Positions 1-64,000 of a DNA stretch of 64,000 nt are shown here, one piece after another. Both the position numbers and the translations under genes were made by a program. Origin of the DNA: Angustibacter sp. Root456 (GTDB taxonomy: Bacteria; Actinomycetota; Actinomycetes; Actinomycetales; Angustibacteraceae); contig NZ_LMER01000001.1 of the NCBI RefSeq assembly GCF_001426435.1, positions 170,616 through 234,615 of the forward strand. The letters run 5' to 3'. Below the pieces are notes generated by a model, which was not told where the DNA came from, did no database searches, and saw only the letters and a list, made by a program, of their open reading frames with translations. The stretch's first letter is position 1. Each line of letters starts with the position of its first letter.

Positions 1-249
1 AAGCCACGCACCGGATGTGCGGGTGCCGTCCTGCCCGGGGATCCCGCGGGCGTCAACTTCACCCAGCACGCGCAGGGTCTGGCCCTGGCTGCGGCGCCGT
101 GCCCGCTCCAGCGCGGCCGCCACGGTCTTCAACGCCGGGTCGGGCAGCTGCCACAGCGGCAGCGCACTGAGTCGGTCGAAAACCTCCTCGAGGTCGGACA
201 GCACGACGTCCAGCGCGAGTGCGCCGCCGCCGTCCGCCCGATTCGTCAT
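1..249 (-). CDS. DUF222 / HNH endonuclease family protein, N-terminal fragment (runs off the left edge)
   Basis: An open frame starts at ATG 249 and continues to the window edge, giving 83 residues. The pattern of an acidic amphipathic start, an RARRRSQGQ segment and LGEVDARGIP followed by SGAWL is typical of the N-terminus of actinobacterial DUF222 proteins. Those usually end in a small HNH nuclease domain, which would lie outside the window. Such genes are multicopy in many actinobacteria and their function is not established. The fragment cannot show whether the gene is intact. The call rests on the residue pattern only. Confidence 0.6.
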   Translation of the reverse strand, partial: MTNRADGGGALALDVVLSDLEEVFDRLSALPLWQLPDPALKTVAAALERARRRSQGQTLRVLGEVDARGIPGQDGTRTSGAWL

Positions 250-376
250 GCGACAGACCTACGCACCACCACCGACAGACGCACTGTCCCGCAACTGGTC
301 TGTGGACAACACTACTTGCAGCGTCAACCTGTGGATAGCCAACTGACAACGACCGTCACGTGCAGGACACTGGAAC

Positions 377-859
377 ATGACCTCCTCACCCGTCGTCGTG
401 ACCCGGGTCCAGCCGGACGGCTGGCTGCGCCTGCGCGCTATTCGGCTGGCGGGGCTCGCCGAGTCCCCCGCCATGTTCGGGTCGACGCTCGCGCGGGAGC
501 AGTCGTTCGACGAAGCGGAGTGGCGCCGTCGGGCTGCCCGCCCCGCCACCTTCGTGGCCTCGCGCGACGGCGCCGACCTCGGAACCGCCGGGGTGTTCGA
601 GATCGACGGCGCCTGGTGGGTCATGGGCATGTGGATCGCGCCGAGTGCTCGCGGCACCGGCGTCGTGGAGGCGCTCGTCGTGGCGTGCGAGTCAGTGGCA
701 CGGGACGCAGGCGCCGACGCCATCGGGCTCGGCGTCATGGAGGACAACCCCCGTGGGCACGCGGCGTACCTGCGCCTCGGCTACGCGTTCACCGGTGAGC
801 GCGTGCACGTCCGGGACGGTCGCGACGAGCTGATGATGCGCAAACCGCTGCCCGCCTGA
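377..859 (+). CDS. GNAT-family N-acetyltransferase
   Basis: A 160-residue single-domain acetyltransferase of the GNAT superfamily, which moves an acetyl group from acetyl-CoA to an amine. The CoA-binding motif A is visible as IAPSARGTGV (about 87-96), with the conserved Arg/Gly pattern for the pyrophosphate. The C-terminal NPRGHAAYLRLGYAFTG stretch (124-140) is motif B, with the Tyr often used as general acid. The length is normal for the family. Substrate is unknown. The start ATG at 377 has no clear Shine-Dalgarno sequence; a weak GACACT -10-like box at 366-371 would fit a leaderless or near-leaderless message. It is divergent from the DUF222 gene and convergent with the next gene. Confidence 0.85.
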   Translation: MTSSPVVVTRVQPDGWLRLRAIRLAGLAESPAMFGSTLAREQSFDEAEWRRRAARPATFVASRDGADLGTAGVFEIDGAWWVMGMWIAPSARGTGVVEALVVACESVARDAGADAIGLGVMEDNPRGHAAYLRLGYAFTGERVHVRDGRDELMMRKPLPA

Positions 860-863
860 ACGG

Positions 864-1610
864 TCAGCCGCGGCCGACCTCGCGGTGCTTGCGGGCCATG
901 TCGGCGAGCGCCGCGCGGCGCTCGGCGTGGGCAGCGTGCACTGCGGCGCGGTCGCGCACGACGCGCCCGGGGACCCCGGCGATGATCGCGAGGTCGGGGT
1001 ACTCGCCGCGCGCGACGGCGTGCGCTGCCACCACGCTCCCCCGCCCGACGGTGGTGCCGCGCAGCACGCTCGCCTTGACGCCCACCCACACGTCGGGGCC
1101 CAGCCGAACGGGCGACTTGCTGATCCCCTGGTCCTTGATCGGCACGTCGAGGTCGTCGGTGACGTGGTCGAAGTCGCCGACGTACACCCAGTCCGACAGC
1201 AGACACGCGTCGCGCAGCTCGACGTCGAGGTAGCAGTTGATGGTGTCCTCACGACCGAGCACGCACTTGTCGCCGATGGTGAGCGTGCCCTCGTGCGCCC
1301 GCAGGCGGCAGCCGTCGCCGATGTGCACCCAGCGCCCCAGGACGACCCGCCCGTAGCCGGGCCGGGCCACGACCTCCACCCCGCGGCCGAGGAACACCAT
1401 GCCTCGGACGACGACGTGCGGGTTGCGCAGCCGCAGCAGGAGCAACCGCCAGTACCGCACGAGGTACCAGGGCGTGAACGCGCGGTGCCGCACCACCCAG
1501 CGCAGGCTCTCGCGCGTGAGAAAGCGCGCCTGCCGGGGGTCGCGCCCGTCGCGCAGCCGCACCAGCCACGCCCCGACGACGCCGCCGGGCACAGCCAGGT
1601 TCGCGACCAC
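864..1610 (-). CDS. Left-handed beta-helix (hexapeptide repeat) acyltransferase
   Basis: A 248-residue protein resembling WbbJ/WcaF-type O-acetyltransferases. After an N-terminal helical region (1-65) the middle (about 85-215) shows hexapeptide repeats such as VHIGDG, LTIGDK, VRLGPD, VWVGVK and TTVGRG. A DFDHVTDD segment (146-153) holds the likely catalytic His, and an AGVPGRVV closing motif (211-218) is typical of the family. It probably acetylates a sugar or polysaccharide precursor. It follows the methyltransferase gene by 3 nt on the same strand and is likely co-transcribed with it. Substrate cannot be deduced; the last 30 residues are charged and helical. Confidence 0.8.
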   Translation of the reverse strand: MVANLAVPGGVVGAWLVRLRDGRDPRQARFLTRESLRWVVRHRAFTPWYLVRYWRLLLLRLRNPHVVVRGMVFLGRGVEVVARPGYGRVVLGRWVHIGDGCRLRAHEGTLTIGDKCVLGREDTINCYLDVELRDACLLSDWVYVGDFDHVTDDLDVPIKDQGISKSPVRLGPDVWVGVKASVLRGTTVGRGSVVAAHAVARGEYPDLAIIAGVPGRVVRDRAAVHAAHAERRAALADMARKHREVGRG

Positions 1611-1613
1611 GAC

Positions 1614-2573
1614 CTACGGCTTGGTGCCGGTGACGCCGACGTTGTAGAAGAAGCGGTCCGGCACCACGGCGTCGAGCACGCGGTCGACCGTCGACAGCGC
1701 CCGCCACGAGCCGAATGCGAACTTCGCCCAGCGCAGCCCGAGTCGTTCGGGGTTCACCGCCGCCTCGAAGGTGCGCACCGGCCAGCCCAGGAACGCCGCC
1801 GTGAGCTCCTCGGTGACGGTGCGGACGTCGACCGCGCCGGCCCGCAGTGCCGTCCGGGCGAGCTCGTCGGGGTCGAACGTGTGCAGGTCGACCACCCACT
1901 CCAGCGCGGCCGCGCGCGAGGACTCGTCGAGTTCCTCCTTGGACCGAGACCACTTCTCGCGCAACGGCTTCAGGTGCGTGATCCGGGTCGCGGCCTCCCA
2001 CGTGAGGCGGCCCAGCCGGCGGGCGTACCAGTTGCCGATGGTGGTCGGCTCCCCGGCGATGACGAAGCGACCGCCCGGCTTGAGGACGCGCAGCATCTCG
2101 CGCAGAGCCTGCTCGACGTCCGGGATGTGGTGGATCACCGCGTGCCCCACGACGAGGTCGAAGGTGTCGTCGTCGTACGGCAGGCGCTCGGCGTCGGCGA
2201 CCCGCCCCTCCACCGAGAAGCCCAGCCGCTGGGCGTTGCGCTGCGCCGCCTCGACCATGCCCGGCGACAGGTCGGTGACGTGCACCTCGTCGATCACGCC
2301 GGCCTGCTTGAGGTTGAGCGAGAAGAAGCCGGTGCCCGCGCCCACCTCGAGGGCCCGCCCGTACGGCCACCCCTCGCGCCCGGCCACGGCGACGAAGCGG
2401 TCGCGCGCGTAGTCGATGCAGCGGTCGTCGAACGAGATCGACCACTTCTCGTCGTAGCTCGCTGCCTCCCAGTCGTGGTACAGCACCTGGGCGAGCTTGG
2501 TGTCGGTCCAGGCCGCCTCGACCTCGTCGGCGGAGGCAGCCGGACGCGGCGCCGGATCGGGAACAGCGCTCAT
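1614..2573 (-). CDS. Class I SAM-dependent methyltransferase
   Basis: A 319-residue protein with a Rossmann-type methyltransferase core. Motif I is ALEVGAGTGFF (about 74-84), an acidic ribose-binding residue follows in VTDLSPGM (99-106), and ADAERLPYDDDTFDLVV and the VLKPGGRFVIAGEP motif complete the Ubie/Methyltransf_11 pattern. The C-terminal 120 residues are an extra helical region that may bind substrate. Start ATG 2573 was chosen because it overlaps the stop codon of the upstream enoyl-CoA hydratase by one base (TGATG), the signature of translational coupling. A longer open frame upstream only shadows the hydratase gene. Substrate unknown; the hydratase partner hints at a lipid or acyl-CoA context. 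Confidence 0.85.
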   Translation of the reverse strand: MSAVPDPAPRPAASADEVEAAWTDTKLAQVLYHDWEAASYDEKWSISFDDRCIDYARDRFVAVAGREGWPYGRALEVGAGTGFFSLNLKQAGVIDEVHVTDLSPGMVEAAQRNAQRLGFSVEGRVADAERLPYDDDTFDLVVGHAVIHHIPDVEQALREMLRVLKPGGRFVIAGEPTTIGNWYARRLGRLTWEAATRITHLKPLREKWSRSKEELDESSRAAALEWVVDLHTFDPDELARTALRAGAVDVRTVTEELTAAFLGWPVRTFEAAVNPERLGLRWAKFAFGSWRALSTVDRVLDAVVPDRFFYNVGVTGTKP

Positions 2574-3352
2574 CAGCGACCCTCGAACCGCGCCTTGCCC
2601 GGGCCGTCCGTGACGAACGACTGCATGCCGATCTCGCGGTCGCGCGTGGCGAACAGCGCGCTGAACTGCATGCGCTCGATCTCCAGACCGGTGTCGAGGT
2701 CGGTCTCGATCCCCCGGTCGATCGCCTCCTTGGCGGCGCGCAGCGCGTACGCCGGTCCGCCGACGTAGCGGCTCACCATCTCGCGCGCCGCGGTGTAGAC
2801 GTCGTCCGGCGCGACCACCTGGTCGACCAGGCCGAGCGCGAGCGCCTCGTCGGCGGCGACGAATCGGCCCGAGTAGATGAGGTCCTTGGCCTTCGAGACG
2901 CCGATGAGTCGTGGCAGCCGCTGCGTACCACCCGCCCCCGGGATGATGCCGAGCTGGATCTCGGGCTGCCCCACCTTGGCGTTGTCGCCGCAGACGCGGA
3001 AGTCGCAGCACAGCGCGAGCTCGAGGCCGCCACCCAGGGCGTAGCCGGTGATCGCGGCGACGGTGGGCTTCGGGATGCGGGCGACCGCACCCAGCGTCGA
3101 CTGCAGCGCGGCCGATCGGTCGACCATGTCGGTGTAGCTCATGCCCTGCATCTGCTTGATGTCGGCGCCGGCTGCGAAGACCTTCTCGCCGCCGTAGACC
3201 ACGACGGCGCTGACGTCGCGTCGCTCGGTGGCCTCGCGGGCCGCGGCCCCGATCTCGTCCTGCACCTGCGCGTTCAGCGCGTTCATCGGTGGACGGTCGA
3301 GCCGGATCGTGCCGATTCCACCGTCTACCTCGAGCCGGACGAACTCGCCCAC
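2573..3352 (-). CDS. Enoyl-CoA hydratase/isomerase family protein
   Basis: A 259-residue crotonase-fold enzyme that hydrates trans-2-enoyl-CoA in beta-oxidation-type pathways. Oxyanion-hole segments FAAGADIKQMQ (59-69) and GYALGGGLELAL (103-114) are intact. Both catalytic glutamates of true hydratases are present, E111 in GGGLEL and E131 in QPEIQLGIIPGAGGTQR. GTG 3352 is the preferred start: AGGAGG sits six bases before it, while the upstream in-frame ATG lies inside the preceding YbjN gene. The stop overlaps the start of the methyltransferase. The exact acyl-CoA substrate is not visible. Confidence 0.9.
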   Translation of the reverse strand: MGEFVRLEVDGGIGTIRLDRPPMNALNAQVQDEIGAAAREATERRDVSAVVVYGGEKVFAAGADIKQMQGMSYTDMVDRSAALQSTLGAVARIPKPTVAAITGYALGGGLELALCCDFRVCGDNAKVGQPEIQLGIIPGAGGTQRLPRLIGVSKAKDLIYSGRFVAADEALALGLVDQVVAPDDVYTAAREMVSRYVGGPAYALRAAKEAIDRGIETDLDTGLEIERMQFSALFATRDREIGMQSFVTDGPGKARFEGR

Positions 3353-3390
3353 GTCGAACCTCCTGAAGCTGGCTGTGGTCGCGAGCGAGC

Positions 3391-3840
3391 CTAGCCGTCC
3401 GCCGCGGGCGACCCGCCGAGGCTCTCGTGCCACATGCCGACGGCGGTCAGCAGCAGCTCCAGGGACGACGTCACGACCTCCTTGAGCGGCGTGCCCGTGG
3501 TGACGACGTGGTCGGCGGACGCCACGAGGATGCCCTCACCGAGGGTCAGCTTGACCACGGAGAGGCGGGACGCCACCGCGTTGCAGGCCCGCAGCAACGT
3601 GAGCTCGTCGCCGGGCGTCGCGTCGCCGAGGCGCCACTGGCCGAAGACCCGCAGCACCGTGATCTCGCCCTCGGTGCACCGCACGTACAGCGGCTGCCCC
3701 TGCACCTTCACCGCGACGTCGCCGTCGGAGTCGATGTCAGGCCGGTAGCCCTCGTCGAGCAGGACGTCGAGCACGCGCCCGCGCAGGGGGTGCTCGTGCG
3801 CCGGTGGCGGGAAGTCGGGCAAGGAGGTCGGGTCGGTCAT
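3391..3840 (-). CDS. YbjN domain-containing protein
   Basis: A 149-residue soluble protein with the YbjN / type III secretion chaperone-like fold. A short proline-rich start is followed by LRGRVLDVLLDEGYRPDIDSDGDVAVKVQGQPLYVRC and a TLGEGILVASADHVV strand, matching actinobacterial YbjN proteins. These are thought to act as protein-binding or sensory modulators, but no biochemical role is established. ATG 3840 is preceded by TACCGT (3848-3853, minus strand) seven bases upstream with no Shine-Dalgarno, so it is probably leaderless. It lies 38 bp before the hydratase gene and diverges from the marR promoter. Confidence 0.75.
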   Translation of the reverse strand: MTDPTSLPDFPPPAHEHPLRGRVLDVLLDEGYRPDIDSDGDVAVKVQGQPLYVRCTEGEITVLRVFGQWRLGDATPGDELTLLRACNAVASRLSVVKLTLGEGILVASADHVVTTGTPLKEVVTSSLELLLTAVGMWHESLGGSPAADG

Positions 3841-3901
3841 GGCGCCCACGGTAGTCGGCGGAGCACCCGCGATCCTCCGGGCCGGGCGGGCCCGGCAAGG
3901 A

Positions 3902-3939
3902 AGTTGCATGAGGCAACTAACGGCTCGTATAGTTGCCCT
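3902..3939 (+). promoter_or_regulatory. MarR-type operator overlapping the marR promoter
   Basis: Three copies of the half-site AGTTGC/GCAACT occur at 3902-3907, 3913-3918 and 3931-3936. They form two overlapping palindromes: AGTTGC-N5-GCAACT, and the 8-bp perfect arms GGCAACTA (3912-3919) and TAGTTGCC (3930-3937). The -35 TTGCAT (3904-3909) and -10 TATAGT (3928-3933), 18 bp apart, are buried in these arms. The predicted transcription start falls on the A of the marR ATG (3940). Binding of the adjacent MarR protein here would shut off its own operon; this is inferred from position and symmetry. Confidence 0.8.
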
Positions 3940-4437
3940 ATGCACTCCGCCGTTGACCTCGAACGCGAGCTGGTGCGGTTCACCCGCACCGCGCGCGGGG
4001 CGGGCTTTCGCGCCGCAGACGTCCTGTCCCCCGGTCTCGAGCACAGCGGGTACGCCCTCGTCGTCGTCATCGAGCGGCTCGGCCAGGCCCACGCCTGCGA
4101 GCTGGCCGACGTCATGGGCCTCGACAAGTCGACGGTCAGCCGCCTGCTGGCGTCCCTCGCCCACCGCGATCTCATCGAACGCACCACCGACCCCACCGAC
4201 CGCCGGTCGCACGTGGTCTCGCTGTCCCCCCACGGCCGGGCCCGGCTCGCCGCCGTCCGCGACGAGCACAGCGCCGACCTCGCCCGCGTCCTGGCGGACT
4301 GGTCGAGCGAGGAGATCGACGACGCCGTGCGCCTCATCGCCCGGCTCAGCGACGGGCTCGCCGCTCCACGTCCGTCACGCTCCGCAGACCTGACCCCCAC
4401 CTCCCCCGAGCCCAGCCAGGAGAACGCCCCCGCATGA
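3940..4437 (+). CDS. MarR-family transcriptional regulator of the adjacent exporter
   Basis: A 165-residue winged-helix repressor. The recognition region runs from about 51 to 75 (HACELADVMGLDKSTVSRLLASL) and the wing carries DPTDRRSHVVSLS (84-96), the DxRxxxVxLT-type signature of MarR proteins. N- and C-terminal helices supply the dimer interface; the last 25 residues are a Pro/Ser-rich tail. The ATG at 3940 coincides with the predicted transcription start, so the message appears leaderless. Its stop overlaps the start of the exporter gene by four bases (ATGA). It is expected to repress itself and the exporter until a small, probably aromatic, ligand binds. Confidence 0.9.
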   Translation: MHSAVDLERELVRFTRTARGAGFRAADVLSPGLEHSGYALVVVIERLGQAHACELADVMGLDKSTVSRLLASLAHRDLIERTTDPTDRRSHVVSLSPHGRARLAAVRDEHSADLARVLADWSSEEIDDAVRLIARLSDGLAAPRPSRSADLTPTSPEPSQENAPA

Positions 4438-6032
4438 GCACCACCGTCTCGACCGCGCCGAGTCCCACCGGCTACCTCCCGCACCGCCAGGTGCTCGAGG
4501 TGCTGTGGGGTCTGCTCCTCGCGCTGTTCGTCTCGTCGCTGTCCGCGACCGTCGTCGGCACGGCGCTGCCGACGATCGTCGGCGAGCTCGGCGGCCAGGA
4601 CAAGCTCGCCTGGGTCGCCACCGCCACGATCCTCACGATGACCGTCTCGATCCCGTTGTGGGGCAAGCTCTCCGACCTCTACGGCCGCAAGCGGCTGTTC
4701 CAGCTCTCGATCGTCGTGTACGTCGTCGCGTCGGTGTTCGCCGGCATGGCTCAGAACATGCCCGAGCTCATCGCGGCACGCGCAGTGCAGGGCGTCGGCG
4801 TCGGCGGCATGCAGGCGCTGGCACAGGCGATCATGGCCGACATCGTCAGCCCGCGTGAGCGCGGCCGGTACTCGGGCTACCTCGGGGCGTCGTTCGGCCT
4901 GGCCACCGTCGCCGGCCCGCTGATCGGCGGCTTCCTCGTCGACGGTCCCGGCTGGCGCTGGTGCTTCTACGTCGGCGTCCCGTTCGCCGTCGCCGCCCTG
5001 ATCGTGATCCAGCGCGTGCTGAAGGTCACCGCCCCGCGCCGCGACGTCAGCATCGACTGGGCGGGCGCCGCCGCCCTCACCCTCTCGGCGTCCAGCCTCA
5101 TCGTCTGGCTGTCGCTGGGTGGTCAGGAGTTCGAGTGGGCCTCGGGCTGGACCATCGCCTTCCTGGCCGTCACCGTGGTCGCGCTCGTCGTGGCCGTGGT
5201 GGCCGAGCGCCGGGCCGCTGACCCGATCCTGCCGCCGCGGCTGTTCCGTGACCGCACATTCAACCTCACGAGCATCACCGGCTTCTTCGTCGGCGTGGCG
5301 CTGTTCGGCGTGATGATCTACCTCCCGCAGTACTTCCAGATCGTCAAGGGCGAGTCGCCGACGGCGAGCGGCCTGCTCACCCTGCCGATGGTCGCCACGA
5401 TGCTGCTGACCTCGATGGTGAGCGGCAAGCGCATCACAGCCACCGGCCGTTGGAAGGTCTACCCCGTCGTCGGCACCGCCCTCATGGCCGTGGCCCTGGG
5501 CCTGCTCTCACGCATCCACGCCGACACCTCACTCGTGCTGGTGAGTCTCGACATCGCCCTGCTCGGCCTCGGGCTCGGCCTGACGATGCAGGTGCTGGTG
5601 CTCGCGGTGCAGAACGCCGCTCAGCCGCGCGACATCGGCATCGCCACGAGCGCAGCGAACTTCTTCCGCTCCATGGGCGGTGCCGTCGGCATCGCGGTGT
5701 TCGGGGCTCTGCTCACCAGCCGCCTGCACGACGCCCTGCCGGGGCTGCTGCAGAAGGCCGGTGTGCCCGCCAAGGCCATGGCGGGCGCCGGCAAGCTCGG
5801 CACCCCCGACGCGGTAGCCGCCCTACCAGCACCCGTGCGGCACGCCGTGCGCGAGGCCTTCACCCTCGGGCTCGACCGCATCTTCCTGGTCGGTCTGCCG
5901 GTGGCCGCTGCGGGCACGATCGTGCTCCTGTTCGTGCGCGAGGTCGCGCTGCGTACACACGCCCCGACCGAGCCCCCGGCGCCCGAGCCCAGCACCGACG
6001 CGCTGCAGACGGCGACGGAGGCCAGCGTCTGA
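4434..6032 (+). CDS. MFS drug exporter of the DHA2 (EmrB/QacA) family, 14 TM
   Basis: A 532-residue inner-membrane antiporter with about 14 hydrophobic segments, the size and layout of DHA2 family proton-driven multidrug exporters. Motif A is GKLSDLYGRKR (77-87) between TM2 and TM3, and the antiporter motif C is LGASFGLATVAGPLIGG (149-165) in TM5. The C-terminus is a cytoplasmic Pro/Glu-rich tail. It is translationally coupled to marR (ATGA overlap), so it should be induced when the repressor releases its operator. Substrates cannot be predicted. Confidence 0.92.
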   Translation: MSTTVSTAPSPTGYLPHRQVLEVLWGLLLALFVSSLSATVVGTALPTIVGELGGQDKLAWVATATILTMTVSIPLWGKLSDLYGRKRLFQLSIVVYVVASVFAGMAQNMPELIAARAVQGVGVGGMQALAQAIMADIVSPRERGRYSGYLGASFGLATVAGPLIGGFLVDGPGWRWCFYVGVPFAVAALIVIQRVLKVTAPRRDVSIDWAGAAALTLSASSLIVWLSLGGQEFEWASGWTIAFLAVTVVALVVAVVAERRAADPILPPRLFRDRTFNLTSITGFFVGVALFGVMIYLPQYFQIVKGESPTASGLLTLPMVATMLLTSMVSGKRITATGRWKVYPVVGTALMAVALGLLSRIHADTSLVLVSLDIALLGLGLGLTMQVLVLAVQNAAQPRDIGIATSAANFFRSMGGAVGIAVFGALLTSRLHDALPGLLQKAGVPAKAMAGAGKLGTPDAVAALPAPVRHAVREAFTLGLDRIFLVGLPVAAAGTIVLLFVREVALRTHAPTEPPAPEPSTDALQTATEASV

Positions 6033-6072
6033 GCCGCGGAATGCGCTGCGGGGTGGCGAGGTTGGCCCGGGC

Positions 6073-7017
6073 ATGACCAGCGCCGTCGTCGCCCCGCACT
6101 ACGGACCGCCCGACGTCCTCGAGCTCGTCGACGTCGAGGTGCCGGCCCCTGGGCCCGGCCAGGTGGTGGTCGACGTGCGAGCCGCCGGCACGAACCCGGC
6201 GGACGTGAAGTCCTACAGCGGGGAGTGGGGCACCGACCCGAACCGGCTGCCGATGCGGCTGGGCTTCGAGGCCTCCGGGGTCGTGCGGGCGGTCGGGCCG
6301 GACGCCGTCGGGCCCGCCGGCCCGGTCGCCGTGGGCGACGAGGTCGTGGTGTTCCGCACCTCGGGCGCGTACGCCGAGCGCCTGCTCGTGCGGGCGCCAG
6401 CGGTGCTGCCCAAGCCCGCTGAGCTGCCGTGGGACGCCGCCGCCGGCCTGCTGCTGGCGGGCACGACCGCCATCCACACCGTCGTGGCGGCCGAGGTGCG
6501 CGAGGGCGAGACCGTGCTGGTGCACGGCGGCAGCGGTGGGGTCGGCCTGATGGCCGTGCAGCTCGCGGCAGCCCAGGGTGCGCGCGTCATCGCCACGGCC
6601 CGGCCGACGGCGCACGACCTGCTGCGCGAGCTGGGTGCAGAGCCAGTGACCTACGGGCCGGGGTTGGCCGACCGGGTGCGCGGGCTGGCCTCGCGCGTGG
6701 ATGCGGCCATCGACACGGTGGGCACCGACGAGGCGCTCGACTCCTCACTCGAGCTCGGGGTCGATCCGCAGCGCATCGCGAGCATCGCCGCGTTCGAGCG
6801 CGGCGCCCGGCTGGGCATCCGGTTGCTCGGCTCGGGCCCCGGCGACGAGGCCGGCGACGAGCTGCGCCTGGCCTCCCGTCGCCGACTCATCGAGGACGCC
6901 GCGGCCGGCCGCCTGCGCGTCGTCGTCGCCGCCACCTTCCCGCTGGCCGACGTCGCCGAGGCGCACCGCGCCCTCATGGGCGCGCACTCCCCCGGCAAGA
7001 TCGTCCTGACGGTCTAG
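6073..7017 (+). CDS. Zinc-independent quinone oxidoreductase (MDR superfamily)
   Basis: A 314-residue medium-chain dehydrogenase/reductase of the NADPH:quinone oxidoreductase (QOR) type. The N-terminal GroES-like domain contains AAGTNPADVKSYSG (37-50), the typical QOR sequence. The nucleotide-binding fold carries HGGSGGVGLMAVQLA (151-165), where the AxxGxxG-like motif binds NADPH. The Cys/His zinc ligands of alcohol dehydrogenases are absent. It probably reduces quinones or enone electrophiles. Lies 40 bp after the exporter, in the same direction, and could share its transcript; it ends 4 bp from a convergent gene. Confidence 0.85.
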   Translation: MTSAVVAPHYGPPDVLELVDVEVPAPGPGQVVVDVRAAGTNPADVKSYSGEWGTDPNRLPMRLGFEASGVVRAVGPDAVGPAGPVAVGDEVVVFRTSGAYAERLLVRAPAVLPKPAELPWDAAAGLLLAGTTAIHTVVAAEVREGETVLVHGGSGGVGLMAVQLAAAQGARVIATARPTAHDLLRELGAEPVTYGPGLADRVRGLASRVDAAIDTVGTDEALDSSLELGVDPQRIASIAAFERGARLGIRLLGSGPGDEAGDELRLASRRRLIEDAAAGRLRVVVAATFPLADVAEAHRALMGAHSPGKIVLTV

Positions 7018-7021
7018 CCGC

Positions 7022-7462
7022 TCAGTCCGTCGTCGGCTCGAGCACGAACACCGGGATCAGGCGGTCGGTCTTGGTCTGGTACTCGGCGTAGTCCGGCCAC
7101 ACCTGCACCGCGCGGTCCCACCAAAGGGCCCGCTCGTCGCCGTCGAGCTCGCGCGCGACGTAGTCGCGGCGATCGGGGCCGTCCTGCAGCTCGACGTGCG
7201 AGTCGGCGACGAGGTTGTGGTACCAGACGGGGTGCTCGGGTGCGCCCCCCTTGGAGGCGACGACCGCGTAGCGGCCCTCGTGCTCGACCCGCATCAGCGG
7301 GGTCTTGCGCAGCAGCCCGGACTTCGCGCCGCGGCTGGTGAGCACGATGATCGGCACGTCCTGCATCGTGTTGGCCTCGGCGCCGCCCGACCGCTCGAAC
7401 TGCTCGACCTGGTCGCGCACCCAGGGCGCGGGACTGGGCTCGTAGGTTCCCTGAAGTGGCAT
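7022..7462 (-). CDS. Nitroreductase/deazaflavin-dependent oxidoreductase family protein (Ddn-like, F420 type)
   Basis: A 146-residue split beta-barrel protein of the family that includes the mycobacterial F420H2-dependent nitroreductase Ddn. Diagnostic segments are [38 protein letters not shown] and [18 protein letters not shown], and the SG-x-x-RKTPL sequence contributes to the F420 phosphate site in relatives. Such enzymes reduce quinones, nitro compounds or coumarins using F420H2. The specific substrate is unknown. Its presence suggests that the organism makes cofactor F420. It diverges from glgX with 63 bp between starts. Confidence 0.85.
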
Positions 7463-7495
7463 GACGACGACAACACGCGTCCCCTGTCAGCGATT

Positions 7496-7510
7496 CCGGT
7501 GCACCGGTGC
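7496..7510. promoter_or_regulatory. Nested palindromes upstream of glgX
   Basis: CCGGTGCACCGG (7496-7507) is a perfect 12-bp palindrome, and GCACCGGTGC (7501-7510) is a second perfect palindrome sharing half of it. They lie in the 63-bp region between the F420-type gene and glgX, 15 bp before the glgX start. This could be a regulator site, but short GC palindromes are common by chance in DNA of this composition. Confidence 0.35.
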
Positions 7511-7525
7511 GGGAGACTGTCGCGA

Positions 7526-9625
7526 GTGACGCCACGCCCCCTCCCGGAGGAACCGCCTGCCCTTGGAGTGACGCTGCGCGACGGCGGCGCGGACGTCGCG
7601 GTCTACGCCGAGCACGCTGACGCCGTCGAGGTCTGCGTCGGCGAGCGCCGGGTCGAGCTGGGGGCGCACCTGCACGGCGTGCACTACGGCTTCGTGCCCG
7701 ACCTGCACGACGGCGACCGCTACGGGCTGCGGGTGCACGGCCCCTGGGACCCCGCGCGCGGGCTGCGGCACAACCCCGCCAAGCTGCTGCTCGACCCGTA
7801 CGCTCGCGCCCTGGCCGGCGAGGTCGACTGGCGCCCCGAGGTCTTCGGGCACCGTGTCGACGAGCGCCTCACGGGCGACCCGGAGGTGCGCGACGACCGC
7901 GACTCCGCGCCGTTCGTGCCGCGCGGTGTCGTCGTCGGTGACGGGTTCGACTGGGGCGACGACCGCCGGCCGCGGGTGCCGTGGTCGCAGACGGTGGTGT
8001 ACGAGGCGCACGTGCGAGGCCTCACGCGCCGCCTGCCCGGTGTGCCGGAGCACCTGCGCGGCACGTACGCCGGTCTCGCCCACCCCGCGACGGTCGAGCA
8101 CCTGACCTCACTCGGCGTCACGACCGTCGAGCTGCTGCCGATCCACGCCTTCACGCACGAGCCGGCGCTGGTGCGCCGCGGTGCGCGCAACTACTGGGGC
8201 TACAACACGCTGTCGTTCTTCGCGCCCCACCCCTCCTACGCCAGCACCAGCGACCCACGCGGGGTGCTCGACGAGGTCAAGGGCATGGTGCGCCTGCTGC
8301 ACCAGGCCGGACTCGAGGTGGTGCTCGACGTCGTCTACAACCACACCTGCGAGCAGGGCCGCGACGGCGCGCTGCTGTCGTGGCGTGGCCTGGACAACCC
8401 CGCGTACTACCGGCTGGACGACCACGGCCGGGACGTCGACGTCACCGGGTGCGGCAACACCATGAACTTCTGCCACCCGCGCACGGTGCAGCTGGCGCTG
8501 GACTCGCTGCGGTACTGGGCCGAGCAGGTGCACGTCGACGGGTTCCGCTTCGACCTCGCCACGGCTCTCGCCCGGGGCGCCGACGACGCCTACGACTGCG
8601 ACCACCCGTTCCTCGTGGCGCTGCGCACCGATCCGGTGCTCTCGCGGCTGAAGCTCGTCGCCGAGCCGTGGGACGTCGGACCGCACGGCTGGCGCACCGG
8701 CCAGTTCCCGCCCCCCATGGCGGAGTGGAACGACCGCTTCCGTGACACCGCGCGGTCGTTCTGGCTGGCCGACGCCGCCCGCGAGCTGCGCGGCGAACCG
8801 GGCCACGGCGTGCGTGAGCTCGCCACCCGGCTCTCGGGCTCGCAGGACCTGTTCGGACGCGGCGACCGCGGCCCGCTGGCGTCGGTGAACTACGTCGCAG
8901 CGCACGACGGCTTCACCGTTGCCGACACCACCGCCTACGAGCGCAAGCACAACGAGGGCAACGGCGAGGGCAACCTCGACGGGCACGACGACAACCGGTC
9001 GTGGAACCACGGCGTCGAGGGCGAGACCCACGACCCGGTCGTGCTCGCCGGCCGTCGCCGTTCGATCCGCAACCTGCTCGGGACGCTGCTGCTCTCGACG
9101 GGCGTGCCGATGCTCGCGGCGGGTGACGAGCTCGGCCGCACCCAGCACGGCAACAACAACGCCTACAACCGCGACGACGAGGTGTCGTGGCTCGACTGGG
9201 ACCTGCAGCCGTGGCAGCACGACCTGCTCGCCACCACGACCTACCTGCTGCGGGTGCGGCGCGAGCACCCGGTGCTGCGGCAGCGGCAGTTCTTCGGCCT
9301 CCGGCCGCCGCACGCCGACGGCACGGTCGACCTGGGCTGGTTCGGCGCCGACGGGCGCCCCATGGACGACGGCCGCTGGCACGACCCGCACGCGCGCGTG
9401 CTGCAGGCGTTCCTGCACGGCTCGCCGGTCGGCGGTGACTCGCTGCTGCTGGTGCTGTGCGGTGCGCCGCACGACACCGACGTCGCGCTGCCCGGGCCGC
9501 CTTGGGCGGGCGGCTACGAGCTGGTGTGGGACAGCGCCGACGAGCGGCCGACGCCGCGCGCCGACGTCATGACCGGCGTCCAGCGCGTGCGCGCTCTCAG
9601 CCTGCGCCTCTACCGCGCCCGCTGA
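7526..9625 (+). CDS. glgX: Glycogen debranching enzyme GlgX (GH13 isoamylase type)
   Basis: A 699-residue enzyme that hydrolyses alpha-1,6 branches of phosphorylase-limit glycogen. An N-terminal CBM48-like beta domain (about 1-130) precedes the (beta/alpha)8 barrel. The three GH13 acids are present: nucleophile D343 in GFRFDLATAL, acid/base E380 in VAEPWDVG and D461 in AAHDGFT. The length matches bacterial GlgX (about 660-720). Start GTG 7526 has GGGAG ten bases upstream; the longer open frame overlaps a gene on the other strand. It works with glgP, to which it is convergent. GlgX of Streptomyces has been reported to bind cyclic di-GMP, relevant because a GGDEF gene lies 10 kb away. The stop codon is inside a terminator stem. 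Confidence 0.95.
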   Translation: MTPRPLPEEPPALGVTLRDGGADVAVYAEHADAVEVCVGERRVELGAHLHGVHYGFVPDLHDGDRYGLRVHGPWDPARGLRHNPAKLLLDPYARALAGEVDWRPEVFGHRVDERLTGDPEVRDDRDSAPFVPRGVVVGDGFDWGDDRRPRVPWSQTVVYEAHVRGLTRRLPGVPEHLRGTYAGLAHPATVEHLTSLGVTTVELLPIHAFTHEPALVRRGARNYWGYNTLSFFAPHPSYASTSDPRGVLDEVKGMVRLLHQAGLEVVLDVVYNHTCEQGRDGALLSWRGLDNPAYYRLDDHGRDVDVTGCGNTMNFCHPRTVQLALDSLRYWAEQVHVDGFRFDLATALARGADDAYDCDHPFLVALRTDPVLSRLKLVAEPWDVGPHGWRTGQFPPPMAEWNDRFRDTARSFWLADAARELRGEPGHGVRELATRLSGSQDLFGRGDRGPLASVNYVAAHDGFTVADTTAYERKHNEGNGEGNLDGHDDNRSWNHGVEGETHDPVVLAGRRRSIRNLLGTLLLSTGVPMLAAGDELGRTQHGNNNAYNRDDEVSWLDWDLQPWQHDLLATTTYLLRVRREHPVLRQRQFFGLRPPHADGTVDLGWFGADGRPMDDGRWHDPHARVLQAFLHGSPVGGDSLLLVLCGAPHDTDVALPGPPWAGGYELVWDSADERPTPRADVMTGVQRVRALSLRLYRAR

Positions 9626-9657
9626 GGCGCCCCGCCGTGGGTCGGGGCGCCTCAGCG
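9620..9657. terminator. Bidirectional terminator between glgX and glgP
   Basis: A 15-bp perfect stem (9620-9634 with 9643-9657) closes an 8-base loop. The stem includes the TGA stop of glgX and ends five bases before the stop of glgP. It serves both convergent genes. There is no long U tract, as is usual in GC-rich actinobacteria, so termination strength is inferred from the stem. Confidence 0.85.
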
Positions 9658-9661
9658 CGCG

Positions 9662-12247
9662 TCAGGCGTTGACGACGAGCCCCAGCTCGGCGGGCGAGGC
9701 CAGCCCCTGGTGGCGCGGCAGCACGCGAACGGTGTACCCGAACGCGCCGGTGCGGGCGAGCTTGATGTCGCCCTCGAAGCGGTGCCTGCCGCCCTCGTAG
9801 GTCTCAGCGTGCTGCAGCGTCACCACGCGGGTGTCGGTCAGCTCGTCCTGGAACGACACGCGCCCGTGCACGACCTGCACCTGCACGTCGTCGGCCGCCA
9901 GCCCGTCGAGGGAGACGAAGGCCTGCACCGACAGCACGTCACCGACCTGCGGCGAGTCGCTGACGCCGGAGGACTCGACGTGGTCGACCCTCACCGAGCC
10001 CCACGCCTCGCGCACCCGCGACTTCCAGGCCGCGAGGTCGCGCGCGCCCGGGAAGCCGGGCCCGTTGAGCGCCCAACCGGCCCGCGCGGCCGGCGTGTAG
10101 AGCTGCTCGACGTAGTCCCGGACCATGCGCGAGGCCAGCACCTTCGGCCCGAGTGAACGGAAGGTGTGGCTGACCATCTCCATCCAGCGGCCCGGCACGC
10201 CGGCCTCGTCACGGTCGTAGAACCGCGGCGCCACCTGGCCCTCGATGAGGTCGTAGAGCGCGGCGGCCTCGAGGTCGTCGCGGTGGTCGGGGTCCTCGAC
10301 GCCGTCGGCGGTGGGGATCGCCCAGCCGTTCTCGCCGTCGAACCACTCGTCCCACCAGCCGTCGAGGATCGACAGGTTGAGTCCGCCGTTCAGCGCGGAC
10401 TTCATGCCCGACGTCCCGCAGGCCTCGAAGGGTCGCAAGGGGTTGTTGAGCCAGACGTCGCAGCCCGGGTAGAGGTACTGCGCCATGGCGATGTCGTAGT
10501 TCGGCAGGAACACGATGCGGTGCCGGACGGCGGGGTCGTCGGCGAACCGCACCATCTGCTGGATCAGCGACTTGCCCTTGTCGTCGGCGGGGTGGGACTT
10601 GCCGGCGATCACGAGCTGGATGGGCCGCTCGGGGTGCAGCAGCATGGCCTTGAGCCGGTCGGGGTCGCGCAGCATGAGCGTGAGCCGCTTGTACGTCGGC
10701 ACGCGGCGCGCGAAACCGATGGTGAGCACGTCGGGGTCGAGCACGGAGTCGACCCAGCCGAGCTCGGCGCTGCTGGCGCCGCGCCGCAGCCACGAGGCGC
10801 GCAGCCGGCGGCGCGCCTCCTGCACCAGCTGGGCGCGCATCTCGCGGCGCACGGCCCAGATCTCGCCGCGCGGCACGAGCGGGACGTCGTCCCACACGCC
10901 GGCGTCGGTGCCGAGCCGGTGGCCCAGGTGCTTCTCGGCCAGCTCGAAGACGCGATGGTCGACCCACGTGGGCGCGTGCACGCCGTTGGTGATCGAGGTG
11001 ATCGGCACCTCGCGGTCGTCGAAGCCCGGCCACAGACCGTCGAACATGTGCCGGCTGACGTGGCCGTGCAGCTCCGAGACGCCGTTGGCGCGGCCGCCGA
11101 GGCGCAGGCCCATGACCGCCATGTTGAAGACGCCGGCCTCGCCGCCGGGGTAGGTCTCGGCGCCGAGATCCAGGATGCGCTCGACGGGCACTCCCGCCAT
11201 GGCGTTGTCGCCGCCGAAGTAGGTCTCGATCTGGTCGGCGCCGAAGCGGTCGATGCCTGCGGGCACCGGGGTGTGGGTGGTGAACACCGTCGCGGCGCGA
11301 ACGGCCTCGAGCGCCTCGTCGAAGCCCATGCCCTCGGACGCCACGAGCTCGCGGATGCGCTCCAGGCCCAAGAAGCCCGCGTGGCCCTCGTTGGCGTGGT
11401 AGACGTCGGGGGCCGGCGCGCCGGTGAGCCGCGACCACAGGCGCAGGGCGCGCACGCCGCCGATGCCGAGCAGCATCTCCTGCTGCAGGCGGTGCTCGCC
11501 CGAGCCGCCGTAGAGGCGGTCGGTGACGCCGCGCAGCGCCTCGTCGTTGGCCTGGGTGTCGGAGTCGAGCAGCAGCAGGGGCACCCGGCCGACCTGCGCC
11601 TTCCACACGTGCGCGACGAGCCGGCGGCCGCCGGGCAGGTCGACGACGACCTCGCACGGCGTGCCGTCGTCCTCGCGCAGCAGCGAGAGCGGGAGGCCGT
11701 CAGGGTCGAGCACCGGGTAGGTCTCCTGCTGCCAGCCCTCGCGCGACAGCGACTGCTTGAAGTAGCCGGTCTTGTAGAACAGGCCGACCCCGACGATGGG
11801 AACGCCCAGGTCAGAGGCCGCCTTGAGGTGGTCTCCGGCGAGGATGCCGAGGCCGCCGGAGTACTGCGGCAGCACGGCGGTGATGCCGAACTCGGCGGAG
11901 AAGTAGGCGATCGAGCGCGGCAGGCCCTCGCCGCCGACGTCGGACTGCGCCTGGCTCTGGAACCAGCGCGGCTGCTCGAGGTACTCGTTCAGGTCGGCGG
12001 CCGCAGCCTCCACCGTGGCGACGAAGGTGGGGTCGTCGGCGAGCTCGGCGAGGCGCTCGGGCGGCAGGTCTCCCAGCAGCGCGACCGGGTCGTGGCGCAC
12101 GGCCTGCCATCGCTGGGGGTCCAGCCCGGCGAACAGCTCGCGCGTGGGCGCGTGCCAGGACCACCGCAGGTTGCTGGCGAGCTCGCCCAGGGCCGCGATG
12201 GGCTCAGGCAGGACGGTGCGGACACTGAATCGACGGATTGCTCTCAC
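9662..12247 (-). CDS. glgP: Alpha-glucan (glycogen) phosphorylase, short-N-terminal GT35 type
   Basis: An 861-residue pyridoxal-phosphate enzyme that releases glucose-1-phosphate from glycogen chain ends. The N-terminal DUF3417-like region (1-100; LASNLRWSWHAPT) identifies the Thermotoga/mycobacterial form of GlgP. The PLP lysine is K616 in the CGTSGMKSALNGG motif. HANEGHAGFLGLERIREL and GKSHPADDKGK are further family blocks. GTG 12247 has TACGCT (12256-12261) eight bases upstream and no Shine-Dalgarno, so it is probably leaderless. The gene diverges from glgE and shares a 181-bp control region with it. Glucose-1-phosphate made here would feed the pgm product nearby. Confidence 0.93.
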   Translation of the reverse strand: MRAIRRFSVRTVLPEPIAALGELASNLRWSWHAPTRELFAGLDPQRWQAVRHDPVALLGDLPPERLAELADDPTFVATVEAAAADLNEYLEQPRWFQSQAQSDVGGEGLPRSIAYFSAEFGITAVLPQYSGGLGILAGDHLKAASDLGVPIVGVGLFYKTGYFKQSLSREGWQQETYPVLDPDGLPLSLLREDDGTPCEVVVDLPGGRRLVAHVWKAQVGRVPLLLLDSDTQANDEALRGVTDRLYGGSGEHRLQQEMLLGIGGVRALRLWSRLTGAPAPDVYHANEGHAGFLGLERIRELVASEGMGFDEALEAVRAATVFTTHTPVPAGIDRFGADQIETYFGGDNAMAGVPVERILDLGAETYPGGEAGVFNMAVMGLRLGGRANGVSELHGHVSRHMFDGLWPGFDDREVPITSITNGVHAPTWVDHRVFELAEKHLGHRLGTDAGVWDDVPLVPRGEIWAVRREMRAQLVQEARRRLRASWLRRGASSAELGWVDSVLDPDVLTIGFARRVPTYKRLTLMLRDPDRLKAMLLHPERPIQLVIAGKSHPADDKGKSLIQQMVRFADDPAVRHRIVFLPNYDIAMAQYLYPGCDVWLNNPLRPFEACGTSGMKSALNGGLNLSILDGWWDEWFDGENGWAIPTADGVEDPDHRDDLEAAALYDLIEGQVAPRFYDRDEAGVPGRWMEMVSHTFRSLGPKVLASRMVRDYVEQLYTPAARAGWALNGPGFPGARDLAAWKSRVREAWGSVRVDHVESSGVSDSPQVGDVLSVQAFVSLDGLAADDVQVQVVHGRVSFQDELTDTRVVTLQHAETYEGGRHRFEGDIKLARTGAFGYTVRVLPRHQGLASPAELGLVVNA

Positions 12248-12255
12248 GACGAGCC

Positions 12256-12261
12256 AGCGTA
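12256..12261 (-). promoter_or_regulatory. -10 element of glgP (leaderless)
   Basis: TACGCT on the minus strand lies eight bases before GTG 12247. No good TTGACA-like -35 sits at 17 bp; TTGACT occurs further up (12292-12297) at a non-standard distance. Confidence 0.55.
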
Positions 12262-12296
12262 GACCGTGAAGGCCGTAGATCCGACACCGCGAGTCA

Positions 12297-12328
12297 ACTT
12301 CTTGCGAACTTCTGCAAATCGTTGCAGA
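12297..12328. promoter_or_regulatory. Putative operator in the glgP/glgE divergent region
   Basis: A 7-bp perfect inverted repeat, TCTGCAA (12311-12317) and TTGCAGA (12322-12328), flanks ATCG. It is preceded by a direct repeat: AACTTCT occurs at 12297-12303 and 12307-12313, one helical turn apart. The centre with CG and the TGCAA arms resemble LacI-family operators of sugar regulons. It lies between the two divergent leaderless promoters and could control both. No LacI gene is present in the window, so the regulator is unknown. Confidence 0.6.
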
Positions 12329-12415
12329 GCCCGCATCGACCCGGCAGCTCCTGCGCCGGCCCCCGCGCCGTGCCGGGGCGCCCCGCTCGAGCGTGCAGGG
12401 CCCCGCCGTCCTCGG

Positions 12416-12421
12416 TAGCGT
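12416..12421 (+). promoter_or_regulatory. -10 element of glgE (leaderless)
   Basis: TAGCGT lies seven bases before GTG 12429, placing the transcription start at or next to the initiation codon. No Shine-Dalgarno sequence is seen, which supports this start for glgE. Confidence 0.6.
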
Positions 12422-12428
12422 CGGCGCG

Positions 12429-14417
12429 GTGATCGGACGTATCCCCGTGATGTCGGTGACCCCCAGCGTGGACTGCGGGCGCTGGCCCGCCCGAGCCGTC
12501 GTGGGCGAGGCCGTGCCGGTGCGCGCGACGGTCTTCCGCGAGGGCCACGACGCCGTGGCCGCGAGCGTCGTGCTCGTCGACCCCGACGGCGTCGAGCAGC
12601 CGCCGCGACGGATGGCGCTGCTCGAGGCCGGCCTCGACCTGTGGGGCGCCGACGTCGTGCCCGACCGCGAGGGTGACTGGACCTTTCGCGTCGAGGGCTG
12701 GTCGGATCCCTACGCCACGTGGGAGCACGATGCGGTCATCAAGGTGGCCGCGGACGTCGACACCGAGCTGATGCTCACCGAGGGCGCGCTGTTGCTCGAG
12801 CGGGCGGCGGCGACGAAGGGGCGGCCCCCCGCGCACGTCCAGGCCCTGCGTGACGCTGTCACCGGGCTGCGCGACACCACCCGGCCGGCCCAGGCCCGAC
12901 TGGCAGCCGGTACCTCCCCCGCTGTCCATGCCGCCTTGTCCGCCGCCCCGGTGCGCGAGATGGTCACCGCGAGCGCCGACCACGTGATCCGCGTGCAGCG
13001 TGAGCGGGCGCTCGTGGGCGCCTGGTACGAGTTCTTCCCCCGCTCGGAGGGCGCGACCTACGACCCGGCGACCGAGTCGTGGACGACGGGCACGCTGCGC
13101 ACCGCAGCGGGGCGCCTGCAGGCCATCGCCGACATGGGTTTCGACGTCGCCTACGTGACGCCCGTGCACCCGATCGGCACGACGAACCGCAAGGGCCGCA
13201 ACAACACGCTCGACCCGCGCCCCGAGGACCCGGGCTCGCCGTACGCCATCGGCTCGCCGGACGGCGGCCACGACGCGATCGAGCCGAGCCTCGGCACCTT
13301 CGAGGACTGGGACGCCTTCGTCGCCGAGGCGCGCCGCCTGGGCCTGGAGGTGGCTCTCGACCTCGCGCTGCAGTGCTCCCCCGACCACCCGTGGGTCACC
13401 GAGCACCCGGAGTGGTTCACCACCCGCGCCGACGGCTCGATCGCCTACGCAGAGAACCCGCCCAAGAAGTACCAGGACATCTACCCGCTCAACTTCGACA
13501 ACGACCCCGAGGGCATCTACGCGGCGGTGCTGCGCGTCGTCCTGAAGTGGGTCGACCACGGGGTGACGCTGTTCCGCGTCGACAACCCGCACACCAAGCC
13601 GGTCGAGTTCTGGGAGTGGCTGATCGCCAAGGTCAACGCCGAGCACCCGGAGGTCATCTTCCTGGCCGAGGCGTTCACGCGGCCGGCGATGATGCACACG
13701 CTCGCCAAGGTCGGGTTCCACCAGTCGTACACGTACTTCGCCTGGCGCAACACCAAGGAGGAGCTCACCGAGTACCTCACCGAGCTGTCGGGCGAGTCCG
13801 CCGACTACATGCGGCCCAGCTTCTGGCCCACCACGCACGACATCCTCACGCCGTACATGCAGTACGGCGGCCGCCCGGCCTTCCGGCTGCGCGCCGCCCT
13901 CGCCGCGACGATGGTGCCGACGTACGGCATCTACAGCGGCTACGAGCTCGTCGAGAACGTCGCCCGGCCCGGCGTCGAGGAGCAGATCGACAACGAGAAG
14001 TACGAGTTCAAGCCGCGCGACTGGGACGCCGCGCTCGCGGACGGCTCGAGCCTGGCGCCCTGGCTCACCCGGCTCAACGAGATCCGCCGCAACCACCCTG
14101 CGCTGCAACGGCTGCGGAACATCACCTTCCACCCCGTGGACGACGACGCGACGATCTGCTTCAGCAAGCGCCTCACCGCGGCGCAGTCGCCCACCGGGCG
14201 CGAGGACACCGTCATCGTCATCGCGAACCTCGACCCCCACGGCGTGCGCGAGACCATGGTGCACCTCGACATGCCGGCACTGGGCCTCGGCTACGACGAC
14301 GGGTTCGTCGCGCACGACCTGGTCACCGGCCAGACCTGGCACTGGGGCGAGCACGTCTACGTGCGGCTCGACCCGCACACTGAACCGGTGCACATCGTCC
14401 ACGTGAGAGGGGTCTGA
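12429..14417 (+). CDS. glgE: Alpha-1,4-glucan:maltose-1-phosphate maltosyltransferase GlgE (GH13_3)
   Basis: A 662-residue enzyme that extends alpha-1,4-glucans with maltosyl units from maltose-1-phosphate. The nucleophile D385 ([10 protein letters not shown]), acid/base E414 (FLAEAFTRP) and D471 (TTHDILTP) are each nine positions before the Streptomyces GlgE1 residues D394/E423/D480. The N-terminal beta-sandwich [17 protein letters not shown] matches mycobacterial GlgE, which supports GTG 12429 as the start. An ATG at 12450 (residue 8) is possible but less likely. The gene is the first of the glgE-treS-mak::glgB run; treS begins two bases after its stop. It drives glycogen synthesis from trehalose without GlgC/GlgA, neither of which is in the window. 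Confidence 0.95.
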
Positions 14418-14419
14418 CG

Positions 14420-16121
14420 GTGGAGGGTCTGAACCTCAGCGGTCCGGGTCTGCGCCATGACCCCCACTGGCACAAGAAGGCCGTGTTCTACGAGGTGCTG
14501 GTGCGCGCCTTCTCCGACTCCAACGGCTCGGGCTCCGGCGACTTCACGGGCCTGATCAGCAAGCTGGACTACCTGCAGTGGCTCGGTGTCGACTGCCTGT
14601 GGCTGCCGCCGTTCTACGCCTCCCCGTTGCGTGACGGCGGCTACGACGTCGCCGACTACTGCTCGGTGCTGCCGGAGTTCGGCACGCTGCCCGACTTCAC
14701 CGAGCTGGTGAGCCAGGCGCACGCGCGCGGCCTGCGGGTGATCGTCGACCTGGTGATGAACCACACCAGCGACCAGCACCCGTGGTTCCAGGCGAGCCGC
14801 TCGGACCCTGAGGGCCCGTACGGCGACTTCTACGTCTGGAGCGACACCGACGACCGGTACCAGGACGCCCGGATCATCTTCGTCGACACCGAGACGAGCA
14901 ACTGGACGTTCGACCCCGTGCGCCGGCAGTTCTTCTGGCACCGCTTCTTCAGCCACCAGCCCGACCTGAACTTCGAGAACCCTGCGGTGCAGGAGGCGAT
15001 GTTCGACGTCGTGCGCTTCTGGATGGACCTCGGCATCGACGGCTTCCGGCTCGACGCCGTGCCGTACCTGTTCGAGGACGAGGGCACCAACTGCGAGAAC
15101 CTGCCCGCCACGCACGACTTCCTGCGCAGGCTGCGGGCGATGGTCGACGACGAGTACCCGGGCCGGATCATGCTGGCCGAGGCCAACCAGTGGCCCAAGG
15201 ACGTCGTCGAGTACTTCGGCACGGACGACGAACCCGAGTGCCACATGGCGTTCCACTTCCCGGTCATGCCGCGCATCTACTACGCGCTGCGCGACGAGTC
15301 GGCCCGCCCGATCATCGACATCCTGGCCGACACGCCGGACCTGCCGGTGCACGGCCAGTGGGGGACGTTCCTGCGCAACCACGACGAGCTGACGCTCGAG
15401 ATGGTGACCACCGAGGAGCGCGCCGCCATGTACGGCTGGTACGCCCCCGATCCGCGCATGCGCGCCAACATCGGGATCCGACGTCGCCTGGCCACGCTGC
15501 TCGACAACTCCCGAGCCGAGATCGAGCTGATCAACGCCTTGCTGCTGTCGTTGCCCGGAAGCCCCTGCCTGTACTACGGCGACGAGATCGGCATGGGTGA
15601 CAACATCTGGCTCGACGACCGCGACGCCGTGCGTACCCCCATGCAGTGGACGCCCGACCGCAACGCGGGGTTCTCGTCGGCCGATCCGGGCAAGCTGTAC
15701 CTGCCGACGATCCAGTCGCTGGTGCACCACTACAACACCGTGAACGTCGAGGCCCAGCTGGCGACGCGCTCGTCGCTGCTGCACTGGACGCGCGGCATGC
15801 TCGCGCTGCGCAAGCGCCACCCCGTGTTCGGGGTGGGACGTTACGTGCCCGTCGACGCCGACAACGACGCCGTGCTGGCCTTCCTGCGCGTGATCGACGA
15901 CGAGTCGACCGGTGAGGCGCCGGAGGCGGTGCTGTGCGTCAACAACCTGGCGCAGACCCCCCAGGCAGCGACGCTGCGCCTACCCGACAACGCCGGCGCC
16001 GGCCTGGAGGACCTCTTCGGTGGTTCCGGCTTCCCGTCGGTGTCGCCGGAGGGAACGCTCACGCTGTCGTTGGGGTCGCGTGACTTCTTCTGGCTGCGCC
16101 TGAAGGCCTCGGAGGCCGACC

Positions 16122-16129
<8 letters not shown>
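14420..16129 (+). CDS. treS: Trehalose synthase TreS (maltose alpha-D-glucosyltransferase)
   Basis: A 569-residue GH13_16 enzyme that interconverts trehalose and maltose. The barrel acids are D212 ([10 protein letters not shown]), E254 (MLAEANQW) and D322 ([11 protein letters not shown]). The N-terminal [27 protein letters not shown] block is typical of actinobacterial TreS. The C-terminal beta domain ends at 569, so there is no fused maltokinase as in some TreS-Pep2 proteins; here the kinase is fused to GlgB instead. The GTG start lies two bases after the glgE stop, with GAGAGGGG upstream. Its end overlaps the maltokinase start by eight bases, so translation is coupled. Confidence 0.95.
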
Positions 16130-19877
<3,748 letters not shown>

Positions 19878-19939
19878 GATCGTCTCTGCCGACGTCTGGA
19901 GGTGGATGACGGTCCGCGTCGGAGCCGAGAGGAGCGCCT

Positions 19940-21541
19940 GTGGCGAGTCCTCCTGCCCTCACGCCCTCGTCGCGCCCGGCGTCGGCTGAACAGGCCCTGC
20001 GCGAGCTCGTGCTCCTGCCGGAGGCGCGGTACGAGGAGATGCTCGCGATCCCCGCGCAGTTCGCGATGGACGCTCTCAGCGGCCACAGCGCGTCGCTGTC
20101 GCGTTGGGAGCGTGACCGCGGCCTGTTGCGCACCCTCGTCAACGTGGGTGACCTGAGCCCGGCCGAGACGCGGTTCCCGCCAGAAGAGGTCTACGAGGCC
20201 GCCACCGACACCGCGATCGCCCGCGTGCTCGTCGGCCAGCCCATGCTCTACCGCCGCAGCGACCCGGCGCTCGACGAGCACGGGCGGGGCCTGCTCGACT
20301 TCTCGGTCAAGGACTCGGCGCTCAGCCTGCCCGTGTGGGTCGACGAGCGCCTGTGGGGTGAGCTCTGGGTCAGTCGGGACGACGAGGCGCTGGACCTCGA
20401 GGCGCTGGCCGCCGGTGAGAGCGTCGTCGCGGAGGTGGCCGGCATGGTCGCCATCGCGGAACGGTTGCAGCACATGGCCCGCATGGCGTTCGAGGACCCT
20501 CTCACCGGCGTCGGCAACCGGCGCGCTCTCGATGACGCGCTGCGCGAGCTGCTCGCCGACGGCGGCCCCGGCGTCACGGTCGTCATGTGCGACATCGACA
20601 ACCTCAAGGACCTCAACGACGAGCACGGGCACGTCATGGGCGACCGGGCCATCGTGGCCACGGCGGACGCCCTCGCGACGACGGCGAACGCCGTCCCCGA
20701 CACCGTCACCGTGCGGCTGGGCGGCGACGAGTTCGCCGTCCTGCTCGTCGGCGAGCAGCGGGCACGGGCCATCGCGATCGTGGAGGCCGCGGCCCGGCTG
20801 CTGTCCGCCAGCGACCTGCCGGTGGAGGTCAGCTGCGGCATCGCCGTCGTCCCGTCCGGCATCAGCGGCCGCGACGCCGTGGCAGCCGCCGACGCGGCGC
20901 AGTACGCCGCCAAGACGCGCGGCGCCCTGCTGGTGGTGGCCTCCGACCTGCCCGACATCGCCCCCGAGCGTCGCCGGAACCGGCGGCGCAACAGCGACCG
21001 CCCACCGACCGCCCTCAGCACCGCGCAGGCCGTCTGCGAGGTGGTGACCACGCTCGCCGACCAGCTCAGCGACGCCCCCGACACCCCGGGTGGCCGGCTG
21101 CGGTGGCTGGGTGAGCGCCTGCTGACTCCGCTCGACCTGCAGGAGTGGTCGCTCAGCCGCGTCGACCTGGTGGGCGACCGGATGCTCAGCACCGACTCGC
21201 TGGGACTGCGACAGACCCCCCTGTCGAGCGTCCCGGCGCACGACCGGCAGGTCGACAAGCGCTTCCGGCTCGATGACTTCCCGCTGAGCCAGGCGGCGGT
21301 CGAGTGCGACCAGTGGTTCCGCGTCGCGGTCGACGACCCGGAAGCCGACCCCCACGAGCGCGCCGTGCTGCACGAGATGGGCATGCACCACGTCGTCGCC
21401 CTCGGCTGCCGCGACGGGGTCACCGGGTGGCTGCTGGAGCTCTACGGCCGCGACAGCGGAGCCGACCTGCGGGCGGTCGGGAGCGTGCTCGCTCTCGGGG
21501 CCGCTGGCCTGCTCTTCCGGCCGTTCGTGCCCGTGGCCTGA
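19940..21541 (+). CDS. GAF-GGDEF-GAF diguanylate cyclase
   Basis: A 533-residue cytoplasmic protein with no transmembrane segment. An N-terminal GAF-like sensor (about 20-175) is followed by a GGDEF domain (about 180-335) with DPLTGVGNRRALDDAL, the magnesium-binding CDIDNLKDLND and an intact GGDEF active-site motif at 261-265. It should make cyclic di-GMP from two GTP. The RxxD inhibitory site normally found five residues before GGDEF is absent (VPDT there). The C-terminal 170 residues resemble a second GAF domain. GTG 19940 has AGGAG five bases upstream. It sits between the glycogen operon and pgm on the same strand, suggesting a signalling link to carbon storage. Confidence 0.88.
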   Translation: MASPPALTPSSRPASAEQALRELVLLPEARYEEMLAIPAQFAMDALSGHSASLSRWERDRGLLRTLVNVGDLSPAETRFPPEEVYEAATDTAIARVLVGQPMLYRRSDPALDEHGRGLLDFSVKDSALSLPVWVDERLWGELWVSRDDEALDLEALAAGESVVAEVAGMVAIAERLQHMARMAFEDPLTGVGNRRALDDALRELLADGGPGVTVVMCDIDNLKDLNDEHGHVMGDRAIVATADALATTANAVPDTVTVRLGGDEFAVLLVGEQRARAIAIVEAAARLLSASDLPVEVSCGIAVVPSGISGRDAVAAADAAQYAAKTRGALLVVASDLPDIAPERRRNRRRNSDRPPTALSTAQAVCEVVTTLADQLSDAPDTPGGRLRWLGERLLTPLDLQEWSLSRVDLVGDRMLSTDSLGLRQTPLSSVPAHDRQVDKRFRLDDFPLSQAAVECDQWFRVAVDDPEADPHERAVLHEMGMHHVVALGCRDGVTGWLLELYGRDSGADLRAVGSVLALGAAGLLFRPFVPVA

Positions 21542-21583
21542 CACGCGGATGTGCCCTGGCGGCGAATCGGCCAGGATGGACTC

Positions 21584-23217
<1,634 letters not shown>

Positions 23218-23218
<1 letters not shown>

Positions 23219-23490
23219 TGGCCGAGCGGCCGCGGCGCGTGCTGTCCGCCGGGCTGGTCGTGCGCAGCACCGCGGGCCGGGTGCTCCTCGCGGAGCTGTC
23301 GTACACGCAGCGATGGGACGTCGTGGGAGGGGTCGTCGAGTCCGGCGAGTCGGTGGTCGAGGCCACCGACGTGCTCGACCGCTGCGGCCCACGGATCGGT
23401 CCGCGGCTGACGGCAGCCCTGGACGCGCTGCGGACCGGGCGCCTACCGGGTGCGCCGCTCATGCTGGTCGACGGCGTCCCGGAAAGGGGA
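23218..23490 (+). pseudogene. Decayed NUDIX hydrolase remnant
   Basis: An ATG overlapping the pgm stop opens a frame whose first 50 residues match the start of a NUDIX hydrolase (LSAGLVVRSTAGRVLLAEL, then RWDVVGGVVESGES). The REUXEE half of the Nudix box is missing; the sequence jumps to DRCGPRIGPRLTAALDALRTG and LVDGVPERG, which resemble the C-terminus of actinobacterial NUDIX proteins. About 70-80 residues of the core appear deleted in frame at about 23365. Without the metal-binding glutamates it cannot be an active NUDIX enzyme. The frame stays open further, but only as a shadow of the thioredoxin gene on the other strand, so the end given marks the last recognisable part. Confidence 0.65.
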
Positions 23491-23497
23491 CGATGCG

Positions 23498-23519
23498 CTG
23501 GCGTGCATGATCACGCCAG
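23498..23519. repeat. Palindromic element with CGTGCATGATCACG core (copy 1)
   Basis: CTGGCGTG (23498-23505) and CACGCCAG (23512-23519) form a perfect 8-bp stem around CATGAT. It lies between the NUDIX remnant and the convergent thioredoxin gene, so it may act as a terminator. A 14-bp core is repeated exactly at 59445-59458. Confidence 0.7.
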
Positions 23520-23528
23520 GGGGTGGGC

Positions 23529-24494
23529 TCAGAAGAGGGCCATGCTGAGCGCACGGCGGGCCGCCGCGACCCGCGCGTCGTCGGAACCGACGATCTCGAA
23601 GAGCTCCACGAGGTGCTGGCGCACGCGCTCGCGCTCGTCACCGGACGTCGTTCGCACCGTCTCGACGAGGCGCGCGAAGGCGTCGTCGACGTGCCCACCG
23701 AGCAGGTCGAGGTCGGCGACGAGCAGCTGCGCGTCCGGGTCGGACGGCGCGCTGGCCGCCGCCGCGCGGGCGGCCTGCGGGTCGGCGTCCTGGGTGCGGC
23801 GCATGAGGTTGACCTGCGCGAGGCCGACCCTGGCGTCGGCGTCGGCGGGCGCCTGCGCGAGGGCCTGCTCGTACGCAGCGGCGGCGGCGTCGAGGTCACC
23901 AGCCTCGATGGCGTCAAAGGCCTTCTGGTGCAACGGCGGCAGCGGCGGCTCGGCAGGCGGCTCGGCCGCATCGTCCGCCGGCGCGCCACCCTCGATGCGC
24001 CCGGTGACCCCGTTGGCCTCCGCCACGCGCAGCAGCTCGTCGAGGTAGGCGCGCACCTGCTGCTCGGGCAGCGCTCCCTGGAACAGCGGCACGGGCTGGC
24101 CCTTGACGATGGCGACGACGGTCGGGATGGACTGCGCCTGGAACACCTGGCCGAGCCGTGGGTTGGCGTCGACGTCGACCTTGGCCAGCAGGAAGCGCCC
24201 GGCGTACTCGGCCGCCAGCCGCTCGAGCACCGGACTGAGCTGCTTGCACGGCCCGCACCACTCGGCCCACAGGTCGACGACCACGGGCACGGTCATCGAC
24301 TGCTCGACCACGCCCTGGAAGGACGCCTCCGTGGCGTCGACGACGAACGCGCCGGACGCAGCGGACCCACCCGAGGCACCGGCCGACGCCGCGGCCTGCT
24401 CGCGCCGCTTGGCCTGGGCGGCGACGGCCGCGAGGTCGACGGCCCCGCGCAGGGGCACCGAGGAGGAGGCCGGCTGGCCCGTGGGCTGGCTCAT
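23529..24494 (-). CDS. Thioredoxin-TPR co-chaperone (YbbN/CnoX-like)
   Basis: A 321-residue cytoplasmic protein. After a 50-residue Ala/Gly-rich lead, a thioredoxin domain (about 48-160) carries WCGPCK at 79-84 and the cis-Pro in SIPTVV. An acidic Pro-rich linker (165-190) leads to tetratricopeptide-like helices (190-320; HQKAFDAIEAGDLDAAAAAYEQAL). This matches YbbN/CnoX proteins, which protect and pass substrates to chaperonins; E. coli YbbN lacks the CxxC whereas this one keeps it, so it may be redox active. ATG 24494 has CAGAAT (24502-24507) seven bases upstream, compatible with a leaderless message. Confidence 0.85.
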   Translation of the reverse strand: MSQPTGQPASSSVPLRGAVDLAAVAAQAKRREQAAASAGASGGSAASGAFVVDATEASFQGVVEQSMTVPVVVDLWAEWCGPCKQLSPVLERLAAEYAGRFLLAKVDVDANPRLGQVFQAQSIPTVVAIVKGQPVPLFQGALPEQQVRAYLDELLRVAEANGVTGRIEGGAPADDAAEPPAEPPLPPLHQKAFDAIEAGDLDAAAAAYEQALAQAPADADARVGLAQVNLMRRTQDADPQAARAAAASAPSDPDAQLLVADLDLLGGHVDDAFARLVETVRTTSGDERERVRQHLVELFEIVGSDDARVAAARRALSMALF

Positions 24495-24537
24495 GACGAC
24501 GATTCTGTCAGACCCGGTGCGACGCGGCGCAGGGCGC

Positions 24538-25551
24538 TCAGGAGCCCTTCACCGCGACGGGCGCCTCGCTGAAGCCGACGACCCGCACCGAGCCGTCGCC
24601 GCGCGGCGGCACCACGAGCACCACGGTCTCGACCGTCGTCACGGTGGCCGAGCGGGTGATCTTCTTCAGGCCCGAGGCGAGCGCGCGGTAGGCGGGCGGC
24701 GGGGTGATGACACCCGCGCCCTTGCGCACCGTGAACACGTCGGTGCGGTTGATGGCGGCGAACACCAGCGCCCCGCCGTCGGCCGTGCGGATCGCCGTGG
24801 TGCCGTCGTCGCGGGCGGAGTGCCGCTGGCTGAACGTCGCGACCTTCTTGACGTCGCGCGCCTGGGCGGCGGCCTTCGCCCGCACCTCCTTGACGACGAC
24901 GCTCGACTCGAAGGGCGTGCCCGATGCCTTGCCGGTCTGCAGCAGCTTCGCGAGGTCGGCGACCGCCTGGCGCGGCGTGGCGACGAGCCCACCGACGTCG
25001 TCCGCCAGCACCGAGGCACCCCGGGTGTTCGGCGGCGTGGGCGGCAGCACCTCACCGGGCAGCAGGTCGACACGCGTGGCCACCCGGAACGGCGTGCGCA
25101 CGTCGGTGCTGCGCATGAGCACGGCCTCGAGCGCTCGACCCCCCTCCGGCTGCCACACGGCGACCACGGTGCGCGGGAAGGCCCGGCCGGCCGTGACGAC
25201 GACCCGCGAGGGCTGGGCCACGGGCGCCAGCGCGCCACCGGGATCGACATCGGGGCCGATGGCCTTCTCGACGACGTACCGCGCCGGGGCGATCGTCAGC
25301 GCCAGGCCGGTGTACGCCGACTGCGCCGCCGCCGGCGTCCGCAGCGCGTCGGCCCGCTGGGCCTGGGTGATCGCCCGGGTCGCGACCGAGCTGGCCTGAC
25401 CGGGCGTGAGCGCCGGGCTGTTGCTCAGCACCGCCGTGTTCGACTGCAGCCCGAGGAGGGTCTGGGCGGGTGAGCAGGCGCTCAGGGCGACGGCCGCGAC
25501 GGCGACCGCGACGGCGAGCTGGCGGCGTGGACGGCCTGGATTGCGTGCCAT
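24538..25551 (-). CDS. Secreted lipoprotein of unknown function
   Basis: A 337-residue protein with a twin-Arg-containing basic start (NPGRPRRQ), a hydrophobic stretch and the lipobox LSAC at 23-26, so it should be anchored to the outer face of the membrane through C26. The mature part is Ala/Thr/Val-rich with no recognised catalytic motif; a threonine/proline-rich GEVLPPTPPNTRG segment occurs near the middle. It is translationally coupled to the upstream membrane-protein gene (TGATG overlap), which suggests they act together at the cell surface. I do not recognise the family. Confidence 0.7.
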   Translation of the reverse strand: MARNPGRPRRQLAVAVAVAAVALSACSPAQTLLGLQSNTAVLSNSPALTPGQASSVATRAITQAQRADALRTPAAAQSAYTGLALTIAPARYVVEKAIGPDVDPGGALAPVAQPSRVVVTAGRAFPRTVVAVWQPEGGRALEAVLMRSTDVRTPFRVATRVDLLPGEVLPPTPPNTRGASVLADDVGGLVATPRQAVADLAKLLQTGKASGTPFESSVVVKEVRAKAAAQARDVKKVATFSQRHSARDDGTTAIRTADGGALVFAAINRTDVFTVRKGAGVITPPPAYRALASGLKKITRSATVTTVETVVLVVPPRGDGSVRVVGFSEAPVAVKGS

Positions 25552-26279
25552 CAGCCCCTCCTCGCTCGCGAGGCCGCGCGGCGGCGACCGACGTGACCCG
25601 ACCGGCTCGGCCGGTCAGCGGCGCCACCGCGGTGCGGGCGCATGCTGCGGGCGCGTCGTCGCACCGACGACAGGCCGGCGGCGCGCACGGCCGGCGGCCG
25701 GTTCCAGCGACGCACGAGGTACAGCAGCCCGAGGCCGAGCACGAGCATCAGCACCGGCACCCAGAACCATGTGCGGTCGCTCCACGCCAGGCGCACAGAG
25801 ACGGCGGGCATGGGTGCGCCGTCGGCACGTGCGATCACGGCAGACTCGGCACCCGGAGCGGCCCGGTACACGAGCGTGGCGGCGCCGTCGCCCTGCACGC
25901 GGCTGTGCCAGACGTCGACCTGGTCGAGGGGCGGCAGGCCCTCGCTGCCGCTGGCCGAGCGAGTGGTCAGACGCCGGGCTCCGTCGAGGCCGGTGACGAC
26001 GAGGCGGTTGGTGGTGTCGACGAGCGCTGCGGTGTCGTCCGGGCGGGCGCGGCCGATGAAGATCGGCGCGCCGGGGCTGCTCGTGCGGGCCTGCACCGAC
26101 ACGGTGGGACCGATGACGCTCGCCAGCGCGGGCTCGATGACGATCGCACTGCGTCCGGCGGGCACCTGCAGCTCGCTGTGCCAGGTGCCGTGCGAGCCCA
26201 GCAGGACGAACCCCATCACCGAGCAGATGACGAGCACCAGGCCCACGAGGGTGGCGACCCCCGTGATGGCGCGCTTCAT
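25551..26279 (-). CDS. Membrane protein of unknown function with large extracytoplasmic domain
   Basis: A 242-residue protein with TM1 at about 8-28 and TM2 at about 171-190, enclosing a 140-residue outside domain that looks beta-rich (VSVQARTSSPGAPIFIGRAR). The C-terminal 50 residues are a highly basic cytoplasmic tail (Arg-rich). ATG 26279 was selected since the hydrophobic segment follows directly; upstream frame belongs to the mutase gene. It precedes the lipoprotein gene and overlaps it by one base. Function unknown. Confidence 0.7.
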   Translation of the reverse strand: MKRAITGVATLVGLVLVICSVMGFVLLGSHGTWHSELQVPAGRSAIVIEPALASVIGPTVSVQARTSSPGAPIFIGRARPDDTAALVDTTNRLVVTGLDGARRLTTRSASGSEGLPPLDQVDVWHSRVQGDGAATLVYRAAPGAESAVIARADGAPMPAVSVRLAWSDRTWFWVPVLMLVLGLGLLYLVRRWNRPPAVRAAGLSSVRRRARSMRPHRGGAADRPSRSGHVGRRRAASRARRG

Positions 26280-26361
26280 CGGCTCGGTACCTCCCTGGCT
26301 GGCTGGTGGCAGTGGCTGGCGATCCACAGTAACCGGGTCCGTCGAAGACTCCGAATCGCTT

Positions 26362-26381
26362 CGGCCGCCCCGTTTCGGCCG
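26362..26381 (-). terminator. Candidate terminator after the mutase gene
   Basis: Two CGGCCG hexamers (26362-26367 and 26376-26381) separated by eight bases can pair as a stem just beyond the mutase stop codon. The stem is short and there is no U tract, so this is tentative. Confidence 0.35.
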
Positions 26382-26385
26382 GCGG

Positions 26386-28125
26386 CTAGAACCGGGCGGG
26401 CTCCCGGTAGTCGCCCCACAGCTCCTTGAGCGCCCCGCAGATCTCGCCGAGCGTCGCCTCGGCGCGCACGGCGTCCAGCATCGCCGGCAGCATGTTGTCG
26501 CTGCCGCGGGCCGTCTCGACGAGCGCGGCCAGCCGTTGCTGCACCAGCTGCTCGTCACGGGCCGCGCGCCGGTCGCCGAGCACGCGGACCTGCTCGCGCT
26601 CGACCTCGTGGCTTACGCGCAGGATCTCCAGCTCGTGCGTGAGCGACTCGGTGTGCACGTTGACGCCGACGACCTTCTTGTCGCCCTTCTCCAGCGACGT
26701 CTGGTACTGGAAGGCGGCGTCGGCGATCTCGGCCATGAACCAGCCGTCCTCGATGCCGCGCAGGATGCCGCTGGTGATCGGGCCGATCTCGTGCCGCACC
26801 TCGCCGTCTGCGGCGACGTCGCGGCCACGCTCCCCCATCTCGCGGATGCGGGCGAAGATGGCCTCGGCCTCGGCCTCGATGCGGTCGGTGAGCGCCTCGA
26901 CGTACCAGCTGCCACCCAGCGGGTCGGCGACGTTGGTGACGCCCGTCTCCTCCATGAGCACCTGCTGGGTGCGCAGCGCGATCTCGGCCGACTCGTCGGT
27001 GGGCAGCGCGAGCGTCTCGTCGAGGGCGTTGGTGTGCAACGAGTTCGTGCCGCCGAGCACCGCAGCGAGGGCCTCGACCGCCGTCCGGACGACGTTGTTG
27101 TAGGGCTGCTGGGCGGTGAGCGAGACGCCGGCGGTCTGGGTGTGGAACCGCAGCCACTGCGCGCGGTCGGTCGTCGCGCCGTACACGTCACGCAGCCAGC
27201 GAGCCCAGATGCGCCGGGCCGCGCGGAACTTGGCGATCTCCTCGAAGAAGTCGACGTGCGCGTCGAAGAAGAAGCTGAGCCCGGGGGCGAAGCGGTCGAC
27301 GTCGAGCCCGCGCGAGAGGCCGAGCTCGACGTAGGCGAAGCCGTCGGCCAGGGTGTACGCGAGCTCCTGCGCAGCCGTCGACCCCGCCTCGCGGATGTGG
27401 TACCCGCTCACCGACAGCGGCTTGTAGGCCGGGATGTTCTCGGCGCAGTACTCCATGAGGTCGCCGATCAGGCGAAGGTGCGGCTCGGGTGCGAACAGCC
27501 ACTCCTTCTGGGCGATGTACTCCTTGAAGATGTCGGTCTGCAGCGTGCCGTCGAGGGCTGCCAGGTCGACCCCCTGGCGCTCGGCGGCCACGAGGTACAT
27601 GCAGAACACCGGCACGGCGGGGCCGCTGATGGTCATGGACGTCGTCACGTCACCGAGCGGGATCCCGGCGAACAGCACGTCCATGTCGGCGGCGGAGTCG
27701 ATGGCCACGCCGCAGTGCCCGACCTCACCGAGGCTCATGGGGTCGTCGGAGTCGCGGCCCATGAGGGTCGGCATGTCGAAGGCCACCGACAGGCCCCCGC
27801 CGCCGCGCGCCAGGATCATCCGGTAGCGCTCGTTGGTCTGCTCGGCGTTGCCGAAGCCGGCGAACTGGCGGATCGTCCAGGTGCGGCCGCGGTAGCCCGT
27901 GGGGTACAGCCCGCGGGTGAAGGGGAACTCCCCCGGCCAGCCGATGCGCTCCATGCGCGGGTCGACGGCGCCCTCGGGCGGGCCGTAGACGGGCTCGACC
28001 TCGCTGGCCGACAGGGTCGTGAAGTCCGCGTCGCGGACCTTGCCCGTGGCGACGGCCTGGTCGTAGCGCTGCTGCCAGCGGCGTCGTCCGGCCTCGATCG
28101 CGTCGTCCTGCTGCTCAGCACCCAT
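26386..28125 (-). CDS. icmA: Isobutyryl-CoA mutase-type acyl-CoA mutase, large (catalytic) subunit
   Basis: A 579-residue TIM-barrel subunit of an adenosylcobalamin-dependent acyl-CoA mutase. Two residues that set substrate are readable: F88 in RTWTIRQFAGF and Q206 in KEYIAQKEW, which correspond to Phe80/Gln198 of isobutyryl-CoA mutase and not to Tyr/Arg of methylmalonyl-CoA mutase. It should thus isomerise isobutyryl-CoA and butyryl-CoA. The cobalamin domain with DxHxxG is absent; the small subunit must be encoded elsewhere. ATG 28125 is preceded by TAACTT seven bases upstream, with a palindromic operator across it. The MarR gene next upstream may regulate it. Substrate assignment is inference from two positions. 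Confidence 0.88.
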   Translation of the reverse strand: MGAEQQDDAIEAGRRRWQQRYDQAVATGKVRDADFTTLSASEVEPVYGPPEGAVDPRMERIGWPGEFPFTRGLYPTGYRGRTWTIRQFAGFGNAEQTNERYRMILARGGGGLSVAFDMPTLMGRDSDDPMSLGEVGHCGVAIDSAADMDVLFAGIPLGDVTTSMTISGPAVPVFCMYLVAAERQGVDLAALDGTLQTDIFKEYIAQKEWLFAPEPHLRLIGDLMEYCAENIPAYKPLSVSGYHIREAGSTAAQELAYTLADGFAYVELGLSRGLDVDRFAPGLSFFFDAHVDFFEEIAKFRAARRIWARWLRDVYGATTDRAQWLRFHTQTAGVSLTAQQPYNNVVRTAVEALAAVLGGTNSLHTNALDETLALPTDESAEIALRTQQVLMEETGVTNVADPLGGSWYVEALTDRIEAEAEAIFARIREMGERGRDVAADGEVRHEIGPITSGILRGIEDGWFMAEIADAAFQYQTSLEKGDKKVVGVNVHTESLTHELEILRVSHEVEREQVRVLGDRRAARDEQLVQQRLAALVETARGSDNMLPAMLDAVRAEATLGEICGALKELWGDYREPARF

Positions 28126-28130
28126 GGGCA

Positions 28131-28162
28131 CCAAGTTACTTGGACGTCCTACTAACTGTCGA
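28131..28162 (-). promoter_or_regulatory. Promoter and overlapping palindromic operators of the mutase gene
   Basis: On the minus strand -35 TCGACA (28157-28162), 18-bp spacer and -10 TAACTT (28133-28138) place the start of transcription at the mutase ATG. Two palindromes overlap it. CCAAGT-T-ACTTGG (28131-28143) is perfect. TTACTTGGAC (28136-28145) and GTCCTACTAA (28146-28155) match in 8 of 10 positions around GGACGTCC. The layout is that of a repressor site, most simply for the adjacent MarR protein. Confidence 0.7.
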
Positions 28163-28175
28163 CCCACCCGCCCCC

Positions 28176-28269
28176 CTTCCGCCACCCCGACGCCTTTCCG
28201 CCACAGAAGCCGCTGTGCGCCCGACGCAACGCGGTCTGACGGGCGGAAAGCGGGGTGGACGGCGGAAAG
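28176..28269. repeat. Four inverted copies of a GGCGGAAAG motif
   Basis: CTTCCGCC (28176-28183) and CTTTCCGCC (28194-28202) face GGCGGAAAG at 28242-28250 and 28261-28269. The flanks CCACCCC (28182-28188) and GGGGTGG (28252-28258) are also complementary. The region can fold into a large imperfect hairpin between the marR stop and the mutase promoter, probably a terminator or transcription insulator. Confidence 0.6.
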
Positions 28270-28291
28270 CGGGATTGCGGGGTCGGCGCGC

Positions 28292-28801
28292 TCAGGCGTC
28301 GGCGAAGTCGCCGGCCCCCACGCGCACCTTGCGCAGCAGCTCGAACAGCTGCACCCGCTCGGCGCCGTCGAGCGCCTCGAGACCGAAGTCGAGGTCGACG
28401 AGGTCGGCCGTGGCCGCCTCGACGACGCGCCGGCCGCGCGCGGTGATGCCGGCGAGGGTGCCGCGGCCGTCGTCGGGGTTCGGGGTGCGCTCGACCAAGC
28501 CGGCCTGCTCGAGGCGCTGGACGATGTTCGTGACGCTCGTGGGGTGCACCATGAGCCGCTCGCCGATCTTCGACAACGGCAGGCGGCCCGTGCGGCTGAA
28601 GGTGAGCAGCACCAGCGCCTCGTAACGCGCGAACGTGAGCTCGTGCCGCTTCAGCGCCTCGTCGTACCGCGCGATGAGCAGCTGCTGCACGCGCATGATC
28701 GACGTCGCAGCCGCCATGGAGTCGCCGGCGTCCCACCGCTCACGCCAGAGCTCTTCGGCGCGCGCGACGGGGTCGAAGGCGAGGCGCAGGACTCGGGGCA
28801 T
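28292..28801 (-). CDS. MarR-family regulator next to the acyl-CoA mutase gene
   Basis: A 169-residue winged-helix regulator. The HTH region RLPLSKIGERLMVHPTSVTNIVQRLEQAGLVER is followed by wing NPDDGRGTLAGIT, where the usual DxR becomes DDGRG. N-terminal helices (AEELWRERWDAGDSMAAATSIMRVQQLLIARY) form the dimer interface. ATG 28801 is seven bases after TACGGT (28809-28814), so it looks leaderless. It lies 166 bp upstream of the mutase gene on the same strand, separated by a hairpin region; the operator over the mutase promoter makes this protein the obvious candidate regulator. Its ligand may be an acyl-CoA, by inference. Confidence 0.85.
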   Translation of the reverse strand: MPRVLRLAFDPVARAEELWRERWDAGDSMAAATSIMRVQQLLIARYDEALKRHELTFARYEALVLLTFSRTGRLPLSKIGERLMVHPTSVTNIVQRLEQAGLVERTPNPDDGRGTLAGITARGRRVVEAATADLVDLDFGLEALDGAERVQLFELLRKVRVGAGDFADA

Positions 28802-28836
28802 GACGCGCACCGTACCGTCCGGCGGCGCCCGACGGC

Positions 28837-29529
28837 TCAGCCGCTCAGCGGCCGGACCCACTGCGGCACACCGGCGTCCAGGTGCAGCTCGCCGTCGCAC
28901 GCGGCCGCTGCCTCGGGATCGTGCGTGGCCATGACGACGACCGCGCCGCGCTCTGCCTCACCGCGCAGCAGCTCGACGACGCGCGCGCGGTTCACCGCGT
29001 CGAGCTCGCTCGTCGGCTCGTCGGCCAGCAGCACCCGCCCGGCTTGCGCGAGGCCGCGGGCGACCGCGACGCGCTGCTGCTGGCCGCCCGACAGCTCCTC
29101 GACGAGCTGGTGCCCCGACTGGCCGAGGCCCACCGACTCCAGCGCGGCGGCCGCCGCCGCCCGTGCGTGCTCGGGATCGACACCGGCCGCCAGCAGAGGG
29201 ACGACGACGTTCTCGCCGGCGGTGAGCACCGTCGCGAGCGCGTTGCCCTGCGGCACGATGACCACACCACGAGCCGAAGCGTCATCGCGCGAGGTGAGCG
29301 GCGCGCCGTCCAGCTCGACGGACCCGGAGTCAGGCAGCCGCAGGCCGGCGAGCGCCCACAGCAACGTGGTCTTGCCCGCGCCGGACGGCCCGGTGACGGC
29401 CAACAGCTGGCCGGCGCGCACCTGCACGTCGACGTCGGCAAGCACCTCGCGACCGTCGAAGGCGACGGCGATCGACCGACCCGAGAGCCCTTGCGCGGCA
29501 ACGGCCGTGGTGGCTCGAACCTCACTCAT
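28837..29529 (-). CDS. ABC transporter ATP-binding protein (LolD/MacB type), canonical subunit
   Basis: A 230-residue ATPase. Walker A is GPSGAGKT (47-54), Q-loop IVPQGN (91-96), signature LSGGQ (146-150), Walker B RVLLADEP (165-172) and switch His in MATHDP. All catalytic elements are intact. It is the last gene of a four-gene run (two FtsX permeases, two ATPases) joined by ATGA overlaps, so it probably pairs with the preceding ATPase to drive the permeases. This class usually works by mechanotransmission, on substrates in the membrane or envelope and not by classical import. Substrate unknown. Confidence 0.88.
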   Translation of the reverse strand: MSEVRATTAVAAQGLSGRSIAVAFDGREVLADVDVQVRAGQLLAVTGPSGAGKTTLLWALAGLRLPDSGSVELDGAPLTSRDDASARGVVIVPQGNALATVLTAGENVVVPLLAAGVDPEHARAAAAAALESVGLGQSGHQLVEELSGGQQQRVAVARGLAQAGRVLLADEPTSELDAVNRARVVELLRGEAERGAVVVMATHDPEAAAACDGELHLDAGVPQWVRPLSG

Positions 29530-30407
29530 GCGGTGACCTCCTCAGCGGCCCGGTGACGTCCGCTCGGCTCAGCCGGCTCGTCGGTCTGCGGGACGAGCCG
29601 CACGGTGCCGTCGTCCTGCAGCTCCACCCGCAGCAGCGAGCCGGGCGGCACGACCTCCAGGACGTCGGGCGGCAGCGCGAGCGACCCGTCGCGGCCGACG
29701 ACGGCGAAGTCCTCGCCGCGCCGTCCCTCGGCGCCGACCCGCCCGTCGCGGATCGTCACCGTGCGGTGCAGCCGGGCGGCCACCTGCGGGTCGTGGGTCA
29801 CCGCCACGACGGTCGTGCCGAGCAACCGGTTGACGTCCTCGATCGCCGCCAGCACCTCGTCGCGTCCCTCGTGGTCGAGCTGGCTGGTGGGCTCGTCGAG
29901 CAACAGCAGCCCAGGTCGCGCCCCGAGGGCCACCCCGACGGCGAGCCGCTGGCGCTGCCCAGGTGCCAGCTGGTCGAGCGGTGTGCGCGCGTGGTCGGCG
30001 AGCCCCACCAGGTCGAGCACCTCGAGCGGGTCGGGCAGATCCCGGCCGAGGGCCTGGGCGCCGCGCTGGGCGAAGCGCACGTTGTCGACCGGCGAGGCGT
30101 ACGGCAGCAGGTTGCGCATGGCGCCCTGCACCACGATGCCGACGTCGCTGGCCCGCATCCGGGCCAGCCCCTTCTCGTCGAGCCGGGTGAGGTCGTGCTC
30201 ACCCACGCGCAGCCGGCCGGCGCTGGGGCGCAGCAGGCCCGCGAGCAGGTTGAGCAGCGTCGACTTGCCCGAGCCCGACGGCCCGAGCAGCCCGACGACC
30301 TCGCCCGAGGCGATGTCGAGGTCGACGCCCGAGAGCGCGACCACGTCGTTGCCCTCGAGCCGGTAGATGTGCACGAGCCCGTGGGCCGCGACGTCCAGGC
30401 CGCTCAT
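29526..30407 (-). CDS. ABC transporter ATP-binding protein with C-terminal AbrB-like extension
   Basis: A 293-residue ATPase. Walker A is GPSGSGKS (42-49), Walker B LLLLDEP (167-173) and VTHDP holds the switch His, but the signature is LAPGQ (147-151) in place of LSGGQ. Residues about 234-274 (VVGRDGSLALPPDVLEVVPP and a short strand pair) form an added domain that resembles the AbrB/SpoVT swapped-hairpin pattern. The relaxed signature suggests an asymmetric heterodimer with the next ATPase. ATG 30407 overlaps the permease stop by four bases and its own stop overlaps the next start likewise. Confidence 0.85.
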   Translation of the reverse strand: MSGLDVAAHGLVHIYRLEGNDVVALSGVDLDIASGEVVGLLGPSGSGKSTLLNLLAGLLRPSAGRLRVGEHDLTRLDEKGLARMRASDVGIVVQGAMRNLLPYASPVDNVRFAQRGAQALGRDLPDPLEVLDLVGLADHARTPLDQLAPGQRQRLAVGVALGARPGLLLLDEPTSQLDHEGRDEVLAAIEDVNRLLGTTVVAVTHDPQVAARLHRTVTIRDGRVGAEGRRGEDFAVVGRDGSLALPPDVLEVVPPGSLLRVELQDDGTVRLVPQTDEPAEPSGRHRAAEEVTA

Positions 30408-33400
30408 CGGCCCGCCTCCCTGATCCGATCCACCGATCCTCCTCGTAGCTGGGCCGAGGCGAGCAGCACCGCCACGACCGCGAGCAGCACCGACACCCCG
30501 ACCACCGACCACGCACCGGCCACGAGGGCGGGCGCGGTGCTGGCGGCGATCACCTCGGAGCTCTCGTCGGCCAGCGGCAGCACGGGCAGCACCACGAGCA
30601 CCGTCACCGTCGCCGCCACGACGGCACACACCACCGCGACCCCGACGCCTGCGAGGTTCTCCACCAGCATGGCGCGCCGCAGCACCGGACGCCGGACGCC
30701 CACGGCGCGCAACGCAGCCACCTCCCCCGCCCGCTGGCGTGAGCCGACGAACGCGGCCACCAGCACCGCGCCGAGGGCGACGAGCACCGCCACGGCACCG
30801 CAGGCGAGAAACAGCAGCAGCGCCAGCACCGCCCCCTCGCGGTTCAGCACCTCGAGCGCCTGCTGGGCCGACGCCCGGTCGGTCACCTGCACCCCGGACG
30901 CCGCCAGCCGGCTCGTGAGGGTGCGCTCGGCCGCGGGGTCGTCGCGACCGAGCCAGACCTGCAGGCTGTCGGACGAGGCCGTGGGCACCGACCGCAGCGC
31001 GAGGTCGAGGTCGATGACGACGCCGGTGCGGCCGAGACCTGGCACGAACGGCGCCGTCCCGGCGCGCCGCACGCTCACCGGGCCGCCGTCGGCACCGGTG
31101 ATCGCGACCCGACCGTCGCGCACGGCCGCGCCGGCGCCCGTCAGCGCGGGCAGCGGGTCGGGTGCGTCACCGTGGATCACCCGCGCCGGGAACCCGCCCG
31201 GGGTGCTCACCTGCACGGCCAGTGCGCGGCCGGGCGTGACCGTCGACGAGGCGCCACCGGCGTCCGGCACCGCCGGACGCCAGGCGTCGGCCCGCTCGAG
31301 CTGGGCGTCGAGCCGTCCCGGCGCTCCCCCCGTCGAGGCGCTGATCGAGCGCACCTTCAGGCTCGCTCGGCCGGTCGTGATGTCGGTGCCCGCGTGCCGC
31401 ACCGCGAGGCCGACCAGCCGGCACCCAGCGGCGCAGCTGCTCGGCACGGTGCCGCGGTAGGTTCGCTCGCCGACGCGCAGCGCGCCCAGGTCGACCTCCT
31501 GCCAGCCGGACGCCGCCTCCACCGTCACCGACAGCACCATCGGGGTGACCGACTCGACCGACAGCACGCTGACGTCGGCCGTCACCGGCCCCGGCCGCAG
31601 GACGAACGACGCGGGAAGGCGCGGGCGCAGCACGGCGGCGACGTCCGACGGGCCGCGGCCGGAGAAGCCCAGCACCGCGTCGGCGCGCTCCGCGTCGACG
31701 GCGAAGGCTCGCGAGGCGGTGTTGCTGCCGGCCAGCTCCATCACCGCCATGGCGTAGCGGCCGCCTGGGTCGGCGGCCCGGACGGCCTCGAGCACGCGTC
31801 CGGGCTCGGGCGCTCGCACCGACAGCACGACGGGCGCCCCGGTCTCGGCGAGGGCCCGCACCTGCCGCTCCCGCGCCGCGACGGTCCAGGCCTGGACGCC
31901 GACGAGCAGCAGGCACAGGGCCGCCGTCAGCACGCCCGTCGTCCGGGCGGTGCCGGCGCGCCGCGCGACGCCGGCCCAGCCGACGAGCGCGCCGGGGTGC
32001 CCGCGGTCGAGCGCTCGAGCGGCCCGGCGCCGCGACAGCCAGCGCAGGGCGCGGGCGGCCAGCAGCGCGCCCCCGAGCGCGATCATGCCGGGAGCCGCTG
32101 AGGCGACCGGTCCCGGCGTCGACCCGCGCGAGACGGCGAGCTGCACGACGCCGGCGGCCACGAGCGCCAGCACGATGCCCTCGACGGCCCCGGCTCGGCG
32201 TCCGCGACCCGCGCCCGGCACCCGGCGCAGCAGGTCGGAGACGTGGCCGCGGGCCACCGACCGCGCGGCCACCGCAGCGGCGGCCAGGCCACCGACGACT
32301 CCCAGCAGCACCGACGCGATGACGGTCGGGGTCACCCGCAGCTCGATCCCTGGCTCCAGCAGGTGGTCGGCCACGAGGTGCACGACCCACCAGCCCAGCA
32401 GCGTGCCGATGGGGGCCGAGAGCAGCAGCAGGACGCTCACCTCGCCCAGCCCGAAGCGCACGGTGCGCGGCGGCGTCAGGCCCCGCAGCTTGGCCAGCCC
32501 GAGCTCGGGGGCCCGCTCCTGCGTGGCTGACCCGACCACGTGGGCGAGGATCACCCAGGCGAGCAGCACGAGCTGGAAGGCAGCGAGCGGTGCGGCCACG
32601 CGGACGACGTCGCTGCGGCGATTCGACCCCTCGATGAGCGTCGGGAGCTGGCTCGTCACCGCCACCGCGACCTTTCCGAGGTCGGTGGTGACGGCGCCCA
32701 CGGCGGCGGCGACGCGCGGGCCGTCGTCGAGCCCGACGGCGTGGCCGTCGACCGGCACGTCGACGCTGTACGACTGCACGCCGAGGGCCTTGGCCGCCCC
32801 GGGGCCGAGCCAGACCGCGTCGGTGAGCGGCGGCAGCTCGCTCAGCCCGCTGGGCCGCGAGATCGGGTAGTAGCGGAACATCGGCCGGCCGACCCAGTAG
32901 TCGTCATCGAGGTCGAACGGCTCGGCGGTGCCGACCACCGTGAGGTGGGCGACCTGCTGCGAACCGTCTGCGCGCTGGACGTCGACCAGGGACGCGGAGA
33001 ACGTCGAGCCCAGGTGCAGGCCGAGCAGCTTCATGCTGCGCGTGGTCAGCGCGGCCTCGTCAGGGCGGGTGGGGCAGCGCCCGGACGACATCACGAGGTG
33101 GTCGCACAGGCCCTCGCGGTCGAGCAGCGGCACCTCCACCTGACCGCCGGCCTGGGGCCCGGCCGTGGGGTCGACCATCGACTCGGTGGTCGACGAGAGC
33201 CGGGGCGTGCCGAACACCGGCGGCTTGAGCCGACGCTGCAGGCTGTCGATCGTGCCGCTCGCCGGGAGCGCCACCCGGGCCGCGTTGGCCGACACGTCGG
33301 CGTGCACGGCCCGGGCGAAGACGTCCGAGCGCGCGAGCGTGCCGCGCGCGATCGACTCCTCGGCCGCACGGGAGTACAGCGGCGCGACGACGGCCGCCGT

Positions 33401-33514
33401 CGCGGCGACGACCGCGAGCACCAGCACGACGACAGCGGTGAGGCGGCGGTAGGCGATCCCGCGCAGCGCCAAGCGCAGGCCGACGAAGCGGCCGCGTCCG
33501 CCGGGGTGCCTCAT
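30404..33514 (-). CDS. FtsX-like permease of an ABC transporter (second permease)
   Basis: A 1036-residue membrane protein. One N-terminal TM (LTAVVVLVLAVVAATAAVVAPLYS) is followed by a 270-residue extracytoplasmic domain, a cluster of hydrophobic segments from about 310 to 560, a second large outside domain, and a C-terminal FtsX block of three TMs (about 880-1030; VAALRAVGVRRPVLRRAML is the cytoplasmic coupling loop). This duplicated layout matches large actinobacterial FtsX permeases that couple to LolD-type ATPases. It is linked by ATGA overlaps to the permease upstream and the ATPase downstream. Substrate unknown. Confidence 0.85.
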   Translation of the reverse strand: MRHPGGRGRFVGLRLALRGIAYRRLTAVVVLVLAVVAATAAVVAPLYSRAAEESIARGTLARSDVFARAVHADVSANAARVALPASGTIDSLQRRLKPPVFGTPRLSSTTESMVDPTAGPQAGGQVEVPLLDREGLCDHLVMSSGRCPTRPDEAALTTRSMKLLGLHLGSTFSASLVDVQRADGSQQVAHLTVVGTAEPFDLDDDYWVGRPMFRYYPISRPSGLSELPPLTDAVWLGPGAAKALGVQSYSVDVPVDGHAVGLDDGPRVAAAVGAVTTDLGKVAVAVTSQLPTLIEGSNRRSDVVRVAAPLAAFQLVLLAWVILAHVVGSATQERAPELGLAKLRGLTPPRTVRFGLGEVSVLLLLSAPIGTLLGWWVVHLVADHLLEPGIELRVTPTVIASVLLGVVGGLAAAAVAARSVARGHVSDLLRRVPGAGRGRRAGAVEGIVLALVAAGVVQLAVSRGSTPGPVASAAPGMIALGGALLAARALRWLSRRRAARALDRGHPGALVGWAGVARRAGTARTTGVLTAALCLLLVGVQAWTVAARERQVRALAETGAPVVLSVRAPEPGRVLEAVRAADPGGRYAMAVMELAGSNTASRAFAVDAERADAVLGFSGRGPSDVAAVLRPRLPASFVLRPGPVTADVSVLSVESVTPMVLSVTVEAASGWQEVDLGALRVGERTYRGTVPSSCAAGCRLVGLAVRHAGTDITTGRASLKVRSISASTGGAPGRLDAQLERADAWRPAVPDAGGASSTVTPGRALAVQVSTPGGFPARVIHGDAPDPLPALTGAGAAVRDGRVAITGADGGPVSVRRAGTAPFVPGLGRTGVVIDLDLALRSVPTASSDSLQVWLGRDDPAAERTLTSRLAASGVQVTDRASAQQALEVLNREGAVLALLLFLACGAVAVLVALGAVLVAAFVGSRQRAGEVAALRAVGVRRPVLRRAMLVENLAGVGVAVVCAVVAATVTVLVVLPVLPLADESSEVIAASTAPALVAGAWSVVGVSVLLAVVAVLLASAQLRGGSVDRIREAGR

Positions 33515-36500
33515 CGCGCACCCTCGCGCAGCACGCTGGGCTGGGCCAGCCGCCCGAGGCGCGCGCCCAGCGCAGAGCAGACCCCGGTCAGGACGACGAC
33601 GCTCACCGCGAGCGCGACGACCACCGACGGCACCCCCGATGCCAGGTCGGGGCGGGGCAGCGCGCGGTCGACGCCACCGCGCGACAGCGTCAACGCAGCC
33701 CCCGCGGCGCCGAGCACGGCACCGGCGACCAGCCCGGCGACCGCCACGGCCAGCTGCTCGCGGACGGCCGCCCGACGCACGGTCGCGGCAGGCACGCCCA
33801 CGACGCGCAGCCCGGCGAGGTCGTGCGCACGGACCCGTCCGCTGGTGGCGACCGCCACCGCCAGCACGCTCGCGGCGAGCAGGAGCGCCACGACGCCCAC
33901 GACGGTTGCCAGGTGCAGCGACAGGGCCGGCCCACGGGCCCCGGCGGCGTCAGCGACGTCGGCGACGGTGACGCGGTCGAGCACCGGCAGGCCGGCGGCT
34001 GACAGGGCGCCCACGAGGGCCGCCTCGCGGCGCGGGTCGTCATCGGCGAGCCAGACCTGCGCCGTGGCGTACGGCGACAGCGCGCCGTCGAGCTCGCCCG
34101 CGAGCGGTAACGCGACGAGCACGGCCGGGTCGGGCACGCCGGGCACCCGGCTGACGGTGTCGACCCGGCGCAGGGGTTGGTCTGAGCCGGCCAGGGCCGG
34201 GGCGCTGACCAGCTCGTCGGGCTCCGCCGAGGGGTCGGCGACGCCGTAGGACGAGGCGCTGACGCCGGCGGTCGTCAGCGCCGGCAGCGTGACGGGGACG
34301 TCCAGACGATGCAGCAGCAGGGTCGCCCCGAAGCTGTGGGCGGTGGCGTGCAAGCCCCCGACGGCGTCGACCTTCGGCTCCTCGACGAACCCGACCGGCG
34401 CCCATCCGCGGTCGCCTGCCCGCAGGTCGACCGGCCGTCCGTCGATCGTGGCCCGGCGCAGCACCAGGTCGAGCACGGCCGTGCCGTTGTCGCTGTCGGC
34501 GCGCACGAGGGCCACGGCGCGCAGCCGACACCCCTCGGTGCACGGCACGTCGGCCGTGAGCTGATGCGTGCCGGTGGGCAGCGCGCCCAGGTCGACGTCG
34601 TGCAGCAGGCCCGCGTCGTCGACCACCGTGGCCACCAGGTGCACCGGCTTCAGCACCCCTTCGGTGGGCGCGGCGCCCGGGCCGGCCTGGTCGGCGCCCG
34701 GGGTGTAGGGCGACCACGCGAACGACGCGTCGAGCGCCAGCCGGCGCCCGCTGAGCTCCACCGGTGCGGCGCCCGAGGCGGTGAGGGCGTCGAGGTCGCG
34801 GGCGCCTGCGCCTGGCTGCCCGCTGTCGTCCCAGAGGGCGACGGCGGCGAATCGCGCCGGGTCGACCGCCACCGTGGAGGTGCCCGTGCCGGACGCCGGA
34901 CGCGCCGTCACCACCGCGGCGGCGTAGCGACCCGACGGGTCGGCGTGCGCGACCGCCCGCTCCAGCGCCCGGGGCGCGGCGGCACCCACCGTGAGCACCA
35001 CGGGCGCGCCGACGCTGCGCTCTGCCGCGACCTCTCGCTGGTGCGCACCCACGGCGGTCGCCGCCGCGGCGAACACCAGCAGGGCCACGGCGACGGTCTC
35101 GATGGCCACCAGGCGGCGCAACGCGGGTCGACGCGAGACCGCCAGGCAGGCCAGGGCGCTGGAGATGCGGCCTGACGCCAGCAGACGCCTGCCCGCCGCC
35201 CCGGCCACCGGCACGACGACCTGCGAGAGCAGCAGGCCTCCGGCCAGTGCGAGCAGCCCGGGTGCGATGAGCGCGGTGGGCGAGTCGGCGCTCTCACTGA
35301 GCAGCGTCACGAGACCGGCCACGCTCAGCGCCACCACGGCTCCGTCGGCCACCCCGGCGCGTAGCGCGTTGCTGCGCGGAGGCACGCTGCGCAGCAACGA
35401 CACGAGTGGTTCGCGCACCGTCGGCACCGCGGTCACCGTCACGGCCACGAGCGCCATGAGCGCGCACCCCAGCACCGCGACGCCCAGCGGCCACTGCAGG
35501 GGTACGGGCACACCCGGCTCGAGCCAGACCCGCGCGGCCACCCGGGCGAGCAGCCAGCCGACCACCCCGCCCACCACGCAACCGGCCAGGACGACGGCGC
35601 CGAGGTCGCGCACGAGCATGCGCGCCGCCCTCGCGGGCAGCTGGCCGCGCAGCCGCGCCAGCGCCACCTCCGGACGCCGCTGCTCGGTGGTCGCCGCCGC
35701 GACGTAGCCCAGCACCACGAGCGCCAGGAGCACGCCTTGCAGCGCCAGCAGGGGCAACGGCGTCGAGGCCCGCTCACGCTGCGCGGCCGCCTGGTCGAGC
35801 AAGGCACCGAGCTGGCTGCTGCTGCGTGCCCCGAGAGCCGACCCCGTGCGCTGCAGCGCCGCGAGATCGGCCCGCGCCGTGGGTACACGTTCCATCGTCA
35901 GTCGTCGCACATTGAGCGGGACGTCGACGCTGACCGCCACCGACTGCCAGGTGCCGGCCTGCAGCGTCGAGGCGTCGACCAGCACGGCCTCGCCGGCGGT
36001 GATGTCGCTCGAGCCGGGCGCGCCGGCGGCCAGCCTGCGTCCGAACCAGAACGTGTCGACGTCGCGCACCTGGTCGTAGACGCCGACCACGCGCAGCCCG
36101 GTGAGCCCGGGACGGCTGGCTCCGCTGGTGACGGAGGCGTCGTCGACGTCGAGGCGTTGCCCGACCCGCAGGCCGGCCGCCGCCGCCGTGGCGCGCGAGA
36201 CCATTACCTCCCTGGCGGCCGAGGGGCACGAGCCCTCGGCCACGTGGACGTGGGCGCAGGCGCCGTCGCGGGCGATCACCGGCACCAGCACCCGGCGCTC
36301 GCTCGGCCCGACGAGCCCGTTGGCCGCGACGAGCGTGAGCGGCGTCGACCACGTGGGCCGGTCGACCTGCGGCTGCAGTCGCTGCAGCAGCTCGGACGGG
36401 CTCGCCGGTTCCGCGCCCTCGACGGTCATGCTCACGCCCCGCGCTGCGGCTGGGGCCTCGCGCAGCAGCGTGCGCTGCACGGACTCCCCCACCGCCCGGG

Positions 36501-36609
36501 CGTAGGCGAGGCCGAGCACGGCCGTCAGCGCCAGCACGCCCGAGAGCGCCCCCACCAGGACGGCCTGGCCCGGCTGGGACCGCAGCCGGGCCGTCGTCAG
36601 TCCCGTCAC
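33511..36609 (-). CDS. FtsX-like permease of an ABC transporter (first permease)
   Basis: A 1032-residue paralogue of the following permease with the same order: N-terminal TM, large outside domain, TM cluster at about 280-530, second outside domain, and C-terminal FtsX block with DLAGLRVVGVPAATVRRAAV as the coupling loop. It opens the operon. GTG 36609 lies six bases after TAGGTT (36616-36621, minus strand), with no Shine-Dalgarno, so transcription and translation start together. The two permeases probably form a heterodimer. Confidence 0.85.
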   Translation of the reverse strand: MTGLTTARLRSQPGQAVLVGALSGVLALTAVLGLAYARAVGESVQRTLLREAPAAARGVSMTVEGAEPASPSELLQRLQPQVDRPTWSTPLTLVAANGLVGPSERRVLVPVIARDGACAHVHVAEGSCPSAAREVMVSRATAAAAGLRVGQRLDVDDASVTSGASRPGLTGLRVVGVYDQVRDVDTFWFGRRLAAGAPGSSDITAGEAVLVDASTLQAGTWQSVAVSVDVPLNVRRLTMERVPTARADLAALQRTGSALGARSSSQLGALLDQAAAQRERASTPLPLLALQGVLLALVVLGYVAAATTEQRRPEVALARLRGQLPARAARMLVRDLGAVVLAGCVVGGVVGWLLARVAARVWLEPGVPVPLQWPLGVAVLGCALMALVAVTVTAVPTVREPLVSLLRSVPPRSNALRAGVADGAVVALSVAGLVTLLSESADSPTALIAPGLLALAGGLLLSQVVVPVAGAAGRRLLASGRISSALACLAVSRRPALRRLVAIETVAVALLVFAAAATAVGAHQREVAAERSVGAPVVLTVGAAAPRALERAVAHADPSGRYAAAVVTARPASGTGTSTVAVDPARFAAVALWDDSGQPGAGARDLDALTASGAAPVELSGRRLALDASFAWSPYTPGADQAGPGAAPTEGVLKPVHLVATVVDDAGLLHDVDLGALPTGTHQLTADVPCTEGCRLRAVALVRADSDNGTAVLDLVLRRATIDGRPVDLRAGDRGWAPVGFVEEPKVDAVGGLHATAHSFGATLLLHRLDVPVTLPALTTAGVSASSYGVADPSAEPDELVSAPALAGSDQPLRRVDTVSRVPGVPDPAVLVALPLAGELDGALSPYATAQVWLADDDPRREAALVGALSAAGLPVLDRVTVADVADAAGARGPALSLHLATVVGVVALLLAASVLAVAVATSGRVRAHDLAGLRVVGVPAATVRRAAVREQLAVAVAGLVAGAVLGAAGAALTLSRGGVDRALPRPDLASGVPSVVVALAVSVVVLTGVCSALGARLGRLAQPSVLREGAR

Positions 36610-36632
36610 CGGGCCAACCTAGTGAGTCGGCC

Positions 36633-37184
36633 TCAGTCGCCCGCCGTCGGCGGCGCCTTCGTGACGGCATCGTGACCCGTTCGTGGCCCCGGCCTGACCC
36701 ACCGCTCCTCGATCGTGCCCGTGCCCGGGTGCGGCTTCTCGCGGCCGTCGGGCGCGAAGCCGTGGCGGGTGTAGAACGCGCAGGCCCGGTCGTTGCCCCG
36801 CAGCACCCACAGGCTCACCGGGCCGTCGATGCCCGCAGCCGCGAGCGTGTCGGTGAACAGCCGGTCGGCGAGCCCGGTGCCGTGGTGGGCGGCCAAGATG
36901 TTGATGAAGTAGAGCTCGTGCGCCGGCTCCGCCGGCTCGTCGCGCGAGGGCCCGGCGCCGGCGAAGCCCACCAGCTCGCCGTCGGCGGTCGCCACCAGGG
37001 TCACGGCGTCCGACGGCTCCTCGCACCGCTGCGCGAACCACGCGCTCGAGCGCTCAGGCGACAGCCCGGCGAGGAAGTCGGCCGGCATGAGCCCGGCGTA
37101 GGCCTCGCGCCAGACCTGGATGTGCACGCGCCCGAACCCATCGGCGTCCTCCAGCCGCGCGGAGCGGACGTCGTATGCCGTCAT
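36633..37184 (-). CDS. GNAT-family N-acetyltransferase
   Basis: A 183-residue acetyltransferase. Features are FGRVHIQVWREAYAGLMP near the N-terminus, the strand-4 ELYFINILAAHHGTGLADRLF segment with motif A (HHGTGL, where R/QxxGxG is normal), and NDRACAFYTRHGFAPDGREK as motif B. The pattern resembles the RimI-like subgroup with an amino-acid or protein substrate, but no substrate can be assigned. It starts six bases after the stop of the thiamine-binding protein gene and is likely co-transcribed with it. The C-terminal 20 residues are a variable tail. Confidence 0.85.
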   Translation of the reverse strand: MTAYDVRSARLEDADGFGRVHIQVWREAYAGLMPADFLAGLSPERSSAWFAQRCEEPSDAVTLVATADGELVGFAGAGPSRDEPAEPAHELYFINILAAHHGTGLADRLFTDTLAAAGIDGPVSLWVLRGNDRACAFYTRHGFAPDGREKPHPGTGTIEERWVRPGPRTGHDAVTKAPPTAGD

Positions 37185-37190
37185 GCTCAG

Positions 37191-37496
37191 TCAGTCGTGG
37201 TCGGCGTGCGTGATCGCCGCCTCGAGCCGGTCGAGCTTGGCCTGCATCTCGCCGGTGCGGCCAGGGCGGATGTCGGCCTTGAGCACCAGCGAGACGCGCT
37301 CGCCGTGGCGGCCGACGGCCTCACAGGCCCGCTTGACGACGTCCAGGCACTCGTCCCACTCACCCTCGATGGTGGTGAACATCGAGTCGGTGCGGTTCGG
37401 CAGCCCGGACTCGCGGACGACGCGCACGGCGTCGGCGACGGCGGCGGACACCGAGTCACCGGTGCCGGAGGGAGCGACGGAGAAGGCGATCAGCAT
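37191..37496 (-). CDS. MTH1187/YqgV-type thiamine-binding protein
   Basis: A 101-residue small ferredoxin-fold protein of the MTH1187 family (formerly DUF77). The signature MLIAFSVAPSGTG and SDSMFTTIEGEWDECLDVVKRA-like region (residue pattern NRTDSMFTTIEGEWDECL at about 34-51) are well conserved. Members bind thiamine or its pyrimidine and form tetramers. ATG 37496 follows TAGCGT (37503-37508) by six bases, so the message looks leaderless. No thiamine biosynthesis gene or TPP riboswitch is nearby. Confidence 0.85.
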   Translation of the reverse strand: MLIAFSVAPSGTGDSVSAAVADAVRVVRESGLPNRTDSMFTTIEGEWDECLDVVKRACEAVGRHGERVSLVLKADIRPGRTGEMQAKLDRLEAAITHADHD

Positions 37497-37525
37497 GCTG
37501 CCACGCTAGCCCTCACGCCGGCCCA

Positions 37526-38638
37526 TCACGCGTCGTCCCACCGGAACAGCCGTGCGCCGAGGGCCGTGAGCACCAGCGCGAAGCCGAGCAGGATCAGGCA
37601 CGGCGTGATGATCTGGCTGAAGCCCTGCCCGCGCGCCAGCACGTCGATCATGGCGTCGTTCATGTGCCGCAACGGGAGCAGGTTGCTCACCGCCTGCAGC
37701 CAGCTGGGGGCGGCCGAGATGTCGAAGAAGGTGCCCGACAGGAAGGCCATCGGCAGCACGATGAAGTTGGCCATCGCGCTAGCGGCCTCATCGGTCTTGG
37801 CCACCGAGCCGACGAACAGCCCGATCGACAGGAAGGCCAGAGTTCCGCACAGCAGCAGCGGCGCGGCGAGCCACCAGCTGCCGGCGAGCTGCAGCCCGAA
37901 CGGCGGCGTGAGCGCGATCGCGATGTACAGCGCCGCCTGCACGAAGGCGACGACGACGCTGACGCCCACGCGTGCGGCCACCACCGACCACACGGGCGCG
38001 GGTGAGAGGCGCACGCGGCGCAGCAGCTGCTTGCGCCGCCAGCTCACGATCGTGAGCGCCGCGCCGAACGCGGCGGACGTCGCCACGCCCCACGACAGGA
38101 TGCCGCCGGTGATGAACTGGATGGGCTTCAGCGAGTCGTCCTCGACGCGGCTGGCGTCGAGCGTGAGCTTCGGTGGCTGGCCGGTGGCCGCGACGTTCGC
38201 GCGGTCGACCACCGCGCCGAGGATCCCCTGCACCGTGGCGGCCTTCACCGGGTCGCTCTGCGCGTAGCGCAGCACCAGCCGGTCACCCTCCTGCGCGACG
38301 ACCGCCGGCACGTCGCCGTTGCGGACGGCCGCGATCCCGGCGTCGAGCGTGGGATACCGCTTGGCCTTCAGGACGCTCGACGGCAGCTGCTGCACCAGGG
38401 CGCCGTCGCCCACGACGCCGATGGTCGTGGGGCTCGAACCCTGGTTGTTGAACACCAGACCGAACACCACGAGGAACATCAGCGGGAAGAAGAAGGTGAA
38501 GAACAGCGCCATGCGGTCGCGGAAGAAGCTGCGCAGCATGGCCCGCGCGAGCGTCGTGAACGACGACCAGCCCGAGGCCGAGTACTGCCGGCGGGCTGCG
38601 GCCGCCTGCTGCGGCTCGCTTCGCAGCGTGGTGCTCAT
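37526..38638 (-). CDS. ABC-2 type transporter permease
   Basis: A 370-residue permease with six predicted TMs: one after an N-terminal cytoplasmic segment (RMALFFTFFFPLMFLVVFGLVF), a 120-residue extracytoplasmic loop, then five towards the C-terminus. NFIVLPMAFLSGTFFDISAAPSWLQAVSNLLPLRHMNDAM is the typical ABC-2 exporter signature before the last TM. The ATG overlaps the stop of its ATPase gene by four bases. The pair forms a drug- or lipid-exporter of the DrrAB type. Substrate unknown. The longer frame upstream is a shadow of the ATPase gene. Confidence 0.9.
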   Translation of the reverse strand: MSTTLRSEPQQAAAARRQYSASGWSSFTTLARAMLRSFFRDRMALFFTFFFPLMFLVVFGLVFNNQGSSPTTIGVVGDGALVQQLPSSVLKAKRYPTLDAGIAAVRNGDVPAVVAQEGDRLVLRYAQSDPVKAATVQGILGAVVDRANVAATGQPPKLTLDASRVEDDSLKPIQFITGGILSWGVATSAAFGAALTIVSWRRKQLLRRVRLSPAPVWSVVAARVGVSVVVAFVQAALYIAIALTPPFGLQLAGSWWLAAPLLLCGTLAFLSIGLFVGSVAKTDEAASAMANFIVLPMAFLSGTFFDISAAPSWLQAVSNLLPLRHMNDAMIDVLARGQGFSQIITPCLILLGFALVLTALGARLFRWDDA

Positions 38639-39582
38639 GCGCGGTACTCCCGTCCAGTGAGGTGCAGGAAGACGTCCTCGAGGGTGGCCGTGCGCACGCT
38701 GACGCCGTCGAGGCGGTCGCGCTCGGCCAAGGCCTGGAGCAGGACGGCGGGGCGCTTGGTCGACATCACGAGCTCCCCCTCCCCTGCCATCACGACGTCG
38801 GCGCCCGGCATCGAGCGGGCTTCGGCCTCGCTGAGGACGCCGTCGGGCAGGGCCACGCGGGTGTCGGCGTGCAGGTCGCGCACCAGGGCGGCCGGGGTGT
38901 CCATCGCCAGGATGCGGCCGGCGTCCATGATGGCCACGCGGTCGCAGAGGATCTCGGCCTCGTCGAGGTAGTGCGTGGTGTAGACGACCGTGGTGCCGCG
39001 GGACTGGATCTCGCGCAGGACGTCCCACAGGTTGCGGCGGGCCTGCGGGTCGAGCGCGGCCGTCGGCTCGTCGAAGAACACCAGCTCGGGGTCGTGCACC
39101 AGCGCGCAGGCGATCGACAGGCGCTGGCGCTGGCCGCCGGAGAGCTTGTCCTCGCGCGTCGTGGCCTTGTCGGCGAGACCCACGAGATCGAGCATCTCGT
39201 CGATGCGCTGGCGGTCGACGCCGTAGAGCGACCCGAAGGTCTCGAGCTGCTCGCGCGCCGTGAGCTTCTCGAAGAACGCCGACGCCTGCAGCTGCACGCC
39301 CATGCGCGGCAGCAGGCGCGGGTTGCGCGGCCACGGCGACTCGCCGAGCAGGCGCACGGAGCCGGCGTCCGGCTCGCGCAGGCCCTCGACCATCTCGAGC
39401 GTCGTCGTCTTGCCCGCGCCGTTGGGCCCGAGAATCCCGAAGAACTCACCGCGCCGGACCTCGAAGGACACACCGTCGACGGCGACCAGGTCGCCGTAGC
39501 GCTTCACCAGGCCCTCGACCTGGATCGTGGTGTCCTCACCGGCCGGTAGCGGACGTGCTGCATCCACCCCGAGTGTCGTCAC
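38635..39582 (-). CDS. ABC-2 exporter ATP-binding protein (DrrA-like)
   Basis: A 315-residue ATPase. Walker A GPNGAGKTTT, Q-loop GVQLQAS, signature LSGGQRQRL, Walker B LVFFDEPTAALD and switch His TTHYLDEAE are all intact. The C-terminal 80 residues, ending with VSVRTATLEDVFLHLTGREYR, are the DrrA-type regulatory domain that contacts the permease. GTG 39582 follows TAGGGT (39590-39595) by seven bases; no Shine-Dalgarno is present, so it is probably leaderless and the start of a two-gene operon. Confidence 0.92.
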   Translation of the reverse strand: MTTLGVDAARPLPAGEDTTIQVEGLVKRYGDLVAVDGVSFEVRRGEFFGILGPNGAGKTTTLEMVEGLREPDAGSVRLLGESPWPRNPRLLPRMGVQLQASAFFEKLTAREQLETFGSLYGVDRQRIDEMLDLVGLADKATTREDKLSGGQRQRLSIACALVHDPELVFFDEPTAALDPQARRNLWDVLREIQSRGTTVVYTTHYLDEAEILCDRVAIMDAGRILAMDTPAALVRDLHADTRVALPDGVLSEAEARSMPGADVVMAGEGELVMSTKRPAVLLQALAERDRLDGVSVRTATLEDVFLHLTGREYRA

Positions 39583-39656
39583 GGCGCCGACCCTACGCCG
39601 GGTCGCGGCCTCTGCGCCTCACCCTTTGCAGGAGCAAGCTCCTGGTCCCTCGGCCC

Positions 39657-40619
39657 TCAGGCGGTGACGGCGTCCACGAGGGTGTCGGCCGCGGCGTAGG
39701 GGTCGGTGCGACCGTCGACGACGTCGGCCGCGAGCGCGTCGAGGCCGGTGCCGTGCCGCAGGTCACCCATCCGCTCGCGCAGCACCACCATGGCGATCGC
39801 CTCCACCTCGTCGGCGGCGCGCCGCAGCCGGCGCTCGCGCAGGTGGCCGGTGGACTCCAGCCAGTCCCGGTGCTTGTCGATGGCGGCGAGCAGGTCGTCG
39901 ATCCCCTCCTCGCGGGCGGCGACGGTCTTGACGACCGACGGCCGCCAGTCGCCCGGCGAGCGCGCCTCGGCGAGGGAGATCATGTGCCGGATGTCGCGCA
40001 CCGTGGTGTCGGCGCCGTCGCGGTCGGCCTTGTTGACGACGAAGACGTCGCCCACCTCGAGGATGCCGGCCTTGGCGGCCTGGATGCCGTCACCCATCCC
40101 GGGCGCCAGCAGCACGAGCGTGGTGTCGGCCATGCCGGCGATCTCGACCTCGCTCTGCCCGACACCCACGGTCTCCACGAGCACGACGTCGCAGCCAGCG
40201 GCGTCGAGCACGCGCAGCGCCTGAGGCGTGGCCCACGACAGGCCGCCGAGGTGGCCCCGGCTGGCCATCGAGCGGATGTACACGCCGGGGTCGAGCGCGT
40301 GGTCCTGCATGCGCACCCGGTCGCCCAGCAGGGCGCCGCCCGAGAAGGGTGACGACGGGTCGACGGCCAGCACGCCGACGCGAAGGTCCCTGTGCCGCAA
40401 CGCCTTCACCAGTGCCGACGTCGACGTCGACTTGCCCACGCCCGGGCTGCCGGTGATCCCGATGACGTGAGCGTTCCCGGTGTGAGGCGCGAGCGCGGCC
40501 ATCACCTCGCGCAGCGCGGGATGGGCGTCCTCGACGAGTGAGATCAGGCGCGCGACGGCACGCGGACGCCCCTCGCGAGCCTGCTCGACCAGCGAGGGGA
40601 CGTCGACGGCGCGGGCCAC
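39657..40619 (-). CDS. meaB: MeaB/ArgK-type GTPase, mutase chaperone
   Basis: A 320-residue G3E-family GTPase that loads and protects B12-dependent acyl-CoA mutases. Walker A is GSPGVGKS (57-64), the metal-binding DPSSPFSGGALLGDRVRM and switch segment MASRGHLGGLS are conserved, ETVGVGQSEVEIA forms switch II, and NKAD is the guanine-specificity motif. The C-terminal helices provide the dimerisation arm. GTG 40619 was chosen because it is eight bases after the thiolase stop and gives a family-like N-terminus. Likely clients are the two mutases in this window. Confidence 0.92.
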   Translation of the reverse strand: MARAVDVPSLVEQAREGRPRAVARLISLVEDAHPALREVMAALAPHTGNAHVIGITGSPGVGKSTSTSALVKALRHRDLRVGVLAVDPSSPFSGGALLGDRVRMQDHALDPGVYIRSMASRGHLGGLSWATPQALRVLDAAGCDVVLVETVGVGQSEVEIAGMADTTLVLLAPGMGDGIQAAKAGILEVGDVFVVNKADRDGADTTVRDIRHMISLAEARSPGDWRPSVVKTVAAREEGIDDLLAAIDKHRDWLESTGHLRERRLRRAADEVEAIAMVVLRERMGDLRHGTGLDALAADVVDGRTDPYAAADTLVDAVTA

Positions 40620-40627
40620 GCCGGGCG

Positions 40628-41836
40628 TCAGGCCTTCGGGACGCGCACGATCAGCGCGTCCCCCTGGCCGCCACCACCGCACAGGGCGGCCGCGCCGACT
40701 CCCCCGCCGCGCCGCTTGAGCTCGAGCGCGAGGTGCAGCGCGATGCGGGCGCCGGACATGCCGATCGGGTGGCCCATGGCGATCGCGCCGCCGTTGACGT
40801 TGACGATGTCGGCGTCGAGGCCGAGCTCGCGCGTCGAGGCCAGGCCGACGGCCGCGAACGCCTCGTTGATCTCGACGAGGTCGAGGTCGGACGGCGCGAT
40901 GCCCTCCTTCTCGCACGCCACCGTGATGGCGCGCGCCGGCTGGCTCTGCAACGTCGAGTCGGGCCCGGCGACGACGCCGTGCGCGCCGATCTCCGCGATC
41001 CACGTGAGGCCCAGCTCCTCGGCCTTGGCCTTGCTCATCACGACCACCGCGGCGGCGCCGTCCGAGATCTGGCTGGCCGAGCCGGCCGTGATGGTGCCGT
41101 CCTTGCGGAACGCCGGACGCAGGCGCGACAGCGACTCCACGGTGGTGTCGGCGCGCACGCCCTCGTCGTCCTTGAAGACGATCGGGTCGCCCTTGCGCTG
41201 CGGGATCTCGACCGCGACGACCTCGTCGTCGAAGACGCCGTTCTTCCAGGCCTGGGCAGCCAGCTGGTGGCTGCGGGCGCTGAAGGCGTCCTGCTCCTCG
41301 CGGGTGAACTCGTTGTCGGCGGTGTTGGCCGACTCGGTGAGGTTGCCCATGGCCTGGTCGGTGAAGGCGTCCCACAGGCCGTCGTAGGCCATGTGGTCGC
41401 GCACCGTGACGTCGCCGTACTTGTAACCCTCACGCGACTTGGGCAGCAGGTGCGGCGCCTGGCTCATCGACTCCTGGCCGCCGGCGACCACGACGTCGAA
41501 CTCGCCCGCGCGGATCAGCTGGTCGGCCAGCGCGATGGCGTCGATGCCGCTGAGGCACACCTTGTTGATGGTCAGCGCCGGGACGGTCATGGGGATGCCC
41601 GCCTTCGCTGCGGCCTGACGGGCGGGGATCTGGCCCGCCCCGGCGGTGAGCACCTGACCCATGATCACGTACTGCACCTGCTCGGGGGCGACCCCGGACT
41701 TGTCCAGGGCGCCCTTGATGGCGAACCCGCCGAGATCGGCGGCGCTGAACCCGGACAGCGACCCGAGCAGGCGGCCCATCGGCGTCCGGGCCCCACCGAC
41801 GATGACGGATGTACGGGCATCGGGCTGTGCAGGCAC
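40628..41836 (-). CDS. Acetyl-CoA C-acetyltransferase (biosynthetic thiolase)
   Basis: A 402-residue thiolase condensing two acetyl-CoA to acetoacetyl-CoA. The nucleophile is C94 in NKVCLSGI, with H356 in [10 protein letters not shown] and C386 in [11 protein letters not shown]; all three are in place. The length is right for tetrameric PhaA/AtoB-type thiolases. GTG 41836 has CGGAGG five bases upstream. It precedes meaB by eight bases on the same strand and is divergent from the epimerase gene. In this context it is the entry step to the ethylmalonyl-CoA pathway. Confidence 0.93.
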
Positions 41837-41978
41837 GGGAACCTCCGAAGATCACGGGACGGACGCCGGTGTCGGTCCGCCGTCCAGCCTAGGACCACCA
41901 CCGCCGCCCTCGCGACGTGGCCGTCATCACGCCGGCACGGCCGTGCCGCGAGCCGCGGTGACGCCTAACCTGCCACGC

Positions 41979-42416
41979 ATGACGACCACGCCCGACCCGC
42001 TGTTCACCGCCATCGACCACGTCGGCGTCGCCGTCGCCGACCTCGACGCCGCCATCGCGTTCTACCGCGACAGCCTCGGACTGCAGCTGCAGCACGAGGA
42101 GGTCAACGAGGAGCAGGGCGTGCGCGAGGCGATGATGGCGGTCGGCGACTCCGGCTCGTGCGTGCAGCTGCTCGCCCCCCTCACACCGGACTCGACCATC
42201 GCGAAGTTCCTCGACCGCAACGGCCCCGGGATCCAGCAGGTCGCCTACCGCGTGGCCGACGTCGCCGCGGTGAGCGCCACGTTGCGCGAGCGCGGGCTGC
42301 GGCTGCTGTACGACGAGCCCCGCCGCGGCACGGCGGGCAGCCGGGTCAACTTCGTGCACCCCAAGGACGCCGGTGGCGTTCTCGTCGAGCTCGTGGAGCC
42401 CGCCGCCGCCCACTGA
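41979..42416 (+). CDS. mce: Methylmalonyl-CoA epimerase
   Basis: A 145-residue VOC-fold enzyme that interconverts (2R)- and (2S)-methylmalonyl-CoA. IDHVGVAVADLDAAIAFYRDSLGL, EEVNEEQGVREAMM, LLYDEPRRGTAGSRVNFVHPKD and GVLVELVE are all family blocks. Metal-ligand positions read H14, Q63 and E138, but the GLHH motif that supplies the remaining His in Propionibacterium epimerase is GIQQ (84-87) here. ATG 41979 is seven bases after TAACCT (41966-41971), so it is probably leaderless. It completes the route from ethylmalonyl-CoA intermediates towards succinyl-CoA. Confidence 0.9.
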   Translation: MTTTPDPLFTAIDHVGVAVADLDAAIAFYRDSLGLQLQHEEVNEEQGVREAMMAVGDSGSCVQLLAPLTPDSTIAKFLDRNGPGIQQVAYRVADVAAVSATLRERGLRLLYDEPRRGTAGSRVNFVHPKDAGGVLVELVEPAAAH

Positions 42417-42422
42417 CTCTCC

Positions 42423-42481
42423 ACTTGTGACGACTTTCCGACCCTTCCCGCGGCGAGAAGGGTCGCAAGCTCGTCACAAGT
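42423..42481. repeat. Near-perfect 59-nt hairpin between mce and ccr
   Basis: The arms 42423-42447 and 42457-42481 (25 nt each) form 22 Watson-Crick pairs, one G-T pair and two C-C mismatches around a 9-base loop. It starts six bases after the mce stop. It has no U tract. It may be a terminator for mce or a dispersed palindromic repeat; the symmetry is far beyond what a terminator needs. Confidence 0.85.
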
Positions 42482-42628
42482 CGTCGGGGCAGGGCCGTGT
42501 CGTCGATCACAACGGGCGTTCTGGGCCTCCCGCTGGAGGTGACTCGTCAGTAACCTCGGGGCACCTCAGGCACCATCTCGCGACCGAGCCGTGCGCAGCC
42601 CGCCCCGGCCAGCCCCTGGAGGACCGCC

Positions 42629-43978
42629 GTGAACGACGCCTCGCAGCAGATCCTGGACGCCATCACCGCCGGCGACACCAGCCCCGAGGGCTTCGCCGCC
42701 CTCGAGCTGCCCGACCACTACCGCGCCGTCACGGTGCACAAGGACGACGTCGACATGTTCGACGGCGTGCCGTCCGCGGAGAAGGACCCACGCAAGAGCC
42801 TGCACGTCGAGGAGGTTCCGCTGCCCGATCTCGCCCCCGGCGAGGCGCTGGTGGCCGTGATGGCCTCGGCCATCAACTACAACACCGTGTGGACGTCGAT
42901 CTTCGAGCCGGTGTCGACGTTCGGGTTCCTCGAGCGCTACGGCCGCACGTCGCCGCTCGCCAAGCGGCACGACCTGCCGTACCACGTGGTCGGTTCGGAC
43001 CTCGCGGGCGTCGTCCTGCGCACCGGGGCGGGCGTGCACAGCTGGAAGCCGGGGGCGGAGGTGGTCGCCCACTGCCTGTCGGTCGAGCTCGAGCACCCCG
43101 ACGGCCACAACGACACGATGCTCGACCCCGAGCAGCGCATCTGGGGCTTCGAGACGAACTTCGGCGGCCTCGCGCACCTGGCGATCGTCAAGGCCAACCA
43201 GCTCATGCCGAAGCCCGGCCACCTGTCGTGGGAGGAGGCCGCCTCGCCCGGCCTGGTGAACTCCACCGCCTACCGGCAGCTGATCTCCAAGAACGGCGCC
43301 GGCCTCAAGCTCGGCGACACGGTGCTGATCTGGGGTGCGTCGGGCGGCTTGGGCTCGTACGCCACGCAGATGGCGCTGGCCGCCGGCGCGACGCCGGTGT
43401 GCGTCGTGTCGAGCGACGACAAGGCCGACATCTGCCGCGCGATGGGCGCCGAGCTCGTCATCGACCGGCGCGCCGAGGGCTTCAAGTTCTGGAAGGACGA
43501 GACGACCCAGGACCCCAAGGAGTGGCGCCGCTTCGGTGCGCGCATCCGCGAGCTCACCGGTGGTCGCGACGTCGACATCGTCTTCGAGCACCCCGGTCGA
43601 GAGACCTTCGGCGCCAGCGTGTTCGCGGCGCGCAAGGGCGGCACCATCGTCACCTGCGCGTCGACGTCCGGATACATGCACGAGTACGACAACCGCTATC
43701 TGTGGATGAACCTCAAGCGCATCATCGGGTCGCACTTCGCGAACTACCGCGAGGCGTGGGAGGCCAACGACCTCATCAACCGCGGGCTCATCCACCCCAC
43801 CCTGTCGCGCGTGTACTCGCTGGACGACGTCGGTCAGGCCGCGTACGACGTCCACCAGAACCTCCACCAGGGCAAGGTGGGCGTGCTCTGTCTGGCCCCG
43901 GAGGAGGGACTCGGGGTGCGCGACACGGCCAAGCGCGAGGCGCTGCTGCCGCTCCTCAACCGGTTCCGCGACGTCTGA
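42629..43978 (+). CDS. ccr: Crotonyl-CoA carboxylase/reductase
   Basis: A 449-residue MDR-fold enzyme that reduces crotonyl-CoA with NADPH and carboxylates it to (2S)-ethylmalonyl-CoA. The four CO2-pocket residues of the Kitasatospora enzyme (N81, F170, E171, H365) map with a constant +4 shift to N85 (INYNTVW), F174-E175 (GFETNFGG) and H369 (GSHFANY), so reductive carboxylation is well supported. NADPH-binding GASGGLGSYA begins at 236. GTG 42629 has TGGAGGA six bases upstream. It is the hallmark enzyme of the ethylmalonyl-CoA pathway, which replaces the glyoxylate cycle in bacteria lacking isocitrate lyase; ethylmalonyl-CoA is also a polyketide extender. Confidence 0.96.
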   Translation: MNDASQQILDAITAGDTSPEGFAALELPDHYRAVTVHKDDVDMFDGVPSAEKDPRKSLHVEEVPLPDLAPGEALVAVMASAINYNTVWTSIFEPVSTFGFLERYGRTSPLAKRHDLPYHVVGSDLAGVVLRTGAGVHSWKPGAEVVAHCLSVELEHPDGHNDTMLDPEQRIWGFETNFGGLAHLAIVKANQLMPKPGHLSWEEAASPGLVNSTAYRQLISKNGAGLKLGDTVLIWGASGGLGSYATQMALAAGATPVCVVSSDDKADICRAMGAELVIDRRAEGFKFWKDETTQDPKEWRRFGARIRELTGGRDVDIVFEHPGRETFGASVFAARKGGTIVTCASTSGYMHEYDNRYLWMNLKRIIGSHFANYREAWEANDLINRGLIHPTLSRVYSLDDVGQAAYDVHQNLHQGKVGVLCLAPEEGLGVRDTAKREALLPLLNRFRDV

Positions 43979-44008
43979 GCCCCTAGGCTCCACCTCGAGA
44001 GGAGCCAC

Positions 44009-45196
44009 ATGGACGACAGCACGACCGAGCCATCCGGCGTCCGCGAGGACGACCCAGAGCAGGACGACGCGACCGAGCAGCGCGTCGAGGACCGTCGCGA
44101 ACGACAGCAGGAGGCTGCGGCCGAGGCGGCCGCCTCTCTCGGGCGTCCTGGGCGTCCCCTGAACCGCCAGTCGCCGTTCTTCGTCGGGTTCGTCGGCGCT
44201 ATCGGCGTGCTGTTCGCCTGGGGGCTGCTGCACGTGGTGACGCAGCTGTCGTCGGTGCTGCTGCTCATCGTCGTCGCCCTGTTCTTGGCGCTCGGGCTCG
44301 ACCCGGTCGTCCAGTGGCTGCAGGCGCGCGGGTTGCGGCGTGGCTACGCGGCTGCGGTGGTGTTCCTCGGGGTGATCCTGGTGTTCGTCGGGATCATCGC
44401 GCTCGTCGTGCCCCCGGTGGTCAACGAGGCCGGTCAGCTCCTCGACCAGGCACCCGACTTCGTCGACAACCTGCTGAAGAACCACACCCTGCGCGACCTC
44501 GACAAGCAGTACGGCCTCATCACGCGCGTGCAGGAGGAGCTGCGCAAGCGCGCCACCGACCAGTCGCTGTGGACGTCGGTGTTCGGCGGCGTACTCGGTG
44601 CCGGCAAGGCCGTGGTGGGCGGACTGTTCAGCGCCTTCACGGTGCTGGTGCTCACGCTGTACTTCACGGCGTCGTTGCCGACGGTGAAGGCCTCGGTCTA
44701 CCGCATGGTGCCGCGCAGCCGTCGCCAGCGCGTGAGCTTCCTGTCCGAGGAGATCAGCCGCCGCGTCGGTGGCTACTTCCTCGGCCAGATCGCGGTGGCG
44801 ACCCTCAACGGCATCTTCAGCTACATCATGATGACCATCGTCGGGATCCCGTACGCAGCCGTGCTCGCCGTGAGCGTCGGCGTCCTCGGCCTCATCCCGA
44901 TGGTGGGTGCGACGCTCGGCGCGGTGCTGGTGCTGATCGTCGCGCTCTTCCAGTCCGGGACGGCGGCGCTCATCGTGGCGGTGTACTACGTGATCTACCA
45001 GCAGGTGGAGAACTACGTGCTGTCCCCTCGGATCATGCAGCGCACGGTCGCCGTGCCCGGTGCGGTGACGGTGGTGGCGGCGCTCGCCGGTGGCACGCTG
45101 CTCGGCATCGTCGGCGCGCTCATGGCGATCCCCGTGGCCGCCGGCCTGCTGCTGCTGTACCAGGAGGTGCTGCTGCCGCGTCAGCAGCAGACCTGA
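44009..45196 (+). CDS. AI-2E family (PerM/YdiK-type) transporter
   Basis: A 395-residue membrane protein with about seven to eight TMs. After a 55-residue charged cytoplasmic start (Glu/Asp/Arg-rich) come paired TMs (FVGFVGAIGVLFAWGLLHV; SVLLLIVVALFLALGLDPVV), a long periplasmic helical region (100-185) and C-terminal TMs with LIPMVGATLGAVLVLIVALF and YVIYQQVENYVLSPRIM, the AI-2E signature. ATG 44009 has GAGAGGAG upstream. Family members export small molecules or ions; the substrate is unknown. Confidence 0.9.
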   Translation: MDDSTTEPSGVREDDPEQDDATEQRVEDRRERQQEAAAEAAASLGRPGRPLNRQSPFFVGFVGAIGVLFAWGLLHVVTQLSSVLLLIVVALFLALGLDPVVQWLQARGLRRGYAAAVVFLGVILVFVGIIALVVPPVVNEAGQLLDQAPDFVDNLLKNHTLRDLDKQYGLITRVQEELRKRATDQSLWTSVFGGVLGAGKAVVGGLFSAFTVLVLTLYFTASLPTVKASVYRMVPRSRRQRVSFLSEEISRRVGGYFLGQIAVATLNGIFSYIMMTIVGIPYAAVLAVSVGVLGLIPMVGATLGAVLVLIVALFQSGTAALIVAVYYVIYQQVENYVLSPRIMQRTVAVPGAVTVVAALAGGTLLGIVGALMAIPVAAGLLLLYQEVLLPRQQQT

Positions 45197-45208
45197 CCGC
45201 TGCCGGGC

Positions 45209-45976
45209 TCAGTCGGCGTGCAGGGCCGTGCCGAGGGGGCCGTCCCAGGTGTGCGGGAGCGGCGCCCGACCGGGGGCCACGCGGGAGACGATCTCGTCGA
45301 GCGCGCGGCGCACGTACGGCTCCCCCACCCACAGGTGCTTGCCGCCCTCGACGGCGACGACCTCGGCCTGTGGGATGGCCGCGAACCGCTCCCGCGCCTC
45401 GTCGGGACGCAGGTAGTCGTCGAGCTCGGGCACCAGCGCCACGACCGGCTTGCCCGAGTCGGCCCACCGCTGCAGGTCCTCGGGCGCGGAGTAGCGCAGC
45501 GGAGGGCTCAGCAGGATCGCGCCCTCGACCGCAGGGTCGCAGCCGTGCATGAGCGCGAGGTCGGTGCCGAAGCTCCAGCCGACGAGCCAGGGGCGCGGCA
45601 GCTCGCGGAACTCCGCCAGCTCGATGGCCGCCGCGACGTCGTAGCGCTCGGCGTCCGCGCCGTCGAACGCGCCCTCGCTGGTGCCGCGCGGGCTCGAGGT
45701 GCCGCGGGTGTTGAACCGGAGCACCGCGATGTCCGCCAGCGCCGGCAACCGGTAGGAGGCCTTGCGGTACACGTGCGAGTCCATGAAGCCGCCGTGGGTC
45801 GGCAGCGGGTGGAGCGTGACGAGCGTGGCGACGGGGTCGTTGTGCTCAGGCAGTGCCAGCTCACCGACGAGGGTGAGCCCGTCGGCGGTGTGCAGCTCGA
45901 TGTCCTCGCGTCGCGCGGGCAGCACGGTGTTGGCGCGGATCATGTTCGGGCGGAAGGTGCGCGGGTCGTCGCTCAT
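45209..45976 (-). CDS. Alpha/beta hydrolase
   Basis: A 255-residue hydrolase of the dienelactone-hydrolase/YfbR-like group. The nucleophile is S135 in the GWSFG elbow (133-137); the catalytic acid is likely D in PELDDYLRP and the His is in VEGGKHLWVGE. LHPLPTHGGFMDSHVY supplies the oxyanion region (HP-x-x-x-HGG). Start ATG 45976 is seven bases after TACCCT (45984-45989, minus strand), compatible with a leaderless transcript; a longer frame would run through the divergent promoter. Ester, peptide or lactone substrate not known. Confidence 0.87.
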   Translation of the reverse strand: MSDDPRTFRPNMIRANTVLPARREDIELHTADGLTLVGELALPEHNDPVATLVTLHPLPTHGGFMDSHVYRKASYRLPALADIAVLRFNTRGTSSPRGTSEGAFDGADAERYDVAAAIELAEFRELPRPWLVGWSFGTDLALMHGCDPAVEGAILLSPPLRYSAPEDLQRWADSGKPVVALVPELDDYLRPDEARERFAAIPQAEVVAVEGGKHLWVGEPYVRRALDEIVSRVAPGRAPLPHTWDGPLGTALHAD

Positions 45977-46031
45977 CGGGTTCAGGGTATCGAGCGGTGA
46001 GGGACGTCGCCCCGCGCGTACCGTTCGGTGC

Positions 46032-46421
46032 ATGCGCATCCTGCACGCCGCTCTGCCCGATGACTGGTCGCGGGCGCGACTCGACGGCAGCTACGACGTC
46101 TCGACCCGCGGCCGCACGCTCGTCGACGAGGGGTTCATCCACGCCTCGACGTTGCAGCAGCTGCCCGGGGTGCTCGACCGCTTCTACGCCGACGTCCCCG
46201 CCGTGGACGTGCTGGTGATCGACCTCGACCGGCTCGAACACGAGGGCGCGCAGGTGTTGTGGGAGGACGTGCCGGGAGCGGACGACGGTCCGTACCCCCA
46301 CGTGTACGGCGTGATCCCCGCGCAGACCGTGGTCGAGGTCGTGCGCCTCGAGCACTCCCCCGGCGAGCCGTGGGCGGTGCCGCACATCGCCGACGTGGCG
46401 GAGGTCGACGCCAGCGACTGA
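46032..46421 (+). CDS. DUF952 domain-containing protein
   Basis: A 129-residue small protein with the DUF952 pattern: ILHAALPDDWSRARLDGSY, then GFIHASTLQQLPGVLDRFYAD, VLVIDLDRLE, and FPH/YPHVYG-type YPHVYGVIP near the end. The family resembles a small mono-ADP-ribosyltransferase-like fold, but no activity is established. ATG 46032 lies seven bases after TACCGT (46019-46024), so it is probably leaderless and divergent from the hydrolase gene. Function unknown. Confidence 0.82.
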   Translation: MRILHAALPDDWSRARLDGSYDVSTRGRTLVDEGFIHASTLQQLPGVLDRFYADVPAVDVLVIDLDRLEHEGAQVLWEDVPGADDGPYPHVYGVIPAQTVVEVVRLEHSPGEPWAVPHIADVAEVDASD

Positions 46422-46433
46422 GCGGCGTTGGGC

Positions 46434-47207
46434 TCAGAAGATGACGAGGTGACCGAGCAGACCCGGTGCCGGGGCCCGGCCAGAGAGGGCACGGCAGAAC
46501 TCGACGGCGTCGAGCTCGATCCGCTCCCCCTCGGCACCGACGACGAAGCGGCCGCCGTCCGGCCCGGTCAGCGTGAGGTCCACCGGCTGCCCGTGCCGGC
46601 GTGCCCACTCCCGGACGACGTCGGCGACGATCCGGGCGTTCACCGGGGCGCAGCGATCGAGTCTGCGGCCGGTCGCACGGGCGATGTCGTGGCTGTGCAT
46701 CCACACGTCGCGCGTGTAGACGACGTCGACGAGGTGCCCGAGCTGCAGCCGCGGTGGCATGCCGGCCGACGAGCCCGACTGGGCGATGGGGACGCTGACC
46801 CGGCGCAGCGGCCGCGGGAGCCGCATGCGGCCGGCGACCGCTCGCGGGGCGAGCGCCGTCAGCCTGCTCACGCGCTCGGCCGGGGTGAGGCGGCGATGCT
46901 CGCTGACCTGCAACGCGTTGACGGCGTCGAGCGGGTTGTCGGAGTGCTCCTTGCGGTGGCGGCCGCCCCAGGCCTGCTGGCGCAGGTTCTGGCGCAGGGA
47001 CGCGTTGGCCTCCGCAGCGCCGATCAGGTGCCCCACCACGTCCGCGACGGACCAGCCGGGGCAGTCCGTGACCGCCTGCCACTCCTCGGCGTCCAGCGAG
47101 CGCAGCAGGGTGAGCAGCTGGTCGTAGGCGGCCAGCGCGACCGGAGCCGCATCACTGCTCCTGGTGATCGGCGAGATCTGCGAGACGTCGCTCGTGGCCG
47201 TGGTCAT
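46434..47207 (-). CDS. Mycothiol-dependent maleylpyruvate isomerase family protein (DinB fold)
   Basis: A 257-residue protein of the TIGR03083 group. The N-terminal four-helix DinB-like domain has WQAVTDCPGWSVADVVGHLIGAAEAN, with a metal-binding His in GHLIG, and a second block YTRDVWMHSHDIARATGR supplying the other ligands. The C-terminal domain (about 175-257) is SCP2-like. Such proteins are metal-dependent thiol S-transferases that use mycothiol. ATG 47207 has GGAG eight bases upstream. It diverges from tetR, whose palindromic operator lies between them, so it may be a target of that regulator. Confidence 0.82.
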   Translation of the reverse strand: MTTATSDVSQISPITRSSDAAPVALAAYDQLLTLLRSLDAEEWQAVTDCPGWSVADVVGHLIGAAEANASLRQNLRQQAWGGRHRKEHSDNPLDAVNALQVSEHRRLTPAERVSRLTALAPRAVAGRMRLPRPLRRVSVPIAQSGSSAGMPPRLQLGHLVDVVYTRDVWMHSHDIARATGRRLDRCAPVNARIVADVVREWARRHGQPVDLTLTGPDGGRFVVGAEGERIELDAVEFCRALSGRAPAPGLLGHLVIF

Positions 47208-47220
47208 CCTGGCTCCATTC

Positions 47221-47235
47221 CCTAACAGCGTTAGG
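47221..47235. promoter_or_regulatory. Perfect TetR-type operator
   Basis: CCTAAC-AGC-GTTAGG is a perfect 6-bp inverted repeat with a three-base centre. It lies 13 bp before the isomerase-family start and 34 bp before the tetR start, next to the tetR -10 box TACCGT (47256-47261). Typical of a TetR autoregulatory site that controls both divergent genes; binding by the adjacent protein is inferred. Confidence 0.75.
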
Positions 47236-47268
47236 CAAGAGTCGCGCCGCGCCGGTACCGTGTCAAGG

Positions 47269-47922
47269 GTGCAGCCCACCCAGCCCGCCCAGCCCACCCA
47301 GCCCGCCCAGCCCGCCCATCCCGCCAAGCCCGCCGAGCCCGCCGAGCGCTCAGCCCCCACCCGGGACGAGCGGCGCGAGCGCATCCGGCGCGCCATCGTC
47401 GACGCTGCCTGGCAGCTCTCTCGCGAGCGCGGCCTCGCCGGCTGGGGCCTGCGGGATCTCGGGACGCAGGTCGGGATGCGGGCACCGTCGCTGTACGTCT
47501 ACTTCGCGAGCAAGAACGCGTTGTACGACGAGATGTACGCCCAGGGCTATCGCGAGCTGCGGGCGGCCTACCAGTCCCTGCTCGTCGAGGACCTGGCCGA
47601 CGAGGAGCGGCTGCGCGCGGGAGCGCGAGTCTTCTTCGACTTCGCCGTGGCCGACTCGGCGCGGCTCCAGCTGCTGTTCCTGCCGGTGATCCCGTCGTTC
47701 GTCCCGTCACAGGTGTCCTACGCCCTGGCCGGCGAGGTGCTCACCGAGCTGTCGCGGGCCCTGCAGGCCGTCGGGGTCACCGACCCGGTGGCGCTGGACC
47801 TCTGGACGGCGATGCTCACCGGTCTGGCGACGCAACAGGTCAGCAACGACCCCGGAGGCCACCGCTGGGCCGACGTCGTCGACCGGGCCGTCGACCTGCT
47901 GCTGGCAGGGAGTCGCACCTAG
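47269..47922 (+). CDS. TetR-family transcriptional regulator with proline-rich N-terminus
   Basis: A 217-residue regulator. The HTH is ERIRRAIVDAAWQLSRERGLAGWGLRDLGTQVGMRAPSLYVYF, typical of TetR. The C-terminal ligand domain resembles the WHG type (LRAGARVFFDFAVADSARLQLLF). The first 27 residues are an unusual run of Pro-Ala/Thr-Gln and Pro-Ala-Glu/Lys triplets encoded by 9-bp repeats (CCCGCCCAG variants, about 47274-47345). GTG 47269 is seven bases after TACCGT, so a leaderless start is favoured over GTG 47260. It probably represses itself and the divergent isomerase-like gene through the CCTAAC-N3-GTTAGG site. Confidence 0.85.
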   Translation: MQPTQPAQPTQPAQPAHPAKPAEPAERSAPTRDERRERIRRAIVDAAWQLSRERGLAGWGLRDLGTQVGMRAPSLYVYFASKNALYDEMYAQGYRELRAAYQSLLVEDLADEERLRAGARVFFDFAVADSARLQLLFLPVIPSFVPSQVSYALAGEVLTELSRALQAVGVTDPVALDLWTAMLTGLATQQVSNDPGGHRWADVVDRAVDLLLAGSRT

Positions 47923-47945
47923 CCGGCCGGGCGCCGAGCCGGACG

Positions 47946-48248
47946 TCAGCGCCCGGGTCGGCGGCGTTCGCGAGCCGCCCAGCACGGCGTGTGCCAGTGC
48001 CGCCGGTCACCCAGCGCGGCGTCGTCGCTGCGCGGGCCGTCGGCCGGCCACGCCACGACGTGCGGGACGCCGGCCCGCACCTCCTGGTCGCAGCCCGGGC
48101 ACCGGTAGGACTTGCCCGCCGCCGCGCCGCTCACCGGCCGGACGAACCACTCGCCGTCCGACGAGACCTGCCGACGCGCCGAGCCCGACAGCGCGCGGCC
48201 GAGGTCGAGCTCGACCTGGTCGCGACGCCGTCGGTTGGCTCGAGGCAC
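47946..48248 (-). CDS. Small conserved actinobacterial protein with zinc-ribbon-like motif
   Basis: A 100-residue protein often annotated as ATP/GTP-binding without proof. The central GEWFVRPVSGAAAGKSYRCPGCDQEVRAGVPHVVAWPAD and the C-terminal HWHTPCWAARERR are strongly conserved in actinobacteria. CPGC and the HWHxPCW cluster could bind zinc. No P-loop is present. GTG 48248 lies three bases after the stop of the fused dehydrogenase gene, so it is co-transcribed with it. Function unknown. Confidence 0.75.
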   Translation of the reverse strand: MPRANRRRRDQVELDLGRALSGSARRQVSSDGEWFVRPVSGAAAGKSYRCPGCDQEVRAGVPHVVAWPADGPRSDDAALGDRRHWHTPCWAARERRRPGR

Positions 48249-48251
48249 AGC

Positions 48252-50030
48252 TCAAGCGTAGGTGCGGAAGCCGCGGCCGACCTTGCGCCCGAGGTAGCCG
48301 GCCGTCACGAGCTGCTCCAGCAACGGCGCCGGCGCGTACCCGCGCTCGCGGAACTCCAGGTAGAGCTGGCGCTGGATCGCGAGCGAGACGTCGAGCCCCA
48401 CGACATCGAGCAGCTCGAACGGACCCATCGGGTACCCGCAGCCGGTCTTCATCGCGGTGTCGATGTCGTCGGCGCCTGCGTAGTGCGCCTCGAGCATCTT
48501 CACGGCGTCGTTGAGGTACGGGAACAGCAACGCGTTGACGATGAACCCGGCGCGGTCACCGCAGGTGACCGGATGCTTGCCGAGGCGTCGGCAGACGTCG
48601 GTGACCGTGGCGACGACGTCGTCGGCGGTGGAGACGGTGTGCACGACCTCGACGAGCTTCATGACGGGCGCCGGGTTGAAGAAGTGCATGCCCACCACGT
48701 CGCGTGCCCGCTGCGTGGCCGCCGCGCACTCGACCACCGGCAGCGACGACGTGGTCGTCGCCAAGATGGCGCCCGGCTTGCAGATCTCGTCGAGGTTCTC
48801 GAACAACGCCTGCTTGACGCTGAGCTCCTCGACGACCGCCTCGACCACGAGGTCGCACGACGCGAGGTCCTCCAACCGGGTCGAGCCGGTGACCCGGGCG
48901 AGCGCGGCCCGACGATCGTCGTCCGACAGCTTGCCGCGCTGCACGGCCTTCTCCAGGCTCTTGCCGATCGCCGCGGTCACGGCCGCGACCTTCTCGCTGC
49001 CCCGGGCCACGAAGACGACGTCGTAGCCGCCCTTGGCGAAGACCTCGATGATGCCGGTGGCCATCGTGCCCGACCCCACGACACCCACGCGCGACACCGG
49101 ACGCAGGGCCTCGTGCTCCCCGGCCTCGGCCGCGGGCGTGAGGCCGTCGTCCACGACCTGGCTCGAGCCGGGCTCGGCGTAGGTGTAGAAGCCGCGACCG
49201 CTCTTGCGACCCTTCAGACCCGCGGTGACCATCTGCTTGATGAGCGGGCTGGGCGCGTGCAGCCGCTCGCGCCCCTGCTTGTACATCGTGTCGAGGATCT
49301 CGTAGGCGGTGTCGAGGCCGATCAGGTCCATCAGCGCGAGCGGGCCCATCGGCAGGCCGCAGCCGAGCTGCATCGCGGCGTCGATGTCCTCGCGCGTGGC
49401 GTAGCGCGACTCGTACATCGACACCGCGTGGTTGAGGTAGCCGAACAGCAGCGCGTTGGCGATGAAGCCCGCCTTGTCGCCGACGACCACCGGCATCTTG
49501 CCGAGACGTGCGGCGAGCGCCTTGACGTCCTCGACGACGGCGTCCTCGGTGACCACCGTGCGGATCACCTCGACGAAGCGCAGCACGGGTGCAGGGTTGA
49601 AGAAGTGCATGCCGACGACGCGCCGAGGGTTGTGCGTCGACACCGAGATCTCGGTCACCGACAGGCTGGAGGTGTTGGTGGCCAGGATCGTGTCGGGCCG
49701 CACGATCGAGTCGAGCTTGCCGAAGATCTCGCGCTTGAGGTCCAGGTGCTCGGGCACAGCCTCGACCACCAGGTCGCAGTCGGCGAGGTCGTCCAGGCTG
49801 CCGGCGAACCGCACGCGGCCGATGAGCTCGGCCTGCTCCGCCTCGGTGAGCTTGCCGCGGGCCACGGCCCGGGCGGTGGAGTGCTCGAGGTGGGCGCGAC
49901 CGCGGTCGAGGCCGGCCGCGTCGACCTCGACCGCGCAGACCCGCAGGCCGTTGCGCGCGAAGACCTCGACGATCCCAGCGCCCATCGTGCCGAGTCCCAC
50001 CACACCGATCGTGCTCAGCTCACGCGCCAT
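48252..50030 (-). CDS. Tandem (two-domain) 3-hydroxybutyryl/3-hydroxyacyl-CoA dehydrogenase
   Basis: A 592-residue protein made of two complete HADH units. Unit 1 (1-300) has VVGLGTMGAGI and HFFNPAPVLRFVEVI; unit 2 (about 312-592) has the second dinucleotide motif GSGTMATG at 319-326 and HFFNPAPVMKLVEVV. Each keeps the catalytic His-Glu pair and its C-terminal domain (GYLNHAVSMYESRYA; PYLNDAVKMLEAHYAG). It probably interconverts acetoacetyl-CoA and 3-hydroxybutyryl-CoA in the pathway served by Ccr. ATG 50030 has GGAGG ten bases upstream; an in-frame ATG at 50060 inside 13-bp repeats would add ten residues. Similar tandem forms occur in Streptomyces. Confidence 0.9.
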   Translation of the reverse strand: MARELSTIGVVGLGTMGAGIVEVFARNGLRVCAVEVDAAGLDRGRAHLEHSTARAVARGKLTEAEQAELIGRVRFAGSLDDLADCDLVVEAVPEHLDLKREIFGKLDSIVRPDTILATNTSSLSVTEISVSTHNPRRVVGMHFFNPAPVLRFVEVIRTVVTEDAVVEDVKALAARLGKMPVVVGDKAGFIANALLFGYLNHAVSMYESRYATREDIDAAMQLGCGLPMGPLALMDLIGLDTAYEILDTMYKQGRERLHAPSPLIKQMVTAGLKGRKSGRGFYTYAEPGSSQVVDDGLTPAAEAGEHEALRPVSRVGVVGSGTMATGIIEVFAKGGYDVVFVARGSEKVAAVTAAIGKSLEKAVQRGKLSDDDRRAALARVTGSTRLEDLASCDLVVEAVVEELSVKQALFENLDEICKPGAILATTTSSLPVVECAAATQRARDVVGMHFFNPAPVMKLVEVVHTVSTADDVVATVTDVCRRLGKHPVTCGDRAGFIVNALLFPYLNDAVKMLEAHYAGADDIDTAMKTGCGYPMGPFELLDVVGLDVSLAIQRQLYLEFRERGYAPAPLLEQLVTAGYLGRKVGRGFRTYA

Positions 50031-50047
50031 CGCGTCCGTGCCTCCGC

Positions 50048-50112
50048 GTCGTCTGTCCATGTCGTCTGTCCATGTCGTCTTGACGGGTCGTCTTGACGTG
50101 CCGTCGTGACGT
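50048..50112 (-). repeat. 13-bp tandem repeats in the leader of the tandem dehydrogenase gene
   Basis: Five consecutive 13-bp units: GTCGTCTGTCCAT twice (50048-50060, 50061-50073), GTCGTCTTGACGG and GTCGTCTTGACGT (50074-50099), and GCCGTCGTGACGT (50100-50112). The first two units are identical. They lie 18-82 bp upstream of the start codon. Read on the minus strand, each of the first two contains an ATG, and because 13 is not a multiple of three these ATGs are in different frames. Confidence 0.9.
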
Positions 50113-50231
50113 TCCGTCGCAGTCGTCCGCCTCGTTCGGCGGCGCTGCCCAGAGCATCCTCGCAGAGCGCGGACCTCACTCCCACACCTCGTGACGTACA
50201 CCACCCACCTCGCGTGGGCCATGCTGTCCCG

Positions 50232-50993
50232 ATGACGAGTCCCGGGCAGACCCGGCCCGACCGGGACGCCGGCCGGCGGCGACTGCCGCGCTGGGTCACC
50301 GTGGTGCTGGTGCTGCTGATCGTCCTGCTCCTCGCGGCGCTCGCCGCGTTCGGCCTGTTCGTGTGGGCGTTCTCCGGCGGCTGGGACGGCCTGCGGCCGC
50401 AGGCCGAGCCGACCGACCGCGACGTCGTGACGGCCCGGTCGACGGCACGCGGCGCGCTCAGCGCCTTGACGGCCGACGTGCTGCGCGACGTGCCCGGCAC
50501 CGAGCTGGCCCGCGTGCGCTTCGACCAGTGCGAGCACGGGCAGAACAACTGGAAGATCCACGACGGCTACACCCTGCGCTGCGAGCTGACCGACTCGCTC
50601 GTCCTGCGCCCCGCCGCGCCGGACGTCGCCTCGGTGGCCGGGCGGCTCGACGCGGCGCTGCGGCACGACGGGTGGGCCCAGGCCGGGTCCCGGAACGAGA
50701 TGACGCAGCCGGCCGACGCAGGCGCCAGCTACCTGCTCACGACGCGCACTGGCAGCTACTACCGCACGCGTGACCTGCCCCAGGAGCTGTCGGTCACCGT
50801 CACGGTGCGCCGCGACCCGCCGGGGGTGAGTGCGCTGCCCTACGACCCGTCGGTGCCGGTCGAGGGTGACGTCGAGGCCTACCGCCGCGCCCTGCAGGGC
50901 CCGGATCGCACCGCGAGCGGCGTCCCGGGAACGGCCCCGGTGCCGCGGGTCGTCGTCCGCGCCTCGGTGCGGTACTTCGAGGACGACCGCTGA
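50232..50993 (+). CDS. Single-TM membrane protein of unknown function
   Basis: A 253-residue protein with a basic cytoplasmic start (TRPDRDAGRRRLPRW), one strong TM (about 21-48: WVTVVLVLLIVLLLAALAAFGLFVWAF) and a 200-residue extracytoplasmic domain containing two cysteines (DQCEHG and LRCELT) that could form a disulfide. No known domain is recognised. ATG 50232 follows CATGCT (50220-50225) by six bases, a weak leaderless signal. It lies 19 bp before nucS on the same strand, which may have its own promoter. Confidence 0.7.
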   Translation: MTSPGQTRPDRDAGRRRLPRWVTVVLVLLIVLLLAALAAFGLFVWAFSGGWDGLRPQAEPTDRDVVTARSTARGALSALTADVLRDVPGTELARVRFDQCEHGQNNWKIHDGYTLRCELTDSLVLRPAAPDVASVAGRLDAALRHDGWAQAGSRNEMTQPADAGASYLLTTRTGSYYRTRDLPQELSVTVTVRRDPPGVSALPYDPSVPVEGDVEAYRRALQGPDRTASGVPGTAPVPRVVVRASVRYFEDDR

Positions 50994-51012
50994 CGGAGGC
51001 TAGGCTGCCCCG

Positions 51013-51708
51013 GTGCGCCTGGTCATCGCCCGCTGCTCGGTCGACTACGTCGGCCGCCTCACCGCCCACCTTCCGCTCGCGACGCGGCTGCTGCTGGTCA
51101 AGGCCGACGGCAGCGTGCTGGTGCACTCCGACGGCGGCTCGTACAAGCCGCTCAACTGGATGAGCCCGCCGTGCACGCTCGCAGTCGGGGAGCCGTCGCA
51201 GACCGATCGCACCCAGGGCGTCGAGCTGCTGTGGACCGTGCAGCACACCAAGACCGGCGACTCCCTGCAGATTCGGATCCACGAGGTGCTGCACGACTCG
51301 GCGCACGAGCTGGGCATCGACCCGGGTCTGGTCAAGGACGGCGTCGAGGCGCACCTGCAGCGGCTGCTCGCCGAGCAGATCCACACGCTGGGCGAGGGCT
51401 ACACGCTCGTGCGGCGCGAGTACATGACGGCGATCGGGCCGGTCGACATCCTGTGCCGCGACGGCTCGGGTGGCGCGGTCGCCGTCGAGATCAAGCGTCG
51501 CGGCGAGATCGACGGCGTCGAGCAGCTGACCCGTTACCTCGAGCTCATGAACCGCGACCCTCTGCTGGCCCCGGTGACCGGCGTCTTCGCGGCCCAGGAG
51601 ATCAAGCCGCAGGCGCGCACTCTCGCGACCGACCGGGGAATCCGCTGCGTCACCCTGGACTACGCGGCCCTGCGCGGGTTGGACGACGTCGGCTCCCGGC
51701 TCTTCTGA
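51013..51708 (+). CDS. nucS: Mismatch endonuclease NucS/EndoMS
   Basis: A 231-residue nuclease responsible for the non-canonical mismatch repair of actinobacteria without MutS/MutL. The N-terminal DNA-binding/dimerisation domain has [21 protein letters not shown]. The C-terminal RecB-like nuclease has D145 ([10 protein letters not shown]), E159 and K161 (VAVEIKRRG), the catalytic D-E-K set. The C-terminal SRLF may be the beta-clamp contact, as suggested for relatives. GTG 51013 comes six bases after TAGGCT (51001-51006), so it is probably leaderless. Acts on G:T, G:G and T:T mismatches by double-strand cleavage in studied homologues. Confidence 0.95.
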
Positions 51709-51750
51709 ACGCGTGCATGGCCGGCGCCGGGCCGGGGTACGTTCGGCCAC

Positions 51751-52233
51751 ATGACCGACAACGGCCCACGGCGCCGTGACGACCGCGGCGAGTCGCACGA
51801 CGAGCGCATGGACCGCAACTGGAACGAGCTGCTCCAGGAGCTGCGGGTCAGCCAGACCGGAGTGCAGATCCTGGCCGGCTTCCTGCTGACGCTGCCGTTC
51901 CAGCAGCGGTTCACCCAGCTCGGCGCGACGACGCGCACCCTGTACCTCGTCACCGTGGTGGTGGCGTGCGTGTCGACGCTGCTGCTGGTGACACCGGTGG
52001 TGCTGCACCGCGCGCTGTTCCGCCGGCACGCCAAGGACACCCTCGTGCGCGCGGCCGACCGGCTCGCCCGCGCCGGCCTCGGGGCGCTCGGCGTGACCGT
52101 CAGCGGCGTCGTCACCCTGGTCTTCACGGTGGTGCTCGGCGGGTGGTCCGGTGCCGTGGCCGGCCTGCTCCTGCTGCTCGCACTGGGTGCGTCGTGGTGG
52201 CTGCTGCCCCGGCGACTGCGCGCGAGGACCTGA
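51751..52233 (+). CDS. DUF6328 family membrane protein
   Basis: A 160-residue protein with a charged 27-residue start and about four hydrophobic segments. The block WNELLQELRVSQTGVQILAGFLLTLPFQQRF is the DUF6328 signature. The helix pairs are at about 62-85 (LYLVTVVVACVSTLLLVTPVVLH) and 107-152. ATG 51751 follows TACGTT (51738-51743) by seven bases with no Shine-Dalgarno, so it is probably leaderless. No function is established for the family. Confidence 0.8.
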   Translation: MTDNGPRRRDDRGESHDERMDRNWNELLQELRVSQTGVQILAGFLLTLPFQQRFTQLGATTRTLYLVTVVVACVSTLLLVTPVVLHRALFRRHAKDTLVRAADRLARAGLGALGVTVSGVVTLVFTVVLGGWSGAVAGLLLLLALGASWWLLPRRLRART

Positions 52234-52258
52234 CAGCGCAGCAGGGACGGGGTGGGCC

Positions 52259-52489
52259 TCAGCCCAGGTACAGCGAGGAGTCCACGCGGGCGGTCGTCAC
52301 CACGACCTGTCGCGGACGCCGCTGCGCCCGGCACTGCGCCTCCAGGCGGCTGATCCGCTGGGCGTTGCGCGCGAGCTCCTCGTCGTCTGCGGCCCGGCGG
52401 ATGCACGACAGCCGCTCGGCGTAGGCGCTGGCGAGCTCGTCCACCTGCGACGCGCTGCGCAGGTCAAGCGACTCTGGTGTGGTCGTCAT
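52259..52489 (-). CDS. Small helical protein of unknown function (76 aa)
   Basis: An ATG at 52489 with AGGAGG five bases upstream opens a 76-residue protein. The middle (about 12-50) is strongly helical and charged (VDELASAYAERLSCIRRAADDEELARNAQRISRLEAQCRAQ), with heptad-like spacing that suggests a short coiled coil. The tail VVVTTARVDSSLYLG is strand-like. No family is recognised. The strong ribosome-binding site supports it as real. It ends 26 bp from the convergent DUF6328 gene. Confidence 0.65.
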   Translation of the reverse strand: MTTTPESLDLRSASQVDELASAYAERLSCIRRAADDEELARNAQRISRLEAQCRAQRRPRQVVVTTARVDSSLYLG

Positions 52490-52594
52490 GACAGCCTCCT
52501 GGCACTCGAGAACCAGTGTGGCGCGCCTGCTTGACCACGTGAGGTCATTGGAACACAAGGGACGAAGTCCCACAACAGGTGACGGCCGGTGCGC

Positions 52595-52906
52595 TCAGCG
52601 CTGCGACTCGGGGTCGCTCGGGCCCGGACGCTGCCGGTCGGTCTCGTACCGCGCGTCCATCACCAGCCCCCGCCCGCCCGACAGCTCGGCTACCGCGCTC
52701 TCGACCCACGGCGCGGGCTGCTCGTCCAACCCGGCGTCCGCGATGGCCGCCACCAGCCGCTCGCGCACGATGGCCGGTGGTTCGTCGGCGAGGCGAGGGC
52801 CGAGCTCGTCGACGATCCGCTGCAGCACCGCCTTGACGTCCTGACTGCGGGCGACGTCCACCTCCTGCGCTGAGGACGCGGCGATGTCGTCGTTGCTGTG
52901 CTCCAT
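52595..52906 (-). CDS. Small acidic protein of unknown function (103 aa)
   Basis: A 103-residue hydrophilic protein: an acidic start (NDDIAASSAQEVDVARSQDVKA), a helical middle (LQRIVDELGPRLADEPPAIVRERLVAAIADAGL) and a Pro/Arg-rich end. The DVKAVLQRIVDELGPRL and IVRERLVAAI pattern is like short three-helix domains attached to response-regulator or DUF-type proteins, but no family can be named. It lies between the small helical gene and the glycosyltransferase gene, all on the minus strand. Moderately likely to be real. Confidence 0.55.
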   Translation of the reverse strand: MEHSNDDIAASSAQEVDVARSQDVKAVLQRIVDELGPRLADEPPAIVRERLVAAIADAGLDEQPAPWVESAVAELSGGRGLVMDARYETDRQRPGPSDPESQR

Positions 52907-52960
52907 GACAGCGACACTGCCCGCCCGCCGCTAGATCATGCGTCCAACCGCCGGTCAGGC

Positions 52961-54064
52961 TCAGGCGGCGTGCTCGACGGCCCGTTCGTGGGCCTGCAGG
53001 ATCGAGGCCATGACCACCTCGCGGTCGTAGCGCGACGACACCCGGTCGAGGCCCGCCAGGCCCCACGACAGGCGGCGGAACGGGTCTGACGCGGTATGCA
53101 CCAGCGCGCGGGCCAGCGAGGCCGGATCCTGCGCGTCGACCAGCCGGCCGGTGACGCCCTCGACCAGGACGTCCTCGGCCGACACGCTGCGCACGCCCAC
53201 CACCGGGCGGGCACGGTGCATGGCCACCAGCGCCGACAACGCGGACGAGGGGTCGCTGCGCGTCGCGACGACGGCCGCTGAACCGTCGACCAGGTCGAGC
53301 ATCTCGACCGAGGGCAGCACGTCACGCAGGTCCATGCGGTCGGCCACGCCACGGCTCTCGGCTCGCCCCACCAGGTCTCGCCGGCGGTCCTGGTCGCCGT
53401 CGTCGGCGCAGCCCGCGAGCACGATGCGCAGCGATCGGTCGGCGTCCAGCGCCGCGACGAGCCCGGCCCGTACCGACGCCAGCTCCGGAACGCCGGACAG
53501 CCCGAGCAGGTAGGCGTCCGCGCTGGACGGAGCGGGATCCGCCGCGGGGTCGTCGCACTGCGCGCCAGCCACGAGGGCCGCGGACGCGCAGACGGTGACG
53601 CACCCGGACGGCACGCCCGCTGCTCGTGCCGCCCGGGCGTCCTGGGTGGTCGGCACCACGACGCCGTCCGCGGCGCGCAGCACCGCGGACCACGCGGCTC
53701 GGCTGCCGCGGGCGTGCGACGCCGACTCACGCGCCGCCGGCTGGTCGTGCACCACCACTGGCACGCCGGTGCTGCGCCGGGCCGCCAGGGCCGTGGCGGC
53801 CGACGGCAGGTCCAGCGCGTGCACGAGATCGCAACCGGCGGACCGCTCGGCCACCAGCGGCGCCAGCGCGGCGACGTCCTGGCGCAACGAGTGAGTCGGC
53901 CCCTGCCCCATGGCGTCGTGAGTGAGCGTCAGCGTCGACACCTCGCGTGGGCCGTGCAGCTGGGCCAACCGCGCACGCAGCACCGCCAGCAGCGGACGCG
54001 GTGATCCCACGCAGTCGTGCGTCGCGAGCAACGCCGATCCAGATCGCAGCAGCAAGGTACGCAC
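52961..54064 (-). CDS. GT4-like glycosyltransferase (GT-B fold), divergent
   Basis: A 367-residue protein with a GT-B layout. The N-terminal half has CDLVHALDLPSAATALAAR and VPVVVHDQP, like the acceptor domain of GT4 enzymes. The C-terminal half has ADAYLLGLSGVPELASVRAGLVAAL, LRIVLAGCADDG, DRMDLRDVLPSVEMLDLVDGSAAVV and VEGVTGRLVDAQDPASLARAL, matching the donor-binding domain. The EX7E motif expected in SDPSSALSALVAM has neither glutamate. It may be inactive, use another mechanism or be a regulator of a partner enzyme. GTG 54064 has GGAGG four bases upstream. Confidence 0.7.
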   Translation of the reverse strand: MRTLLLRSGSALLATHDCVGSPRPLLAVLRARLAQLHGPREVSTLTLTHDAMGQGPTHSLRQDVAALAPLVAERSAGCDLVHALDLPSAATALAARRSTGVPVVVHDQPAARESASHARGSRAAWSAVLRAADGVVVPTTQDARAARAAGVPSGCVTVCASAALVAGAQCDDPAADPAPSSADAYLLGLSGVPELASVRAGLVAALDADRSLRIVLAGCADDGDQDRRRDLVGRAESRGVADRMDLRDVLPSVEMLDLVDGSAAVVATRSDPSSALSALVAMHRARPVVGVRSVSAEDVLVEGVTGRLVDAQDPASLARALVHTASDPFRRLSWGLAGLDRVSSRYDREVVMASILQAHERAVEHAA

Positions 54065-54285
54065 ACGTCCTCCGAAAAGACCGTTCGGTGAGGTGTGAAC
54101 GCCTGGCTTCTTCAGCGCTCGGGGAGCCGGGAATGTCCGACCCCTTCAGGTATACGCTGCAGGACCTGCTCCGGCAAGGCGATCTTCGCCCGAGGCCGTC
54201 GCCGTCCCAGGGGGGACCTTGGGCCCGGCGCTCTCGACGACGTCGTGGCATGCTGCCGGATGGACAGAAGGGACGGTTCTCGTCC

Positions 54286-54759
54286 ATGGCACGTGTGAGC
54301 GTTGGGGCGGACCTGCACGTCGCATCCCCGCCGGAGGATGCCTACCACGTATGGAACCAGCGGTACCTGTACCCGCGGTTCCTTGCCGGTGTGCTCGAGG
54401 TCGAGGAGCTCGACGGCACCTGGAGCCGCTGGGTGGTCGAGCGCGACGGCGAGCGGTGCACGCTCGAGGTCGAGACCACCGACAACGTTCCCCGGCGCCT
54501 GGTCGCCTGGCGCGATGACGGGCCCGGCCGCCCCCGCACGACGGTGCGTCTCATGGGACCGCCCGCGGGGCCGACCACGGTGTCGGTCGAGGTGAGCTGG
54601 CACCCGCAGCACTCCGGCCCGGACGCCGTCACCGAAGCCGACCGGCGACTCGCCGAGCTCGAGGCCGATCTGCACGGCTTCCGCGAGTACCTCAAGTCCG
54701 AGCTGGGCGGGTACGTCGACACGCTCCGCTCTCTCGAGCAGCTGCCCCACACCGACTGA
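54286..54759 (+). CDS. SRPBCC (polyketide cyclase/START-like) family protein
   Basis: A 157-residue helix-grip protein. The pattern ADLHVASPPEDAYHVWNQRYLYPRFLAGVLEVEELDG, strands TTVSVEVSWHP, and the long C-terminal helix LAELEADLHGFREYLKSEL are those of SRPBCC proteins, which bind hydrophobic ligands. ATG 54286 gives a family-like start; in-frame ATGs at 54132 and 54250 would add a basic, low-complexity lead. A TATAC stretch around 54152 could be part of a promoter. Convergent with the CBS gene. Confidence 0.75.
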   Translation: MARVSVGADLHVASPPEDAYHVWNQRYLYPRFLAGVLEVEELDGTWSRWVVERDGERCTLEVETTDNVPRRLVAWRDDGPGRPRTTVRLMGPPAGPTTVSVEVSWHPQHSGPDAVTEADRRLAELEADLHGFREYLKSELGGYVDTLRSLEQLPHTD

Positions 54760-54771
54760 ACGCCAACGGGT

Positions 54772-55191
54772 TCAGGCCGACACCGCCTCGGCCAACGCGC
54801 CCGCCACCGCCTCCGGCAGGGCTCGTGCGAGATCGCCTTGGCTCAGGATCCCGACCACCCAGCGACCGCTCACCACGACCAACCTGCGGATCCGGTGCTG
54901 GCCCATCAGCCGGGCGGCGTCCGCGATCTCGGCGTCGGCAGACACTGTCACGACGCCGTCCTGGACGATGCCGCCGACCGTGACGTGGCAGGGGTCGGCT
55001 CCCTCCGCCAGCACACGCAACACGAGGTCGCGGTCAGTGACCACGCCGCTCAGCACGTCGTCGTGCCCGCGCACTGGCAGCGCACCGATGTCGAGGTCCC
55101 GCATGCGCTGCGCGGCAGCGGCGACGGGTTCGTCGGCGGCGGCGCAGATGACCGACGTGGTCATGATGTCGCGCACCTGCACCGACAGCAT
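54772..55191 (-). CDS. CBS-pair domain protein
   Basis: A 139-residue protein made of two CBS motifs: VRDIMTTSVICAAADEPVAAAAQRM...ALPVRGHDDVLSGVVTDRDLVLRV (about 6-60) and VGGIVQDGVVTVSADAEIADAARLMGQHRIRRLVVVSGRWVVGILSQGDLARAL (about 72-126). Such pairs bind adenosyl nucleotides. The protein resembles the mycobacterial hypoxic-response protein Hrp1 in size. ATG 55191 has GAGGGAG close upstream. Stand-alone function unknown; no dormancy genes adjoin it. Confidence 0.88.
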   Translation of the reverse strand: MLSVQVRDIMTTSVICAAADEPVAAAAQRMRDLDIGALPVRGHDDVLSGVVTDRDLVLRVLAEGADPCHVTVGGIVQDGVVTVSADAEIADAARLMGQHRIRRLVVVSGRWVVGILSQGDLARALPEAVAGALAEAVSA

Positions 55192-55272
55192 GCTGCTCCC
55201 TCGTCGTGTCGACGGCTCGCCACCGTCGCGCTGTGACCGCCTGCCTACCCGCCGTGGCGAGCCGCAAACCCC

Positions 55273-56670
55273 TTACCGGCGTGCTGGTCCGAGGTGCACG
55301 TGCGTCGTGACGCGGCGGTACCCGAGCCGGGAGTAGAGGGGGCTCACCGTGTCGTCGCAGTGCAGCCACGCGAGCGGCGAGCGCTCGAGCGCCCGCCGGG
55401 TCGCCAGTGCCGACACCGCGCGGCCCCACCTGCGGCCCCGCAGCTCGGGCACGACGGTGACGCCACCGACGTACGTCGTACCCGCGAGGTCTCGCAGGCG
55501 CGCGCAGCCGATGGCCCGGCCCTCGTGTCGCACGACGACGAACTCGCGGTCAGGCAAGTCGAGCTGGCCCTCGACCACGGGCCCGAGATCGGCGCCGAAG
55601 ACCGTCAGGAACTCCGCCACGTCCCGGGGTCGATCCAACACAGGCTCGCTCGTCTCCCCTTGCGGCACAGGCACTTCCGGGGCCGCGTCGCACAGCCACA
55701 CTCCGTGGCGGAGCTGCTCGACCAGACCGGTGGCAGCCGCGACGCCGTCCACCTGCTGCTGGTCAACCACCAGGTGCCAGGCGTCGGGCGAGTGCTGCTG
55801 AAGCCACCCGGTGACAGCGGCGACCACCCCGGCCGGCGGCGCGTCAGCGGCAGCCCCGAGGCCGGCCAGCGACGCCTGGGTGGCCCAGGCGTAGGGCAGT
55901 GGCAGGTGAGCGCACGCCACACCCGCGACCGTCTCGAAGGCAGCGCCGTCGGGCCAGTGACCGCTCGGTGGCGCGAGATTGCGGTCGGCGTCCGCCCGGC
56001 CCAGCAGCTCGACCAGGTCGCCGGGGTACGGCGAGGTGCCGAGCTGTGGGGTGCGGGGGGGCCACGACACGAGCCGCCAGCCCTCGCTGTCGCCCGACAG
56101 CTCCACCACCGCGCAGTTCGCGATCCCCGCGCCGCGGGCCCGGTCGTTGCGCACGTTGTGGGCGAGCCAGGGCAGCGCCAGCGACATCGCCCCTCCGTGG
56201 CTCACGACCACCACGGTCTCGCCGCGGTGCAGGTCGGCCACCTCGTCGAGCGCGTCGCGCACCCGGGCGACGACGTGCCCGCCCGACTCCGCGCCAGGCA
56301 GCGCGGCCGCGAGGTCGCCGTCGAGCCACGCGTCGAAGACGGCGTCGACGCGCGCCCAGTCGGCGTCGGTGTCGCTGCCTTCGAGATCTCCGAGGTCGAA
56401 CTCACGCATCCCCTGCAGCACCACGGGTTCGCCGGTGCCCAAGGCTTCCGCGAGCACACCGGCCGTCTGCTGCGCCCGGAGCAGCGGGCTGCAGTACACG
56501 CGTGCCACGTTCCGCCCGGCCAACGCGGTGGCGGCATCCTTCGCCTGCTGGCGACCCCGTTCGGTGAGCGGGGCTCCGGGCTCGGCGGCGGACAGGCGGC
56601 GGCTGACGTTCCCCTCGCTCTGCCCGTGCCGCATCACGAGCACGGTGGCGGGGCACTGGAGGTCGCTCAC
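55273..56670 (-). CDS. Histidine phosphatase - GNAT acetyltransferase fusion
   Basis: A 465-residue two-enzyme protein. Residues 1-190 are a phosphoglycerate-mutase-like phosphatase: R14-H15-G16 (VMRHGQSEGN), R65 (SPLLRAQQTA), E90 (MREFDLGDLEG) and H158 (VVSHGG) complete the active site. The middle (about 200-325) looks like a degenerate GNAT-type lobe. Residues about 340-465 are a GNAT domain with VTVVPELRGRRWGRAVSAL as the acetyl-CoA site. GTG 56670 follows TACCGT (56677-56682) by six bases, leaderless. A combination of dephosphorylation and acetylation suggests a small-molecule substrate, unknown. Confidence 0.87.
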   Translation of the reverse strand: MSDLQCPATVLVMRHGQSEGNVSRRLSAAEPGAPLTERGRQQAKDAATALAGRNVARVYCSPLLRAQQTAGVLAEALGTGEPVVLQGMREFDLGDLEGSDTDADWARVDAVFDAWLDGDLAAALPGAESGGHVVARVRDALDEVADLHRGETVVVVSHGGAMSLALPWLAHNVRNDRARGAGIANCAVVELSGDSEGWRLVSWPPRTPQLGTSPYPGDLVELLGRADADRNLAPPSGHWPDGAAFETVAGVACAHLPLPYAWATQASLAGLGAAADAPPAGVVAAVTGWLQQHSPDAWHLVVDQQQVDGVAAATGLVEQLRHGVWLCDAAPEVPVPQGETSEPVLDRPRDVAEFLTVFGADLGPVVEGQLDLPDREFVVVRHEGRAIGCARLRDLAGTTYVGGVTVVPELRGRRWGRAVSALATRRALERSPLAWLHCDDTVSPLYSRLGYRRVTTHVHLGPARR

Positions 56671-56858
56671 CCCTTCACGGTAGCGACCGCTCGCTCAGCC
56701 TTCGGGTGGCGGAGCGACCGTTGACGGGGGACGCTGGGCAGGCGACAAGCGCACCGCGCCCCGCTGGCCACTACGAGGCGGCCCAGGCCTTCGTCCGCGA
56801 AGCGCCCCTACTTGTGGGAGTTCCCCCGAGTACTCGCACACCACCCTGGAGAACCCCG

Positions 56859-57152
56859 ATGTCGCATACCCATGCCGAGCCCGCCACCACCGGCCGGACC
56901 CGACGACTGACCACCGAGACCAAGAGCTCGACGAAGACCAGCGAGCTGATCGCCTACGTCCTGGCCGTGCTGGCCGTCGTGATCACGTCTCTGGTCGTCG
57001 GTGACGACGGCCACGGCAGCGCCGACCCCTTCAGCGCCTCGCGCGCGCTGCAGCTCGTGACCTACCTGACCATCGGCTACATGGTCGCCCGGGGCCTCGC
57101 CAAGTCGGGCAGCCGGGACGCCTATGACGCCCATGACGTCACCGATCACTGA
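56859..57152 (+). CDS. Small two-TM membrane protein of unknown function (97 aa)
   Basis: ATG 56859 with GGAG seven bases upstream starts a 97-residue protein. The first 30 residues are Thr/Ser/Lys-rich (TTGRTRRLTTETKSSTKTSELIAY). TM1 is about 30-48 (AYVLAVLAVVITSLVVG) and TM2 about 65-80 (ALQLVTYLTIGYMVARGLA). It ends with a polar DAYDAHDVTDH tail. Similar proteins occur in actinobacteria without known role. It lies six bases before the 31-residue miniprotein gene, forming a two-gene unit. Confidence 0.7.
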   Translation: MSHTHAEPATTGRTRRLTTETKSSTKTSELIAYVLAVLAVVITSLVVGDDGHGSADPFSASRALQLVTYLTIGYMVARGLAKSGSRDAYDAHDVTDH

Positions 57153-57158
57153 GGCCGG

Positions 57159-57254
57159 ATGTTCTTCTTCTTCTCCAACCGCGTCGGCTGCCTGGGCTCG
57201 ATCCTGATCTCCCTGGTCATCACCGGCTTGCTGCTCCTGGTCCTCGCGCGCTGA
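57159..57254 (+). CDS. 31-residue membrane miniprotein
   Basis: ATG 57159 to TGA 57252-57254 encodes a 31-residue peptide: four Phe after Met, a polar SNRVGCLG centre, then one TM of Ile/Leu/Val (ILISLVITGLLLLVLA) and Arg. The MFFFxSNRxGCLGS start matches very short membrane proteins seen in other actinobacteria. Codon use with pure G/C third positions and its place six bases after the 97-aa gene and directly before a terminator support expression. Function unknown. Confidence 0.75.
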   Translation: MFFFFSNRVGCLGSILISLVITGLLLLVLAR

Positions 57255-57266
57255 CCGGGCGGGCAA

Positions 57267-57299
57267 CGGCCCCGCACACCGTGACGGCGTGCGGGGCCG
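57267..57299. terminator. Bidirectional terminator between the miniprotein and ecm
   Basis: CGGCCCCGCAC (57267-57277) and GTGCGGGGCCG (57289-57299) form a perfect 11-bp stem around an 11-base loop that can add three more C-G pairs. It lies between two convergent stop codons (57254 and 57302), so it serves both directions. Confidence 0.85.
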
Positions 57300-57301
57300 G
57301 C

Positions 57302-59347
57302 TCAGCGCGTCGGCGCGAGCCCTCGGGACGCGCGGATCACTTCGACGATCTCGCCGAGCATCTGCGTGAGTCCGAAGTCCTTGGGAGTGAACACCTTCGC
57401 GACACCGAGCGCGCGCAGCCTGCGCTCGTCGGACTCGGGGATGATCCCGCCCACGACGACCGGGATGTCCCCGGCCCCTGCCTCCTTCAGTCCGTCGAGC
57501 ACCGAGGGCACCAGCTCCATGTGCGAGCCCGACAGCACCGACAGCCCGACGCAGTGCACGTCCTCGGCCACCGCTGCGGCGACGATCTGCGACGGCGTCA
57601 GCCGGATGCCCTGGTAGATCACCTCGAAGCCCGCGTCGCGCGCCCGCACCGCCACCTGCTCGGCGCCGTTGCTGTGACCGTCCAGGCCAGGCTTGCCCAC
57701 CAGCAGCCGCAGCCGGCCGCCGAGCTGCTCGCCGGTGGCGCGCACGGCCTCGCGCACCCGGGCGAGGTCCTCGGACACCTGTGCGACCCCGACCGAGCCC
57801 CCGACGCCGGTGGGGGCGCGGTACTCGCCGAACTGCTCGCGTAGCGCCGCGCTCCACTCCCCTGTCGTCACCCCGGCTCGCGCACACGCGAGGGTCGCCT
57901 CGAAGAGGTTTGCGTCCGTGGCGGCATCCGCTCGAAGTCGTTGCAGCGCAAGGGTCGCAGCCTCGCGCCGCTCGGGGTCGGCGTCCCGCTGCTCGCGCCA
58001 CTCCTTCACAGCCGACGCGGCCTCGTGCTCGACCTGCGGGTCGACCGTCTGGATCGCGGTGTCGAGGTCGGCGGTGAGCGGGTTCGGCTCGGTGGTCGCG
58101 AAGCGGTTGACGCCGACGACGACGTCCTCCCCCGACTCGATGCGCGCCCGACGGGCCGCGTGGGACGCCACCAGCGCCGACTTCATGTAGCCGGACTCGA
58201 CGGCCGCGACGGCGCCACCGAGCTCGGCGACCTTCGCCATCTCGGCGCGCGCTCCACTCACCAGCTCGGCGACCTTCGCCTCCACCACGGCGCTGCCCGC
58301 GAACAGGTCGTCGTACTCCAGCAGGTCGGACTCGTAGGCGAGCACCTGCTGGATCCGCAGCGACCACTGCTGGTCCCAGGGCCGCGGCAGCCCCAGCGCC
58401 TCGTTCCACGCCGGCAGCTGGACGGCCCGGGCGCGGGCGTCCTTGCTCAGTGTCACGGCCAGCATCTCGAGCACGATCCGCTGCACGTTGTTCTCCGGCT
58501 GCGCCTCGGTGAGCCCGAGGGAGTTCACCTGCACGCCGTAGCGGAACCGTCGTGCCTTGGGGTCCGCGACGCCGTAGCGTTCGCGCGTCAGCTCGTCCCA
58601 CAGCTCGACGAAAGCGCGCATCTTGCACATCTCCTCGACGAACCGCACCCCGGCGTTGACGAAGAACGAGATGCGCGCGACGACGTCGGGGAAGCGCTCG
58701 GGTGGCACCTGCCCGCTGTCGCGCACGGCGTCGAGGACGGCGATCGCCGTCGACATCGCGAAGGCGATCTCCTGCACCGGCGTGGCCCCGGCCTCCTGCA
58801 GGTGGTAGCTGCAGATGTTGATCGGGTTCCACTTCGGCATGTGCTGCACCGTGTGGGCGATGGTGTCGGTCGTGAGCCGCAGGCTCGGCCCGGGCGGGAA
58901 CGCGTACGTCCCGCGCGACAGGTACTCCTTGATGATGTCGTTCTGGGTGGTGCCCGTGAGCGCCCGAACCGCCTGCTCAGCGTCCCCACCCTCTGCCGAC
59001 GCCTGCTCCTCCGCCGTCACCTGGTAGAGCGCGAGCAGCCACATCGCGGTGGCGTTGATGGTCATGGAGGTGTTCATCGTCGCCAGCGGGATGCCGTCGA
59101 ACAGCTGGCGCATGTCGCCGAGGTGACAGATCGGCACACCGACCTTGCCGACCTCGCCCCGGGCGAGCTCGTGGTCGGAGTCGTAGCCGGTCTGGGTCGG
59201 CAGGTCGAACGCGATCGACAGGCCCGTCTGCCCCTTGGCGAGGTTGCGCCGGTACAACGCGTTCGACGCGGCCGCGTTGGAGTGGCCGGCGTACGTGCGC
59301 ATGACCCAGGGGCGGTCGCGCTCAGGGCGGGCAGCGGGCTCGGGCAC
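57302..59347 (-). CDS. ecm: Ethylmalonyl-CoA mutase (single-chain, B12-dependent)
   Basis: A 681-residue mutase (MeaA type) that rearranges (2R)-ethylmalonyl-CoA to (2S)-methylsuccinyl-CoA. The TIM-barrel part carries Y19 (VMRTYAGHS) and R145 (KEYLSRGTYAF), the carboxylate-recognising Tyr/Arg positions of methylmalonyl-type mutases. The C-terminal cobalamin domain has D556-x-H558-x-x-G561 in GLDGHSNGAEQ, plus GLSVLSGSHMELVP and GGIIPESD. GTG 59347 has GAGGAGG five bases upstream; GTG 59428 would add 27 residues. It completes the pathway with ccr, mce and meaB, but is 13 kb from ccr. Confidence 0.92.
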   Translation of the reverse strand: MPEPAARPERDRPWVMRTYAGHSNAAASNALYRRNLAKGQTGLSIAFDLPTQTGYDSDHELARGEVGKVGVPICHLGDMRQLFDGIPLATMNTSMTINATAMWLLALYQVTAEEQASAEGGDAEQAVRALTGTTQNDIIKEYLSRGTYAFPPGPSLRLTTDTIAHTVQHMPKWNPINICSYHLQEAGATPVQEIAFAMSTAIAVLDAVRDSGQVPPERFPDVVARISFFVNAGVRFVEEMCKMRAFVELWDELTRERYGVADPKARRFRYGVQVNSLGLTEAQPENNVQRIVLEMLAVTLSKDARARAVQLPAWNEALGLPRPWDQQWSLRIQQVLAYESDLLEYDDLFAGSAVVEAKVAELVSGARAEMAKVAELGGAVAAVESGYMKSALVASHAARRARIESGEDVVVGVNRFATTEPNPLTADLDTAIQTVDPQVEHEAASAVKEWREQRDADPERREAATLALQRLRADAATDANLFEATLACARAGVTTGEWSAALREQFGEYRAPTGVGGSVGVAQVSEDLARVREAVRATGEQLGGRLRLLVGKPGLDGHSNGAEQVAVRARDAGFEVIYQGIRLTPSQIVAAAVAEDVHCVGLSVLSGSHMELVPSVLDGLKEAGAGDIPVVVGGIIPESDERRLRALGVAKVFTPKDFGLTQMLGEIVEVIRASRGLAPTR

Positions 59348-59444
59348 GGCGTCCTCCTCGGGGCTCGGTTGGAACCGTACCGGCGAGTAACCGGCGAGGG
59401 AACGTCGAGCGACGGTGAGGGTCGTCACGTCAGTGGTGCGCTGA

Positions 59445-59458
59445 CGTGCATGATCACG
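59445..59458. repeat. CGTGCATGATCACG element (copy 2)
   Basis: Identical for 14 bp to the centre of the element at 23501-23515. CGTG (59445-59448) and CACG (59455-59458) pair around CATGAT; the outer flanks are less symmetric than in copy 1. It spans the stop codon of the GNAT gene (59454-59456). Confidence 0.6.
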
Positions 59459-60281
59459 ACGGGGAGGGGGGCTCCGCGATGCAGGCCGTGGCCCGACGTC
59501 GAAAGCCCACGCGCTCGTAGACCCGGGCCACGTCGTCGTCCTGGGCTGACAAGAAGACCGTGCGGTGCCCGCGGTCGAGCGCGTGGCGCGCCAGCGCGAC
59601 CGTCACAGCCGCGGCGATCCCCCGGCGGCGCGCGGTGGGCAGCGTGGCGATGCCCACCAGCTCGGCGACGCCGGCCGCCGTCTGCATGCCGCCGACGCCC
59701 ACCGGACCCTCGTCGCTGCGGGCCACCACTCGCGCCTGCCGGCCCTGGCGCATCCCCTCGCGCGTCGACAGCAGGCGCACCGGATCGGCCTCGGCGGCCG
59801 CCGCGTCGCGCTCGGCTGGTCCTGCGTCCCCGACCGCGGTGCCGTGGCCTGCGCCGAAGGCCACGGACGCCACCGCCTCGGCCGGGCCGAGGTCGAGATC
59901 GTCGGGGCCGGCCACCGCCACCCGGACGCCGGCCGGCGCGGCGAGGGCGTCCGCCGCCCCGGCCAAGGCGTCGACGTCCAGGACGAGGAGCGGGCATCGC
60001 TGCACCGCCAGCCCCGCCTGCTCGGCCGCGCCCGTGAGCGACGGCGTGAGCTCGTGCACCCACTCCAGCGCCTGCGGCACGCCCAGCTCCTGCTGCCGGC
60101 TCAGCACCGCGCGCACGTCGTCCGGCCGCACGCTGGCCGCAGGGTGGCCGGGCCGCGCGTAGAACGGCCAACCCGCGCCGTCGCGCACGAACAGCCGCAG
60201 TGGGCCCACCTCCTGCGCCGTGGCCACCGGGCGCGGCACCGCGTCGTAGAAGGCCTCGATGCGCAGCAGGTCGTCGCTCAC
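59454..60281 (-). CDS. GNAT-family N-acetyltransferase (two-lobed)
   Basis: A 275-residue acetyltransferase. The N-terminal 105 residues (MSDDLLRIEAFYDAVPRPVATAQEVGPLRLFVRDG) are a degenerate lobe, as seen in actinobacterial GNAT proteins with duplicated domains. The C-terminal part has VAELVGIATLPTARRRGIAAAVTVALARHALDRG with motif A (ARRRGIA) and DDDVARVYERVGFRRRATACIAE as motif B. The start is GTG 60281, eight bases after the antiporter stop, so it is co-transcribed with the antiporter. Substrate unknown. Confidence 0.82.
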   Translation of the reverse strand: MSDDLLRIEAFYDAVPRPVATAQEVGPLRLFVRDGAGWPFYARPGHPAASVRPDDVRAVLSRQQELGVPQALEWVHELTPSLTGAAEQAGLAVQRCPLLVLDVDALAGAADALAAPAGVRVAVAGPDDLDLGPAEAVASVAFGAGHGTAVGDAGPAERDAAAAEADPVRLLSTREGMRQGRQARVVARSDEGPVGVGGMQTAAGVAELVGIATLPTARRRGIAAAVTVALARHALDRGHRTVFLSAQDDDVARVYERVGFRRRATACIAEPPSPS

Positions 60282-60288
60282 CCGCGGA

Positions 60289-62157
60289 TCATCCCAGCAG
60301 GTCGTCGACGTAGCACCACCGCCAGTGCTCGTGCGGCTCGAAGCTGCGCATCACCGGGTGACCCGTCTCCTCGAAGTGCGTGTCGGCGTGGTGGTACGGC
60401 GAGCTGTCGCAGCACCCGACGTGGCCGCAGCTAAGGCACAGCCGCAGGTGCACCCACTCGGTGCCGTCGCGCAGGCACTCCTCGCAGCCCTCCGGCGTCC
60501 GCGGCTTGACGAGTGTCGGCGCCTCCATGAGGTGCTCACAACCCTGCGCGTTGCGAGCCGGTGCGAGGTCGGCGGCGATCCGCTCGTGGCGCAGCTCCGT
60601 GCGGTCGAGCAGCGACTCCTCGACGTCGAGCACGGCCGTCACCGCTCGCAGCACGTCGTCGTCGTAACGGCCGGCGTCGCGGGCCGCGATCAGCGCCGTG
60701 CGCTCGGCCTCGAGCATCTGCAGCCGCAGCCGCAGGTACGTCGCCGTCGGCGGTTCGTACTCCTCATGGGGCCGGCCGAGCCGCTCCCACGCGCGGTCGG
60801 CGCGGTCGAGCGACTGCTCGCGCAGGGCCTCGACCACCGCCTCGGGTTCGTCGCCCTCGCCGGCGACGTCGGCCAGCCTGGCCCGCCCCGCCTTGGCCAC
60901 CTCGCTGAGCAGGGCGGCCTCGGCCAGGGCGTCCTCGGCCGGGTCGGGCCCGGGCACGCCCAGCACGCGGGCCAGGGCCGGCAGCGTCAGCCCCTGCAAC
61001 GTCAGGGTGCCCACCACCACCACGAAGGCGACGAACACCAGCACGCCGCGGCGCGGAGTCTCCGGCGGTAGCGCGAGCACCGCGGCGAGGGTGACCACGC
61101 CGCGCATGCCGGCCCAGGCCACCAGGAGCGTCGAGCGCCAGGTCCAGGTCTCCCCCATCGGATGGCGCACCAGCAGGCGCGTCGAGTAGGAGAAGAAGAC
61201 CCACGCGAACCGCGAGACGATCACCGCGACGAGGACGACGGCAGCGACCCAGATCAGCTGGCCGCCGCTGAGGTCCGAGCGGGCCTCGCGCACCACGTAC
61301 GGGGCCTGCAGCCCGATGAGCAGGAACACGGCGTTCTCGAGGACGAACTGCACCGTGCGCCAGTTGCTGGCCTCGGCGAGCCGGGACGCACCCGACTGCA
61401 GCAGGTGCGACTTGTGGCTGAGCGCCAGGCCGGTCACGACCACGGCCAGGACGCCGGACGCCTTGATCTCCTCGGCCGCGATGTAGGCCACGAAGGGGGC
61501 CACGAACGACAAGGTGGTGTCGGACACCGGGTCGTCGACCCGACGTCTCACGAGGGCGAACACGGTGGCCACCACCAGGCCCGCGAGCACGCCGCCCGCC
61601 GCGCCGCGCAGGAAGTCCCAACCCACCTGCCAGACCGCGACCGTGCTGACCAGCGCGGCGCGCGCCGTGTTGAGGGCGACCAGCGCCGTCCCGTCGTTGA
61701 CCAGGCTCTCGCCCTGCAGGATCGACACCACCCGCCGGGGCAGGCCGATGCGTCGCGCGACAGCCGTCGCGGCGACCGCGTCCGGTGGGGCCACCACAGC
61801 GCCCAGAGCGAACGCCGCCGCCACCGAGAACGGCGCGGGCACCACCCAGAGCGCCACCAGCGCCACGCAGGCCGTGGTGAAGAGGGTGGCGCCGACCGAC
61901 AGCAGCGCGATCGAGGAGCGGTTCGCCCGGAAGTCGACGAGCGAGGTGCGGATCGCGGCGGCGTACAGCAGCGGCGGCAGCACGCCGACGAGGATCAGCT
62001 CGGGGTCGAGCCGGACGTCCGGCACGAACGGCAGGTACGCGCCGCCGACCCCTGCGGCCACCAGCAGGAGCGGGGGCGACGCGCCGAGGCGCCGGGCCAC
62101 GCCGGCCACCACCAGGACGACGATCGCCAGGACGACGAGGGAGACGGCGACGTGCAC
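60289..62157 (-). CDS. Cation:proton antiporter (CPA1/NhaP type) with C-terminal UBP-type zinc finger
   Basis: A 622-residue protein. The first 410 residues hold about 12 TMs of a sodium/proton antiporter, with the ion-site motif GAVVAPPDAVAATAV and ESLVNDGTALVA. A cytoplasmic helical part (415-535) follows. The last 84 residues (539-622) are a UBP-type zinc finger: ligands at C540/H542, C558-x-x-C561, C574-x-x-C577, and the CCDSSPYHHADTHFEETGHPVMRS block. UBP fingers bind free C-termini of ubiquitin in eukaryotes; their bacterial role is unclear, perhaps sensing or small protein binding. GTG 62157 has CATGAT seven bases upstream, possibly leaderless. Confidence 0.9.
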   Translation of the reverse strand: MHVAVSLVVLAIVVLVVAGVARRLGASPPLLLVAAGVGGAYLPFVPDVRLDPELILVGVLPPLLYAAAIRTSLVDFRANRSSIALLSVGATLFTTACVALVALWVVPAPFSVAAAFALGAVVAPPDAVAATAVARRIGLPRRVVSILQGESLVNDGTALVALNTARAALVSTVAVWQVGWDFLRGAAGGVLAGLVVATVFALVRRRVDDPVSDTTLSFVAPFVAYIAAEEIKASGVLAVVVTGLALSHKSHLLQSGASRLAEASNWRTVQFVLENAVFLLIGLQAPYVVREARSDLSGGQLIWVAAVVLVAVIVSRFAWVFFSYSTRLLVRHPMGETWTWRSTLLVAWAGMRGVVTLAAVLALPPETPRRGVLVFVAFVVVVGTLTLQGLTLPALARVLGVPGPDPAEDALAEAALLSEVAKAGRARLADVAGEGDEPEAVVEALREQSLDRADRAWERLGRPHEEYEPPTATYLRLRLQMLEAERTALIAARDAGRYDDDVLRAVTAVLDVEESLLDRTELRHERIAADLAPARNAQGCEHLMEAPTLVKPRTPEGCEECLRDGTEWVHLRLCLSCGHVGCCDSSPYHHADTHFEETGHPVMRSFEPHEHWRWCYVDDLLG

Positions 62158-62222
62158 CGCACCATCATGCGGCCTGCGAACCGGCGGCGCGCAGCCTCGC
62201 CCCGCTCAGGTGTCAGGGCTCA

Positions 62223-62244
62223 GGGGCAGGGGCAGGGGCAGGGG
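62223..62244 (+). repeat. Four G4 tracts, GGGGCA tandem repeat (G-quadruplex motif)
   Basis: GGGG occurs at 62223-62226, 62229-62232, 62235-62238 and 62241-62244, each separated by CA. This is a perfect intramolecular G-quadruplex pattern with two-base loops on the plus strand. It lies between the stop of the dehydrogenase gene (62259) and the start of the antiporter gene (62157), both read from the minus strand, so the G-rich strand is the template. Confidence 0.8.
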
Positions 62245-62258
62245 CAGAACGCACCGGC

Positions 62259-63113
62259 TCAGTACTGGTAGAAGCCGCGCCCGGACTTGCGACCGATCTC
62301 GCCCGCCGTGACCATGCGGTTCAGCGTCTCGGGCGGGTTGAACTTCTCGTCCTGCGTCTCGGTGTAGATGTTGCGGGTGGCGTTGCGCAGGATGTCGACG
62401 CCGGTGAGGTCGGCCGTCGCGAGCGGCCCCATGGCGTGGCCGAAGCCGAGGCGGCAGGCGGTGTCGACGTCCTCGGCGGTGGCGACACCGTTCTCGACGA
62501 GCTTGACGGCCTCGACGACGAGCGCGGCGATGAGGCGGGTCGTCACGAACCCCGCGACGTCGCGGTTGACGACCACGCAGGTCTTGCCGACCGACTCGGC
62601 GAACGAGCGGGCGGCAGCCAGCGTCTCGTCGCTCGTCTTGTAGCCGCGCACGAGCTCGCACAGCTGCATCATCGGCACGGGCGAGAAGAAGTGCGTCCCC
62701 ACCACCGACTCCGGGCGCTGGGTGGCCGCGGCGATCTGGGTGATCGGGATGGCGGACGTGTTCGTGGCCAGGATCGCGCCCTCGCGGCAGATGCGGTCGA
62801 GGTCGGCGAACAGCGCGGTCTTGACCTGGACGTCCTCGAAGATCGCCTCGACGACGATGTCGCTGTCAGCGGCGGCGTCCAGGTCCGTGGTGGTCGTGAT
62901 CCGGGCCAGGGCCGCGTCGGCGTCGTCCTGCGTGAGCTTGCCCTTGGCGACGAAGCGCGCGTACGACGCCTCGATGCCCGAGCGGCCACGCGAGAGCGCG
63001 TCCTCGGTGACGTCGCGCAGCACCACCTGGTGGCCGGCCTGGGCGCTGACCTGGGCGATGCCCGACCCCATGAGTCCGGCTCCGACGACGGTGATCTTCT
63101 GCTGCGCTGACAT
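62259..63113 (-). CDS. 3-hydroxybutyryl-CoA dehydrogenase
   Basis: A 284-residue single-unit HADH. The NAD(P)-binding motif is VVGAGLMGSGIAQ (9-21). The catalytic His-Glu pair is in VVGTHFFSPVPMMQLCELV, and ATNTSAIPITQIA lies before it. The C-terminal domain has RDVAGFVTTRLIAALVVEAVKLVENGVAT and ends GRKSGRGFYQY. Length matches Hbd/PaaH-type enzymes. ATG 63113 follows TACAGT (63121-63126) by seven bases, leaderless. It is a second dehydrogenase beside the tandem one and could act in beta-oxidation or the ethylmalonyl-CoA route. Confidence 0.9.
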   Translation of the reverse strand: MSAQQKITVVGAGLMGSGIAQVSAQAGHQVVLRDVTEDALSRGRSGIEASYARFVAKGKLTQDDADAALARITTTTDLDAAADSDIVVEAIFEDVQVKTALFADLDRICREGAILATNTSAIPITQIAAATQRPESVVGTHFFSPVPMMQLCELVRGYKTSDETLAAARSFAESVGKTCVVVNRDVAGFVTTRLIAALVVEAVKLVENGVATAEDVDTACRLGFGHAMGPLATADLTGVDILRNATRNIYTETQDEKFNPPETLNRMVTAGEIGRKSGRGFYQY

Positions 63114-63198
63114 GGGCAGGACTGTAGCCACCAGCCGAACGCGCCACCGGGTAGGGGTTCCCCTGGCGGCCTGCCGACGGTGGTCGCACACTGTCCTC

Positions 63199-63525
63199 GT
63201 GCCAGCGCTGGGCAGCTACTCCGCCACCTACGGCCTCGTGGTCGCGTTCGCCGTGGTGGGCCTGCTCGCCCTGTTGCTGCGCTGGACCTTCCGCCGCGGC
63301 ACGTCCCTGGTGGCACCGCGGCCCAAGGTCGGCGACCCCGACGACTACGGCCTGCTCGTCCCCGTCGCTGCGCCAGCCTCCTTCGCCGAGGCCGAGCTGA
63401 TCCGTGCCCGCCTGGTGGGCCAGGGCATCCGCGCGACGCTCGCCCCGACCACCCAGGGCCCCCGCGTGCTGGTCTTCCCGGACGAGGCCAAGACCGCCCG
63501 GGCCCTGCTGCGCGGGCCCCGCTGA
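63199..63525 (+). CDS. Small membrane-anchored DUF2007-like protein
   Basis: A 108-residue protein. One N-terminal TM (about 12-30, GLVVAFAVVGLLALLLRW) is followed by a cytoplasmic domain in which LLVPVAAPASFAEAELIRARLVGQGIRATLAPTTQGPRVLVFPDEAKTARALL matches the short DUF2007 (putative signal-transducing) pattern. Start GTG 63199 is six bases after a weak CACACT box; an ATG in frame is not available nearby. Divergent from the dehydrogenase gene. Function unknown. Confidence 0.7.
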   Translation: MPALGSYSATYGLVVAFAVVGLLALLLRWTFRRGTSLVAPRPKVGDPDDYGLLVPVAAPASFAEAELIRARLVGQGIRATLAPTTQGPRVLVFPDEAKTARALLRGPR

Positions 63526-63555
63526 CCCCTCGCGACCCGCTCCTCAGGTCGCTCC

Positions 63556-64000
63556 TCAGGTCGCGGGTGCGAAGGGCACCTCCTCGACCCGCTCGCGCCG
63601 GACGTCGGCGCCGAGCGAGCGCAACGTCGCGTCGAAGCTCGGGTAGCCCCGGTCGACGTGGCCGACCCCCTCGACGGTCGTCACGCCGTCGGCGGCCAGT
63701 CCCGCGATCACCAGGGCGGCGGCGGCCCGGATGTCGCTGCCGACCACCGGCGCCGCCGACAGCCGCTCACGGCCCCGCAGCAGCGCGTGGTGGCCATCGA
63801 CCCGGACGTCGGCGCCGAGCCGGGCGAGCTCGGACGCCGTGTGGAAGCGCGCCTCGAACAGGTTCTCCGTCACCATCGCCGAGCCCTCCGCCAGCGCGTC
63901 GAACACGAGCGCGAAGGGTTGCAGGTCGGTGGGGAACCCGGGGAACGGCAGGGTCATGACGTCGAAGGAGCGGGGGCGGCGCGGGCAGGTCACCCGTACG
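63556..64000 (-). CDS. murA: UDP-N-acetylglucosamine 1-carboxyvinyltransferase MurA, C-terminal part (runs off the right edge)
   Basis: The frame is open to the window edge; 147 complete residues before the stop are visible. [34 protein letters not shown] and [35 protein letters not shown] are the C-terminal EPSP-synthase-fold blocks of MurA, the first committed enzyme of peptidoglycan synthesis. The catalytic Cys/Asp loop lies outside the window. The C-terminal 20 residues ([22 protein letters not shown]) are slightly extended. The apparent GTG near 63993 is internal, not the start. Confidence 0.9.

What the first reader, a model, noticed from the sequence alone, without database searches (positions are those of the whole stretch)
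19940..21541. GGDEF protein without inhibitory site placed inside the glycogen/phosphoglucomutase cluster
The cyclase has an intact GGDEF (261-265), no RxxD site, and GAF-like domains on both sides. GlgX from Streptomyces has been reported to be activated by cyclic di-GMP. A cyclase next to glgX, glgP and pgm may therefore control glycogen breakdown locally.
Basis: partly seen in the sequence, partly recalled or inferred. Interest (0 to 1): 0.65.

Follow-up and report, generated by a model that had tools for sequence, protein, structure and literature searches.

The report
Signalling cyclase inside GlgE glycogen operon
A bacterial signalling enzyme that probably makes cyclic di-GMP has its gene inserted in a glycogen-building operon of one actinobacterial family; the placement is real and inherited, but the neighbouring debranching enzyme it was said to switch on lacks the known docking site, so the finding is modest.

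Summary
Window 19940-21541 (+) encodes a 533-aa GAF-GGDEF-GAF protein with GGDEF at 261-265 and no RxxD inhibitory site. The context needs correcting: the gene lies in a GlgE-pathway (synthesis) operon, glgE-treS-pep2/glgB-DGC-pgm; glgX (same strand) and glgP (opposite strand) lie outside it.

The gene order is not confined to this genome: it is shared with a congener, and glgB-DGC also with a second genus of the family. In a third genus pgm directly follows glgB, so the cyclase is a lineage-specific insertion (or was lost there).

Across 63 GlgE clusters of the order, GGDEF genes are no commoner than genome density predicts (5 seen, at least 6.4 expected). None of 40 further clusters of the phylum has one inside the operon.

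The proposed mechanism is not supported: the neighbouring GlgX has lost 10 of 11 c-di-GMP contact positions of Streptomyces venezuelae GlgX but keeps its catalytic residues; the genome's second GlgX has lost 5.

Nearest relatives are EAL- or HD-GYP-GAF-GGDEF enzymes; this is the cyclase half alone. Most likely it is made with the operon and feeds a pool shared with 36 other GGDEF domains, target unknown; a passenger gene is a serious rival.

The parts
19940..21541 (+). Diguanylate cyclase gene, 533 aa: GAF (about 16-175), GGDEF (184-328), GAF (about 361-523); GGDEF motif 261-265, no RxxD I-site
12429..14417 (+). glgE, maltosyltransferase (ORF 12393-14417; likely GTG start at 12429)
12416..12421 (+). 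TAGCGT, 7 bases before the likely glgE start, conserved in G001 and G002; -10-like element of a leaderless promoter (inference)
14420..16129 (+). treS, maltose alpha-D-glucosyltransferase (trehalose synthase)
16122..19877 (+). pep2-glgB fusion: maltokinase plus branching enzyme, overlapping treS
21584..23218 (+). pgm, phosphoglucomutase (ORF opens at GTG 21551; conserved start is ATG 21584)
21568..21577 (+). CGGCCAGGAT, 6 bases before the pgm start, conserved in relatives with (G001) and without (G003) the cyclase; -10-like, so pgm may have its own promoter (inference)
9662..12247 (-). glgP, alpha-glucan phosphorylase, divergent from glgE
7196..9625 (+). glgX, debranching enzyme (homology from ORF residue 119 on); lacks the known c-di-GMP site

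Best explanation
A stand-alone GAF-GGDEF-GAF diguanylate cyclase, related to c-di-GMP enzymes that carry EAL or HD-GYP in front of the same module, was inserted between pep2/glgB and pgm of a GlgE-pathway operon in one actinobacterial family and kept there. It is probably transcribed with glgE-treS-pep2/glgB, responds to an unknown small ligand through its GAF domains, and adds c-di-GMP to the cell's pool when the operon is expressed, coupling alpha-glucan/trehalose status to c-di-GMP signalling. It does not act through the known c-di-GMP site of GlgX, which this GlgX lacks. Shown: domain anatomy, gene order, shared position in three genomes, absence in a fourth, loss of the GlgX site. Inferred: cyclase activity, co-transcription, ligand sensing, direction of signal flow.
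For: GGDEF catalytic residues intact and shared with homologs: metal Asp, ND, GH..GD, GGDEF, K325. Same position with near-equal glgB-DGC gaps (about 62 and 61 bases) in the window and G001 (62% identical); glgB-DGC also in G002 (46%, contig ends in the gene). Purifying selection: dN/dS about 0.47 against G001, weaker than for the enzymes (0.13-0.28). EAL/HD-GYP-GAF-GGDEF relatives. One of 37 GGDEF and 19 EAL matches in the genome, so a shared pool is likely. Precedent: a GGDEF-EAL gene in the Actinoplanes maltase operon (PMC6828939).
Against: GGDEF genes are not enriched at GlgE clusters. The gene is absent in G003, where pgm follows glgB directly. A phosphate-contacting Arg equivalent to PleD R446 is missing (KTRGA), though this is family-wide with R327 invariant. 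Co-transcription was not measured. Two of the three genomes are congeners.
Confidence: 0.5

Rival explanations
1. Passenger: the cyclase landed in the operon by chance and works as one more general cyclase with no functional link to glycogen.
For: In 63 GlgE-centred regions of the order 5 GGDEF genes (3 independent placements) were seen against at least 6.4 expected from genome density. Outside the order none of 40 regions has a GGDEF gene inside glgE-glgB. Homologs in other families of the order and in other classes are not beside glg genes. It evolves faster than the neighbouring enzymes.
Against: Kept in place in two genera at 46-62% identity with intact frame and, where the gene is complete, intact motif.
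Confidence: 0.35
2. One reading: c-di-GMP from this cyclase activates the neighbouring GlgX and so drives glycogen breakdown locally.
For: S. venezuelae GlgX is activated by c-di-GMP (PMC9530166), and glgX lies in the same gene neighbourhood.
Against: 10 of 11 site positions lost in this GlgX, and the site is also lost in its orthologs; the genome's second GlgX has lost R49, R56, Q433, R438 and S629. The S. venezuelae paralog and E. coli GlgX, which lack the motif, do not bind (PMC9530166). glgX is outside the operon.
Confidence: 0.06
3. The GGDEF domain is not a working cyclase but a GTP or c-di-GMP sensor, or a scaffold that regulates a neighbouring enzyme by contact.
For: Low GGDEF profile score (third lowest of 37 in the genome); PleD R446 equivalent missing; GAF domains on both sides.
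Against: GGDEF motif and the metal, guanine and lysine positions are intact and invariant in homologs.
Confidence: 0.09

Closest known systems
Streptomyces venezuelae GlgX / c-di-GMP system (PMC9530166)
   [quoted passage not shown] glgX nearby
   Different: The GlgX here lacks the c-di-GMP site; the cyclase sits in the synthesis operon
Actinoplanes aml operon: amlR-amlE-ACSP50_2473, a GGDEF-EAL protein (PMC6828939)
   Same: c-di-GMP enzyme gene in an alpha-glucoside operon; target unknown
   Different: There a GGDEF-EAL protein with a transmembrane segment beside a maltase; here a GAF-GGDEF-GAF protein in a GlgE operon
EAL- or HD-GYP-GAF-GGDEF(-GAF) proteins of Nitriliruptoraceae, Solirubrobacteraceae and another family of the order (L042, L044, L045, L073)
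   Same: Same GAF-GGDEF module at 33-40% identity; C-terminal GAF shared with the Nitriliruptoraceae proteins
   Different: They carry a phosphodiesterase-type domain (EAL or HD-GYP) in front; the window protein does not
GlgE pathway operon (glgE-treS-pep2-glgB)
   Same: Complete set of pathway genes in the usual order
   Different: A cyclase inserted between glgB and pgm

Membership tests
Diguanylate cyclase (GGDEF, PF00990) | GGDEF domain over the curated cut-off with an intact GG[DE]EF motif | tested here: met
   96 bits against cut-off 23.8; GGDEF 261-265
Diguanylate cyclase (GGDEF, PF00990) | Catalytic residues beside the motif (metal Asp, ND, phosphate-binding Lys/Arg) | tested here: inconclusive
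   D218, N226, D227, K325 present and invariant; PleD R446 equivalent absent
Diguanylate cyclase (GGDEF, PF00990) | Makes c-di-GMP from GTP | not testable with these tools
   needs an enzyme assay
I-site regulated cyclase | RxxD five residues before GGDEF | tested here: not met
   VPDT in the window, none in four homologs
c-di-GMP activated GlgX (S. venezuelae type) | ExR(X)6R motif plus R438 and R579 contacts | tested here: not met
   window GlgX 1 of 11 positions kept; second GlgX 6 of 11 kept with R49P, R56W, R438K
GlgE pathway operon | glgE, treS, pep2, glgB adjacent and collinear | tested here: met
EAL/HD-GYP-GAF-GGDEF dual enzymes | EAL or HD-GYP domain in the same protein | tested here: not met
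   533 aa with no such domain; present in homologs

The most novel reading that the evidence does not exclude
The cyclase is a dedicated sensor of a GlgE-pathway or related metabolite whose c-di-GMP directly controls a synthesis enzyme of its own operon (TreS, Pep2-GlgB, GlgE or Pgm) through a site not yet described: c-di-GMP control of glycogen synthesis rather than breakdown.
Probability: 0.08. Interest if true: 0.65.

Novelty: new member of a known kind. Interest (0 to 1): 0.3.

Why it matters
c-di-GMP has one proven direct target in bacterial glycogen metabolism, GlgX of Streptomyces. A cyclase kept inside a glycogen-synthesis operon offers a concrete gene for asking whether the link also exists on the synthesis side. 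It also shows that the GlgX mechanism cannot be carried over to every actinobacterial GlgX by name: here the site is gone.

Tried and rejected
GlgX as the direct target: rejected on residues. General association of GGDEF genes with GlgE clusters: tested in 63 clusters of the order and 40 of the rest of the phylum, no excess. A first GGDEF scan used an HMM contaminated by antisense seeds, because loci from minus-strand matches are not turned; it was rebuilt and rerun, and only the rerun is used for GGDEF. Homologs of the cyclase beside glg genes elsewhere: none found. Rfam and tRNA scans of the window gave nothing. The promoter/terminator scan gave nothing above shuffles. Literature searches for GlgE or glycogen genes plus diguanylate cyclase gave no report of this gene arrangement in the papers listed.

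Full report
Observation. The ORF at 19940-21541 (+) encodes 533 aa with a GGDEF domain (Pfam E = 2.7e-27), GGDEF at residues 261-265 and VPDT in place of the RxxD inhibitory site. An AlphaFold2 model built on eight sequences gives GAF-GGDEF-GAF (pLDDT 79). The C-terminal domain, which has no Pfam match, is predicted as a GAF fold and matches GAF structures in the PDB.

Context. The gene order is glgX (+), glgP (-), glgE (+), treS (+), pep2/glgB fusion (+), cyclase (+), pgm (+), then ybbN, a lipoprotein and a methylmalonyl-CoA mutase subunit on the other strand. The cyclase is therefore in the GlgE synthesis operon; glgX and glgP are beyond glgE. A conserved TAGCGT-n7-GTG in front of glgE (window, G001, G002) and a conserved CGGCCAGGAT-n6-[A/G]TG in front of pgm (window, G001, G003) look like leaderless promoters. 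If so, pgm has its own start, and the cyclase, which has a Shine-Dalgarno sequence instead, would be read from the glg transcript. This is inference.

Conservation. In G001 (same genus) the whole order is kept and the cyclase is 62% identical. In G002 (another genus of the family) glgB is followed by the ortholog (46% over 180 residues, then the contig ends). In G003 (a third genus) pgm follows glgB directly, as in two genomes of another family of the order (G019, G121), so the cyclase is most simply an insertion within this family. Homologs of the N-terminal domain in 11 other genomes of the order, and those found in named genomes of other classes, are not beside glg genes within the stretches held. 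The gene is under purifying selection but evolves faster than the enzymes around it.

Is the placement remarkable? I fetched 60 further GlgE clusters of the order and scanned them for GGDEF with a rebuilt profile. Besides the three family members, G002 has a second GGDEF gene (PAS-GAF-GGDEF, 666 aa) directly behind glgP, and G148 of another family has a LacI-type sugar-binding-GGDEF protein between pep2 and glgB. From the number of GGDEF domains per genome (capped for the richest genomes, so a lower bound) at least 6.4 such genes would be expected in these regions by chance, 2.5 if the core genes' own space is excluded; 5 were seen, in three independent placements. In 40 more clusters from the rest of the phylum no GGDEF gene lies inside glgE-glgB. 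There is no general attraction between cyclases and GlgE operons.

The GlgX hypothesis. S. venezuelae GlgX binds c-di-GMP through R31, E47, R49, T51, R56, Q433, G436, R438, R579 and S629, with D52 orienting R438, and the E47A-R49A and R438A-R579A mutants do not bind saturably (PMC9530166). Aligned to that protein (PDB 7u39), the window GlgX keeps only E47, while D342, E378 and D450 of the active site are all kept; the G001 and G002 orthologs have lost the site too. The genome's second GlgX (G000:C14, 69% identical to the Streptomyces protein) keeps six positions but has R49P, R56W, Q433E, R438K and S629P. The direct GlgX mechanism is not supported; binding at some other site was not tested.

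Origin. The same GAF-GGDEF module occurs in proteins with EAL (Nitriliruptoraceae L042, another family of the order L073) or HD-GYP (Solirubrobacteraceae L044, L045) in front, and the C-terminal GAF is shared with the Nitriliruptoraceae proteins. The window protein is the cyclase half on its own. All full-length homologs compared lack the I-site and the PleD R446 equivalent, so these are traits of the subfamily, not decay in this copy.

Verdict. A correctly spotted cyclase in an unusual, inherited place, with a proposed mechanism that does not fit the sequence. The most likely role is production of c-di-GMP in step with the GlgE operon into a pool shared with 36 other GGDEF domains; a passenger gene cannot be excluded. 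Precedent for c-di-GMP genes in alpha-glucan operons exists in Actinoplanes (PMC6828939).

Noticed in passing
L109:2973-5261 (-), genome G148: A LacI-type sugar-binding domain fused to GGDEF lies between pep2 and glgB of another GlgE cluster: an independent and perhaps more telling case of a sugar sensor-cyclase in the pathway.
   Followed up: partly
genome G078 (e.g. C194:13572-19107, C155:28340-32442): A strongly expanded paralogous family of LacI-type sugar-binding-GGDEF proteins, dozens of matches including tandem copies.
   Followed up: no
L070:10656-12653 (+), genome G002: A PAS-GAF-GGDEF protein directly behind glgP in a relative of the same family: a second cyclase in the same glycogen cluster.
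   Followed up: partly
window 12416-12429 and 21568-21584: Conserved -10-like elements six to seven bases before the glgE and pgm starts suggest leaderless transcripts.
   Followed up: partly
window 7196-7520: The first 108 residues of the glgX ORF have a 58% identical counterpart in G001, but in a different frame from GlgX there, so the true glgX start is probably near 7500 and the stretch may belong to something else.
   Followed up: no
G445 C1, G403 C2 and G468 C8: In three genomes of one genus elsewhere in the phylum a relative of the C-terminal GAF domain lies 39-94 kb from glgE; not adjacent.
   Followed up: no
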